This document shows, one piece after another, positions 1 through 64,000 of a stretch of DNA of 64,000 nt. Source of the DNA: Phycomyces blakesleeanus NRRL 1555(-) (lineage: Eukaryota; Mucoromycota; Mucoromycetes; Mucorales; Phycomycetaceae); NCBI RefSeq assembly GCF_001638985.1, contig NW_017265136.1, positions 1,384,726 to 1,448,725 on the forward strand, read 5' to 3'. The notes under the pieces are model-generated. The model did no database searches and was not told the DNA's origin. It saw nothing but the letters and a program-made list of their open reading frames with translations. A program made the translations under genes and the position numbers. Position 1 is the stretch's first letter. The number at the start of each line of letters is the position of its first letter.

Positions 1-1031
1 GATTGCCCTTATATATACATATACATCATTGAGTATAACTCTCGGCGATCTTTTGTCATTGTTAATAAACTTTTTTTTTCTATTTATTTATTTACTTTCT
101 TTATAAAATCAGTATTAACACGAGTGAAAGGATTGTAGTGCAGATACTTATGGTTATGATCTTTATTACGTAGTGATTGGCTTTAAGCAATCTTATTCTT
201 AAACAGAACCAACTATATCAACGTAAAGCCTTGAACCTATAGATATATTATATTAAATTTCTTAATTTAACAGCACAGCTTGTTTTGGCACAAAGAGAGT
301 TGAAATAAAGGATAAACGAATGCTGTATACCTTGAGCTTAAATGTTGTTTGAATAGAAGATCAAATCGATCAAATCAATAAAATTTGTATTGTCATTTTG
401 GAAATAAGAAAATAGAGTTGGCAAGAATTTATTTCCAGGCACGCGGATTCTTTTGTTTGGAGTCCAAGCAATAACAAAAACAAGTGACGGAAGTGTTTGT
501 ACTAATATACGCATGTGTTTCTCTCTTTTGGTATCTCTTTACACAAACACAAACACAAACATATATATTTGTTATACATACTATCTTGGCTTAATTCAAT
601 CCAGACAAATCATAAAGCCAAAAGTAAGCGAACCCAATATGATACTCAATCGAGACTTGACAAAAAAATTCATTCACAACACTTGACCACATGAACAAAG
701 GCTGACTATAGACAACATACGAAAAATTACGCAAACATCATCATCTCACGTGGAGTAGAAGACACTCCTGTTTTGTAATTAATAGTCTCTCATCCCAAAG
801 GTTATTTCGAGTTCAATTTAAAGGACAAAAAAATAAGGAAACCCAAACCGGAAAAAGGTCGAATAAAAGTATACTTCTTCTAAATAAAAAGTACCGTAAT
901 ATCAATGGCCTAAATCCAAGGAAAATATATACATATAAAGAGAGATCAACCTTTAATATAAATACATACATGCATGCATACATACAAAGTTAAATCATAA
1001 AAGCGAATATTTTACAATACAATCCATTCAT
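1..1031. other. Intergenic, no gene seen
   Basis: AT-rich sequence 3' of the CHY zinc-finger gene, which is transcribed toward it. Short open frames, such as the one at 453-686, have low-complexity composition and no recognisable motif. I see no RNA gene or repeat worth naming. Confidence 0.6.
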
Positions 1032-3572
1032 TCATCCTACGCGATCTTGTTTTCTGGATTGAACCTTTTGAGTTCCTTTATGTTTTCGGGTATCCTTTCT
1101 GCTCATTTTGGTCTTGTCACGCATCCCTTGACCACCTTCCCAAAATGCTCCCTTGTGTTGGTCAGGCTCAAATGCATGATTGCACCCAGTACATAGTGGC
1201 ATAATAGCTTGTTCGCGAGAACACATGCCACAAACATGGCGCTGAGCATATGTGTAAGGATGATCTTGGTCTAAATCATGGCACGTATTGCAAGGATAAA
1301 GCTTCTGGCAGCACGGAAAACGGAACCATCGTTTTGATTTACGATAGTGGGAGCATCTTCCTTTGTCCGGAAGGGGTTGCCCGCAAACCTTTGTTTTTAT
1401 AGAACCCTTTTGCTTAAGCTTCATAACCTGTGCTTCGTCTGCCTCAAATTGGCCCTCATCTGTGCCAATCCGGAAGTATCGATGACTCTCATATCCCAGA
1501 CTCATTTTTGTAAAGCATGCAGAACATTGCTGGTTTAAGATACGTGGATCATTAAATTGAGCACAAGTACTTGATTCTGTTAGACACTGGGCACAGGTGG
1601 CAGTAAGAGATAAGGAGACAAGAGAAATAGGACTAAGCTTGACGAGTTGTAGAAGCCCGAGTGTAGATGCATTTGGATGAATGAAATCTACCATATATAT
1701 ATATTTAATTTTTTTTCAGTCATTGGATGGTTACACTTTGATGTGAATACCTGATAGAAATCTTACTCCAACCATGAGGGTGCATGTAGGACATGTTGTC
1801 CAACTTTCACGCTTGGTATTGACTTTTTCTGGCTGAATGTTGTCTATGGCTAGACTTCCCTTACACCGACCACACTTCATTACCATAGAAATAGAAGCAC
1901 AACGAACAAGGGCTACATTTTTGAGGAAAACGTTGTCCAACCTGATTTCTGTTCCTCGTCTAGGAGCAGCTATACTATCATGGGGTATAACAGATTCATT
2001 TCCATCATTTTCTCTTTCCTCACCCTCTTCGTTTCCACACGTGTCGCCGTCTATTGGTTTAGCATTAGGTGGGAGGAGGAGACAGCGGTCGTTAACAACG
2101 ATCACTCGGTTGTCTTTTGTTTCATTGTACAAAATCTCTTTCGGTTTGGGTGTGAGTACTGGCTTTGGTGGTTCTGAAGTTTCTGGTTTTATTTCAGGAT
2201 AAGGTTTGGATGGCGGCAAAAATTGGACCGCATCCCTATATAGGCTTGAGAAGTTGCGATTAAGCCAATTGAGATTTTGAAATAAAGATGCACTCGAATC
2301 TTTAACATAAGCAGAGAACGCATCGACAATTGTACTACATAATAGAAGTATTAAATATAGTATTATCAAACAAGCCAAGCGTAAAGTGTGCTTACATGGC
2401 TCTAAAATTTTCAAGAGAAGGTTTCTGGATTGAGATACTGCATGGCTCAAGCGGATACATGACAGGTACTGAGTATTCTAAGATCAAATTCTCGCCTAGT
2501 TGTTCTTGAACCGAAGGATCAAGATCATTCCATTGTATATGGATGGAGCATACGGTCTGGTGGCCATTTGCCCTAGTAAGAGGGCACAATTATAAGCATA
2601 CTATTTTTAAGGAATATATATATATATACATACTAGGTTAAAACTTACTTTACCACACTGTAAGAAGTACCAAACCTTGTTTGTAATTGGCGCATTTCAT
2701 GATGCCTCCTCTTTGCAGCCTCTTTTCTTTGTTCTGGTGTATAACATGCACTCACAAATATAGCAGCATTGGGGTTTAATGCTTTTGCAGATCTCGATGG
2801 ATTTAGGATATCGTGTTTATTTACAGCCGGCTTTGGGTTTTGTGAAATGGGTAATGGTGTTTTGGGAGATCCTTTTTTTGGATAACTGACGAATCTAATC
2901 GTTGGGGCAGGTGATTTCTGTAAAATCTCTTCCATGTGTTTATCCAACCAATCCATCTGTTGGACAAGACTTATATGAGATGACGCATAATTTTCCTTTG
3001 TAAATGTTTCATAGCCCAATTCTAGATTTCTATAGGAACCATTAATATTCATATTGCTTCTTTTCTTTTTATATATCTATTTAGTCTTGCCTCAAGAATC
3101 CTTTTGGTATATCAGAATTTGTTACTGTTAGACTGCATTGATGAAGAGGATATTTTGTTGGAACCATCAGAAGGATCTCTAGTGCTTCTAGATCAAAAGG
3201 AAAGTCGGGGTCGCTTGGAGGGATCAACAATCTTATCTGAGTGCCTTTCTCTGTTTCACTAAGACACAATGTCAACAAAAAAAAGAAAAGACATCAGTGT
3301 TCGCTGACTTGGCTTGTTATATTATTACGTCGAGGAAAAAGAGCTTTGGTATCGTCTTGAGAGTAGGGCAATCTCAATATGTCTTTCTGAAAGAGTTTGC
3401 CCATTCTTCTGATTCTAATCTCGTAATGAAGACGATTCAATGACCAGTTTTTACGAATTGACGCAGAAAAAAAAAGAAGAATTTGGATTACCAAAACATT
3501 AGGGATTGGCCTAGTCATTGGCAGTCTTTTAAGTTTTGGTTCCGAACTGTTTGTGGCATTAGGTGTCGACAT
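1032..3572 (-). CDS. CHY-type zinc-finger protein with RWD-like regions
   Basis: Seven exons on the minus strand: 3572-3492, 3419-3329, 3250-3091, 3029-2649, 2572-2396, 2334-1751 and 1687-1032. They keep frame throughout and give about 709 aa. The C-terminus holds a CHY zinc finger: CGQPLPDKGRCSHY, then paired Cys/His ending HVCGMCSREQ and a CTGCNHAF knuckle. Before it are two more Cys pairs (MKCGRCKGSL, TTCPTC) and a CAQC/CSAC pair. The N-terminal half carries two RWD-like stretches (PTKYPLHQCSLTV and VPVMYPLEPCSISI). CHY fingers bind zinc and occur in ubiquitin-ligase and mitochondrial import proteins; the role of this long fungal form is not known to me. The intron at 3090-3030 appears to be GC-AG, because a GC donor in good context is the only one that keeps the RWD frame. 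The first two exon junctions are the least certain. Confidence 0.72.
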
Positions 3573-6500
3573 GAAGCCTGTTTTTTTTTCTACTTGTTTA
3601 ATAAGAGTGATTGACCGATGAATAACACTAAAGTAAATGTCAACTAATTCACACTCCGGGTTACAGATGATGTAGTGGTAAAAGGTAATAATAATAATAG
3701 GGAAGTGCTTTGAAATAGTTAGTAGCTTTTACAAGGTCATCGTCATCTTACCAATATGATGTTCTAAGGCTTCTTTAGTTTTTATTTTATGTTTTGGATA
3801 TTAATATATTGAACTGATAGCACGTTTTGATGAGGGGATTTTCTTTTAAAAATATATATATAAATATAAATAAATAATGATAGTAATTCTAATGGATTCG
3901 AGTGGAAATAAGAAGTGGAAAACTTGCTTGATTACAAAATTACAAAATAGAAGCACAAAAATAAGCTACTGACTCTGCACAACTTCAATATAATTTTATC
4001 AACCCTTAACACGAAGCAAACAAACAAACAAAAATGCAATTGAGATTTGTTAAACAAAAGAAAACGAACAATTAGCTAAAGAGCCTTTGAGCGTAAAGAG
4101 ATGCGTGTTTTTTTTGGGTACGAAACTAAATATGATATTTATTGAGAGTAACGAAGGATTATATTTATACAACAGCATGTCATGTGCTGTTACTGCGGTA
4201 AGTGCTCTCCTCAATGTCATGGTTTTATGAGAGAATGGTTAGACCAGATATTGAGAGGCCGGTGAGCCATGTATTACAGCACAACACAGATTAAATATAT
4301 ATATACACATTCTTGTTTTCTACCCTGCAGTATCTCCTTTGACTTGCTTTTCAATACAACTCGAAAATTTTGTAAAAAAAAAAGTCGTTACATATTTTTG
4401 TGAAAGGCATTGCTATTAATTTACAATATTTGATAGTCTCCTATTTATTGGGACAAACCTTCAATAAATTAAGGATGTCTATTAATATCTAGTATTGAGT
4501 TTAATAGGACATTATGGGGGTTTCAATCATATATACATTTTAAAAGATGTGCCTGATAAATAAAAAGAAAGCATAGGCTCTTACTTTTAAGGACTGTGTT
4601 ATCAAATTGTTAGTATACCATTTGGTATGGTTAACCAACCTGACCTTCTTGTAATTTTCTTAATCTTTAATGATCTAACTAAATGAGCAAAATAATAATA
4701 ATATTGACCACTTGGCTTATGAAAAAACAACATACTAATCATCGTATTTCTTTTTATTACACGTAGATTCCTAGCCTTGTTGATGGGACAATGTGAGAGG
4801 GTTAGATATAAAGTAGTCTTAAGCATATGCATATATGTATATATACTTAAATTTGGATATTTATTAAGGCTACACCCACATTCCAATGTCAAGTTTTATT
4901 CTTTATTCTTACTATTTCCGTTAATTGTGATGCCACATCTCTCTTGGAATAAAAAGATGTGGGTTACTATATATACATAGATGCTCTCGTAATCTGCAGG
5001 TACCAATGCAAGCGACTGTACTAATTGTACATCTCGTATTATCGGCATGCAAATGCGCTACTGTCTAGGGGTTATGTGGTCTTGGTAACCTTAATATATA
5101 TTTTTCCAACCTACAATTCATTTGAAACAAAGTTTATTTTAACCCATTATCAAAAATAGGTTTTTCTTATATACATATGACGTTAACAGATTAGGTAGCA
5201 CAACAAACTATTTTAAAAAGTTGTATTACATGAAAACATCTGTGATGGTAACGTTTTATGCGGGGGTCTTTTTAATTCCATGATCCTAACGACGACTGTT
5301 CAAAAAATACAAATCTCCTCGGCCTCAAGAATATTTCATAGTGCTTTATGATGAAATATTAAATCATATCTATGAATTATGGGTATAAAGAACAGAATCA
5401 AAAAGAAAATAGTAAGTAGAGGCTTGTAATCTAGAAGAAACCCTATAGAATAGTTTACCATGTTTAGTTAGATATGTTATATATAGCACTGCTCACTCTT
5501 GGAAAAAAAATAAAAACCTTTTGTTCTGTTTAAGCATTCTATTAGTTATATATACTTTTAGTCATCAAATAAATACCTACATATATAAGAGACCTATTAC
5601 AGCTGGATACAGACTAATAAAGACAAGCTTGTATTAATGGTATATCTCCCGAACAATACATCGTGTTGTGTTATAATACTCTTTGAAAGTTTTCCTTTAT
5701 AAGAAAAGATATAGAAAGAATACAAGAATACATTAGATATGATTATATCTTTAATCTTCAGAGTCTGTTGTAATATGTTGATAAAAATAGACTTGAAGGT
5801 ATGTTGGATCTGTAGGGTATGTTCGTCCTTTCTTTAAAATCTGAAATTAGGAAAAGTCTCTACTCACCATTACTTGTTTAAAATGATTGTCTGGATTGAA
5901 AACAAATCCTGTTTTAATATTAATATCAAGACACTAAAAGAGACTTTGAACATATCAAACTTGGTAGGTTTATGACGATATTGCCAAAGATGCAACCTTT
6001 TATTTTTACTTTAAAATAATAGTTGTAGTTATAATTATAATGAAAATATCATATAAGCCATTAAATCTATTGTATTTTCATTGATATATAAATTTGTTAC
6101 TTAGAATATTCAGTGCAGCAAACAAGCTGTTATATTATCCAGCAACACTTTGTTATCTAAACTGACCTTAAGATCAAATGTATCTATCATTGGTGCTTCC
6201 TGTCGGTGCAAGAATAACCTTGTTGACTCCAAGATTGTAATGGAAACGGTATTGGAGTGTGGTGAAAGATCGCCAATGTAGTCGATCTTGGGATTGTTAG
6301 TTGTAATCACTTGTCTTTGTCAAGACGAATAAACAGTTGCTTATTAAAGACATAGTATTAATTAATATCTAGATAGTCTACTTTGGTAGGCAATATAATA
6401 AAGGTTTTAAGATATTGGTTAATAGTATTAAATATCGGATGATATTGTGCTGTTAAATTATAGACAGTGAATTTCAGCCACTAGATATGGATCTTTTAAA

Positions 6501-7560
6501 AGATCTGTGTTCTGACGTGCTTTAATGCTAACTTGCAGTGGGGTCTGTTTCTTGATTATATATATATATTAAGGAATTGAAACCTTGACCTGTATTTCAA
6601 AAAAAAAAAGAATAGCCAGATAACTAGCAATATAGTACAATTGAACAAAAAGAAGTTCAGTAAACTTAACAAAAAAAATATCAGAAATCTTATATTTTAT
6701 TAAAAATGCGGAACAGGTGTTTCGATTGAGTCGCGCAGTTTTGTATTCAAGATTTATTAATGACATCAGTATAGAAGATCGTGTAAAAAGTGCCTATTTG
6801 GACTAGTAATGTAAATATAATGCAGGCCAAGCAAAAAAAAAAACTCTAGAAACAAGACATAATAAGGTTGGGTTTCTCGACACGTCTCTTGTGTCTCAGT
6901 TACATATTACATATGTTCCAGAACGTCTAGCCGATACCATATTTTATTTTCATTTGTGACCGATAGTTCTTGTAAGCGTTAGTTGTGACATATATAGTAC
7001 GAATGAAAAAAAAACCTTGTGTTTTTTTTTCTTCTTGCATTGGAACCCCCTCAAGGAGTATTTATGGCAATCAAAAGGTAAAATGACATTGTGTAAGCTG
7101 TCGAGTCAAAGCTTGTGTTGCCTAATTTTCAAACAAAATCAGTCGAATAAAAATCAAATCTACCAGTCAAATACATTAAAAAACGCCTATGATTGGCTCG
7201 CACCTGAAAAAAAAGGTTCAGTCAGGACCATGTGAAGTACCTTTTCGATCTTTATGTTACCAGCCTATAAAAATAGACTTCCATTGATCAGCCAAGAATG
7301 AGCCCTACTTGCGTATATAAAAAGTCACGATCAAAGAATAGCAACAATTTTAACAGAAAAAGACGGGCTGGGGGACTTGCTTGGTAAGCCCGGTCGGGTT
7401 GCAAAAACCCGATTTTAAATTTATGCCTCAAATGCTCTGTTTCTCTTTCTCACCTCTTTATTACTTCTTGTTCCTCTCTTTATTTATATATACATCTATA
7501 GACTCTCTCTTTCTTTCTTTTTCTACCTTTCTATTATTAATAATTAAAATAAATACATTC
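3573..7560. other. Long intergenic region, no gene seen
   Basis: About 4 kb of AT-rich DNA between the divergently transcribed CHY and two-finger GATA genes. It contains poly-A/T runs and TA-repeats. A minus-strand frame at 6310-6110 has a fairly protein-like composition (for example DYIGDLSPHSNTVSITILES), but it has no convincing partners or family. The last 180 bp before the GATA start are a CT-rich leader that is open in the gene's frame. An in-frame ATG at 7423 lies in that leader, but its translation is low-complexity. Confidence 0.5.
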
Positions 7561-9734
7561 ATGGCGCCTATTGTGCTGAAAATCAAAGGCAATGAGTCCT
7601 TCTCGCCATTCTCTAATCTCCATTCTGGAGATGATCTCTCAAAGACTTGGCGAGTGTGCACAAAAGTGAAAGATTCATTAGAAAATGGCTCTCGCTTGGA
7701 AAACTTGTCTTGGCGTCTATGGTTTCTTCATAATGTGCTTGTAGGAGACCCCAAAGCCAAGTCCAACTTCAAACGCATATCCTCAAACGCCACACACAAA
7801 CTGGAAAGCGAAAAGGGTTCAAGCTTGAACCAACTACGAGAAAAAAGTAGACCAAATAAAAAAAAGCAGGAAAAAGCTATAGAACATTTAGATAGCAACG
7901 TAAGCCCAACCACGACCACAGCCAAGAAAACAAAAAAGACATACACTCAACCAGAAAGTCAGCCTAAGCCGCCACACCTGGACACTACAGCTGACATTCC
8001 CTCGCTTGGTAACCCCAACCAATATGGCGGTATCTTGGACTACACATGCTCATCTCAAAACGCACCTCCTGTTTCCAATACCAATGACACCAATGCATAT
8101 CCACAAACGTCATACGCCGATCCTTCTAGCTACTTGTCTGAACCATCGATTATGGATAGACCAGTAACTGAGAATTTTGTACTCCATCAATATACGTCTG
8201 ACCAAGCTCGCGATCAGGTAGTAGAGCTTGAGAATATATTTGGATCATTTGGGGATATGCAGGCTTTTATGAACCCAATACCGGGAGAGATGCCGATGGT
8301 TGAAATGGATTTAGATACTATGATGGATGAACCCTCATGGCAGCAGTATTCACAGCCTAATTACACTCCCCAAGTTCCTCTCTACTCACTCAATTCGTAT
8401 TCGTATCCCAACTCGCTCTACGACCCAACACAAAATCAACTGTCGCACCAGATCCCGTCCGAGAACTACACAGCATCCTATCAGCCCATAACAACCACAT
8501 CTGTTGAAGCAGAGCCAACAACATCCCCTCCCGCTTCCCCTCCCCTCCCTCCCCCTCCTGCTCCTCCTTCTATTTCTCAAACAGTGCTACCGACTTCTTC
8601 TCCAACAACACTTCCGATAAGTCACGGCGATGGTTCATCAGCTTATTATGTGACTTATTCAGACAGCATGCCGCCCCTTCCAACTGGGACGCTCAGAAAC
8701 AAGCTTTTAGCATCTCTCCCACGAAAAACATTGGCGTCTGCCGAACGATTACTTTCTCCGGCAGCACAGTCAGCAAAGAATATTAAGAGCGGTAAACGTG
8801 GAATCCCATCCGAGGTAGCGGCTGCCAGTTCAGGACCGGCTCCCGCATCCTTGGTAAAAAATCCTTCCCAGAGATTTACCAATGGCCCAGACCAGGCCAC
8901 GGGTCAATTCAACGCAGCACCACAAACAGCGGAATACCTACCCACCAAATTTGAATCGCACACAGAGCCCAATCGCCAAAAAACCCCTCCAAAAACTATG
9001 CGCCCCATGGCCGTCAATAGCACGCCTTCCGAGGGAAAGCCGCCTATTTGCAGCAACTGTGATACTACATCAACACCACTATGGCGACGTTCTGTTCAGG
9101 ATGAGTTGCTTTGCAATGCCTGTGGCTTATAGTGAGTCTTTCTTAAAACAGTCCGCTGTGTATGTGTATATGGACTAAGAAACTCATCTTCCTTGTTAGT
9201 CTGAAACTTCACAATGCACCTCGCCCAAAACATTTAAAACCCCATTCTATAAGGAAAGACTCACGCGGAGAAGAGGATTTGATACAACCAGTATGCTCTA
9301 ATTGTAAAACCAATACAACTCCTCTTTGGCGCCGTGATATAGAAGGTCAATCGTTATGTAACGCATGTGGGCTCTAGTAAGTATACTACGTGATAATGAA
9401 TGTTATTTACAAAAGTTAATTATGTATTCTACTATAACAAAGTCTTAAGCTCCACCATGAGAAGAGACCTCTTTCGATGAAGACAGACATCATAAAAAAA
9501 CGCCAGCGATGCGAAAACCAAAATCAACAAACAGGCAAAAAACCGTCAAAGAAGGGACGTTCAGAAAGTCAGGAACAAGATGAGGAAATAACACTAGAAA
9601 TTACCACCAGTGTCTGGCAAAACAATACAATTCAACAGTACAGTAACCCTTATATTTACAGTAGTAACAACAAAGATAAAGCATCTTATCGACAAAAGAA
9701 TAATGGGCGCGATGAACTAGTGATAAGCCGATAG
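7561..9734 (+). CDS. Two-finger GATA transcription factor with DUF1752 N-terminus
   Basis: Exons 7561-9131, 9200-9376 and 9443-9734 give about 679 aa. The N-terminus has the conserved block [10 protein letters not shown]...[13 protein letters not shown] (DUF1752, the N-terminal domain of AreA/Gat1-type nitrogen activators). A long Ser/Pro/Gln-rich middle follows, with a poly-Pro stretch near 8530-8560. Two GATA fingers of the C-x2-C-x17-C-x2-C type come next: residues about 497-521 ([14 protein letters not shown]) and about 556-580 ([14 protein letters not shown]), about 34 residues apart. Introns split each finger at the same place, after CNACGL within the Tyr codon. A basic tail ([18 protein letters not shown]) completes the DNA-binding region. 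Fungal two-finger GATA proteins known to me are mostly iron/siderophore repressors with a Cys-rich linker; that linker is absent here. I infer a nitrogen-type regulator. The start at 7561 was chosen because family homology begins there. Confidence 0.88.
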
Positions 9735-10472
9735 AACAAAAAGACTCCCATTCCCCACTTATTACTGCTATTACTATTACTATTATTACTACTTTTATAT
9801 ACTTTTTTTTTACTCTTGTTCTCAAAGTTGATTCTTGTGTACAGTTTAACGAACCCATTTCCCTTCATTTCAGTCGGTTTATTCTCGTTTCTCTATTAGA
9901 TTATACATTTATAAAAGCGTCTCTCTCTCTCTCCTTTTGACTTTTTATTTTATTTTTACTTTTCTTTATACTAATTAAATATATTGCTCATTTTCATATA
10001 CAATAAAACTAGAAAATTTGAAGTCCACAATTGGATTTGATTTGACTTCTTGATTTAATTTGACTTGATTTAATTCAATTTTAATTTAATTTAATTTTTG
10101 GGAAAGAGTCCTCAAAATTTTAACAGATATGACTGTAAAGAACCTTATTCTCTTTGCATATAGGATAAACTAGACATACTTGTGTGCGTTGTCAATATCT
10201 TCACTTTCTAGTACTAAATATATACGAGATAAGACGGATATTCACGTGCAAGTACAATACTATGGGCTTGAACTATTTGTAAGCTTTCTGATCCAAGATA
10301 CATTCATTTCTACAACTAAGCACAATCTTCCGCGGAAAAACTTTCAGCCTACGTAATTCTCATTAGCAATTCTTATAAGGAGCAATATTCATTCTCCGAC
10401 ACTCTAGAAAATAAAAGTATAAAAAGAAACGATAAGCATTTTTTCCTATATTTCATACACCTTTTATTAATC
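9735..10472. other. Intergenic: 3' end of the GATA gene and thioesterase promoter
   Basis: AT-rich, with a TC tract near 9920-9933 and TTTAATT-type short repeats at about 10040-10100. A TATA-like stretch lies near 10415, just upstream of the thioesterase start. No gene is visible. Confidence 0.5.
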
Positions 10473-11624
10473 ATGGACACCGTAACAAAGGAAATGGATG
10501 GCTTGAACTTGACTAACTCCACAATTTCGGCCTTTGACAAGGGCACAAACACCCAATTTATCGGAAAGTCAGCTAGTGGTGCACTATACTATGTTGGCCA
10601 TGCCAGTTTGGTAAATACTAGCTTTCACTGCGCTTAGGAGCATATAATTAACGCACATAGTCTACATAGCAATGGTCTATCGGACAGGTTCCCAATGTAA
10701 GTTTTCTTAAAAGTATTATGATTATTCAAGCACCTTTTTCTAATTCTTTCTATTTTAGGGCGGTAAGAATTACCCAATATGAAAAGTCTTAATTTAGAAA
10801 CCATGTTTGTACTTATCTTCTTTGGTTATTAAGGCTACGTTGTTTCCATTATGCTCGATTCTGTACTCCAGCGCTACGAGAAGCTTTATCAGAAGCATCC
10901 AATTTCTCTCAACTGCTTTTTCCTTCGCAAAACCATCCCAGGGCCAATCCTAATCGAGATTGAGGATATTAAGATGTCCGGAAAGGGTTATTGTCTATCC
11001 CGTGCCGTCCTTAAACAGCTGAACAATTTCGATGATCCTATGCCCACTAACATTGACGAGTACGACCCCGCAATGTTTAATGACAAAATACAAGGAGTTT
11101 TCACAATGGGCAATATGCTTAACGAACAAGGTGTCACTGTCCTTCACAAGCCTCTTACGCCTCCATCCCGCGAGAATCTTGAACCATTCAAGTATATATT
11201 CATGGGCGATATGGTGAATAGCAAGATCGATCACTCTATGCTCCCAAAATCTGACAATGATGGTGTTCAGACACCGGGCACCCCCGAACACCATCACCTT
11301 ATCAGCTTTTCTGATAATCGCTCGGTGGACTTCAAGAGTATTCCATACTGGTGCGATATGTTCATCACACCTGCCGCGAATCTCGGTACAGATGTATGGG
11401 GTGGCAGCATTTGGTGCGCAACAATGCAGATGGAAATCCAATTCAAGAGAATCCCAACAGGAAAAGAAGTTCTTTGCAGCTTCATCACACCTCATATTAT
11501 GAATAGCCGCCTTGATTTGGATGGTGGTATATGGGATGAAGATAACAATCTCCTTGCCGTCACCCGTCACCAATGCCTCGCTCTTCCCTTCAGTCGGAAC
11601 ACACCAAATGTTTCTAAGCTCTAA
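10473..11624 (+). CDS. Thioesterase-like (double hot-dog, TesB-type) protein
   Basis: Proposed exons: 10473-10610, 10670-10696 (27 nt), 10759-10762 (4 nt) and 10834-11624, about 319 aa. Exons 2 to 4 join to read QWSIGQVPNGGYVVSIML, the characteristic N-terminal strand and helix of acyl-CoA thioesterase-like hot-dog proteins. The fit depends on the four-base exon GGCG, flanked by ttttag and gtaaga; skipping it breaks the frame. The large exon encodes the rest of two hot-dog halves, including the second-half segment around WGGSIWCATMQMEI and the ending DEDNNLLAVTRHQCLALPF. Family members hydrolyse acyl-CoA or related thioesters; the substrate cannot be told here. The family call is good, the enzymatic activity is inferred. 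Confidence 0.78.
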
Positions 11625-13689
11625 ATGAAGAACATATCAGGCACTTGCTGTCTTATTTGCTTTATCTGGTCCTTCCTTTATCATACCTAGACGTATACTT
11701 TCTAGATTATATACACTCTTCATAGCTCTCATATCCATTTATGCATATATATGTAATTTTTCTCTTTCATTCATTCATTCATTTCATTTCATTTGGAAAT
11801 ATGCTATACGTAGTGTATCAATACTTTTTATATAGACATCGTTATTGATATTCTGTACACTAAATCTTAAATAAATATTTACACCATTTGATTGATTTTA
11901 TATTGGTGACTGGAGACTCTTACATCATTCAGCCCTCGGTTCTATTAGCCATATTCCCCATAAAAAATATAAAATATATTCTGGAACCTATTAATCTCAA
12001 CCTTGAAGAATAAAAGACATAGTATACAGGAAGCCATTAAGAGGGGTTATTCTCTTGAACTCCGGGTTTTAGAGCATTGCTAGCATGTTCAATTTGATCT
12101 AAACCAAAGCTTTGTATAGGTCAGAAGTTGGGTTTCTTAACTCGCCAACAGTATTTTGTTTGTATTCATTGGTCGGCTTCAGTGTCCAACACTATTTATA
12201 CCATTCTGTGCACGAGATAATATGGTAGCTGGCACCGTAACATTTTTATTATAAGCAATATCATATTGTGTTACTCGTTTAATTTTTGGTGCCATGGATT
12301 AAAGTCCTTTAAAAAAGAGTTGGTAAATTCAGCTTGGGCTATAAACTGCTAAAAGAATGACAAAATATCAAATATACCAGCTTAAAATCAATCTTACAAC
12401 ACTATGGGATCTTCTCTGAACTTATGTACCACAATTACATCGCTCCCTTACCTATCTCTAAGCTTATAAAGGACACACGGCTCAAAGTCATTGCTCTTCC
12501 TTACAAACATCAGATTATTTTGCCACTTCACCTTGATATAGCTTTCAATAGCAAGAGTTCCCACAAATCTTGCTCAATTCAGCCAACTCTTTTTTTTTCT
12601 CGTGGAACCAATTATGAATTTACTATAAGGGCGAAAAAAAAGGTCAGACCCTTTTGTTTAAATATAGGCAATGGCTGTCTGTCTACAGCCTATCGTACCT
12701 GAACCTTCAAAAGTTTCCTGATTATATTCACAATTCTCAATATATATATATATATCTCGTATTCAAATAAAAATTTATATTATCTATAGCACCAAAACCT
12801 TTTCTTTGGCTTTACAAAGGTTGAATTTAATTAATATGGAATATTATCTTCCCAACATTTGAATGTGTTGAATTACGTTATTCAAGAGAATTCGTAAGTT
12901 ACAATCAAGGATGCGGTATGTCTAGTATTAGAAAGCCAAATGGTCATATTTATTCTAACATTCTGACTGCATGTCATTATATGCCGGCAATGTACTTTAT
13001 TGACATTTGAAAGGAAGAAGAAAAGAGAGAGAAAAACAAAAAAAAATGACATTATAGTATATGGCTTATTCCATTGACAATCCCTACTGTGTCCGTGTGA
13101 GTATAGTTTAAATTGTTTGAAGATGTAGATTAATGCTAATAATTAGGCTGTAAATTGTACAGATGAGGATGAAGATTAAAATTTAATTGTTAGTGGTGAA
13201 TTCGCGCCCACTTTATAAAACTTGCAAGATTGAATTACTTGGGGATGTTTTGTAGATGATGTTTTGAGAGTACTTGTTTTCATTTTACTTATTTAATAAT
13301 AATAATAATAGTAGTAAAACGTTAGCTCTATGTGTGTTTGACGCGGGTCATACTAAGGTATTCGGGACTAATTTTGAGTTAGTATCTTAATATAGGGAAA
13401 AGTAGATACTGTGAGAGTGTTATTTATTAAAGAGACAAAATAGTATTGTTTATATATGCTACTTTTAAAATCCATGTAATTCAAATCCCTGTTGTGTAAT
13501 GATTGGTTTACACTGTATGAGTGTGTAGTGTACGTGCGCCTGACGTGTAACAATGCCAGAGATTGTTAACTCGTAAGGTTCATTAGCAAGAAGGACCCAG
13601 TGCTTGGTTGTGGAGTCTGTTCTTCTCTCAATTGTGGTACTATGTATACCACAAGTACAACTTAACTACGAATTAACACCCAGCCTAAC
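11625..13689. other. Intergenic, no gene seen
   Basis: Two kilobases of AT-rich DNA after the thioesterase stop. The open frame at 12424-12702 has no recognisable motif or splice partners. I see simple TA repeats near 12740-12755 and ATA repeats near 13295-13315, and nothing functional. Confidence 0.5.
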
Positions 13690-14364
13690 CATAGTTTACA
13701 GTGTTTCTACTTGAGATTGAGACAAATTGAGAAATGTTATAGATGAATCAAAATGTAATTGTATACAATATACTTGCCATTTGTGAACGAAACGAAAATG
13801 GAATTTAAATAGAGAGAAATTATTTTTCAGGCAAACAGACATTGATACTTTGATATTTACCGGTAATTATCTATCTGTCTCAAAGAGACAAATTGTTTAC
13901 TTTACAGCAATTGTATTGTTATTGTTATTGCTATTGTTACTGCTGGATGCTTGTTTTTGTTTGCTTGCCTTTATCAGATCTTTGGAAAGCAGTTGGTAGA
14001 CTGGTTCCTCTCCAAGTTGACAAAACAGTTGCCATCAAATTTTCGCAGCATTAACATCTCGCTGCCACAGTGTATTACAGGTTCTACAGGCCAGTAAAGA
14101 AAGGGCAACTTTGGATCGTCAAAAATTTCAAATATTCTTTTATAAAGTAATCACAACTTGAACATTTCTTTTTTACCCGTATTCAATCCTCGGTGTAGCT
14201 AATATACACCATATATAATGTTTTCCGAAGTCTAACCGCTGAAGGTATTCTTAACGAATCTGAGCACTTGTACAGAAGTAGAAACACAAAATTCAAAAGT
14301 CTAACTGCTTTCCAAAGATCTGATAAAAGTAAGCAAACAGGCAGCAATAATCACAACAATAACG
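13690..14364. repeat. Diverged extra copy of the palindrome's end sequence
   Basis: The segment at about 13695-13990 runs in the same orientation as the right end of the palindrome (about 16845-17020). Shared blocks occur in the same order: acttgagattgagacaaa-like, tctcaaagag-like, a cag preceded by T-rich sequence, then TTGTTA/TTGCTA repeats. Between about 13975 and 14340 there is a second, imperfect inverted pair: a tttatcagatctttggaaag block at 13970-13989 and its reverse complement near 14308-14327. This looks like an older relative of the element that built the palindrome. Confidence 0.55.
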
Positions 14365-14929
14365 ATAATAATCTAGTCACTGTAACATAAAAAGTTTGGC
14401 TCTTTGAGATGTTTAAACAATTACAGGTAAAGTGCCTAAATAACTATCTACTTTGTCTGAAAACTAACTTTTCTTTGTTGAAACATTCCCAAATTTGTCT
14501 CAATCTCGAGTAGAAGCACTGTATTATTTTCTTACTTATGCGAAACTTTCGAAATAGATTTCTGGTAGATGTATCATGTACTAATTATTATTATTAAGCA
14601 AATAGTATTAGATAATGTAAAGTAAGATGGAAGGGAGGGGAGGTCATAGTGTTTGTCTCTTCAAACGATAGAAATATGTATTCGGCATGCGACCTCAACT
14701 AAAAGTCTTAAATATAGCAATATTTAGTAGCAATAAACTCGTCTATAAATATAAAAGGTAACCAATGTAAGAAGTGTGCATTTACTGAAAATGTGACAAG
14801 TTGTTTTATTACTAGCATATATATATATTCTTTTATAGCTTTATACGCATATCTATGTTTTGTAAATAGCCAAGTACAAGGATAATACGTGTTTAGAGAG
14901 AATGTTTATATATTTGTTTATTTATTTAT

Positions 14930-15029
14930 NNNNNNNNNNNNNNNNNNNNNNNNNNNNNNNNNNNNNNNNNNNNNNNNNNNNNNNNNNNNNNNNNNNNNNN
15001 NNNNNNNNNNNNNNNNNNNNNNNNNNNNN
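14930..15029. other. Assembly gap (100 N)
   Basis: Exactly 100 N, the conventional length for a scaffold gap of unknown size. It lies inside the left palindrome arm, where a short-read assembler would be expected to fail. Symmetry predicts about 839 bp of missing sequence, the reverse complement of 15596-16434. Confidence 0.95.
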
Positions 15030-15384
15030 AAAATATGTTCAGGTTAGCTTATGACACCGAATGGGACGTATTCGAGCTGGCTTTAACACGCTGGTGGTCT
15101 TTACATTCGTTACTTACCTGGTGTAAACGTAAACTGGCCTAAAGGAAGGGAAATACAAATAAACAGACGCGTATGCCCTTGAAATAATTCTTTCCTACGC
15201 CAATATAGATGACATCATCATCTATTTGTGATGCAAGCATTCTTAGCCACTGTGAGAAAAAAGGTGCGCTTCAGGGGGTAATTTTAAAAAAATCACATGC
15301 GTTTTACACAATCGCCCTCTGAAACACCCCCTTTTTACCGTAGTGGTTATTTTGGTCTAATAAATTCTCTCACAGTGGCTAAGA

Positions 15385-16192
15385 ATGCTTGCATCACAAA
15401 TAGATGATGATGTCATCTATATTGGCGTAGGAAAGAATTATTTCAAGGGCATACGCGTCTGTTTATTTGTATTTCCCTTCCTTTAGGCCAGTTTACGTTT
15501 ACACCAGGTAAGTAACGAATGTAAAGACCACCAGCGTGTTAAAGCCAGCTCGAATACGTCCCATTCGGTGTCATAAGCTAACCTGAACATATTTTCGCCT
15601 TTTTCTTTTTTAAAGAGGCGCTCCATATTTTCAACTTTGGCAGATTCAAGAAAACGAGTGAATGGCTAATGCTACCAACCTCATGCGCATTACTCTTGAA
15701 CAAGATCTAACTTTTTATTTGTTATTTACAATAGACTGACAGCAAGAAATAGTCAGAAGCCTAGAAAACACTCCTGTTCTTGTTCTTGTGTGCAAAAATC
15801 TGCTGCTAATCTCCATGCTTACTACTTATCAATTTGACATGAAAAGATATTAACGTGTTTTGTCTGCATAATTTTTTTTTCAAAAATAAAATAGCGGTCC
15901 AGCGGGCGAGTTCATTAGAGTACGCGAGTACTTTGGTGAGCTCCTTAATCGGTGAGTAATCGTTCTAAAACATAAGCTAAAGCAAAACATCTCAGCATTT
16001 TATCTTGTTCTTATTTTGTATATAACGAGGTTCAAGCCAACAGGTTAACCTTCGGGACCCTGACTGAGCTCTGGTGGTGTCCAGGATTCTGAGTACGAGG
16101 CCGAGGGTTTCAAGGCATTGCGCCAACTTCTTTTTTTGATGCTTAGTCGTCCTTCATCTCGGTGTTGTGCTGATCCACCGGATGTCGTATAA
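15385..16192 (+). other. Gene-like, possibly spliced sequence inside the palindrome arm
   Basis: Not recognised. The arm shows good splice signals and open exons. A pyrimidine tract and cttag lead to a small exon at 15487-15507 followed by a gtaagt donor. A strong pyrimidine tract and aaag lead to 15616-15710, which in the joined frame reads TPEALHIFNFGRFKKTSEWL and ends at a stop. An acceptor near 15894 opens a segment reading AGEFIRVREYFGELLNR up to a gtgagt donor at 15952. A last open stretch, about 16060-16192, reads VQDSEYEAEGFKALRQLL and ends in a stop. I could not join all segments in one frame, so this may be a decayed gene or captured exons. By symmetry a second copy lies on the opposite strand, mostly inside the gap. 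Confidence 0.35.
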
Positions 16193-16999
16193 GTGAGATG
16201 TCCCCAACTTCGTACTGTGTTTTTAGTTAGTTTTTTTTCTCGTTGGGTCCGTTTTTTTCTGCGTGTTTGTTTTTGCAGGTACGTACTTTTATATTTCTTT
16301 CTTTCTTTCTTTTTTATTACAGCAGATTTTGAAGCACAAGAACAAGATGTGGAGCACCGATGGGCCTTCCCTGGATAGGCATTTAGGATTTACCGACTGG
16401 AATTATATATATACCTAATATTTACCTTCAATAAATAAATAAATAAACAAATATATAAACATTCTCTCTAAACACGTATTATCCTTGTACTTGGCTATTT
16501 ACAAAACATAGATATGCGTATAAAGCTATAAAAGAATATATATATATGCTAGTAATAAAACAACTTGTCACATTTTCAGTAAATGCACACTTCTTACATT
16601 GGTTACCTTTTATATTTATAGACGAGTTTATTGCTACTAAATATTGCTATATTTAAGACTTTTAGTTGAGGTCGCATGCCGAATACATATTTCTATCGTT
16701 TGAAGAGACAAACACTATGACCTCCCCTCCCTTCCATCTTACTTTACATTATCTAATACTATTTGCTTAATAATAATAATTAGTACATGATACATCTACC
16801 AGAAATCTATTTCGAAAGTTTCGCATAAGTAAGAAAATAATACAGTGCTTCTACTCGAGATTGAGACAAATTTGGGAATGTTTCAACAAAGAAAAGTTAG
16901 TTTTCAGACAAAGTAGATAGTTATTTAGGCACTTTACCTGTAATTGTTTAAACATCTCAAAGAGCCAAACTTTTTATGTTACAGTGACTAGATTATTAT

Positions 17000-19308
17000 T
17001 GCTGTTGCTATCGCTACTTTTACTGGGACGACGTTTCCTAGTTGGGGACGACATTTTGATTATATTGGGCCACAAATTGTGGCCTTGTTCCTGGCATGGA
17101 ATAATTATATCTGGTCCATAAGGCTACAGAATATTTGTATCATTTTTTGTACTTTGCGAAAAATAAATAAAAATAAAAGGGTGGGTGGGAATTAACATCT
17201 GGTGTTTCTAGGCTCTGGTAATATATATGTGAAAGAAAGACAAAGGCACTATACGCGTAAAAAGGCCAATACATAGTAGAATATCCAACAAGATTGAGTC
17301 ACAATTTAATTACAGTAATTTCTTATAGTCTTTTGCATAAATGGCTATTGATATAGTGTATTTGCGATTAATTATTATTATCTCTTTATTGTCAATCCTG
17401 AATTTAGGGCTACTAATTGAATATACTGGATTTTTCTTTGGATGAGACATTTTATTATTAAATTGCCCAAAGTCGGACTGTAACTCTTAAAAGAAGGAGA
17501 GATATTTGCCTGAAGAGAGATCGCTGAACACACAAAGTGTGAAGATAAAGTAGTAAGCTAATACATACAATGAATGTGTTGTATTTTTTCAAGAGACACT
17601 ATTCTGCCCTGAAGGATTAGAGAAAGACACCGGGCCCCGGACAAGTAGTCACAATTAATTGGCCCAGTTAGATAGAAATGTCGTGCCCGTAAGATTTCTG
17701 GTTAAATGAATAAGGTTGATGCTGTGATATCAATTATAGGGTATCAAAACCCTAATATATTCTACCGAAAGACTTGCCTTTTTAATATATAAAATAAAAT
17801 ATAAAATGCTAATTACACCGTAAAAAACCTTCAATATATATATATATTTACTCTGATTTGCAATTAAACATTTTTATTTGTATTTTACATAATTCAGTTA
17901 CAAGAGCTGCCTAGAAGATATATGTGATCAATACATTTCATTTAGCTTATTGATTTGACAATTTTTGCTTCTTAGTTTTTTCTTGTATACAAACAACAAA
18001 ATGATACAGAAAACGGGGCAGAATGTGCACCAACTTTTATATGGTATAGTATGTGCAAGTTAAATGACCGATAACATCTATGTTATGTTATTTATAATAG
18101 AGCCATGATGTATCTATTATTCCATAATTGAACCAAGAAGGATTTCCAGAAAAACAACATAAAAATAAGGTATTGTTATGAACGAGGGTTAATTTTGTTT
18201 AGATATGTGCATTCTCTAGTAGCTTGTACACCACGTTCTAGTGCTTAATATTTATCTCATCAGTTAATCTTTTTTTTGTTGGTTTTGGGAACAAATGAGA
18301 GATATGATAAGGAGGATCTTGGATTCTTATCTAACTTTGTCCTTCCATTTGATTGAATAATAAACAAGAAGAGAAGAACGTCAAACAAACAAACAAGCTT
18401 TGAGATTGTGCATGGAGCTATTAGGTTCAGTAACTTTAAAAATAAAGCACAGAAGTTACTAAAATATTACCTATGACTCTTGAATATGTGTGCACAGATG
18501 ATTCAAACAAGAGAATAACGACTGACAGCCATATCTGTTTATTTAGCCTAGAGTTACACAGAATGAACCCCACATACAAGACTGCTGATGGTGGGAGGGC
18601 TTTTGTTGTTCGTCGGATAAGTATTAATTTGCAAAACATTAACTGATCTTTAAGGATTTGCTTAGATATCTTTCTCCAATAAAATATAGGTATAATTTAT
18701 AGATGAGTCATGTTACGCAAGAAAAGATATAGGTGATCTAACGACAAGGCAGACAAGTCCTGGTTCCAAGGTCCTCACGCCGATCCTTGGGACGATAGAA
18801 TGAGATGGCGTGGTTTATCTGTAGAGATAAGATAACCCCAATCGAGATGAAATACAGAAACAGTAAATTAAACTTGAGCTCTGTCCGGGTCATAGAAGGG
18901 GTCATTTCCTTATCTCTGTGTGCTATCGGAGATCCTCGCGATGTTGAGTTGCATGGCCGCTTCTATAGCAGCTGTAACAAAAAAAAGAGTATAACGGTCT
19001 TGGTGGTGAGGTGTTAAAGGTCTTTATATACCACCAACAAACAATCGATAGAATATTATCCAATCAAAAATCATCTATTAATCAAGCGCCGATCCACTAA
19101 CCTTCATCCTTACACTTAAAATCCTAAAGAAGCAAAAGCATAATCCTATGAGTCAGCTTCACTTGAAGGTAAAGTCCAGTCCAGTCCAGTCCAGCCGATA
19201 GCGGGGATTCTTCGTTATCTTTTTTAAAAAACGCAGTCCGCATTTATATTTATGCCCCCTCTCTTTCTACACCGATTCAAGCTTGTTTCTTCATCTCCTG
19301 CATAAACA
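17000..19308. other. Intergenic: right flank of the palindrome and glutamine synthetase promoter
   Basis: AT-rich with no convincing coding sequence; the frames at 18436-18639 and 18805-19017 lack family features. The last 500 bp before the glutamine synthetase start carry clustered GATA motifs (listed separately). A four-unit AGTCC repeat occupies 19173-19192. Confidence 0.5.
18815..19220. promoter_or_regulatory. GATA-factor binding sites upstream of glutamine synthetase
   Basis: TTATCT at 18815-18820 is followed by GATAAGATAA at 18826-18835. That is three GATA cores within 21 bp, one on the opposite strand. More TTATCT sites lie at about 18910-18915 and 19215-19220. Paired HGATAR sites are the classic targets of fungal nitrogen GATA factors (AreA/Gat1 and their repressors). 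Their position, 90-500 bp before a glutamine synthetase start, makes nitrogen control plausible. Sequence presence is direct; function is inferred. Confidence 0.5.
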
Positions 19309-21747
19309 ATGGCCCACGAAGCTCGTCTTAACACTGTCGTCGAGAGTCTCACCAGAGCTCCTCGCAACGTCCAATTCCCCGTCAAGAATGGCCGTCTGCA
19401 GTCAATTTCCGAGATTTTTGGTGAGAATGTCTTCTCTCTCAAGGAAATGTCAAAGATGCTCCCCAAGCCCGTCTTCAAGAAGTTCACCGAACAATTGAAG
19501 GGTGGTCGCAGCATGGACAAGCCTACCGCCGATGCCATTGCTCACGCAGTTAAGGTCTGGTCTATTGAGCGCGGTGCTACCCACTTCACCCACTGGTTCC
19601 AGCCTTTGAACGACTCCACTGCCGAAAAGCACGATGCTTTCTTGACAATGAAAACTAGCTACGCTAATGGATTCGAGGAGGTAAGATATAAGCAAAACGG
19701 CATACATCATTGGTTCCGCGACTTATTCACACTATACTAGACCACTGCCATCGATACCTTCTCTGGATCCCAGTTGTTGCAGTCTGAGCCAGACGCTTCT
19801 TCTTTCCCCTCCGGTGGTATGCGTACTACTTTTGAGGCACGTGGTTACACTGTTTGGGATACCAAGAGGTATGTAACCTTGGATACACTCGTATAAGCAT
19901 ACTAACTTATTATACTTTAGCCCTATGTTTATTCAGGATGGTCCTCATGGTACCTCGATCCTCTATATTCCATCCGTCTTTATTTCTTACAACGGTGAGG
20001 CTCTTGATGAGAAGTCCGTCCTCCTGAGATCCTCTGAAATCATGATCAAGACCACTCTTGAGTTTCTCAACTTGATTGAGCCCGCTGATGATGAAGGTAT
20101 GTTGTGGATACGATTAAGGGGTAAATTTTGGTTATTTACCGGTGCGCCACAGATCATCCTCGCGCCAAGCATGTCTACACTACTCTCGGTACCGAGCAAG
20201 AATTCTTCTTCATTGACCGCGCTCTCTATACCCTCCGTCCCGATCTCAAGATTGCTGGCCGTACCCTTCTTGGTGGTCTCCCCCCTCGTCACCAGCAGTT
20301 GGAGGACCACTACTTTGGTAAGATCCCCACTCGTGTCTTGGCTGCCATTAGTGAGTGTGAGTTCGAGCTTGCCAGACTTGGTGTCCCCATCAAGACTCGT
20401 CACAATGAAGTAGCCCCTGCCCAGTTCGAGGTTGCTCCTATCTTTGAGGAGTCTATGCTCTCTGTTGATCACAACTTGTTGACCATGGATGTTCTCCACC
20501 GTGTTGCCCATCGCCACAAGCTCAAGGTTCTCTTCCACGAGAAGCCTTTCCGTGGTGTCAACGGTTCCGGCAAGCACTGCAACTGGTCTTGTGCCACTGA
20601 CCAGGGTGACAACTTGCTCGATCCTTCTGCTACTCCTGAGACCAATTACCGTTTCTTGCTCTTCCTTGTTGCCATCCTTAAGGGTGTCCTCGATCACGGT
20701 GATCTTCTCCGTGCCGGTATTGCCTCGGCTTCTAACGACCACCGTCTCGGTGCCCATGAGGCTCCCCCTGGTATCATCTCCGTCTTCCTCGGAAGCCAGC
20801 TCGATGAGGTCCTCAATGCCATTGAGGAGGGTCGTCCTGTCACCAACTACGATGACGCACACATGAAGAACGTCCGTGTCGACGGTACCGTTCTTGACTT
20901 GAAGGTCGCTGCTCTCCCCAGCATTGCCCGTGATTTGACCGATCGTAACCGTACCTCTCCCTTTGCCTTTACCGGTAACAAGTTCGAGTTCCGCGCCGTC
21001 GGTTCCAAGCAGTCTCCTTCTTTCCCCGTCACTCTTCTCAACTCTGCTGTCGCTTCTGCTCTTCAGGAGGTCAATGCTGCTCTTAAGAAGCAGATGGGTA
21101 AGAAGTCCGTTGCTTCCGATGCCGACAAGCTTGTCGTCATCCGCGAGTTCATCAAAAAGACCAAGGCCATCCGTTTCGAGGGTGATAACTACACTGATGC
21201 CTGGGCCGCTGAAGCTGCCAAGCGTGGTCTTCCCAACATTAGAAAGAGTGTTGATGCCTTTGGCTGCATCTTGAAAAAGGAGAACGCCGATATGTTGAAG
21301 CGTCTTGGCGTCTTCTCCCATGCTGAGCTTGAGTCTCGTGTCCATATCTTGACTGAGAAATATGCTAAGGATGTCACTATTGAGGCTCAGACCTTGTTAA
21401 CCATGGTCACTCAGCAAGTTCTTCCTGCCGCATACCAGTACCGTCGTGAGTTGGCCGAGTCTGCCTCAGCCATGAAGAACATTGGCGTTGAGTCCACACC
21501 CGAAATCGAGCTCTTGAACGAGCTTACTCCTCTCGTCCGCAACCTCCAGCTTCGCACCAACGATCTCAAGAACGTTATGGATGAGATGCTCAAGGTTGAG
21601 GAGCTCCTCCCATTGGCCCATGGCGCACAGAAGAAGGTTATCCCCTGTATGGATGCCGTTCGCTCTCTTGCTGATCAGCTCGAGTGCCTTGTTTCTGACA
21701 AGCTCTGGCCCTTGCCCAAGTACACCGAACTCTTCTTGAACATCTAA
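19309..21747 (+). CDS. Glutamine synthetase, type III (GlnN-like)
   Basis: Exons 19309-19680, 19741-19868, 19921-20096 and 20153-21747 keep phase and give 756 aa, a normal size for GSIII. It makes glutamine from glutamate, ammonium and ATP. GSIII hallmarks are present in order: [74 protein letters not shown] and the C-terminal helices after [11 protein letters not shown]. These differ from the short eukaryotic GSII. The last exon has a strong preference for C-ending codons (gtc, ctc, atc, aag), unlike its neighbours, which points to high expression. GATA sites lie upstream. The codon bias also creates a long, spurious antisense open frame. The call as GSIII is firm. Whether it is a fungal-wide gene or an acquired one cannot be decided without a tree. 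Confidence 0.95.
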
Positions 21748-21976
21748 AACATCAAATCACTCTATCCCCTTCACTCTAGTTACATGTCCCAACTTCGCAT
21801 ATTGTATCTATGTCAATGAACATAAGAAAACACAAATAGTATACAATTATCCAATTCCATAAATTTACCCATTCAATCAATCAATCAATTATAAAAATAT
21901 AAATAAAAAGTCTGAATTTCCCAAGGGCGTCTTGTCTTTCACAAAAATAAAATAATAATATCGGGACTCAATCTTA

Positions 21977-23206
21977 ATGATGCAGGATGAATATTCATTA
22001 CCTTCAATGTATTCAAATACACCAGCTGGAATTACTCGCAAATCACCTGGCGAAGACTCTGAAGATTCATTAGAAGATCCTAATGACCTTCTCGCTGATT
22101 CCTCTTCACCATTGCGAGGAACCTACCGTGATCACCACAACGGTGACAACCAACTAGCATGGTTAATGCTATGGACCGCACTTTCGATGCTTCTCATGAC
22201 AGTAATCCCGGTCCTAGCTGATATTCCCGACATAAATCCTTGGTTCAATGGCAACACACTCTGGCGGCTATTCGACCCTGTAATCACCTTGCCACTTAAT
22301 TTGTTCGTTATAACCAGGGCTGATGTTATGGTCACAGGAGGAAGATCCCGTAACTGTAAGAAGAGCATTATTATCATACTATTACTAATACCAATAATAA
22401 TAATACTAAACACTACATATCTTGTGTTTTATAGGTGGCTTTTTAAGCGAACAAAGTATCGGTTGGTTGTTATGGGCTATTGGCGCGGGAATTTATGTCC
22501 AAGGACATGGGATGCATACTGCTGCAGCATTGTTCAAGGTAAGAAAACTATTAGTTAGGACCAGTTTCAAAATATGATAATATAATAACTAGATAACTAT
22601 GTTGAAGATAATTAACTGCTTTATCTGGCTTGCAGCATCCTATCGAAGATTTCAACTTGGCCCACCCTGAATTGGTGACACAGTATCCAATTTTGCATGA
22701 AATGTACCTTAACATGGAGGATTTATGGGAGCATAAGATTGCACATTATATGTATGCATTTGGAGGGATGTGGATGTCTTGGGCTCAGATATATGTATTC
22801 CGTAACCAAGTCCATGGCCCACTGCCGAAATTTCCTAAGATTGTCTGGGCATTGGGATCTTTTATATATGGTCTACTACTAGCAGGTGTGGCTATTGAGT
22901 TTCCTGCTGGTTTGATAGGTAAGCTCGCATACTATATAGGCACACACATATATATATATATATCACGTTTCTAAATATCAATACATGTCAGTCGGACTCG
23001 TTTATACAACGGTTATTGGGTCAATTTGCGTTGCAACTATTTTACTAAATAAGAGAAGTCTACCACACGGAGGTCTGCTTACAATGGGAAGACGAATGGT
23101 ACCCCAGTACTATCTTGGATCCTGTGTAGTTGGACTTATTATTATAATTGGATGGTTAGGAAAATATGGATTCAAAAATAGAAAAGAATCTGGGGTTGCA
23201 ACTTAG
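21977..23206 (+). CDS. Multi-pass membrane protein of unknown function
   Basis: Four exons: 21977-22355, 22435-22538, 22636-22918 and 22992-23206, all in phase, about 326 aa. A polar N-terminus of about 60 residues with Ser/Asp/Glu clusters is followed by roughly six or seven hydrophobic segments (LAWLMLWTALSMLLMTVIPV, PVITLPLNLFVI, IGWLLWAIGAGIYV, FPKIVWALGSFIYGLLLAGV, GLVYTTVIGSICVATILL, SCVVGLIIIIGWLG). Histidines cluster at membrane edges: GHGMHTAAALF, the FKHPIEDFNLAHPE loop and WEHKIAHYMYAFGG. This pattern suggests a metal or heme site, but I do not recognise the family. It begins 229 bp after glutamine synthetase on the same strand. Confidence 0.75.
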
Positions 23207-26200
23207 TTCCTTTTATGCTTTTATACATTGTATTATATATATATACTATTACAACTAGAATCTGTATAAATGAATTCTATAATATATTGCACGAGTAACA
23301 CTTATTTTAATTATGTAATTTTTTTAAAGAAAAATGTTATCTTATTAATATTTAGAAACCGTATTTTGAGGTCTAATAATTTGAACTGTAAAGACCAGAA
23401 GAAGAAAATGCGAACTTCGCTAGACAAAGGTTCTGTGTATACGGAAGTATGGATATATATCCAAATAATGATCTTGTCTGAAAAACTACCCACTATATGC
23501 TTTTAAATATTATAATCAAGAAAGATATTATGACCCTCTTAGAGTGAAGTATTTAGTTCTCCTAATCTACGAGTGATATTTTTTTTTAAAAAAAATAGTA
23601 GAAAAAGAGGAGATTTTAAAGAACTGTAAGTAGTAGAGTAATCAGCTAGGATGTGATATTTGATTAGACATTTTGCTTAAACCTGGCAGTGTGTTCTACT
23701 TAAATTGGCTTGTCAGTAGTAGTGGTAAAACTTGAGTTTTTCTTGCTAAAATTATCAACAAAAAGAAAGTTACTATTATTATTACTTGAGGAAGCATATC
23801 GATTGCTATGATGGGATACTAATGGAACTTTCAACATTGTCAAATAAAAGTGGTGTATATGTACGAAATACGGCTCAATTAGCATTATGGTGTTGCAAAG
23901 TAAAAATAATCCCGTACTGTTAATATTGAGGTTCATGATAACTTTCTGGGCGTGAGCTATGGTAGATTTGTGAGAAAACTGAAAATAAAAGTATAGTATT
24001 GTAACGGGAACTAAAGAGAGGAAGTTGACCGAAATCCAGCTTCAATACAATATGGCGCTGCTTACGATGAGAAAGATATTAAACAATAGCCTTTTCAGTG
24101 AGTCTGTGAATTGTTTGAAGAAAACAATAATTGATTTCGATCCTTTGATTATAGAAGTAATAGAATTCTTTAGGATTTATTTTTATCAAATAAATGCAAC
24201 ATTTCCTGTAAACAGATTGAGGAAATCATCCTGTACGATACCCGAATAGAAATGCAGCGACGGTAGGTCTTCTATTCCTTCTTAAAATGACTGACTGACT
24301 TGACTCAAGCTACCTTGATACCTAAGTTTTTGGCCAAAGTAGGGTATATATGTATTTTTAGCTATTTAACAAACTTTACTAAACCAAAACCTTGTGTGAA
24401 TTATCAAAGCCAATTTACTATTTATTACCAAAAAGATTGAATTTATAAGCAAAAGAGAGGGCTATTTTATATAATTTACTAAGAAATGATTAGAAAAGAT
24501 TGCAGAGCTGTATTTATGTATATATTAATTAAAATCGTCTTTTTTTACAGATTATTGATATAAAGCATTGAGTAAAATAGAAAAAGTTAAAAGATGCTCT
24601 TACAAAGTACCAGGTTGCCCAGAGTTTATGGATCAGTGTAAATGCTTGGAAAGAGATCAGAATCATATTTTTTTTTACTAAACTCCGCGATTTAAATCGA
24701 CTTTGTATGACGTCTAAAGAATTAGAAAAGCCAAGTAATTCTTGTCTATAGGGTAAATATGTGTATATATCATATTATTCTAAATGTCTTTATAGGTTAT
24801 AATCCTAACCTTAAATAAAAGCCTATGTTCCATCAGAATTATGCTTCTTACTATAAGAATGCTACTCATAACCATTTAGCCTTGATTCAAGAAGATATTT
24901 GACATTTATTAGACTTTAATCATATACATATATATATATATATATGTACTTAAGAATATGGTAACCTTATATCATTTAACGCTCAAAAATTATAAGTATA
25001 TATTAAGGCATATAAACCATAAGAGATTCTTGGCACAGCTCAAACCTTGATCGAAAGAATTCTTTTCAAATATTATTTCCTTAAATGTGTTACACAATAA
25101 GCCTTGTTTGAAAGATCTTTTAAAAAAAATCCCTTTTAAAATGATAATTTGGAGATCCTTCAAAGAATTCTGTTGTAAACATAAATCTTATTTTTTTTAT
25201 TTCACAGTAGTAGCCTTTGGTTTTGACTATAAGAGAGTTAATTTATGTATTTTCTCTGAGAAATCACAGGAGGACTCCAAAACATCCACCAATACTATAC
25301 CTGAATGTTTTCTTGACAGTGCAGGGGAAATACATCCTTTTATTACACGATTTGCCTGATTTATCCATGCATATAGTGTAACATGCTAAGCTTAGGCATA
25401 CTGATGGATATTACAGAAATAATTATGACACATTATATATCGCGTACCACTTTTGAAGTCAATTATAGAGAGAATCAGAGAAAGTGGGCTAAACATACAA
25501 TATAGACTTGTGGTTGAAGGTGGCTTCTCCTTATACTATTGTAAGATAAACAAGACGTATATAGCCATTCTATATTGTATCTAATAAATTTGTGAAGAGT
25601 ACAGTTAATTCTTGAAAGTGATCCATCTTAAAATGACTTTTTAAATATATTCCATATAGAAACCCAAAAGAAGGGTCGGATTAGCCACCACTATGGATCT
25701 CCTTGGTCTGGGTTGGTGGCTGCTCTGATGTTGTTGCTTTAATTACGTTAGGGCTTTGCTTAGATACACTTCTCTAATTTACTAATATGGATTTATTATC
25801 CAAAAAGGACTAATCTCTGGGCAAGGGGATGCACGATGGTTTCTGGTGTAGGATAAAACTAAGATTATCTGTGCCTCAACAATAAAAGAAAACACATACT
25901 TTGGTTCAAATAGCTCATTTTTGTTCCGTATAATATAAGCTGTAGCTGGTATATTGCATCATTCTATCATACCTTGTTTTAATAACTACAGCAAAATCTT
26001 GACGCGTACATAACATAAAACATTAATAGCTCTAATTTTTTGTAGAAGATTTATTTTATCTTAATTTGGAAGAAAAATAGTATCAATTTTAAATGTTTCA
26101 TTTAGGTTAATTTTTAATATCTATCTCAAAAAGAAAGGCTTGATTGATATGATTCTCTGCATAGGTGTAAAATATAATGCAAAGCTACATGCCAAGCCGG

Positions 26201-27256
26201 AACGTGTATGGAGGCTGTGGCAAGTGATCCAATAGTCTGGATGACAGAATTAATCCCTTAACTATGGCTGGTTTTCCAGACACTTACTAAGTTTGGCATT
26301 TTGCTGAGCTAAACAGGGCTTATATTTTCCATGTCAAGAAACAAAAAGCTATTAGCTATCCTATCATCTCATACAATTATAACAGCGTTTTTTTTTTCAA
26401 GTTGATTAAAGCATCCAAAAACTAGTAAACGATAAATAACAATACTATACACTCATCTACGCCTCACAAAATAATTTTAGAGAAAGAGAGACAAAATATC
26501 TTGTCTATTCGCCAAATTGGATCTTGGAAAACTCAAAGTAATTTTGATCTGTTTTACCATGGGCTTATGTTTGGGCTAATTTATTCTGCCAACAGATATC
26601 TACGTATAATATTTTACAGTTGAATAAAAAAAATTAATTTTGTTTCTTGTAAAGGCAGTTTAGATTAAACTTTATTCCGGGAGAAAAATACATACTTATT
26701 GTCCGTATTATTGTCTGGTAGCTTAACGAGGAGTATAGAGATGACCTAGTGTTGCTGGAAGAATAGACCATATAAGGTATACACCGGTGAAAGGACAACC
26801 CAACTTTACAATATAGTCGATCAAAGCAAGGGAATAACCAACGGGCTACAAATAGAATGATACACTGCCTTTTCTTTAGAAATCGGGAAATTCAAACTTC
26901 TATAGTCGAACACACACACAAATATATATATATAGATTTGTACCACTTGGTTTTAAAAATACTATACATAGAATATTCTATGCAAGTAGAAAATGATCGC
27001 TTTATTGAAATGGAAGGTGGTTCAGCTTGCTGAGCATCCTTTTCTCCTACTTTCCTAAAAAGAAGAAGACATAAACTATATTTAATTCTACCTAAGCTAT
27101 AGTAGATGATGTATAGCTTTATCTCTGTAGCCAATATGCGTACAAAGTTAAAAAAAATTGTATAAAAAGATATATTTTTCTGTCAATTCATTTCTCAAAA
27201 CAGCTTCCAGATCAACCAGCTTATATTAACTACCTCTTTCCCTCTTATTACTTTGA
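23207..27256. other. Long intergenic region, no gene seen
   Basis: Four kilobases of AT-rich DNA with stop codons in all frames. It holds a T9A8 tract at 23579-23595 and a long TA repeat at about 24930-24945. The frame at 25087-25359 is Lys/Phe-rich with no motif. I found no transposase, RNA gene or spliced gene. Confidence 0.5.
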
Positions 27257-28263
27257 ATGTCAAATATACTCAAAGACAAAAACTATTCAACATCTTCTTA
27301 CAGTATGAAAAATACTTCCGAAAGACGTCAGTCAGAAGCACTCTTGGAGCCAGATCGAGACGACAACTCTGTTACCATACAAGACATGCCTATAGACACT
27401 CCAGAACCAGAAACCGATCCCACTTCTTTATATACTGATCCTCTGTCAGACCCCAAAGTTAAACGAGCTTTTATACTACGTCAATTTCTTTCTCTTGCCA
27501 TCGTCCTTGTTATAAACGTCGGCCTTCCTTTGTTGATTTACTATGTGCTGAAGATGTATATCAGCATTTTGGTTGCTCTTATTCTATCCGGTATCCCTCC
27601 TCTCCTCCATGTACTGATTACCTTCTACCGGAAAAGACGTGTTGATGTTCTTGGCTGCATTTTCGTAATCTCATTCATTTTGTCAGCTGTATTGACACTT
27701 ATCAATGGTAAGACCCTTAATAATTCAGTTCAAGTGTTTTTATTGTATATTAAATCATACATTGTATTATTATAGGAAATGTTCGGTATGCTTTGTTACG
27801 TGACTCTGTTACTACTGCCATTGTTGGTCTCATGTTCTTGATTACACTGATCCCTCTCAAAACTCGAATCCTTACTATCCGTCCTCTCACATTCCTCATC
27901 ACCCTACAAATGACAACAGAGATGCCGCCTATGACTTGGACAGATAGACAAGGAGAAGTCCACAGCCAGTCTTACATGGAATGGTGCTGGGATCAATTTC
28001 GATGGGTCCGTAGAAACGCTTATATAACTACCTCCTTATGGGGCTTTTTTCTTATGGGCGAGTTTGTCGCAAGAGTTCTTATGGTTCAAAGTACATTGTC
28101 TGTCGACGATATTGTTCTTTACGGAAATATCATCTTGATATGTGTTATTGTTATAATGACAGTATTTTCTGTTTTAAGAGCTATGCAGTTCAGTAAGATG
28201 TTCAAGCCATATGCAATTGAATGGCACAAGAATAATAATTTCCCTGTAACTACCACCGTTTAA
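27257..28263 (+). CDS. Integral membrane protein, possibly VC0807-like
   Basis: Two exons, 27257-27707 and 27776-28263, give about 312 aa. After a polar N-terminal tail of about 70 residues come hydrophobic segments LAIVLVINVGLPLLIYYVL, SILVALILSGIPPLLHVLI, LGCIFVISFILSAVLTLI, TAIVGLMFLITLIPL, TTSLWGFFLMGEFVARVL and NIILICVIVIMTVFSVL. The motif SGIPPLL followed by a basic RKRRVDVLG loop and LLRDS recalls the VC0807-like family of small membrane proteins of unknown role. An alternative in-frame start is at 27305. Function is unknown. Confidence 0.7.
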
Positions 28264-28485
28264 TCCTTGTATAATTTCTCTTTTATTTATATCTCTTTAT
28301 TAATACTCAATAAATCTCATTGAATTTCATATACTTAATCTATAAACTATACAAACGTGACAATATACTATATGAACCCTTCCATTCAAATAAAAACAAC
28401 AACAGTACAAACAAGAAGAAAAAAAAATATTCGATATAATATGATTTGCTCATAATGGCCATAAAATGATAGGTATATCACCGAG

Positions 28486-29202
28486 TTAGTCAAAATCGGC
28501 TTCAAACAGAACTTCTCTCTCTGCTCGAACGTTTCCCGCTGGTACAAGATCCCACAGCTGGTTGACGTTTGCATTGTCAAGAGCAAACTTTTTGTGGGAT
28601 AGAACTAGTCGTGTTCCATCCGTCTGATAATTCCCTTTAACATCCAATACCATGTGGGGCTCTGACAGAACGTATATATAACCATCCCTATATCCCCATT
28701 GCTGATTCTGGGCATCAGCAACTAGCTTACGGTCATATTGACAGATCAAAGCATGGTCTACAATTGGTCCTCCTCTGACATCCAAACATTTTCCTGAATG
28801 CTTGTTGATAATGAATCCTTCCTACCTCAAATCAATTTCAAAATGATCCCTTGTTATTATGAGTAAAGCAGTCTTGATGGATAATTCTCTCTCTCTCTTA
28901 TCATCTTTATTACCTGATAGTACCAGAGTTGGTTGTCTCGATCATTATCATGTTTTGGTGACCATATTAATATTTTACCGTCGTTCTACAACTGTGTGAG
29001 TCTGTAAGGTCTTGATTTTATTTGCTTTTTTTTTTGGCTGAGCGCTGCTTTGATCTTACTTTTATAGAGGCTCCGTCGACTATAATATTTACAAAAGAGT
29101 GAGTAAGAAGTAGGTATTTTGTTAATGTTATACCATACCATCCACAACCTTTCCAGAATTGCGAGACTGGATGTAAAAATAACCTTCAGGGAAATCTGCC
29201 AT
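28486..29202 (-). CDS. Ricin B-type beta-trefoil lectin domain protein
   Basis: Four exons, 29202-29139, 29079-29060 (20 nt), 28985-28914 and 28821-28486, give 163 aa, essentially one beta-trefoil. Three Q-x-W signatures mark the subdomains: DNQLWYYQ, NQQWGYRDG and VNQLWDLVP. Each follows a Gly-Lys-x-Leu/Val-Asp-Val strand (SGKVVDV, SGKCLDVRG, PHMVLDVKG). Such domains usually bind galactose-type sugars. No catalytic chain, signal peptide or transmembrane segment accompanies it, so nothing here suggests a toxin; a cytoplasmic lectin is more likely. It is divergent from the PPR gene, whose start lies 194 bp away. Confidence 0.85.
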
Positions 29203-29395
29203 TAAGATAGGAAGAGAATGAGAGAAAGAGGCGGATAGAGTAGTTTCAGAAATGGGCTACTATTGGTCTAGTGGACAAGGGACGTCATAAAGACAGCTGA
29301 TTGGTCAAAATTTTAAACTCTTAGAAATCTGGACGTGGTTGTTATTGTTTTGTTTTTTTTACACCTGTCTTCTGCTGTTGCTGTTGTTGTCAGTA

Positions 29396-30817
29396 ATGAA
29401 CGTCCACAAGACGACTGTCGCCCTGAGTGCCCTTTCTCGGGCTAGTTTACCCCGGTCAGCTATTCGACAATCGATAACCAGTTTCCCAAGAGAAAATCTA
29501 TTGCTGCCTGTTAATGTCACAGTTCGCCATGCACATAATGGTAACTGCGATGTATATCGCTTTCACCACGTCAAGACGCTTACGAAATTGAACCAAAACT
29601 TGCTCGGAGCGATTAGTAATAAGAATGAGGAGGCTGTGTGGAGAGTCTACACAGAATTAAGCGAAACCAAAAAATTAAATAGCCTCACTGCTGAACAACA
29701 CTCTATGGCCCTGAGAGCATTTCGTCTCAAAAACCACGTTTCTTACGGCTCTGAAGAAATCGAGAATATGAAAAACCGAATATTATTTATTGTTGAGAAT
29801 ATGAAATCGCTGAACATTGGACTTGATTTACGTGACTATAACCATCTCTTGGACTTTTTTGGACGTGCCGGTGATTGGCAGACTTGTGTTCACTACTGGG
29901 ATGAAATGATGGCTGAACCCAAGGGACTTTGGGGTGTTAGCCCGGATATTCACAGCTACAATTTTTACATGCGCGGCGCCTTGCAGGGCAAGAAGCCTAC
30001 CGAAGTATTCAATGTACTTGCACTTATGCGCAAGGACAATATGGAGCCCAACGTTTTTACCTACAGTACACTTATCGAAGCCCACGGGTTAATGGGTGAT
30101 ATCCGATCGGCCGATGCTGTGTACCAAAAAACATTTTTGGATGCTACAGCAGCTGCCAGTCCAGAGTCAGCTCCGGGATTCTTTTCATTTCTGTCGTTCC
30201 AGGGCGGGAAGCAGGAATTAACCAATGTCGCGGCCCGTGCGGTGCTTGAGTTATTGCCAATTTCACCCGAGAGTGGCGCTCTTAAGCCTAATACGAGTGT
30301 GTTTGTGGCACTGATCAATGCACACGGCCGTCATGGAAACGTCAAGGGATTGTCTCACATTCAACACAAGATGATGCCTGCAGCTAAAGTGCAGCCTGAC
30401 ATCAAAGTCTACAATGCACTCATACGATGGTATTGCAAGCATTCTGATATCGAGTCTGTCAAACAAGTATTCAGTGATATGGAAAAAAACAACATCAAGC
30501 CCACTGTTACTTCATTCAACTATCTATTCAGACATGAAGCACTCAAGGAGAAGCAGACACAGAAAGCTGAAAAACTGCTAGACCTTATGAAACGTGTCTA
30601 CAATATCACCCCGATTACATCCATGTATCGTACTCTGATGAAGATTCATCACCATCACAACCGTAACGAAGATGCCAAACGGGTATATCGCGATTATAGT
30701 AAAGCGAATGGAATACGAACAGAATCAGAAGCAGAATCAGAAACAGAATCAGGAGCAGAAGCAGAATCAGAATCACCAAAACTATCCACACCCACGCCAG
30801 CAGTTACAGGAAATTAA
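29396..30817 (+). CDS. Mitochondrial pentatricopeptide-repeat (PPR) protein
   Basis: A single exon of 473 aa. The first 60 residues are rich in Arg, Ser and Ala with no acidic residue near the start (MNVHKTTVALSALSRASLPR), typical of mitochondrial import. PPR-like helical pairs follow: DYNHLLDFFGRAGDWQTC, DIHSYNFYMRGALQGKKP, NVFTYSTLIEAHGLMGD, NTSVFVALINAHGRHGN, DIKVYNALIRWYCKHSD and TVTSFNYLFRHEALKEK. PPR proteins bind mitochondrial RNA and act in its processing, stability or translation; the target cannot be inferred. The C-terminus ends in a low-complexity Glu/Ser tail made by a gaatca/gaagca repeat at about 30720-30770. The start at 29396 was chosen over an upstream non-ATG frame because the targeting sequence begins there. 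Confidence 0.88.
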   Translation: MNVHKTTVALSALSRASLPRSAIRQSITSFPRENLLLPVNVTVRHAHNGNCDVYRFHHVKTLTKLNQNLLGAISNKNEEAVWRVYTELSETKKLNSLTAEQHSMALRAFRLKNHVSYGSEEIENMKNRILFIVENMKSLNIGLDLRDYNHLLDFFGRAGDWQTCVHYWDEMMAEPKGLWGVSPDIHSYNFYMRGALQGKKPTEVFNVLALMRKDNMEPNVFTYSTLIEAHGLMGDIRSADAVYQKTFLDATAAASPESAPGFFSFLSFQGGKQELTNVAARAVLELLPISPESGALKPNTSVFVALINAHGRHGNVKGLSHIQHKMMPAAKVQPDIKVYNALIRWYCKHSDIESVKQVFSDMEKNNIKPTVTSFNYLFRHEALKEKQTQKAEKLLDLMKRVYNITPITSMYRTLMKIHHHHNRNEDAKRVYRDYSKANGIRTESEAESETESGAEAESESPKLSTPTPAVTGN

Positions 30818-31341
30818 AGAAGAAGAAAGAGAAAGAGAGAAAGTAAAGAATATCTAATGTCACTTCAATTCATTCCTAATCTCCCACCAAAACCCCCTCC
30901 CCCCACTCGCACTCTCGACAGCTCTAGTAGTCTACGAGGGAATCAAATCATAAAATAGACAGGTGTTGTAGTGACAAACGTTGTATATAAAGTAAGAGGA
31001 CGATCGATGCTTGTAATATGATTCTTTATTTGGCACAAGTTGCCATGACAGCGTCTTTGTGTGGTTCAATCGTTACATAAGAAACACGTGAAGGGGAGCA
31101 TTTAAGGGGTCTCCGCAACAAAGATAAGAAGAGTGGCAGGACAGAAAAGGCAACTGGTAACCAAATCGGGTTTATCATTTTTCTTATCAGTCGTAAGGTT
31201 TTGAGGATAAGACTTGTGCATTTTGAGAAGGGAAAGAAGTATGAAGTAGTTATTAGGCGGGAATAGTAGCAAATCTGAGGGTATTTTTCTGCTTAAATAT
31301 ATGTATGAATGTGTGAGTGTGTATATACTTATATATAGATA
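30818..31341. other. Convergent intergenic spacer
   Basis: 3' ends of the PPR gene and the second GATA gene face each other here. There is a purine-rich start, a C-rich stretch near 30885-30905 and a TG-rich tract near 31305-31325. No gene. Confidence 0.5.
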
Positions 31342-32547
31342 TTAGTGAGGTGGGGTCCAGGAGGCTCTATGGACATGCGAGTCTATGGGGGCGAGTTGGA
31401 AGCGAGCGTAGGGCCGTGATGGTTCGGGTGTCGGCCGGGACTGCAAGGGATCTCCTCTGGGCAATGGCGCAGGGTGTGTTCCACTGCTCATTGACCCTTC
31501 CGGGGGCTGGAGACGACCTGCGTTGGCACCAAGCTGATGGAGGAAGTTTGCTAATGGGTCTTGTTGTTGAGAAGCAGGCGTGTCAAGCTTCATTACATCT
31601 TCTAGACTCTTTAAAATTTTAGAAGAGTGCGACAAAAGAACATTGATGCTATCAACCTCCTGTTGAAGTTCATTACGCCTCTGTTGTAAGGCAAAGCGAA
31701 AGCTACCAGCCTTGCTTGGCTGTGATTCTTCAGTTGGAAGCGGTGGCGGTGGCGCTACGGGATTGTGATGACTCCATATATCTTTAGAAATATTTACGGC
31801 AGCAATAAGTGATGAAAGATTTGGCAAGGAAGATGTTTTTGGGGCAATAGAGCGCGTGTTTGTGGAATTGTCATGCTCGGCTGACAACGAAGATGGCGTT
31901 TTTATATGAGATTCTGACGCGAGTGATCCTTTCCTAGAGCCAGAAAACGTGGGTATATCATTACGGTGATGTTGAGGAGGAGGGGTTATCCTTTGTATGA
32001 TATCACGTTGATCAACGTCTGGATAGATCTTGAAGGTGCTTTGTCGACATTCGTTACGCATTGGTATATCTTGTTGCTGTTTCTGCTGAAAACCGACTGG
32101 ACTAAATCTCTTACGTCTCTTAATAGTCGTTCTCTTCATTGCTATGGGTCTTTGAACGCTGTGCAATTTATAATACAGCCCACAGGCATTACAGATAGTG
32201 TTTCCATCCTTATCTCTGCGCCAAAGTGGGGTCGTGCGCGTGTGGCAATTAAAACATTGTATAATAGGAAGTGACCAAAGGGCAGGATCGCTTGATTGAC
32301 ATTCCTGGTACCTATCTGAACTTTTCTCTTGTTGAGTTTCTGGGAGATCTTCTTCTTGTTTTGGATAGACAGGGGATTCACGATGGAGAGAGGTTTCAGA
32401 TTCTGGTGTGCTTTGTTCAGATATATTACTGTCAGACCTAATATGGCGCCACTGGTAAGATGGCTGAGTGTTGAGGACTGGATGTTCGATAGGCTGAAGA
32501 CGAGAATGTCTGATGTCTTGAACCATTTTGTTTTTGAGAGGGTCCAT
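31342..32547 (-). CDS. GATA transcription factor with C-terminal coiled coil
   Basis: A single uninterrupted exon of 401 aa. One GATA finger of the C-x2-C-x17-C-x2-C type lies at about residues 98-122 ([14 protein letters not shown] ... [14 protein letters not shown]), followed by a basic tail with TTIKRRKRF. The middle is Ser/Pro-rich. Near residues 285-320 a heptad-like segment ([35 protein letters not shown]) predicts a coiled coil. A single finger plus C-terminal coiled coil is the arrangement of the fungal AreB/Gzf3/Dal80 group, which antagonise AreA/Gat1 at nitrogen genes; that parallel is inference. A GATAAG lies about 250 bp upstream. It is divergent from the carboxypeptidase gene. 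Confidence 0.88.
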
Positions 32548-33280
32548 TTTGTTATTGATTTGTCACTGAGTTTATTATATGGCTAATGTTGAGAAGCAAA
32601 TCCCATGAAGGAACGGAAGGGGAGCAAGAGAAGAAAGAAAAATAGAAAAGGATAGGAAGCATTAAATACATCAAGAAAATCTCAAGCAAAGATATCAAGA
32701 TACAAGAGCACAGACTGTTGATTGGCGACTGATAGGCATATTATGTCACCCCTGACAATTGAAATGAAAAATGAAATGTTTTTTATAGGTATTTAATGCG
32801 ATAAGATACGATACGCTGGCTATAGTTGGTTTCCATTTTAAGCGTGCGATAACTTTATTGACTCCCGGTTCTGCTTCCGAATACATCGTCTTTTATTCCT
32901 TTTTCATTGGCTATCCAAACCCAATGTACCGTATATCTTGCGTCCCATTGTTCAATTCACAAATGACCGACTTCTTTAAGAAGCAGGATTTTTCTATTAT
33001 TGTGCTTCGATCGTACAAATTTCTGCTGTAGATCAATCCAAGATGAGCTATTTTATCGACGGATTACCATATCAAAAAGAATCTATATTTTTCCTTTTCG
33101 TATTTTAGGAAACACAGGATAAACTCCCTCAAGTGACTCGTACCCAAGCTCAGCTTCGTACCACAGGCGCCTACCCACTATACTCAATTGTCTTGGCTAC
33201 AATTGACTTTGCAAGATTTATATATATATATATATATCTTTTGCTTCGTCTGTAATTCTTTTACTTTCTCACAGTTTGGA
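32548..33280. promoter_or_regulatory. Shared promoter region of the GATA factor and carboxypeptidase genes
   Basis: This 733-bp spacer separates two divergent starts. It contains GATAAGATA from 32800 onward. A TA repeat precedes a cag acceptor-like site just before the carboxypeptidase start. A short open stretch near 33110-33220 is preceded by an acceptor-like ttttag and could be a 5' untranslated exon. The GATA site could serve either gene. Confidence 0.4.
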
Positions 33281-35441
33281 ATGCGCATTACGGCCAAGCT
33301 TTTTACGATCGCAACTGCGATTACTTCCCTTGTCATTGGACAAGTGGTTGCAGAAACTAATTACCAGATCCCATTCGTCAATTCTGTTGACACTCAGGAA
33401 TTCAAAATTTTGACCAACGATGCTGTTGAAGGTTATGCTGTTCGAGTCAAAGAGCCCAAGTCTTGTGAAAGTGGTGTACAGGTAAACAAAAAAAATCAAA
33501 ACAAATAACAAACAACAAATAACATACTGTGTTATCACTACATAGTACTCTGGTTATATCGATAATCTCGAGACGGACGACCATTTCTTCTTTTGGTTCT
33601 TTGAGTCTCGTACTCTACCCAAGAGTGACCCCACTGTATTGTGGTTGAATGGTGGACCTGGTTGCTCTTCAATGATGGGTTTGTGGATGGAGTTGGGGTA
33701 AGACTTTTTCCTTATATTTTTTATATAATAAAATACGTTGGTCTAAATATGTTGTATTTCAGCCCCTGTCAAGTATCACCTTTTGGAAATGAAACATTTG
33801 TAAACCCCTACAGCTGGAACACATTGGCTAATGTGATATTTTTGGACCAGGTAAGCTTACTACTTACTTTATTCAGAAAACATTGCTTAGATTATCGCAT
33901 TACACGCATGGTGCAGATATAATCAAGGTTCTGAGATCCTGATAACGATTAATCATTTTGTTCATTTTTCTTTTTATAAGCCTGTCAATGTTGGTTACAG
34001 TTATGGAAAGTCGAAGATTAGAAGCACCAAGGAAGCAGCACGCGATGTGTACGCTTTCCTTCAGCTTTTCTTGAGCGAATTCACCGAGTATGCAGAGAAT
34101 CCTTTCCATATCTCTGGTGAATCTTATGGTAGGACAAACTCACAGAATTTTTTATTTTTTTATTGCTGGAAAGGCAATTTAATCCCTTTTGTCTATTAGC
34201 CGGTCATTATCTCCCTGCCATTGCCACCGAAATTATTGAGAATAACAAGGATGCGGGCAAGCACGGTAGAGTCCCAATCAAATTTGATTCGATGTTGATC
34301 GGCAACGGCTGGACAAATCCTCGTACTCAGTTCAAATATTACCAAGAATTTGGTTGCACTAAGAACGGAGAAGGTAAAAAATATACATCTATAGGATGTG
34401 AATTGGTTACAAAATATTCCGCGTTCAAGACCAATAATATAATTAAAACATATATCAATATTAATACAAAAAAAATAACATATATTTCAATAGTTGGCCC
34501 TATTTTTGATAAAAAAACATGTCAAGGTATGGTTGACACCTATCCCCGTTGCAAGTCCCTGATGGACACTTGTTACAAGCATCCCTCTGCTTTGACTTGT
34601 ATTCCTGCCACTCTCTATTGTGAAAAGACCCAAGCCGGACCCTTTGACAAGACAGGCTTGAACCCTTATGATATTCGCATGGATTGTGAGGGTGACAGTG
34701 GTCTCTGCTACAACCTGATTGAATCTATTGAGATCTGGGCCAACGAAGACAAGGTCCGCGCTGAACTTGGCGTTGACCCCAAGGCCGGGAACTACACAGG
34801 CTGTAGCGATTCGGTTGGCTTCCGCTTTGGAAAGACAGGTGACAAGTAAGTCAAATCATGCCACACGATACGGCTCTATTAAGTACCTTTTGATATCTTT
34901 CAATGTCTTACATGAAAATCTATATCTTTTCCCTTATCTCTTATAGCGCATTCGACTTTTCTTCAGATGTAGCTCAGACTCTGATTGCTGGTGTTCGTGT
35001 TCTGCTTTACGTCGGTAAGTTAAAACAAAACCAGTAGTTATACATTTCAACCCTAATCATATATACATATATATTATTATAGGTGACAAGGACTGGATCT
35101 GTAACTGGTGAGTCGTGGGTTTAATTTAATTATTTATCTATCTATTTCCAAAAAGAAAAAAGAAACTCACCAAACTAATCTTATCTTTTAGGATTGGAAA
35201 TAAGGCCTGGTCTCTAGAGATGGACTGGCCCGGAAGAACTGCTTACAATGAAGCAGTAGACCACCCATGGCACAGCTGGCTTACTGGTGAAAAGGCTGGC
35301 GAAGTGCGTTCTGCAAACAACCTCACATTTTTGCGTATCTACGATGCCGGACACATGGTTCCCTATGATCAACCTGCCAATGCGCTCGACTTCTTTGGCA
35401 GATGGATCAACCATATTCCCCTCAGTTTCTGGACTGATTAA
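33281..35441 (+). CDS. Serine carboxypeptidase, carboxypeptidase Y-like (S10)
   Basis: Nine exons: 33281-33481, 33546-33697, 33763-33850, 33981-34128, 34200-34373, 34494-34845, 34947-35014, 35083-35107 (25 nt) and 35192-35441. All are in phase, 485 aa. The N-terminus ([19 protein letters not shown]) is a signal peptide. Family landmarks are oxyanion loop [10 protein letters not shown], nucleophile serine in HISGESYAGHYLPA (an intron falls inside this motif), catalytic aspartate in DKDWICNW and catalytic histidine in [12 protein letters not shown]. The cysteine-rich middle and [14 protein letters not shown] match carboxypeptidase Y. It removes C-terminal residues in the vacuole, or outside the cell. 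The next gene starts 266 bp downstream on the same strand. Confidence 0.95.
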
Positions 35442-35707
35442 AAGAAAAAAAATATCTTTTATTTTATTTTATTCTTATCTTATTTCATATTATTTAATTA
35501 TATTATTTAACAATAATAATAAAAATAATATTTTTTCTTAAATTTGTTTCAAAATAATAATTGGAGAATCTCATAAATTCCATACACAGTCAGCTTTCCC
35601 ATACTGGTGCACAGACGCTCTTTGTATAGGCAAGTCCGCCCTTTTCTTTTCCCACTAGTTCATTTTCCTTTGGGCAACCATTTTATCTCTCTATCTTTAC
35701 CATTAAT

Positions 35708-37901
35708 ATGAATAACCACTTTTTTGAACCCCCAGCTTTAAGAAAGTCAACTAGTGCATTTTATAATGGACACAAGATTATCAATGACCCAATTCATGTA
35801 AGCGAATGTCTTTACGCTTGATATGATTGCAATGCAAAACTCATGATGCATGCTAATCATAGGGGCACATTATGTTGGACGATTACACGATTGACTTTAT
35901 AGACACTGTTCAATTCCAAAGGCTAAGAGACCTCAAACAGGTATTACTATATGAGCTATTTGTGTGCAACAACCAGTTAACCCCACTCTTTTTTTTTTTA
36001 AAAAAAAATACGCTATACGGCCGCTCATTATTCTGTATTCTGTAGCTGGGATCAGCTTATTTTGTATTTCCTGGTGCTAGCCACAATAGGTTCGAGCACT
36101 CTATTGGTAAGATCTGGCTCAATAAATACATCTAAACACTCACAATATTTATATTTGTGGTAGGTGTGTCGCACTTGTCAGGAACACTTATTGAGAGAAT
36201 AGCCAAAGACCAGCCTGAACTCCATATAACAGAAAACGAAATTAAATGTGTCAAACTGGCAGGGTAAGTGATACAATATGTGTGTATATATATATATATA
36301 TTAAATCTCGTTCTATTTTGGTAGATTGTGTCATGATTTGGGTAAGAAATGATAGGGAACAATATGTTTTATGAATCCATCAATTCATATCTCTATTAGG
36401 CCACGGTCCATTTAGTCATGTATTTGATAATGAATTCATGCCAAGAGCAAGGTAAAAAAAAATACATACAGCTGAACTATACAATCATACTAAGCTCAAA
36501 GCTTTAGGCCTGGCATAAAGTGGTCCCATGAACAAGCGTCTGAGATGATGCTTGAATATTTGATTGACGACAATGGTATCGATATTGAACCCGAGAGTAT
36601 TAAACTTATCAAAGGATTGATTGCCGGCGAACCAAAGTCCCAAAGGTACCTTTTATGATAAACACATGTCCTATTTAACATTTATTAAGCACCAATTATT
36701 ACAGCCAATATGAAGACAGGCGGTTCTTATTTGATATTGTAGCCAACAAGAAAAACAGTGTCGACGTAGACAAATTTGATTACATCGAAAGAGACACACA
36801 GAACTTAGGATTACGTAGCTCCTATGATGCCAAAAGACTACTGGTGTACAGTAGAGTAGTAGATAACCAAATTTGTTATCACCACAAAGAAGTCTACAAC
36901 TTATATGAAATGTTTCATACTCGTTACAGTCTTTTCAAGCGTATTTATACTCATCGTGTTGGTAAGTTGGTAAACAAAGCTTTATCAAACCGCTAAATCA
37001 CAATTGTTTTTTAGGCAAAGCTGTAGAGCTTATGATCTCAGATGCTTTAGTCAGTGCTGGTAAATTAATATATTTCACTATATAACAAGCTTATATTGAC
37101 CTAATTGCCTCAACAACAACAAAAGACGCTCAGTTGGGTATCTCAAACGCAGTAGACAATCCAGAAGAATATCTTCATTTGACAGACGATATCATTCGCG
37201 GTATAGAACGATCAAAAGAACCCTCATTAGAAGAATCTCGCCAAATTATCAAGAGACTTCGAACAAGAAACCTATACAAGTTTGTTGATGAATTCTTGCT
37301 ACCAGCTGATATGGAAGCAAAAATTAAACAAGTAAGACGAGTTTTCGTATATGGATAAAGAAGAAGAAAAAATCGGTTATTTTGTTCATTCATGAATGTA
37401 TTTACAGGAAGCTATATCGCCCGCAGAAATAATTTCTTACCAAAGCGATAATGATGGCCTAGTAGAAAATGATGTGATTGTTGACTGGCTTAAAATAAAT
37501 TATGCCATGAAAGACAGGAATCCGGTTGACTCCATTCGGTTCTTTTCAAAATTCGATGACAACGGTAAGTAGTAATAGCTTAAATTCAAACACTAAATCT
37601 CGTCAACACAATAGTATCTTTTACTATTCCCAAACAACATGTATCCTACATGATCCCAGGCCAATTCCAAGAAGTAATCATTCGTGTGTTCGCACGAGAT
37701 CCTGCAAAAAGCAAGGCTATCCAAAAAGCATTCCGTAGTTTGATTAAAGTGATTGCTCCAACCGATCCCAATAGTCATATAGAGCCAAGCCATGCCCTTA
37801 CGGTCCCTACCGACTATGATACTATTTTGTCTGCAAAGCGGCGTCGTTCTACAAGCGGATTGCTGGGTCAAGAAGTTGTTAAGAAATGGACAGGACCGTA
37901 A
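35708..37901 (+). CDS. HD-domain dNTP triphosphohydrolase, SAMHD1-like
   Basis: Twelve exons: 35708-35797, 35863-35940, 36046-36106, 36164-36263, 36325-36341 (17 nt), 36400-36451, 36508-36645, 36705-36961, 37015-37059, 37126-37331, 37408-37564 and 37615-37901, giving 495 aa in phase. The HD signature is spread over exons: ASHNRFEHSIGVSHL, then CHDLGHGPFSHVFD, with the later metal ligand in VDKFDYIERDTQNLG. The order and the NDPIHGHI / FQRLRDLKQLG start match the SAMHD1 catalytic core, which cleaves dNTPs to nucleosides and triphosphate. There is no SAM domain. Likely role: control of dNTP pools. It converges on the Nop13-like gene with only 146 bp between. Confidence 0.93.
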
Positions 37902-38047
37902 TAGAGATATTATTATAGAAACATGACAAATTCGATGCAACTTTTGCTATATTTTATTATTTTTATTTTTATTATTAATATTTTTATTATTGTTTTGATG
38001 CTGTAAAAATTGTGTATTTTTTTTCTTTCTTTTATTTATACATTGTC

Positions 38048-39532
38048 TTAAAATACAATCTTGGTTCCCTTGAATTCCTGAACAGTAGGCTTCTGTCGCT
38101 GTGCTTCTGACAAGGCTTGTCCAGATTTAACTCTCAATGGCTTTTTGTCCTTGTTGTCTCTTGGTTTGTACTCCTTGGTGTATTCTCCCTTCTCGCTCTT
38201 CTCACCCTTCTCACCCTTATCAACTCTGTCACCTCTTGCTGGACGTCTCTTGCGCCATTCTTCTTCCTCTCTTGGTGGATATGTTTTGCCAGTTTTGCCA
38301 TCTGTGGCTGCTCCCTCTGCGGCTGGCTTTTCGCCAGAGGCTTCCTTCTTCTTCTCACGCATCAACCAAGGATGACCACGCAGGTAAGCATCCTCACTAG
38401 CAAATTCCACACGGACTTTACGTCCGTCTACATTGTGTTTATCGGGGGCACGAATTGCTTTTGTAGCATAATCAACGTTCATGAAATCAATGTATCCGAA
38501 ACTAATACACATTACATGGCGAACTTAGTTTTCCAACAAGTGATATAATTGTATATCTCAACAAACTTACCCCTTGCACTTTCCAGTATCCTGGAACTGA
38601 CCCAAGCGAACCTTACGAATATCACCACACCACTCAAACTGTGCCTTAACCATCTCAGCGGTGGTCTCAAAACTGAGGTTACCAAGGAAAAGTGTAGGGC
38701 AGGGAGGGTTCTTTTGCTTCTTAATTTCTTTGGCTGTTGGGGTAGTGCCATCCTTACGTTCAAAGTTCTTGGCATCCTTAATCAGCAAGTTACGACCATC
38801 AAGTTTTGCCTCTGACTTCTCGACACCTTTTGCAACAGCTTCGGGGGTGGTGAAAAAAACGTAGGCGAAACTAAAATAGTTAGAGTCAGACAACCGATTT
38901 CTAATTTTGATTATCCTCTTATATACGGTTACTGCTCTTCCAAGAAAAAAAAAGTACCCACCCTTTGTTAAACTTCTTGGGAGTGTCTCCCTTGGGACAC
39001 TTGACTCTTGTAATTTCACCACAATCTGCAAAGTACTTTTGGATATCTTCGCTGGTGGTGGAGAAGGCAAGGTTGCCAACCCAAATACCATGTTCATCAG
39101 GCTTCTTCTCGCTCTTTGCCTTTTTACTCTTGGTTTTTGTAGACTTTTCTCCATCTTCGGTCTTTTCTTCTTCATCCTCGCTATCGTCGCTAACTTCTTC
39201 TCCTCTCTAGATAATCGACTGTTTAAGTATATCAATCTTTATCTAGCATCTTTCGCCATTACCTTTCTCTTCTTGTTCTTTTCTTTCAGTTTCTTCTTCT
39301 TCTCTCTGTTTTCGCGGTTGACTTTTCGCTATAAAACTCATGAGATGCTGCTTCTTTCTTTCGTTTATTTCTTTTTTAACAAAAAAAATTAAGTTACGTT
39401 TTCTTCACGCTCTTCCTTGGACATTAATGCTTTAAGTCTTCTCTTCTCTGCCTTTTTGGGATCGATTCCCTCCACAGGGGCATCGGGAAATTCAACCGCA
39501 ATTTCGAATGTATCGTCGGGTACGTTTTCCAT
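38048..39532 (-). CDS. Nucleolar RNA-binding protein with two RRMs, Nop13-like
   Basis: Five exons: 39532-39398, 39328-39263, 39206-38962, 38870-38571 and 38501-38048, 399 aa in phase. A Lys/Glu-rich N-terminus with an acidic run is followed by RRM1 (RNP2 GIWVGNLAF, RNP1 GFAYVFFTT) and RRM2 (RNP2 TLFLGNLSF, RNP1 KGFGYIDFMN). The C-terminal tail is Lys/Arg/Gly-rich (REEEEWRKRRPARGDR). This matches yeast Nop13 and fission-yeast relatives, nucleolar proteins associated with pre-ribosomes. Introns interrupt both RNP1 motifs after the glycine, which suggests the two RRMs share an ancestral intron position. It is divergent from the ZNF830-like gene. Confidence 0.88.
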
Positions 39533-39708
39533 TGTGTATATATGAAAGATCGATCTGTTCTTCCCGCACTTTTTTTTGCTTAAGCGACAAGTCAAAATTG
39601 GTGTAGTCAGGAGATAATGAGATGATAGCGTGTCACGTTCGGCAAAGCCACTATAATTGTGCATATGCGTATTTCCGGATTGACGATGGAAGATGCTCAT
39701 TAACTGCC
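39533..39708. promoter_or_regulatory. Short bidirectional promoter
   Basis: Only 176 bp separate the divergent starts of the Nop13-like and ZNF830-like genes, both RNA or nuclear functions, so the two probably share promoter elements. No specific motif is claimed. Confidence 0.45.
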
Positions 39709-40683
39709 ATGCCACCTAAACCAGAAATCCGACGACTGTTTAAACAACAGCAATCAGAACGAACGAAAACAAAAAGAGTAGTACACCCCTTTGCGAAATA
39801 CGATTCTCAGGGAAAGCTTTCCTGTGCTGTGTGTAATGCGACCGTGAAAACAGAGGCTGTCTGGTCGGTACATCTCACCTCGACGGGACATAAAGAAAAT
39901 ATCGCCAAACTTAAAGCCATCCGAGATAGACAGACTCAAGTTAAACAAGGAAGACCAGCCACAGAAGAATTAAAGCGTCCTGCAACAGATGATGGGGAAA
40001 CAAAACCGGAAGTCAAACGAGTACGGTTTGAAGAAGAGAGCGAGAGCGAGAGCGAGAGCGAAGAAGAAGTGAGCGATGAGAGTGATGCAGAAATGGAGGA
40101 ATCATCATCAAATGGATTGCCCTCCGATTTCTTTGATACTGCTCCAGAAACTGAAGAGGTGGTAGAGCCAGAACCAGTAGAGAGCAGTAGCCACTCCGCG
40201 CTTCCCGCAGGATTCTTCGATGATGCTGAAGAGGACGCACGTGCACGGAAAGCACCTAGACCTGGAGCCAAGTTAGAGGCTGATCTTGAGAAAGAATACG
40301 AAATATTTAAGGAAGCCATGGTAGAACCTACGATCGAATCTGAGAAGATAAGAGATGAAGACGAGGAGGCGTTCTGGTTAGATAGAGATGAGGAACTGTT
40401 ACGACAGCAGGTGGATTTTGATACACGCGTTGATGAACTAAAGAAGCTTCGCCAACAGCGCATCGCTCCTTCCTCTCGTGAATCAAAAAAAGATTCGGGC
40501 TTACGTGTTGAATTTGATGATACAGAACAAGAGATTCGCACAGGTTTAAAGAAGGGTGTTCGGGAACTGTTGAAAAAAGCTCCTATAAAAAATGCTCGGA
40601 CGGTATTTGACGATATGGATGAAGACGAGGATGACGAAGACGAAGACGAAGAAGAGTGGGAATGGAGAGCTCAACAACTTTGA
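39709..40683 (+). CDS. ZNF830/CCDC16-like zinc-finger protein
   Basis: A single exon of 324 aa. The N-terminus is diagnostic: EIRRLFKQQQSER, HPFAKYDSQGKLSCAVCN, then a C2H2 finger C-x2-C-x12-H-x5-H ending HLTSTGHKENIAKLK. The middle is acidic and repetitive (ESESESESEEE from a gagagc repeat near 40040-40065). A coiled-coil region (ARKAPRPGAKLEADLEKEYE onward) matches the family's conserved C-terminal part. The protein ends in a run of Asp/Glu. Metazoan ZNF830 is linked to splicing complexes and genome stability; the fungal role is inferred from that. An upstream in-frame ATG at 39622 exists, but the family homology begins at 39709. Confidence 0.88.
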   Translation: MPPKPEIRRLFKQQQSERTKTKRVVHPFAKYDSQGKLSCAVCNATVKTEAVWSVHLTSTGHKENIAKLKAIRDRQTQVKQGRPATEELKRPATDDGETKPEVKRVRFEEESESESESEEEVSDESDAEMEESSSNGLPSDFFDTAPETEEVVEPEPVESSSHSALPAGFFDDAEEDARARKAPRPGAKLEADLEKEYEIFKEAMVEPTIESEKIRDEDEEAFWLDRDEELLRQQVDFDTRVDELKKLRQQRIAPSSRESKKDSGLRVEFDDTEQEIRTGLKKGVRELLKKAPIKNARTVFDDMDEDEDDEDEDEEEWEWRAQQL

Positions 40684-41339
40684 ATAAGTTGAACTATGTG
40701 GACTGTTAGATGTCCAATGCAAGCACGAATATTTATATCACAAAACTAGTGAGTAGTAATCATGTAATAAGAACCAAAGCATTAAGAACATACGTCCAAG
40801 ACACTCATTAGAGCTACACTTACATTATTCCAATATTCTTTATTACTTTTTATCCATAAAAATACGACCCTATATATATATTGTACATTTGAAATATTTT
40901 AAATACTTGGTTTTCGGCTATCTATAGTTTCGGTAAAATAAGGATCGAGATGACACCTATTTCTTTAATACAATTCATCATTTCAAAAAGACGTTATAAG
41001 CAATTATACAAGGAGGAGGAGGGGCTGCAGATTTAACACAATTTTTTTTAAAAATTAAAACTTACTTTTGCACCAGGTCTTTCTATAAGAGAAATTCTAG
41101 TGAAGTATATATATATATATTAGACAATGTAAATACACTCGGTGTTCTTTAAAAAAATATGCATGTCAGGTACTGGATTTACTTCATATCTTATTGCAAA
41201 TATTCTATGGTAGTATATGCCGCAAAGCGGTGTAAAAAGGCTATTTAAGCTTTTATAAAGAAATAGTACAAACTTATTTGTTTAATTATACAATTATCGT
41301 CTTTAAATTTAATATATTTACTTAACCACAATAGAGTAT
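40684..41339. other. Convergent intergenic spacer
   Basis: 3' sequence of the ZNF830-like and Ecdysoneless genes. AT-rich, with a T8A5-type tract near 41043-41056 and a TA repeat near 41108-41120. No gene seen. Confidence 0.5.
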
Positions 41340-43476
<2,137 letters not shown>

Positions 43477-45470
43477 AGTCTCTTCCTTTCTTCATTATCA
43501 ATTCACAAGTCACACTTAGGGTTGAACGTATAAATGATGTCAAATATATACCACCATAAAAGCTTAAATATGGTCGTAAAAGTCATTTAATGCATAAATA
43601 TATAAAGAGCCTTATTATAAGCACATTAGACATGTAAGTTTATGTATTGATGCGCAAAAGCTTCGTTGTATGATCCACCTCTTTGGGTAGTATATATGGG
43701 TATACACTAAATCGCTAAGAGAAAAAAGACAATTTTGGTAATAATTCAAAGAGTATTCTTAAACCTCTTAGTATTTATAGCCATGTTTTGAAACGTTTAA
43801 GCAAGTCTCCAACCCTCGTCCATATTGCATGGTGCCCATAAAATTACTTTATAGTAAGTGGTTATATTATTTGAATAACCCAGCAAATCATACTTTTATT
43901 TTTGTACTGTGTAGAGATAGGAGGACGGTGCTTTGCGTCGATTGCAAAAACATGGTTATAAAAGAACTATATAAAAAAAAAGGGGGAGACAAGAGCGGGA
44001 TATTGCAAAGATGTTTTTTTTTAATTATGGCAGTGAAGAAATAGGAAGGATTGAAATTGAAAGTGAAACATAAAAGTAAAAGAAATAAAAAAATCCGGCA
44101 CTGTTTGGACAAGATCTAGCCTTAAAGAAGCTCCTATACTCTCAAAGAAGTTTGTAAAAAAAAACTCCTACTAAAATCGCCATCTTTTATGATAGTGTAA
44201 ATGACGAGGACAGTATGTTTTATTGTGTTCCTATGATTGAATATTGCTTCAAATTCGGTTTCTGAGATACAGTCTATATTTATCAATCTGTAGTTCTCCC
44301 ATATTCAGTAAAAATAAGCAATAAAGGTAACCTGCAAAGGAATATCGTTTATCAATGTTTGTACCCAAGTAGTCTTATATACCTCAAAAAAAAACCTCTG
44401 CTTTATTAGAAACAAATACTTTATTTTATAAATAAAATACTGCGCGATAAAGCAATGCTGGCTTGTATGTATGTGGACGCGAACATATACATTTGTTCTT
44501 AGTTGGTGCTGGCAGGTTCTATCAGGTGTATCTGCATGTTGGGAATCCTATTTAATTGGTCTAAAAATTGCTTTTCAGGCTGAGCTGATAACGAGTTAAT
44601 GGAAATGTATCAGAGAATGAGTAGGTCACTCTTTAGGATGAACCCTTATTAACATCTTGTAGCTTTAGGTTATTAGTCTGCTTTAAAAAAACCTAGATTT
44701 CAACATACAAGTCATATATGTTGAGTAAATTAAAAGAAAAAGATGAAAAACCTGGGTTTTATAGGTAGTATGAGTAACGTATATTAGTAACACAATAAAA
44801 GACAAAACTAAGCATACGTGGTACAATGTAACTCTAGAATATTTTATGAATTTTCTGCCTTTTCTTTAATAAATAAAAAATCGCAAGACAATACAATGAA
44901 GATCCAAGGATAATGTAAAGAATATGAAGAAGACATTGGGATTTCTAATTACATTTAAAGCAGAAGCTAAATAGCCTTTACTAATGTCTATTGTATAAGA
45001 CATTCCAATATTAGTAAGCCCGATGGTTAGCATTTGAAGGTACGAAAGTAATTCCTCAATGAAACTGTGCTTGTATGACTAGGTACAAAGTTTTTTTTTC
45101 TTTCAATTGATCAGAGTACAAGATTCAATGTTTAGTAAAACATCGTGCCTTAAATTAGTTTTCTCCTTGATACTCAAAACAGAGCTTCAACACGCACCTA
45201 CATCATGTCCATAGTAAAAGACATTTATTTTCTACTTTCATTGTATATGTGAAGTATTCTTTATACAGAAGTGGTGCCATTCTAATTGCTCTATCCAGGT
45301 GCTTACGATTGAATAGTTTGATGATTATCTTTGATCTGGTTACAAGAGCTTGATATTCTTACAATAATTTAGTGTAAAATGAACAATCGTCACAGTGACA
45401 TGCATTACACAAATTCCAAATAAATACAGTCCACACCACTAGGAGAAATCAACACTCTTTCAAACCGTTA
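43477..45470. other. Intergenic, no gene seen
   Basis: Two kilobases of AT-rich DNA between the starts of the Ecdysoneless and CDF genes, so it holds both promoters. A frame at 43829-44044 ends in Lys-rich, low-complexity sequence. I see no motif that would justify a gene. Confidence 0.5.
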
Positions 45471-47047
45471 ATGTCATTACCCCCTACTTCTAGTATTATT
45501 GAAAGGCGTCGCAGTAGAAGATCTATCTACTCGATAGCCTCTGATATTCGCCCACCGATCGTAGACTTTGAAACCCACAGGGCATCGGATGAAAAGCTCG
45601 ACAGCATAAAAAATAAAAAAGTTCAAAGCTTTTATAAAGTAAAGAAAACAACGATTATCATTTCATTGTACCCACACATGTCTCATTTAATCTTAGCATC
45701 AAAATGAAATGATCGATCGTTTCTTAGAAGTGGATCATGTTGTCGAATGCCTTCAAAGAGGTGAAGATCCTCACGAAACCAGCTATGGAGCTGTTGCCGC
45801 TGTTCCTCCACGAGATCGCGATGAAGAAGAAGGAGGATCCGGCCAAAGTGAACCGCTATTAGGCCTCCAAAAAAATATGGGAGATAAACGTACAAAAATG
45901 TGGATTGTCCATCTTGCTATCAACCTTTCGTTCGTTGCAAACATTATGTTGTTCGCTGCTAAGCTATTTGTAGCCTTTTACTCGGGCTCAATGGCCATTC
46001 TAGCGTCCGCTTTTGAAAGTTTTCTTGACATTGTTAGCAACGCAATTATCTTTTTCACAGTTCGGATTATTCGTCACAAAGACTTTTATACTTACCCAGT
46101 TGGCAAAGTAAGAATTCTAAATTTGTATGATTAGACTATATACTTATATAACTTGATTTAGTCTCGCATGGAGCCTTTGGGTATTGTCGTATTTGCTGTC
46201 ATCATCACTACCTCCTTCTCCCAAGTTCTTATATCATCAGTCGAACGCCTGGCCGATCCTGAAAAGGTCGGAGAAGAGCTTGACTTGAGTTTGTCAGCTT
46301 TACTTTTGTTGGGAGCCAATATTGGAGTCAAGGCTATTTTATGGGGCTGGTGTGCTACAATTAAAGGCAGTTCTAGTGTGGAAGCCCTTGCATACGATCA
46401 CGAGAACGATGTCGTGTTCAGTATTGCTAGTACTATATTCCCTTTGGTTGGTAAGTGTGTATATATTATGTTATCTACGAAATATGATCGTCATAATAAA
46501 TACATATTATTACAATATAGGTATTTGGGCTAATATGCCATGGCTTGATCCTCTGGGTGCAATCATCCTTTCTCTTTATATAATCTACGAATGGATGTCT
46601 ATTCTCTTGGGTAAGGCGGTTAACCTAGGAACAAATAGAGCATTTTTTAATAGATTTGATTGGTAGATAACATCAAAAAACTCACCGGACAGGCTGCAAC
46701 AACTGATGACATCAAACAGCTAACATATATGGCTTACCGCTTTTCTCACAAGATTGTCGAGGTTGACACGGTAAACATATGTAATGTTTCTAATCCCACC
46801 AAATATAATCTAATTGTTCTCGCTATTCAAGGTACGTGCTTATTATATTGGCGATAGATTGCTGGTAGAAGTAGACATTGTATTGCCACCCAATTGCCCT
46901 CTCCAGGAGGCTCATGATGTAGGAGAGGCTCTTCAGGATGCACTTGAAATGATGGATAATGTTGAGCGAGCCTATGTACATTTGGATTATTCATCTCAGC
47001 ATGCTATTGAGCATAGACGTGCTCTGGAGACTGGATATGGCGAATAA
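45471..47047 (+). CDS. Cation diffusion facilitator (CDF) metal transporter, Mn/Fe-type
   Basis: Six exons, 45471-45638, 45697-46107, 46162-46450, 46521-46610, 46667-46770 and 46832-47047, 425 aa in phase. The pre-membrane segment KHQNEMIDRFLEVDHVVE is typical of fungal CDFs. Membrane helices include IVHLAINLSFVANIMLFAAK, MAILASAFESFLDIVSNAI, MEPLGIVVFAVIITTSF and WLDPLGAIILSLYIIYEW. Metal-site acidic motifs are ESFLD in helix 2 and DHEND in helix 5. The Asp/Glu-x3-Asp pairing, without the zinc-type His, suggests the Mn or Fe group. The C-terminal domain (VRAYYIGDRLLVEVDIVLP ... HDVGEALQDALE ... YVHLDY) is the ferredoxin-like cytoplasmic domain. It likely exports metal from the cytosol to a compartment or out of the cell. 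Confidence 0.93.
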
Positions 47048-47367
47048 ACCAACCTCTCAATTATACGCTTAGTATTTAAAAAATAAATATTCATTGCATA
47101 TGCCCTAGACTTTTTTTTTTAAACCGTCATTTTTAACTACTACTCATTGTAGGAAATAATACCGTATTTTTCATTGCTTGACTCAAATGTTAAAAACATT
47201 ATATTTTCGAACCTTTAACAAAAGATGTTCAAAAAAACTTATAGCTATGATTCGTGGTGGTAGCTAATCTGTAGAGGCATATAATATATAGTAATAAACA
47301 TAGAAGATATTTAGTAGGGAACATTTCTAAATTTATCGGCTTGAGAGAAGTTTAACGATTTTGGATG
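47048..47367. other. Short intergenic spacer
   Basis: 3' sequence after the CDF gene leading into the Tc1/mariner remnant; AT-rich, nothing coding. The transposon end was not identified here. Confidence 0.4.
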
Positions 47368-48274
47368 TTAATACAATATCTGCAACAAACGTCTGCGGGA
47401 ACTGTGCTTCATTCTTCTTGTAAAATCCCTCCTAATCTTTTTCATCGTAGTTGATTTGTTATATCTAGACTTTACATGGTCATAAAGTAAGCTACATATG
47501 TTCTCGATTGGGTTCAAATCAGGACTGTTTTGTAGCTAATCAAGAACATATTGTTCAAGTTCATCTGTACATCCTTGTGACATATCTGGCTTATGCTAGA
47601 GAGCACTGTTCTCTTTGTATACGTACTCATAGTATGTGCTGACAGGAAGACTTTTGTAAACCTCCGTAAAATAATTTTTGAGAGCCTTTACGCGTTAAGA
47701 GACATTAATATTACCCTCAAGCAAAACAAGTGGTCCAATACTCCCTATCCAGATACACCTCAAAACAATAATAGATCTCCCATTGCCTTGTACCGTTGGG
47801 GTGATACAATCGAATTGGCCCCTTTTCTGGGGTTAACGTCAAACGTAGCTGCGCCGACTCTTCTTGGACTGTAAACATGGATTCATTAACCCATATTATA
47901 TTATTCCACTGTTGAAGTTTTCTGGTATTTGACCTTGGTCATTGCCACATGTGGTATATGGTGTCGCCTACAGCATATTCTTTCCCCTTCGCTTCTATCT
48001 TTTTTGACTCTATCCTCAGCTTTTTTGCGTCTTCTGGGTGTCATTTTTGTAGGTGCTCCAACAAGATTTCTGAACATTTCCTTGCTAAATGTCCTTTTGT
48101 TTGGCAGATTTTGGTTTTGATATTGTTCAGGTTTATTTCACAGTATCCTACTATTTCAGTTTTAATACTTCGTGCTTTCCATGAACTTGGCCTCTCTCTC
48201 TCTCTCTCTCTTCTACCCCAGTAATGATTCATATCATTTTTTGGATAGCATCGTTTCTGTGGTTTGGAAGGCAT
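47368..48274 (-). pseudogene. Degenerate Tc1/mariner-like transposase
   Basis: Reading the minus strand across frames gives the typical C-terminal block PDLNPIENICSLLYDHVKSR followed by a basic tail ending in a stop at about 47368. The PDLNPIE motif leads to the third acidic residue of the DDE catalytic triad. Upstream pieces in shifted frames resemble other parts of such transposases (KEYWTT/REYWTT and GNINVS near 47710-47760, and an N-terminal basic stretch near 48040-48274). At least two frame changes and several in-frame stops break it, and a GA microsatellite sits in the N-terminal part. It cannot encode an active protein. Element ends and target-site duplication were not found. Confidence 0.75.
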
Positions 48275-49058
48275 ATTTGAAAGAAATACTTGATGATGTG
48301 GCTTTTGTTCCGGCTAATATAGTTGCTTCTGAGAAAAAAAATCAGTACAATTATTCTTCCAGGGATCCAATCTCATCGACTAGGGTTTTCTCTCTCATGT
48401 TGATTCTACTTTTTCCTGTCATATTATTATCATTCCTTTCTTTATTTTATTTCCTTACTCTGTATCTTCTGTATGTCTTTCTGTCTTTATACCTATTAAC
48501 TTACTACTTTATCCCCACGCTTTTGGGGCTCATAAATATATCCCCAGGCACCTAACTCTCCTTTATAGGAAGCAAGACCTCTTTTTTAGGCAATTAATAC
48601 AAAAAATCTCATACTAGAGTTTTTAACCAAACCTCAACCTAAAAACAACTCTTAAACCCCGAAAAACATTGTAAAAATGTTCTACGAAAGTGGGGGGTTT
48701 TTTTTACTGTAGTATACGGAGCAGCAATGTTATGATCAACAGTTAATATATAAAAACGGTACATTTTATACTTTACATCTTCGATATAAGTTTCGGTATT
48801 GTTTACCAAATGCTAATACCACTGAGATTATGACCTAAAATAATCAAATAATGCCTTTAGCAGAGTAAAGCACTGTACCGAATGTGTATAGTATTTCTAA
48901 ATTTGTTTACAATTTTATTCTATAAATTTTCAAACTTATTATTGGTTTAAAAAAAATTAATTCAAAGTTGCCTAGCAAAAATCTCCAAACGTTCTATTGT
49001 GATTAAAACGCTGAAAGAGCGCCACTTTGAGAATCTTCTTGTTATTAATTCAGTACAA
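48275..49058. other. Intergenic, partly transposon remnant
   Basis: T-rich, low-complexity sequence next to the dead transposase, followed by AT-rich DNA before the sulfhydryl oxidase gene. A G7T8 run lies near 48692-48706. The frame at 48172-48555 is Phe/Leu/Ser repeats from T-rich DNA and is not a gene. The upstream in-frame ATG of the next gene (48999) falls here. Confidence 0.45.
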
Positions 49059-49773
49059 ATGCGTGCAATTACATTTGCATCAATAATTGGATGCTTCATC
49101 CTTCTGACAGGCTCATTTTATGTTTTATATGAGCGACAACAGTCAGTGAATATTAGTTTACCGATGGACCTGGCGGCATCAGAAGATGCTGCCAAGGGTG
49201 GGGTCATTATGAGTCATCTAGGAAATGCAACTATAAAGTAAGTTTATCATATTAATACAACTCAGTTAAGTCTGACCTGACAATATATACTCAATTTTTC
49301 TCCTAGAGCTGAATTGGGTCGGTCAACTTGGAAGGTAACAAAAATATTTTATTAAACATGCCAACCCTAGTTTGACAGTATTTTCTTGTATATCACGGCA
49401 TATTATTTAGTTGCTTCACACTATGGTCGCTCGCTTTCCAGAATCTCCAACGTCTGATGAAAGGGCTGCCTTAAAGCAATTTATTTTACTCCTTTCTAGG
49501 TTGTACCCCTGTGGGGAATGGTAATTAAAGCAGTATAATTACTCTTATTATTTACAAAAACTAATATGTGTATATGACAGTGCGGAACATTTTCAAAAAT
49601 TGCTTGCCAAATATCCTCCTCAGACTTCTTCTCGCGTAGCAGCATCTCAGTGGGCATGTGCAATTCACAACCATGTGAACCAACGTTTGGGAAAAGAAAT
49701 ATTTAACTGTGCTGATATCGAGGCAAAGTACCAGTGCGGATGTGATGCTGAGAATACAGAAACCACTTTATAA
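49059..49773 (+). CDS. FAD-linked sulfhydryl oxidase, Erv2-like
   Basis: Four exons, 49059-49237, 49307-49334 (28 nt), 49411-49520 and 49581-49773, 169 aa in phase. A single N-terminal hydrophobic segment (IIGCFILLTGSFYVLYE) would anchor it in the ER membrane. The Erv/ALR domain follows: ELGRSTWKLLHTMVARFPE, RAALKQFILLLSRLYPCGEC with the CxxC redox pair split by an intron, AEHFQKLLAKYPP, the FAD-binding CAIHNHVNQRLGK and a final Cys pair (YQCGC). Erv2-type enzymes pass electrons from protein thiols to oxygen and drive disulfide formation in the ER. ER placement rests on the membrane segment. A start at 48999 would add 20 residues before the anchor. Confidence 0.92.
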
Positions 49774-50227
49774 TATTAATAAAAAGTGGTTCATGCAAGT
49801 CTGTAAATAACAATTAGGATATTTAATTTCATAAACTAACCATTATCGCATAATTTTTTATGAGTTTAGCACTTTAAATATCCAAGTATTTATTGAATCC
49901 CAAAAAGCTTGCCAGCAATCGACCTGAACAGACAAATAGTCATCTTTCTCCTAATTGTCCCTTCTTAGAGTAATTATAGCTGCCTATGTCTACTATCAAT
50001 AATATAAATATTATATATTATATGCAGTAATAGACTCATAGTATATATCTATAAGTAGTTGATTGGCCGTGTTCCAAATACAACAAACTTTCATATTTTT
50101 AACTATTTGTAAAGATGCTAAAGCTTTTATCTTTATTCGTCACATACTATTTTTAAACTCAGAAATAGCCTTTTTTTTCATTCTTGATGATTTTGTGGGT
50201 TGAATGGTTTCTTCTCATTGTTCAACC
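49774..50227. other. Intergenic, no gene seen
   Basis: AT-rich spacer between the oxidase and the next plus-strand gene. It contains a TA-rich stretch near 50005-50020. No features. Confidence 0.5.
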
Positions 50228-50920
50228 ATGACATCTTACCCTTATTTTGAAGACTTTAGACACAAGAGAGTACATACTCCTACTGACTGGGAATCTGCAG
50301 ACCATAAGCAGAAAAGGTGTGTTACTGACAGCGTCATTAACGACATGGCTGCCATGTCACTCGATAGCACTACTGCCGGCAAGTTCAGTCTTTCATACCC
50401 ATCACTTTTTAATACTGGTATTGATGAGGAGACCAAGTCAATAATTGTAAATAGATAGCTACAGACTCTCCCCCATGACATTTGGGTATCAGAGCCAAAT
50501 ATCTATCCAACCTGTTCCTGGTGGAATAGTCCAGCAAGTAAACAATGTTGTTTCCATACCAGACATGGACGAGTACTTGTCACAGCAGGATCTCTCAGAT
50601 GATGAGAACGATATAAACATTGATTTGGATAATAAGGCTCTTGTGGAAGCAAATGTTAACGGATCTTTGCTGCTTATGGAAATGAGACCAGGCGAAAAAA
50701 AATTAAGGATCCCTGAATTTGTTCTTAATCCCCCTACAGAGTATAGTATTATAGCCATATCTTAATTAATGGTGCAATCATTAATGGTACTTTATTTATA
50801 GACTTGGTGAAGGACAGTCTTCATTACCATACAAGTATTATCTAGAAACGCTAGAAAAAGTACGTATCTTTGTGGATGTTCTTTGATTCTTGATCTATTC
50901 TCATCCAGAGCTTATCTTGA
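50228..50920 (+). CDS. Unrecognised acidic protein, gene model uncertain
   Basis: The first segment starts MTSYPYFEDFRHKRVHTP and runs in one frame to a stop at 50458. The second, from about 50455, reads FGYQSQISIQPVPGGIVQQV, then DMDEYLSQQDLSDDENDINI and MRPGEKKLRIPEFVLNPP in another frame. They can be joined by a 37-bp intron (50418-50454, gt...ag), then 50455-50740, 50802-50859 and a 12-nt last exon 50909-50920, giving about 181 aa. A 37-bp intron would be the shortest in the window, so a one-base frameshift or assembly error near 50450 is an alternative. Composition is protein-like throughout. I do not recognise a family. Confidence 0.5.
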
Positions 50921-51297
50921 TTACCTGAATTATATAGCCAGTTTTTCATAGTATTCAGGAGAAACCTTCTTCTGACCAGGAGATCCGTGAAGAGCCAACA
51001 AATAGTTATATGGATATTGACTAGTAATAAAATTTAAGATATGACAATGGATACGTTCATTTGTAATATATAATTTATGATTGATAGACTTTTTAAAGTA
51101 ACTAAATCGCATCTACAAAGTTCATTGTGTATACATGGCATAAAAATAATATATATTTTATGTAAACAATGTATATAGACTACTTGCATGGTTTGCTATG
51201 AGAGAAAATGGACTAAGAAAGAAAGAGAGAGAAAACAAATTAAATGGGACTTGAATACATAGAAACATATTCATCTACTCTTAATTTCTTATATGAG
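50921..51297. other. Convergent intergenic spacer
   Basis: AT-rich sequence between the 3' ends of the unrecognised gene and the Vid27 gene. Nothing coding is seen. Confidence 0.5.
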
Positions 51298-54200
51298 TTA
51301 TACATCATATCCAGGGTTTTTGTAGTGCCGAGCTCGGATACCCTCAGAAGTAAACAAACGGCTGGTAGCAGGTGCCAATTTATGCCGTGGTAGTACTCGG
51401 ACATCATCTTCATACTAGTTAAAGAGGCAATAATAATAACCAACGTTAATCGATACTATACTATAGTGCCTAACAAATTCTTTTCTTACTGCTAAAACAA
51501 TATCTTGACACCTTCCGTGATCAAAACAGGTATCAACAACAGGAGAGTCAAACTTCTGGAGGGTATAGGCATACAATTGCCCGGAACATATTGCCTTGAG
51601 ATTCCACACAACAGAAAATAGACCAGTCGACTAATATATATATATATATATGAAATGTATCCGATTACCATTTTATATTTTAGCTTCCTGGTTTATTTTA
51701 AACCTACTGTCACAATCCATTTTTCGTTACCAGGCCCTGTATCAAACCGTGCGGCTGTAAATTTTATCGACTGCTTCATACGTACTACGTGCTCTGGCTT
51801 GAGTCGCAGTATCCAAGGTATTGGTTTGTCGTCAAGCCCAAAGGAAATCTCGAATCCAAGTCGTTTTCTGGAGTCATTTCTGTGTAATGTATCAACAACT
51901 ATAAGGTATGTACTACAGGTGGCAACGATATAGCGCCCATGTGCAGTTACATCAATATGGTAAATAGGATCTCTCATTGGTGGTAGTATACTTTTGGCAG
52001 TTTGTCCCAGAGCATCAAATAGTCGAATTTCTCCTTTTTTACTTGCTACAGTTACTTTGCCAGTATCTGTGGTGGTTACAGCAGAGAATTCTGTTTGTTT
52101 TAGATGCTTCTTATATTCACTTTCTTTGATTTTGGAGACCCCCTGTTGTCGAGGGTCGATTTTGAAAACTGTTGTAGGCGTAATCCCGACTATCGATTGC
52201 TCTGATGACATTTGAGAATTCTTGAAACTTGGTGCAATACTCATCACTAAAACAAATTACATTAATTATATATATACGTATGGTATAGACTATAGTCACC
52301 TGTATCTTGGGGATCCAACTTCCATGATTCAACTATTTTACCACACTCAAGATCCATTCTAAACACTCGACTGCTGTCATGAGGAGTAAGCATCAAAAGA
52401 GATGTTTCGTTCTTGTGCAGAATTGTATAACTGGGGGTAAACTCGTAACCACTTGATGCTCTTATTGATTTGATATAGGTATTGAACGAAATATTTCCAT
52501 ATTCTGAGGACTGATAGACTCCTATCTTACTTCCACGCACGACATAAGAACGTTTGTGGATCCCACTGACAGTAAGAAGTGTATTTTTTGAAGAACCGTG
52601 GAGAAATTTCTCCAGATCAGGATTTTCACATTCGTCTTCCTCATCGCCTTCTTCGTTGTCTTTTTCATACTCTCTTGCCTCTGGATAATCTATAATGTGT
52701 TCTGCTATAAAATAAGCATATTAGCTTGAAGTTTTCAGCATTGGCTTACCGTCTGATTCATGAAAATCACCTAAAGAATGTACTCCGTTCTCGTACGCAT
52801 TGCTTATATAATCTTGATCTCCTTTCTAAAACTGTTAAATGTATTTCATGAAATAAAAATTACTTACGCATAGTTTAGAGAATAAAACAAGTCTTGAAAC
52901 TTCGTACATAGCCTGTCCAAAAGCTGCACTAAATTCATCGTACTCATCCTCTTCAAAGTTTTTGAGAAGCAAGGAATACACTTTATCACCTTCATAGTAA
53001 TTCCAGTAAAAAGCCTTTTCTTCCTGTATTTATAAAGTATAGCTTATTACACACAAAGTACACAGTTCCAAGCCCATAATGAATTGCTTATATACCTTGT
53101 TAAAATTAGGGTTAATTTTTGCCTCTATAGCCTGTGCTATAGGAAATGTCATCCCAACAATAGAAATCCAGCCTAAAGTAGATATATATATATATATCAA
53201 GATAGTAGGTAGTTTGTTTTATTGGATACAATAATAGTCGCAAATATATAATAAAAGGCTTACATTTGAAAAGCTCTTGACTTTCTAATGAAAGCATTAC
53301 TCCACGCCCAATACAGCTATATCTATCATTGTCTGGTCTAAATATGAAAAGATCAGCCTGAATACTGATAAGTGTTTCATCGCTAGAAAATGGCAAAATG
53401 CTTCCGGTCGGGATAATAAATTTCTCTATTATTGGACGAGAATCTTGGATAGATAGAGATGACATTGGAAGAATTATAGGCTCTGGATCGATCCCATGCT
53501 TGCTATCCTTTACTCGTATATCTTTTGTGAGAGTACGAGAAGTTGTCTGAAGAACGGTTGGGCTAAAATAGATATATACATATATTAAGAATGTTGGAGT
53601 TCTTCAGATCACAAATTGCTGGTAATTGGAACTGATATGTTTACTGAGGAAGAAATTGGAGGATGTCTTGTTCGGTTGCCTCTTCTCGCGAGGTATTGTA
53701 TTTTGCTTCATACATGCATTCGTACGCTATGAGTATAAATATATCGACAGATTCTGTCGGAATGGAGGGATCACATATATACTCAAGCACTTCTCTTGTA
53801 TCCTGATATAAGTTTGCTTGTTAGCTTGTCAAGAATATATAATATATCTAGGTAGTTTATTTACAGGATCAAGCCAGGTAATTGATATCATGCGACCTTG
53901 ATCGATATGCATCATAGTTAAATTTTGCCATTCATTCACAAAAAATGTTTGTTCGTCTTTATCTGTAAATTTCCAGCTGTTAATAAAACAAAACAATAAG
54001 GGTGAAAAAATATCTGGTTTGTTATCCAAAAAAAAAATTCAAACTACAAAAGTTACTCATTTACAGCAATTTGTATTTGAGTCAGAGCGTTTAGTACAAG
54101 TAACGACAAGGAGATATTGGAAAGGGGTCGAGGTGCGTTTTAATTCCAGTCTGGCATCATCAAATCTTGAAAATATTGGCCCGTTTACGATGTGCGTTAG

Positions 54201-54385
54201 ACTAGATATAGTTTACATAATATATCTTTGACTTATTTCTCTTACACGTGTTCATGCACTGTTCGTAGTCCTTGAGAAAAATATACGGAAAAGTTACCAG
54301 AGAGTATACCAAGTATGATAGGCTTGGTAGTATTCTCAAACAAAGCCTTTCCAATATTGCGGTTAGATACTAATGATTTTGTCAT
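51298..54385 (-). CDS. VID27: Vid27 family protein
   Basis: Twelve exons: 54385-54246, 54201-54065, 53962-53865, 53802-53645, 53562-53264, 53172-53096, 53023-52868, 52825-52750, 52704-52300, 52246-51708, 51630-51457 and 51414-51298. All phases agree and give 791 aa, close to yeast Vid27. Landmarks in order: LKRTSTPFQYLLVVT, the acidic linker before FLHGSSKNTLLTVSGIHKRS, RGSKIGVYQS, DPRQQGVSKIKESEYKKHL, FSAVTTTDTGKVTVASKKGE, IRLFDALGQTAKSILPPM, IYHIDVTAHGRYIVATCSTY and IVTSTGLFSVVWNLKAI. The C-terminal part is a WD-like beta-propeller. In yeast the gene was named for vacuolar import and degradation of gluconeogenic enzymes, but its molecular role is poorly defined. The exon 2/3 junction is the weakest; the other junctions are well supported by motifs. 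Confidence 0.93.
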
Positions 54386-55000
54386 TTTGGTGGAAAGGAA
54401 AGAGGGATAAAAGAAAAAAGTCGCATCTTTAGAAATACTCTTTAACGACTTTATAATGTGCCAATTGATTGCAAATACGTCCACACAGCGTAGTGTAACA
54501 TACCTCCCCTTGTTCAGTGAGTATATTAATCCGCATAATTGAGTATAAGCAAAATAAAAATAAAAAATAAAAAATATAGGCAATGCCCTAGTTACCCATC
54601 CTTAAGTCTGTGGGATCTACAAGCCAAAATTGTATTTAATAAAGCCTAATATTTACAAAATAAAAGCATTGGATTTTAATCATAAGAGCCTTTTAAAGAT
54701 ATTTCCGTTGATATCTCTACACACAGCCGCGTGTATTTATGCGTGTATGTGTGTACATAAGTAATCAATATAACAATCCGATGTATTTAAGTCTGAACAT
54801 CTTATCGCTTTAACTAAAGCATATATTCTTTTATGTATTTTGCATGTGCAAGCATTCAATTTAATAGATAAATTTCACTTTGTACATATTGACACTTGGG
54901 CTGTACTGTACTGTACTGTACTGTTCTGTTCTGTTCTGTTCTGTACTGTACTGTTCTGTAATGGAATGAGATTTTATTTTATCTTTTAATTAATTAATTT
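54386..55000. other. Intergenic spacer between Vid27 and the first GT15 gene
   Basis: Promoter side of Vid27 and 3' side of the GT15 gene, both on the minus strand. AT-rich; contains the pentanucleotide array listed separately. No gene. Confidence 0.5.
54901..54960. repeat. Pentanucleotide array CTGTA/CTGTT, 12 units
   Basis: Exactly 60 bp of 5-bp units, ordered as four CTGTA, four CTGTT, two CTGTA, one CTGTT and one CTGTA. The block arrangement of two variants suggests expansion by slippage after a point change. It lies 40 bp downstream of the stop of the first GT15 gene. Confidence 0.95.
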
Positions 55001-56621
55001 TTATAACAAGATCTCATTTACTGTTTTTCTATTTTTTGGAGTTGAGAACCCCTGGGCATCCATGTACGTGTTCAGGCAGCTCATGTTGTCAGTATAGTCT
55101 AGATGGTATAGAAAACCAACGTACTTATCATTAGTCTAAAGTAGTATTATACTGTAGTATATATTTACCCAAGGTTCTTGCTGGATTACAAGTGCATCGT
55201 TTTAGCAAACTCTCTTGTTCTGGACAATGTTCATATATACTGTGTTTATAGCCAATGTCATTGAAGAAATGTATTTCATCTTTCTTGAGAAACAAGCTGG
55301 CAAATATCGAATGAACTGGTGCATCTCCCCATCTAAACGACCATGTTATTATCTAAATTATAATCCATCTACATTTAATTTAACCATACCTTTCGTAGAA
55401 AAATCCGCCCGACTTATCCAAGAAATCAAACATATTTTGATAAGCTTCTGTCTGCCAAAGATCAAGTCTGGCAATCTCAAAGTTTGTCCAGAAATGGCAG
55501 CTATTATAGCTCTCACCATCCTCTTCAGTTACAAACCGATACAAGCTCTCTGTAGCAAGATTTGGAAAATAATTTTTTCCTTTTGCGGTCGAAATTCTTA
55601 CAAACTCTCTGATCGTAGACCACAAAGTTGGGATGGTCCCCGAATGTTCCACAAAGGCAATTGTAAAAGCTTTTATATAATAGTAGAAAAAGACAGCAAC
55701 AGAGGGCTTGGTAAGATATTAAGTACTGGACACATCTATCAAAGACATACCATACTGTTTGTTATTTGTCTTCATGTATAAAAATGGGTCGTAATCAAGA
55801 TCACAATAATAACGAACGTCAGGCTCGATACGCCAATAAAACTCCCAGCCAAGCTGGAGAACAAGAGGGTGTCTCCAGAAAAATCCACTAGACATATATA
55901 CCAGGTTAATCTAGGCACACCTAAATTTGAATTGGTAGTAGAATATTAGTTACCTTTGAAAGCGACACATATGACGGTAGCTTTCGCTTGTTCCATACGG
56001 AATAGACTTCATTGATTCTCTATTTCTTGCTGCTTTCTCCTGGTCAATCCATGAAGGATAAGACCACATTGATTCATCCACTAGGCCATAATGTGTCTTT
56101 CCACTCGTGATTTTGGTTGTCAGTTGTATAAATTCTTCTGTGAAGGGCTCATTGTTCAAAAATATCCAAGGATAACTGAATTTGCTGTTAAATCTAGTTT
56201 CTGTATGGATATCAAGCAATTTGGTGTTATTATTCCAAGTGTTATAACCCTATTAAGATCTAAAAACAATCAGATACTTACCAACATCATACATGGAATC
56301 CAGCATGCCATATAGCTCCTCATTACGCACCAAGACAATAAACCCTGCTTTCACGCGTTGAGTTGTGTTCCCAGGTGTAGGTAACTGAATAGTCATCTGG
56401 TGTGGATTATAACGAGGTCCAAGAGTGTACGATTTTGGCTGAGGGGCAAAATCAACACTGGGGATTTTAGAACTATCTGACAGTTCAATTATGTCTGAAC
56501 GTCTGTCTTCCCAAAAGGTGCCTTGACCAAGGTAGCCACGGAAGTAGTACACAGTTGCGCCTATTACATACAATAGTGCGAGGATCTGCACCAAAAGAGT
56601 TGAATATCGACGAACAGACAT
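55001..56621 (-). CDS. GT15 alpha-1,2-mannosyltransferase (Kre2/Mnt1-like), copy 1
   Basis: Six exons, 56621-56282, 56200-55954, 55887-55751, 55669-55390, 55332-55169 and 55098-55001, 421 aa in phase. A type II membrane protein: a short cytoplasmic tail, then a signal anchor ([19 protein letters not shown]) and a luminal domain. GT15 motifs are [63 protein letters not shown] with the metal-linked EP(D), [10 protein letters not shown] with the conserved catalytic-site Glu, [17 protein letters not shown] and a C-terminal Cys pair. Such Golgi enzymes add alpha-1,2-mannose from GDP-mannose to O- and N-linked glycans. It is divergent from copy 2. Confidence 0.94.
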
Positions 56622-57036
56622 TAAACGCTTTGGGCAAATAAGTATAGAGCAAAGTAGAGTAGTAAAGATATTTGGCTTATAGACTATGGGTATATATGAG
56701 TAAGCCAAAAAAAAAAGAAAAAAAAGAGGGGGTGGGAGGAAGGGATTTCCCTATAAGCACACGATTGCGCCCTTGTTGTTTTACTCTTATATATAGTGCA
56801 AATAACTAAAGTAAGGTTTTCATTTATATGCACAAGTCAATATCCTGCAGGTTGAGAGCTAGACTAGAGGATATGCAATTCTCGTATTAGGCTTCTTTGT
56901 CGTTGAATCCTTGCTATTTTGTATATATATATATATAATTTTGTATATACCTATATATCCATTTTTCTCTTTGCTATTTATTATTGTGCTTCTGAAGGTT
57001 CGGTTACCACAAGCGTATCTGTCTCTCTCTATATAA
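56622..57036. promoter_or_regulatory. Shared promoter region of divergent GT15 copies 1 and 2
   Basis: 415 bp between two divergent paralogue starts. It contains a polypurine stretch near 56706-56745, TA repeats near 56920-56935 and a CT microsatellite just before the copy 2 start. Co-regulation is possible; no specific site is claimed. Confidence 0.4.
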
Positions 57037-58867
57037 ATGACAAGATCTGCCCTCTCTCGAATATTACAAGATAAATTCAGCGCTAGACCATATCGGTACT
57101 CATTGTCGCGCCAAGGCATGCGAGTCGCCATATTGGCTTGTATAACCCTTGTTTTTGGTATCTGGTGCTACAAATCTTGGTGGTCATCGTCTTTAAACCC
57201 ATATTCGCTGGATAACCGGCCCAAAGAATTCGTTGAATCAGCCTGTACTGGCCAAGTAATTACATCAAATAATTCACCACAGCCACATTTACAGCCACAA
57301 TTATCTAATGGTGAATCTATTGGAACCCAAGCACCTACCCCTGACTCACTACCACAGATATTGCTGGAACATGAATACATTAATTTTCTCCTTCCACCCA
57401 TTACACCCGATCAAACCATCCCTCTATCTATTCTGGATAAGCTGCCTGTTCGCGGTGTATTATATATGGTTGTTAGGAATGAACAGCTGCAAGAGATTCG
57501 ATTATCCATGCGTAGTGTTGAAGACAGATTTAACTACAAATTCAATTATCCGTGGGTTATATTGAGTACCCAACATTTTCCTTTGGATGTAAGAGGATAT
57601 ATAACCAAGATCACTAGTGCACCAGTCTATTTTGGAAAAATAGATCTTGAAGCATGGAATTATCCACCCTGGATTAGTATCTATGGGTCCGAATTGGTTA
57701 TGGCAAAGATGGAGAGAGAAAATGTTTATCGTGGAGGAAGCCTATATTATCACCAATATCTAAGGTCAATATAAAACATTTTTTTTTAATTCATGCCTTG
57801 CCGATTTTGACACCAAAAGAACGAGAGGAGGGGTTGGAAGAATTATTGATCCACCTAAAATAATACGAACAATAATATTAATATTGATGTCAATGTTAAT
57901 GTTAATGTCAATGTTAATGTCAATGCCAATGCCAATGTCAATGCCAATAGATATCAGGCTGGTTTGTGGTTTTATCATCCTCTTTTTCGACAAGTCGAAT
58001 ATGGATGGCGCATAGAGCCAGGGTCTGAATACAGTTGCGACATAAATGAAGATCTTTTTCAGACAATGAGGGATAAAAACAAGAAGCTTGGTAATAAGAC
58101 AACGTAACTATGCACATTTTTGCCTTAGGACGGCTTCTAATATGATGTTTATTATTCAGGGTTTACTTTGACAATGAAAGAAGCACCAAATACGATACCA
58201 AACTTATGGAAAGCTATTGGGTACTTTTCTCATTTCTATCAGAACCTTGTTGTGCCGTTCAACCAGTCTATTATGCCCTGGTTAGTTTACCCTACTACAG
58301 GAGAATATAACTTTTGTCACATTTGGAATACATTTGAAATTGTCGACCTTTCTTTTCTTCGATCCAATGAGTACAAAATGTTTTTTGAATATATGGATCG
58401 AACTGGCGGATTTTTTTACGAGAGGTAAAACATTTAGCTGTATATAACATAAAGCGATTGCCAATTTGTTTATTGTTTATACTAAACCAACCATCTATGC
58501 ATGATACTAGATGGGGGGATGCAGCATTCCGTACAATGGCAGCTGCCTTGTTTCTCAAACGCGAGGAGCTTCATTTCTTTAACAAGGTTGGCTACTCAAA
58601 TTTAGTAGCTGAACGGTGTCCATTTAACCAAGATGGACTGACATGTAGTTGCGATGTTGACTCTAATTATGGCATGTATACTTTTCAAACAAAAATAATA
58701 ATAATAATATTATATAGTAATTCTTTTTTTTTTATTATTATTTTCATATAGATTTCAACGAAGATAGCTGTACTGCTGGACTTCTTCACTTGATTGATAA
58801 ACCAGCGATTGGTGAAATGGCTGACTTTGCAAGGGATAGGATGAAAGTTGAAGGATTTATAGGATAA
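57037..58867 (+). CDS. GT15 mannosyltransferase, copy 2 (divergent)
   Basis: Five exons: 57037-57764, 57951-58090, 58160-58424, 58511-58671 and 58752-58867, 469 aa in phase. Signal anchor MRVAILACITLVFGIWCY, a long Pro/Gln/Ser stem, then the GT15 domain: LYMVVRNEQLQEIRLSMRSV, FNYPWVILSTQHFP, GWRIEPGSEYSCDI, FCHIWNTFEIVD, GGFFYERRWGDAAFRTM. It keeps the EP and FE key positions, but the family block [15 protein letters not shown] is replaced by SLYYHQYLRYQAGLWFYHP and YDPF by NEDLF. A changed acceptor preference is possible. Two unusual introns: 57765-57950 has a gtcaat donor and ends in a short-repeat array, and 58672-58751 appears to be GC-AG, since only that donor keeps the frame to DFNEDSCTAG. 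Confidence 0.88.
57881..57950. repeat. Hexanucleotide-type AATGTY array at an intron 3' end
   Basis: About eleven tandem units of the type AATGTT/AATGTC/AATGCC run directly into the acceptor ag at 57949-57950 of GT15 copy 2. The array replaces the usual pyrimidine tract of that splice site. Confidence 0.85.
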
Positions 58868-59359
58868 ATTGAGGCTATAAGTGTCATCGTGCATCCCAGA
58901 AGAAACACAGTGGATGTACCTTACATAACGGAACGTAAATTAATCAATATGTACACATTTGGTAGAAAAATATAAAAGATCTGATCCTTTCTTTGTTTGT
59001 GATTGTCAGTTAAAAGATTCTGTCGTTAATCCAAAAAGAAAGAAGCAATAAGAGGAAATAAATGCATAACTCCTTGATGCATTTATTTTCCTTGAATGGA
59101 ATGGTAGATATAATTCATTTCAGTTCGATTGAATTCAATTCAATTCAATTCAATTCAATTCACTTCAATTGAATTGAATTATAATCAACATAATTGTGAA
59201 AGCAATAAAGTCAAATACATATTCTCTCTCTCTCTCTTTCTAATTTGTTTTTTTTTATATCCTGTTCTTTTGTCTCTTTATCTTTACCTTTCTTCTTCTT
59301 CTTCTTCTTCTTCTTCGTTTTTATTTCACCTTTATACGCTCCTTCCTGCAAGACAGTCT
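58868..59359. other. Intergenic with AATTC array
   Basis: Promoter of GT15 copy 3. It includes a run of AATTC units and their near-mirror at about 59130-59180, a CT microsatellite at 59223-59239 and a CTT repeat at 59291-59316 just before the start. The arrays keep an upstream frame open, so the in-frame ATG at 59129 is not credible as the start. Confidence 0.7.
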
Positions 59360-61178
59360 ATGTCGCGTTGGATCTTTCGTTTTATACTAATAGCCCTTGT
59401 CTTGCTCGGGGCTACCTGGGTGTTTTTGCCACAATCCAGGCAGACAAGTTATTCGCTTGGGTGTACTACTTCAAAGGAATGTTATAATCTCCTTATGTCT
59501 ACTGCACGATACGTAGGAGACAGTAGTCTTGACTACTTACCGGCTCAGCTTCACCAAAAGAACCGAATGGTTGATAATCTGGAACTGGATCCGATTTCCA
59601 AAGAAAAAACAGAGAATAAAGAAGAGCAAGTCGAATTAAATTTACCTGGGCCGACTGAAGAGGAACCCAAAGCACCTGTCTTATTGTCCCAAGAAGAGCA
59701 AGAATATGTTCGTCTAACAAACACAAGTCGGCCACGCGTCAAGGCAGCATATGTAGTCCTGGTGCGTAATTCAGAGCTTCATGCGTTGCGGTCTTCAATG
59801 CGGTATCTGGAAGACAGATTCAATCGCAAGTACAACTACCCGTGGATCTTTCTGAACGAGGAGCCGTTTACAGAGGAGTTTGTGAAATTGACCCAACAGA
59901 TGACCAATTCAGAAACACATTATGGTCTTGTGCCAGAGAAGCACTGGAGCTATCCAGATTGGATCAATCAAACTCTAGCCAGGGAGTGTCGCGAAACAAT
60001 GGCACATAATGGTATTGTATATGGTGGAAGTGAGAGTTATAGACACATGTGTCGGTTCCAGTCTGGATTCTTCTTCCTTCACCCCTTATTAGATGGGTTG
60101 GACTATTACTGGTAAGTGCATGTGGAACTCATTTTTTTTAAAAAAGCATTCTATTTTGTGCGTCTAAATTATGGCTCTAATCATTCTGTCTGTTGGTGAA
60201 ACAAATAGGCGAGTCGAACCAGGTGTTAAGTTCTCTTGTGATATTGATTACGATCCATTCCAATTGATGGTTGAACGTGATCTCAAGTATGGTAAGCTGG
60301 TCAAATACAAACTTTTTTCTGTAAAGCAAAAAAAAAATGTTGACAAAATCTTATATATATCTCCATCTCTTTGTGTATATACATTGTAGGTTTTACTATT
60401 GCACTAGAAGAGTATCGCTCAACAGTACCTACTTTGTGGGAAACTACCCTAGAGTTCATAAAGACCTATCCCCAATACATGTATCCTCGCAACAAGGCCG
60501 ATAGTCTATTTCGCATGGTAACAGATGACAATGGACAATCGTATAATCTTTGCCATTTCTGGAGTAATTTTGAGGTGTGTAGAAATTGCTTCTTCTTTCT
60601 TTTGGAAATTATGTGTACTGATATTTGAAATGATCATTTGTGCATAGATTGCATCGGTCAAGTTTTTGCGATCAGAAGGATATCAAGCTTACTTTAGACA
60701 TCTTGACCGTGCTGGAGGATTCTTTTATGAAAGGTACGAAAAGCTACATGACTTTATATACATATATAATATAATATTAAGTGTCTGTTGTCTTGTTGCT
60801 ATTGTTGGATTATATTATGTTTTTTTTATAGATGGGGTGATGCTCCTGTTCACTCTATTGCTGTTGCTTTGATGCTGAGCCAAAAGGATGTTCATTGGTT
60901 TTATGATATTGGGTACAAACACGATACATTTGAACATTGTCCAACAGAACCAGCTTGGCTGGTGCATGGCAAATGCTACTGCAATCCGCTCACTTCATTT
61001 GGTAATAATTTTTTCTTTCTCTTCATCTGCCGCACTTTACACCGACTTTTGTTAACGCATATATATATTAAAAAAAATAGTGCGTGATTCTGGTAGCTGT
61101 ACACCAAAGTACCTGGAGATCACCAACTCTTCAACCGACCAGTACATTGTTACTCGTCCAGATAAAATTTTAAAGTAG
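59360..61178 (+). CDS. GT15 alpha-1,2-mannosyltransferase (Kre2/Mnt1-like), copy 3
   Basis: Six exons, 59360-60111, 60209-60291, 60390-60574, 60648-60733, 60832-61001 and 61081-61178, 457 aa in phase. Signal anchor FILIALVLLGATWVFL, then an acidic stem, then the catalytic domain: [95 protein letters not shown] and [20 protein letters not shown]. It is closer to copy 1 in motif sequence than copy 2 is. Intron positions after WRVEP-, G|FT- and ER|WGD-encoding codons match the other copies, with one extra intron inside NFE|IA. Golgi protein mannosylation is inferred. Confidence 0.94.
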
Positions 61179-61434
61179 CTTAAATACTGTTCACTAAATA
61201 TATATATATATATATAAATAATAATTATAATAAAAAAATCAAATTCATTTCATAGTAAACCCAAAAAAGTAAATCATTAAAAGCACATTTCACAACTCAT
61301 CTCCAGGAAAAACTTATCTGATTCGGTGATCCAAATACTCCGCATGTAACTCATGTGGCTTGTGGCTCTCTTGTTCGAGACGGAAAAAGCGCTGGACGAA
61401 GCGAGATTAGGAAAAGGTGTCTTGTTTTTGCCCA

Positions 61435-63976
61435 ATGTCGACTGAAGCCCCCACTCAATTTTCGTGTAAGATTGAAGAAAAGACCGTAGGCTAAAGAGCC
61501 TCATCATCTGATGTTTATAATGTGTAGATCGTGCTCAGAAGGAGCTGACCATCTGGAGTGGATATCCAGAGTATCAGCCTCTCAAGACCTTCGAAAAGTA
61601 ATACATACATCTTTTTTTTTTAAAAAAAAAAGGGAAATTCGGAATGAATGAATTTAAGAATCTAATGGTTTTTTTCTTTATGTTTTCCCTCTTCTTTTTT
61701 TTTAAAAAAAAACCAAAAACCAAAAACAATTGAAATGAACTATTTAATAGGCCTGAGACTGCTACTCGTGCTTTTCAGTATAGCAAGTACGGTCATGCCT
61801 ATGCTTATGCTACTAACGAAAGGTATGAACGATTGGAATAAATTATAAGAAGAAAAGGTACTGCGGAAGCTATAATACTTACTTTATTTTATCTGGGCTA
61901 CAGCGTAAAGGTCTATGATGCGGGAAGTCTGGAGCAGTGGTGTGAGATCAAACGCCCCAATGTTATCGATCTCTGGCTCTCTCCTCAGGGCAGCTTCGTT
62001 GCCACATGGGAACGACCTAGTAAGTACAAATAAAATAAAGAGGGGGGGGGGGATATGAGAAAAGCTACTCTTATTTTTTTTTTTGAATCCAAGACGGAAC
62101 ACTAACGCAACAACGAATTATATTTAATTTCAATTGCATTGCAACCATATTGAATTCTTCTTTTTTTTTTGTATATAAAATTTATTTCGATCGTACTTTT
62201 AATTAGCCAAGTTGGAGGATGGCTCTGGAAGCCGTAACCTCATCGTTTGGGATGCAAAGACAGGCGAAGAGATTGCTTCATTTTCTCAAAAGGCTCAGAA
62301 CAACTGGTAAAATGAACGGAGATCATTCAGTAAAAATTTGGATGATAGAAAACAAAGCAAAGGGGTTTGAGATTTAATGCTAGTAACAATAATTAGGAAT
62401 TTCCAATGGACCGATGATGAGAAATACTGCGCTCGTATGGTGACAGGAGAAGTTCAATTTTGGGAGAGCAGAAATGCTGGAAAAGGTAATGTGATCAACA
62501 TAAAATATATAATCTTAAAGGAAGAAGGGGGAGGGGGTATGAAAGACATTATTTTATATATCATGTATATTGAATTTTTCTTTCTTTCTTTCTTTATTTA
62601 TTTATTTATTTATTTTAGCCGTCTGGGCAAGACTCAAGTTGGAGGGCATTGCCCAGTTCTCGCTTAGTCCCGGAAAATCCCCTGCTGTTGCTGTGTTTGT
62701 TCCTGAACGCAAGGTAAGGCTTCTTTTTGGACAGAAAAAGCAGAACCTAAGATGGGCATCTTTTGGTTTGTTTGTTATAGGGAGCACCTGCGATCGTTCG
62801 TCTTTTCAGCGTCCCTAGCTTCAACCAGCCCTTGTCCAACAAGACTTTCTTCAAGGCCGATCGTATCCAAACATTCTGGAACGATTTGGGTACAAGTCTT
62901 TTGGTCTTGACCCAGACTGATGTTGATAAGACTGGAAAGTCATACTATGGAGGTAAAGCTTACAAGACAGTAAATGTGTATAGATCTATATGGATCATCA
63001 ACCAGCCAGACTAACCTAAAATATTTATTAGAAACCAACCTTTATTACCTCGCCGTGGCTGGTACCTTTGACTGCCGTGTACCTCTTGGTAAATTATTTC
63101 TTGTAGATGAATTTGTATATGCGTCTTAATAACCCAAAATTACAGATAAGGAGGGACCTATTCACGATGTCACCTGGGGACCAGACTCCAAGGAATTTGT
63201 TGTAGTCTATGGATGTAAGTAACATATTTTTCTTGATATATGTTTTAAAGAAAAATTAACATTTGATGCTTATTCAATCGATTGCTGATTGATTAGCCAT
63301 GCCCGCAAAGTCAACTCTGTTCGATCACCGCGCCAATCCTGTACACAGCTTCGGTATTGACCCCCGTAACTTTGTCAAGTTCAATCCTCAGGGCCGTACT
63401 ATCTGTATTGCTGGTTTCGGAAACTTGAACGGCACCATCGATCTGTGGGACCGCAAGTCTTTGACAAAGGTCAAGTCTTTCCAGGCACCAAATGCTTCTC
63501 ACTGCGAATGGTCTCCTTGTGGTCGCTATCTCTTGACAGCAACCTTGACACCTCGTCTGAGAGTAGACAACGGTTTCAAGATGTGGCATCACACTGGTAC
63601 TCTCATCTATGAAGAGAGTGTCAATGAGCTCTATCAGGTCGGATTCCGCCCTGAACCCGCAAGCAAGTACCCTATGCGTTCAATCTCACCTGCTCCTAAG
63701 CCTATCAAGGTTCTCTCGACCTTGAATGCTGATGTGAAGCCTATCGCAAAACCTCTGGGCGCATACCGTCCTCCCCACATGAGAAGTGGCGGTGCCCCTA
63801 CCAGTCTTGCTCAGGTAAAAAAAAATAACAACAGTAGTCCATAATGGGAATATTGAGATCGAAAATTGAGTTTGTAAGAAATTGACATGTTGTACAGAGA
63901 GAAGCTGATATGGCAGCTGGTCGCTCTACTTCTGGACCTCGTAAGATTCCCGGTGCCCCCGTTGGCGCTAAGTTTG
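61435..63976 (+). CDS. Eukaryotic translation initiation factor 2A (eIF2A), 3' end outside the window
   Basis: Visible exons: 61435-61465 (31 nt, MSTEAPTQFS), 61528-61597, 61751-61822, 61904-62019, 62207-62306, 62397-62485, 62619-62713, 62781-62952, 63032-63088, 63146-63214, 63297-63814 and 63898-63976. An intron then begins with gtaagc and the window ends. All phases agree. The translation is eIF2A: YRAQKELTIWSGYPEYQPL, AFQYSKYGHAYAYATNE, ETNLYYLAVAGTFDCRVPL, GPIHDVTWGPDSKEFVVVYG, FNPQGRTICIAGFGNLNGT and CEWSPCGRYLLTATLTPRLR, the beta-propeller core. After it comes the linker with KPLGAYRPPHMR and the start of a basic tail. eIF2A can deliver initiator tRNA under special conditions. Its second intron contains two T-run/A-run tracts. 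Confidence 0.95.
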
Positions 63977-64000
63977 GTAAGCTCAAAAACATATATCTAC

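Follow-up and report, generated by a model that had tools for sequence, protein, structure and literature searches.

A dispersed family of palindromes in the genome of Phycomyces blakesleeanus whose arms are probably kept alike by gene conversion

The window, a stretch of 64,000 nucleotides from contig NW_017265136.1 of Phycomyces blakesleeanus NRRL 1555(-), contains an inverted repeat that is assembled from 14365 to 16999 around a centre at 15258-15367. An AreA-like GATA factor (7381-9132, Pfam match) lies on one side of it and a type III glutamine synthetase (19309-21747, Pfam match) on the other; both are nitrogen-metabolism genes, and the closest protein to the glutamine synthetase (20128-21747), among the best 8000 candidates scored, comes from Phycomyces nitens and is 97% identical. 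The features discussed below are the following.

13697-14523, no strand assigned: element M, MITE-like and complete, with inverted ends; the palindrome end at 14365 lies inside it.
14365-14929, minus strand: outer left arm (arm A), exact reverse complement of 16435-16999.
14930-15029, no strand assigned: gap of 100 N within arm A, predicted to stand for ~839 bp equivalent to 15596-16434, with equal-length segments at three loci.
15030-15257, minus strand: inner left arm (arm A), exact reverse complement of 15368-15595.
15258-15367, no strand assigned: asymmetric centre common to nine palindromes; the A side has a hairpin (~15248-15345) and the B side has none.
15365-16410, plus strand: right-arm (arm B) copy of unit U, oriented outward from the centre and conserved across single copies; extent approximate.
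16018-16435, plus strand: possible short transcription unit within U, read from sequence only, with TATATA near 16020, a possible intron at 16279-16322 and AATAAA at 16430.
16435-16999, plus strand: outer right arm (arm B), exact pair of the left; 16435-16840 is confined to palindrome loci and the single arm L022.
16841-17009, no strand assigned: truncated M at the right palindrome end; end approximate.

A sequence-only reading of the window had reported two exact inverted-repeat pairs, and both are confirmed, the outer over 565 bp and the inner over 228 bp with 0 mismatches in each. At the inner end, the pairing takes in 3 further bases with 1 mismatch among them, at 15367. Chance is ruled out for exact inverted pairs of this length. 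The two pairs bracket the sole N-run of the window, and the earlier calculation that 839 - 100 = 739 is correct as a sum but has no value as evidence for the gap content; it is an algebraic identity that any single gap within one arm yields, so that it gives a predicted length only and no proof. The proposal that the gap conceals ~839 bp is nevertheless supported by other loci, where the equivalent of 15596-16434 is present at equal length on both arms (841/841 bp at 0.776 Mb of contig C5, 838/838 bp at 0.277 Mb of C29 and 833/833 bp at 0.696 Mb of C12). The left arm continues on either side of the gap, where 565 bp connect it to the left flank and 228 bp to the centre, and a missing middle is therefore expected. 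On these comparisons, the gap most likely corresponds to ~839 bp equivalent to 15596-16434, and the reading of the locus as one palindrome of ~3.37 kb, with arms of ~1.63 kb and a centre of ~110 bp, is supported. The equal-length rule is not universal, as one arm of L021, L024 and L029 departs from the shared sequence near 16363-16392 (L044 was left out of the arm set used for these departure points and for the mismatch at 15367). A comparison of 15030-17100 with plasmid records gave no match at the megablast level.

The sequence-only reading had proposed a genome search for other copies of the arm and the centre. Using the centre, the arm and the segment equivalent to the gap as queries, we searched the genome (60 contigs, 53,498,309 bases) and found nine palindromes: the window (C3, 1.400 Mb), L021 (C3, 1.072 Mb), L028 (C3, 2.793 Mb), L023 and L024 (C29, 0.277 and 0.235 Mb), L025 and L026 (C5, 0.776 and 0.370 Mb), and L027 and L029 (C12, 0.696 and 0.249 Mb). 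Each consists of two head-to-head copies of U, a non-coding unit of ~1 kb that is dispersed in the genome. A single arm closely related to the palindrome arms lies at 1.152 Mb of C3 (L022), at least 12 more distant single U copies, some of them partial, make up L041-L052, and weaker U fragments occur on C4, C19 and C24. All copy counts are lower bounds because the searches scored the best candidates only; one match comparison of the fetched loci kept only matches of at least 60 bp. A search covering open-licence papers found no literature describing these palindromes.

The loci L021-L056, 229,636 bases that were selected around these repeats and overlap in part, have N-runs only at three palindromes (L024, L026 and L028) and in L053, itself overlapping with L024. 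After the N-run of L024, positions 5428-6284, in the overlap with L053, hold a third partial arm that repeats the left-arm end at 99.2% and is probably a local misassembly. L028 is a self-palindrome over 1-6407, with arms 1-2134 and 4272-6407 that are 99.86% alike; it passes U and M, takes in an insertion within M and extends to the limit of the sequence retrieved. For 15 of 23 copies (a set that omits L053, L054 and L056), the nearest relative was on the same contig, against a mean of 3.5 under label shuffling, which reached 15 in 0 of 20000 shuffles; L025 and L026, both on C5, were not each other's nearest relatives. Such clustering would fit local transposition, local recombination or local homogenisation alike. 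Reciprocal nearest U copies on one contig, within L027-L054, were mostly in opposite orientation, in too few pairs to carry weight.

The single copies have ~1.03 kb in common, which is equivalent to 15365-16410 and defines U. In 13 of the 17 aligned rows, the mean identity per 25 bp was 0.61-0.92 inside U, 0.29-0.35 immediately ahead of it, apart from one gapped bin at 0, and 0.36-0.60 after it, dropping to 0.14-0.35. We dropped U as a protein gene, as no long conserved open reading frame was found in it and no consistent 3-base pattern was seen across the 13 aligned rows; no parent gene was seen for the diverged fragments L055 and L056. U as a structured RNA was also dropped, given an RNAalifold covariation term of +0.39 and changes on both sides in 6 of 68 pairs. 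In the 12 sequences used for RNAalifold and for the intron motifs (aligned without L050, L052 and L055), the columns TTTGTATAT and CAGGTA of a possible 44-nt GT-AG intron are invariant, and the acceptor is shifted in L051. The TATATA, the possible intron and the AATAAA together suggest a predicted short transcription unit in U.

All nine centres, once oriented, align over their full length, and their A and B sides join at AGTG (15342-15345). The A side is the hairpin-bearing 5' end that is also found, decayed to varying degrees, in the single copies L041-L044 and L046-L048, and the hairpin-free B side resembles L045, L022 and partly L051. One asymmetric centre in nine of nine palindromes argues for descent from one head-to-head pair, and judged by these likenesses, the founding junction inherited by the nine is best fitted by two different U copies placed head to head. 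A microRNA precursor at the centre was considered and rejected since the matches to RF04095 and RF04225 were all below the gathering score. Any hairpin may produce microRNA-precursor matches, and the same RNA-family scan, applied to six loci with single copies, yielded a single match, which was below threshold and lay outside U.

The two arms of a locus are more alike than the age of the arrangement would lead one to expect. In the eight palindromes other than the window, the U arms are 97.2-99.5% identical within a locus and 91.9-95.4% identical between clades over ~816 bp (a comparison made without L044, L049, L050, L051, L052, L053 and the left window arm). Arm identity is at least 99% in four of these eight loci and in the window, which contributes only 793 exact bases (793/793 visible pairs) as its left arm is mostly gap or unread. 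At sites where all arms of the remaining clades agree, 81 clade-specific substitutions were present in both arms (8, 6, 27, 17, 17 and 6 by clade) and 21 in one arm, counted over 8 A and 9 B arms; in these arms, only site 15367 divides all A from all B. The pattern extends outward beyond U. Ten between-clade pairs gave means of 91.6-97.4% over the first 1000 bp and of 71.9-85.4% farther out, and same-locus arms match where loci differ by ~20%. Counted from the inner end in 200-bp bins, the arms of L023 start at 98%, are identical between 200 and 2000 bp and drop to 92.6% in the bin that follows; those of L025 are 96% alike over the first 200 bp and then 100% to 1600 bp; and those of L027 run 98.0, 99.5, 100, 100, 100 and 98.2%. 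The lowered divergence in U between loci could alternatively reflect selective constraint. Counting against a conversion reading, the arms of L028 are 97.2% identical, which is little above the best between-clade value of 95.4%.

Where the arms of a locus do differ, they tend to differ beside the centre. At the eight loci without the window, 63 of 103 substitutions between A and B fall within 200 bp of the inner end, a stretch that accounts for 1597 of the 9577 aligned sites; without L021 and L024, the figure is 54 of 72 substitutions in 1200 of 7569 sites, and the clades are few and related, so that binomial p values for this gradient are indicative only. All 8 differences of L025 lie within 45 bp of the centre, all 15 of L026 within 172 bp and all 23 of L028 within 218 bp. 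Against the gradient, 8 of 14 substitutions in L021 and 14 of 17 in L024 lie beyond 200 bp, and differences also occur near the outer end in L023 (8 of 12) and L027 (3 of 8). Site by site, A and B differ at innermost site 3 in nine of nine loci and at site 9 in six of nine, being alike there in the window, L023 and L024. Sites 15 and 17 differ in four loci (L025, L027, L028 and L029) and are alike in the others, as the A type in the window, L021, L023 and L024 and as the B type in L026.

At two loci, the arms run out into unlike 3' flanks. Beyond ~16392, the A arm of L021 passes into a flank with 8 genome matches: the flank itself, a match on either side of L024, one each at L043, L044 and L051, and two elsewhere. 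The B arm of L029 passes into a flank with 3 genome matches, one to itself and one each at L046 and L047, yet the U of that arm shares 99.5% identity with the partner arm, against 82.8% with L046. In both cases, a palindrome-type U is joined to a flank that it shares with single copies, and the two U copies of the locus thus have separate histories outside U and one sequence inside it. The A flank of L024 is of the same kind as that of L021, in an assembly that is doubtful around the gap. A resemblance between 17216-17700 of the window and the DNA downstream of U in L041 was dropped as flank evidence after a repeat control since 17010-17689, adjoining the right palindrome end, is a common dispersed repeat with at least 49 matches (best 40 of 301 candidates scored). 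Both the L021 flank and the L029 flank passed this control.

M was found on at least 17 contigs (best 40 of 110 candidates scored), and both of its ends, TACAGT...ACTGTA, are present in L030, L031, L034 and L036 among seven loci scanned with up to 3 mismatches; these ends may be a Tc1/mariner-type MITE motif, consistent with a TA target. In the window, the left copy of M is complete and the right one truncated, and hence the palindrome end lies inside M. Compared with L021, the left arm of the window is 98-100% identical per 80-bp bin to ~14450, 88% in the next bin and 58-85% beyond, a break that falls inside and past M and is the same in 200-bp binning. An end inside M may be the end of a conversion tract or the result of recombination between M copies.

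We consider it likely that the palindromes represent an old inverted pair whose arms are homogenised by gene conversion, in preference to the three origins that the sequence-only reading had offered (a very recent duplication, a fold-back mobile element or an assembly inversion). A very recent head-to-head duplication is not supported: the centre is common to nine palindromes and the units are ~5-8% apart between clades, so the inverted arrangement is older than the identity of its arms. Two U copies, A and B, would have been joined head to head through the ~110-bp asymmetric centre, and this one founding pair would have given rise to the at least nine palindromes of this genome by a route to new loci that we can only propose. 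At each locus, one arm would then serve as the template for the other, by recombination or template switching, that is, by gene conversion. Conversion would rarely come within some tens of bases of the centre, whose sides do not match, and old A/B differences would persist there. The tract of matching sequence passes the end of U at several loci, the window among them, crosses ~400 bp of flank and enters M; this makes the palindrome longer than U and would be consistent with outward growth of the converted region.

A bolder form of this reading makes the arrangement selfish. A U pair would overwrite a resident U by ectopic recombination, without a transposase, and its arms would extend into neighbouring DNA, with L029 and L021 as captured junctions. 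We hold this to be possible, though rather doubtful.

Unlikely, in our judgement, is a snap-back duplication of a single U at an AGTG-14 nt-CACT sequence, followed by a central deletion on one side, either once or at each locus. The 5' region of L047 has such an inverted repeat, and the A and B sides of the centre meet at AGTG. A snap-back arising anew at each locus is excluded by the common centre and by the A/B differences common to loci; as a single founding event, it is weakened by the B-side states in the single copies L045 and partly L051 and by the unlike arm flanks at L021 and L029. Even if true, it would still require later homogenisation.

We regard it as distinctly improbable that the palindromes are a non-autonomous fold-back or long-terminal-repeat DNA transposon, perhaps moved by the ends of M, with arms that are alike because the insertions are young. 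Dispersed copies would be expected of such an element, as would the clustering of nearest relatives on their own contigs, which resembles local hopping; M is found at one or both ends of several palindromes, and in L026 both M copies are nearly complete and identical. However, the palindrome ends are variable, inspection by eye of eight pairs of ends (a set without L024 and L028) showed no target duplication, and the arms of L021 and L029 have unlike flanks. A young insertion also leaves unexplained why A/B differences are retained beside the centre and not farther out. An assembly artefact, which would make the left arm a collapsed or misplaced duplicate of the right one, is very improbable despite the identity of the visible arms, the N-runs at three further palindromes and the third partial arm at L024, since the left arm is anchored on both sides of its gap and in five relatives (L021, L023, L025, L027 and L029) the assembly is free of N-runs and the two arms differ slightly.

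Homogenisation of an old pair by conversion would also account for the assembly gaps at several palindrome loci. To our knowledge, arm-to-arm conversion is known chiefly from large gene-bearing palindromes on sex chromosomes, and nine small dispersed palindromes in one fungal genome are natural replicates that record, base by base, how near conversion gets to a non-matching centre and how far outward it reaches. If the reading is true, it can be tested whether the spacer limits conversion, whether conversion enlarges palindromes and whether recombination alone spreads them.

Gene conversion is reported to keep alike the palindromes of the mammalian X chromosome (PMC8981503) and of the willow W chromosome (PMC7023750), and template switching to homogenise short inverted repeats in yeast (PMC8604942). 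The sex-chromosome palindromes resemble the Phycomyces family in having inverted arms, a short spacer and an identity within the palindrome above that expected from its age, and in being recognised by arms that agree where other copies differ (PMC8981503, PMC7023750). Their arms are tens of kilobases long (PMC8981503, PMC7023750), compared to 1-2 kb here, and in contrast to them the Phycomyces family is fungal, has at least nine dispersed copies and carries no recognised protein gene in its arms. The yeast repeats are alike in that one arm templates the other, with identity around a spacer, but they are short (PMC8604942), whereas the Phycomyces tracts exceed 1 kb. Long inverted repeats and dispersed copies are features shared with fold-back transposons such as Tetris (PMC4079207) and Tm1 (PMC3169594). 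Unlike them, the Phycomyces palindromes have inconstant ends, no target duplication that we could see, and unlike arm flanks at two loci. We do not class the Phycomyces palindromes as a fold-back transposon; they work like converted palindromes, but they are small, dispersed, non-coding as tested, and fungal.
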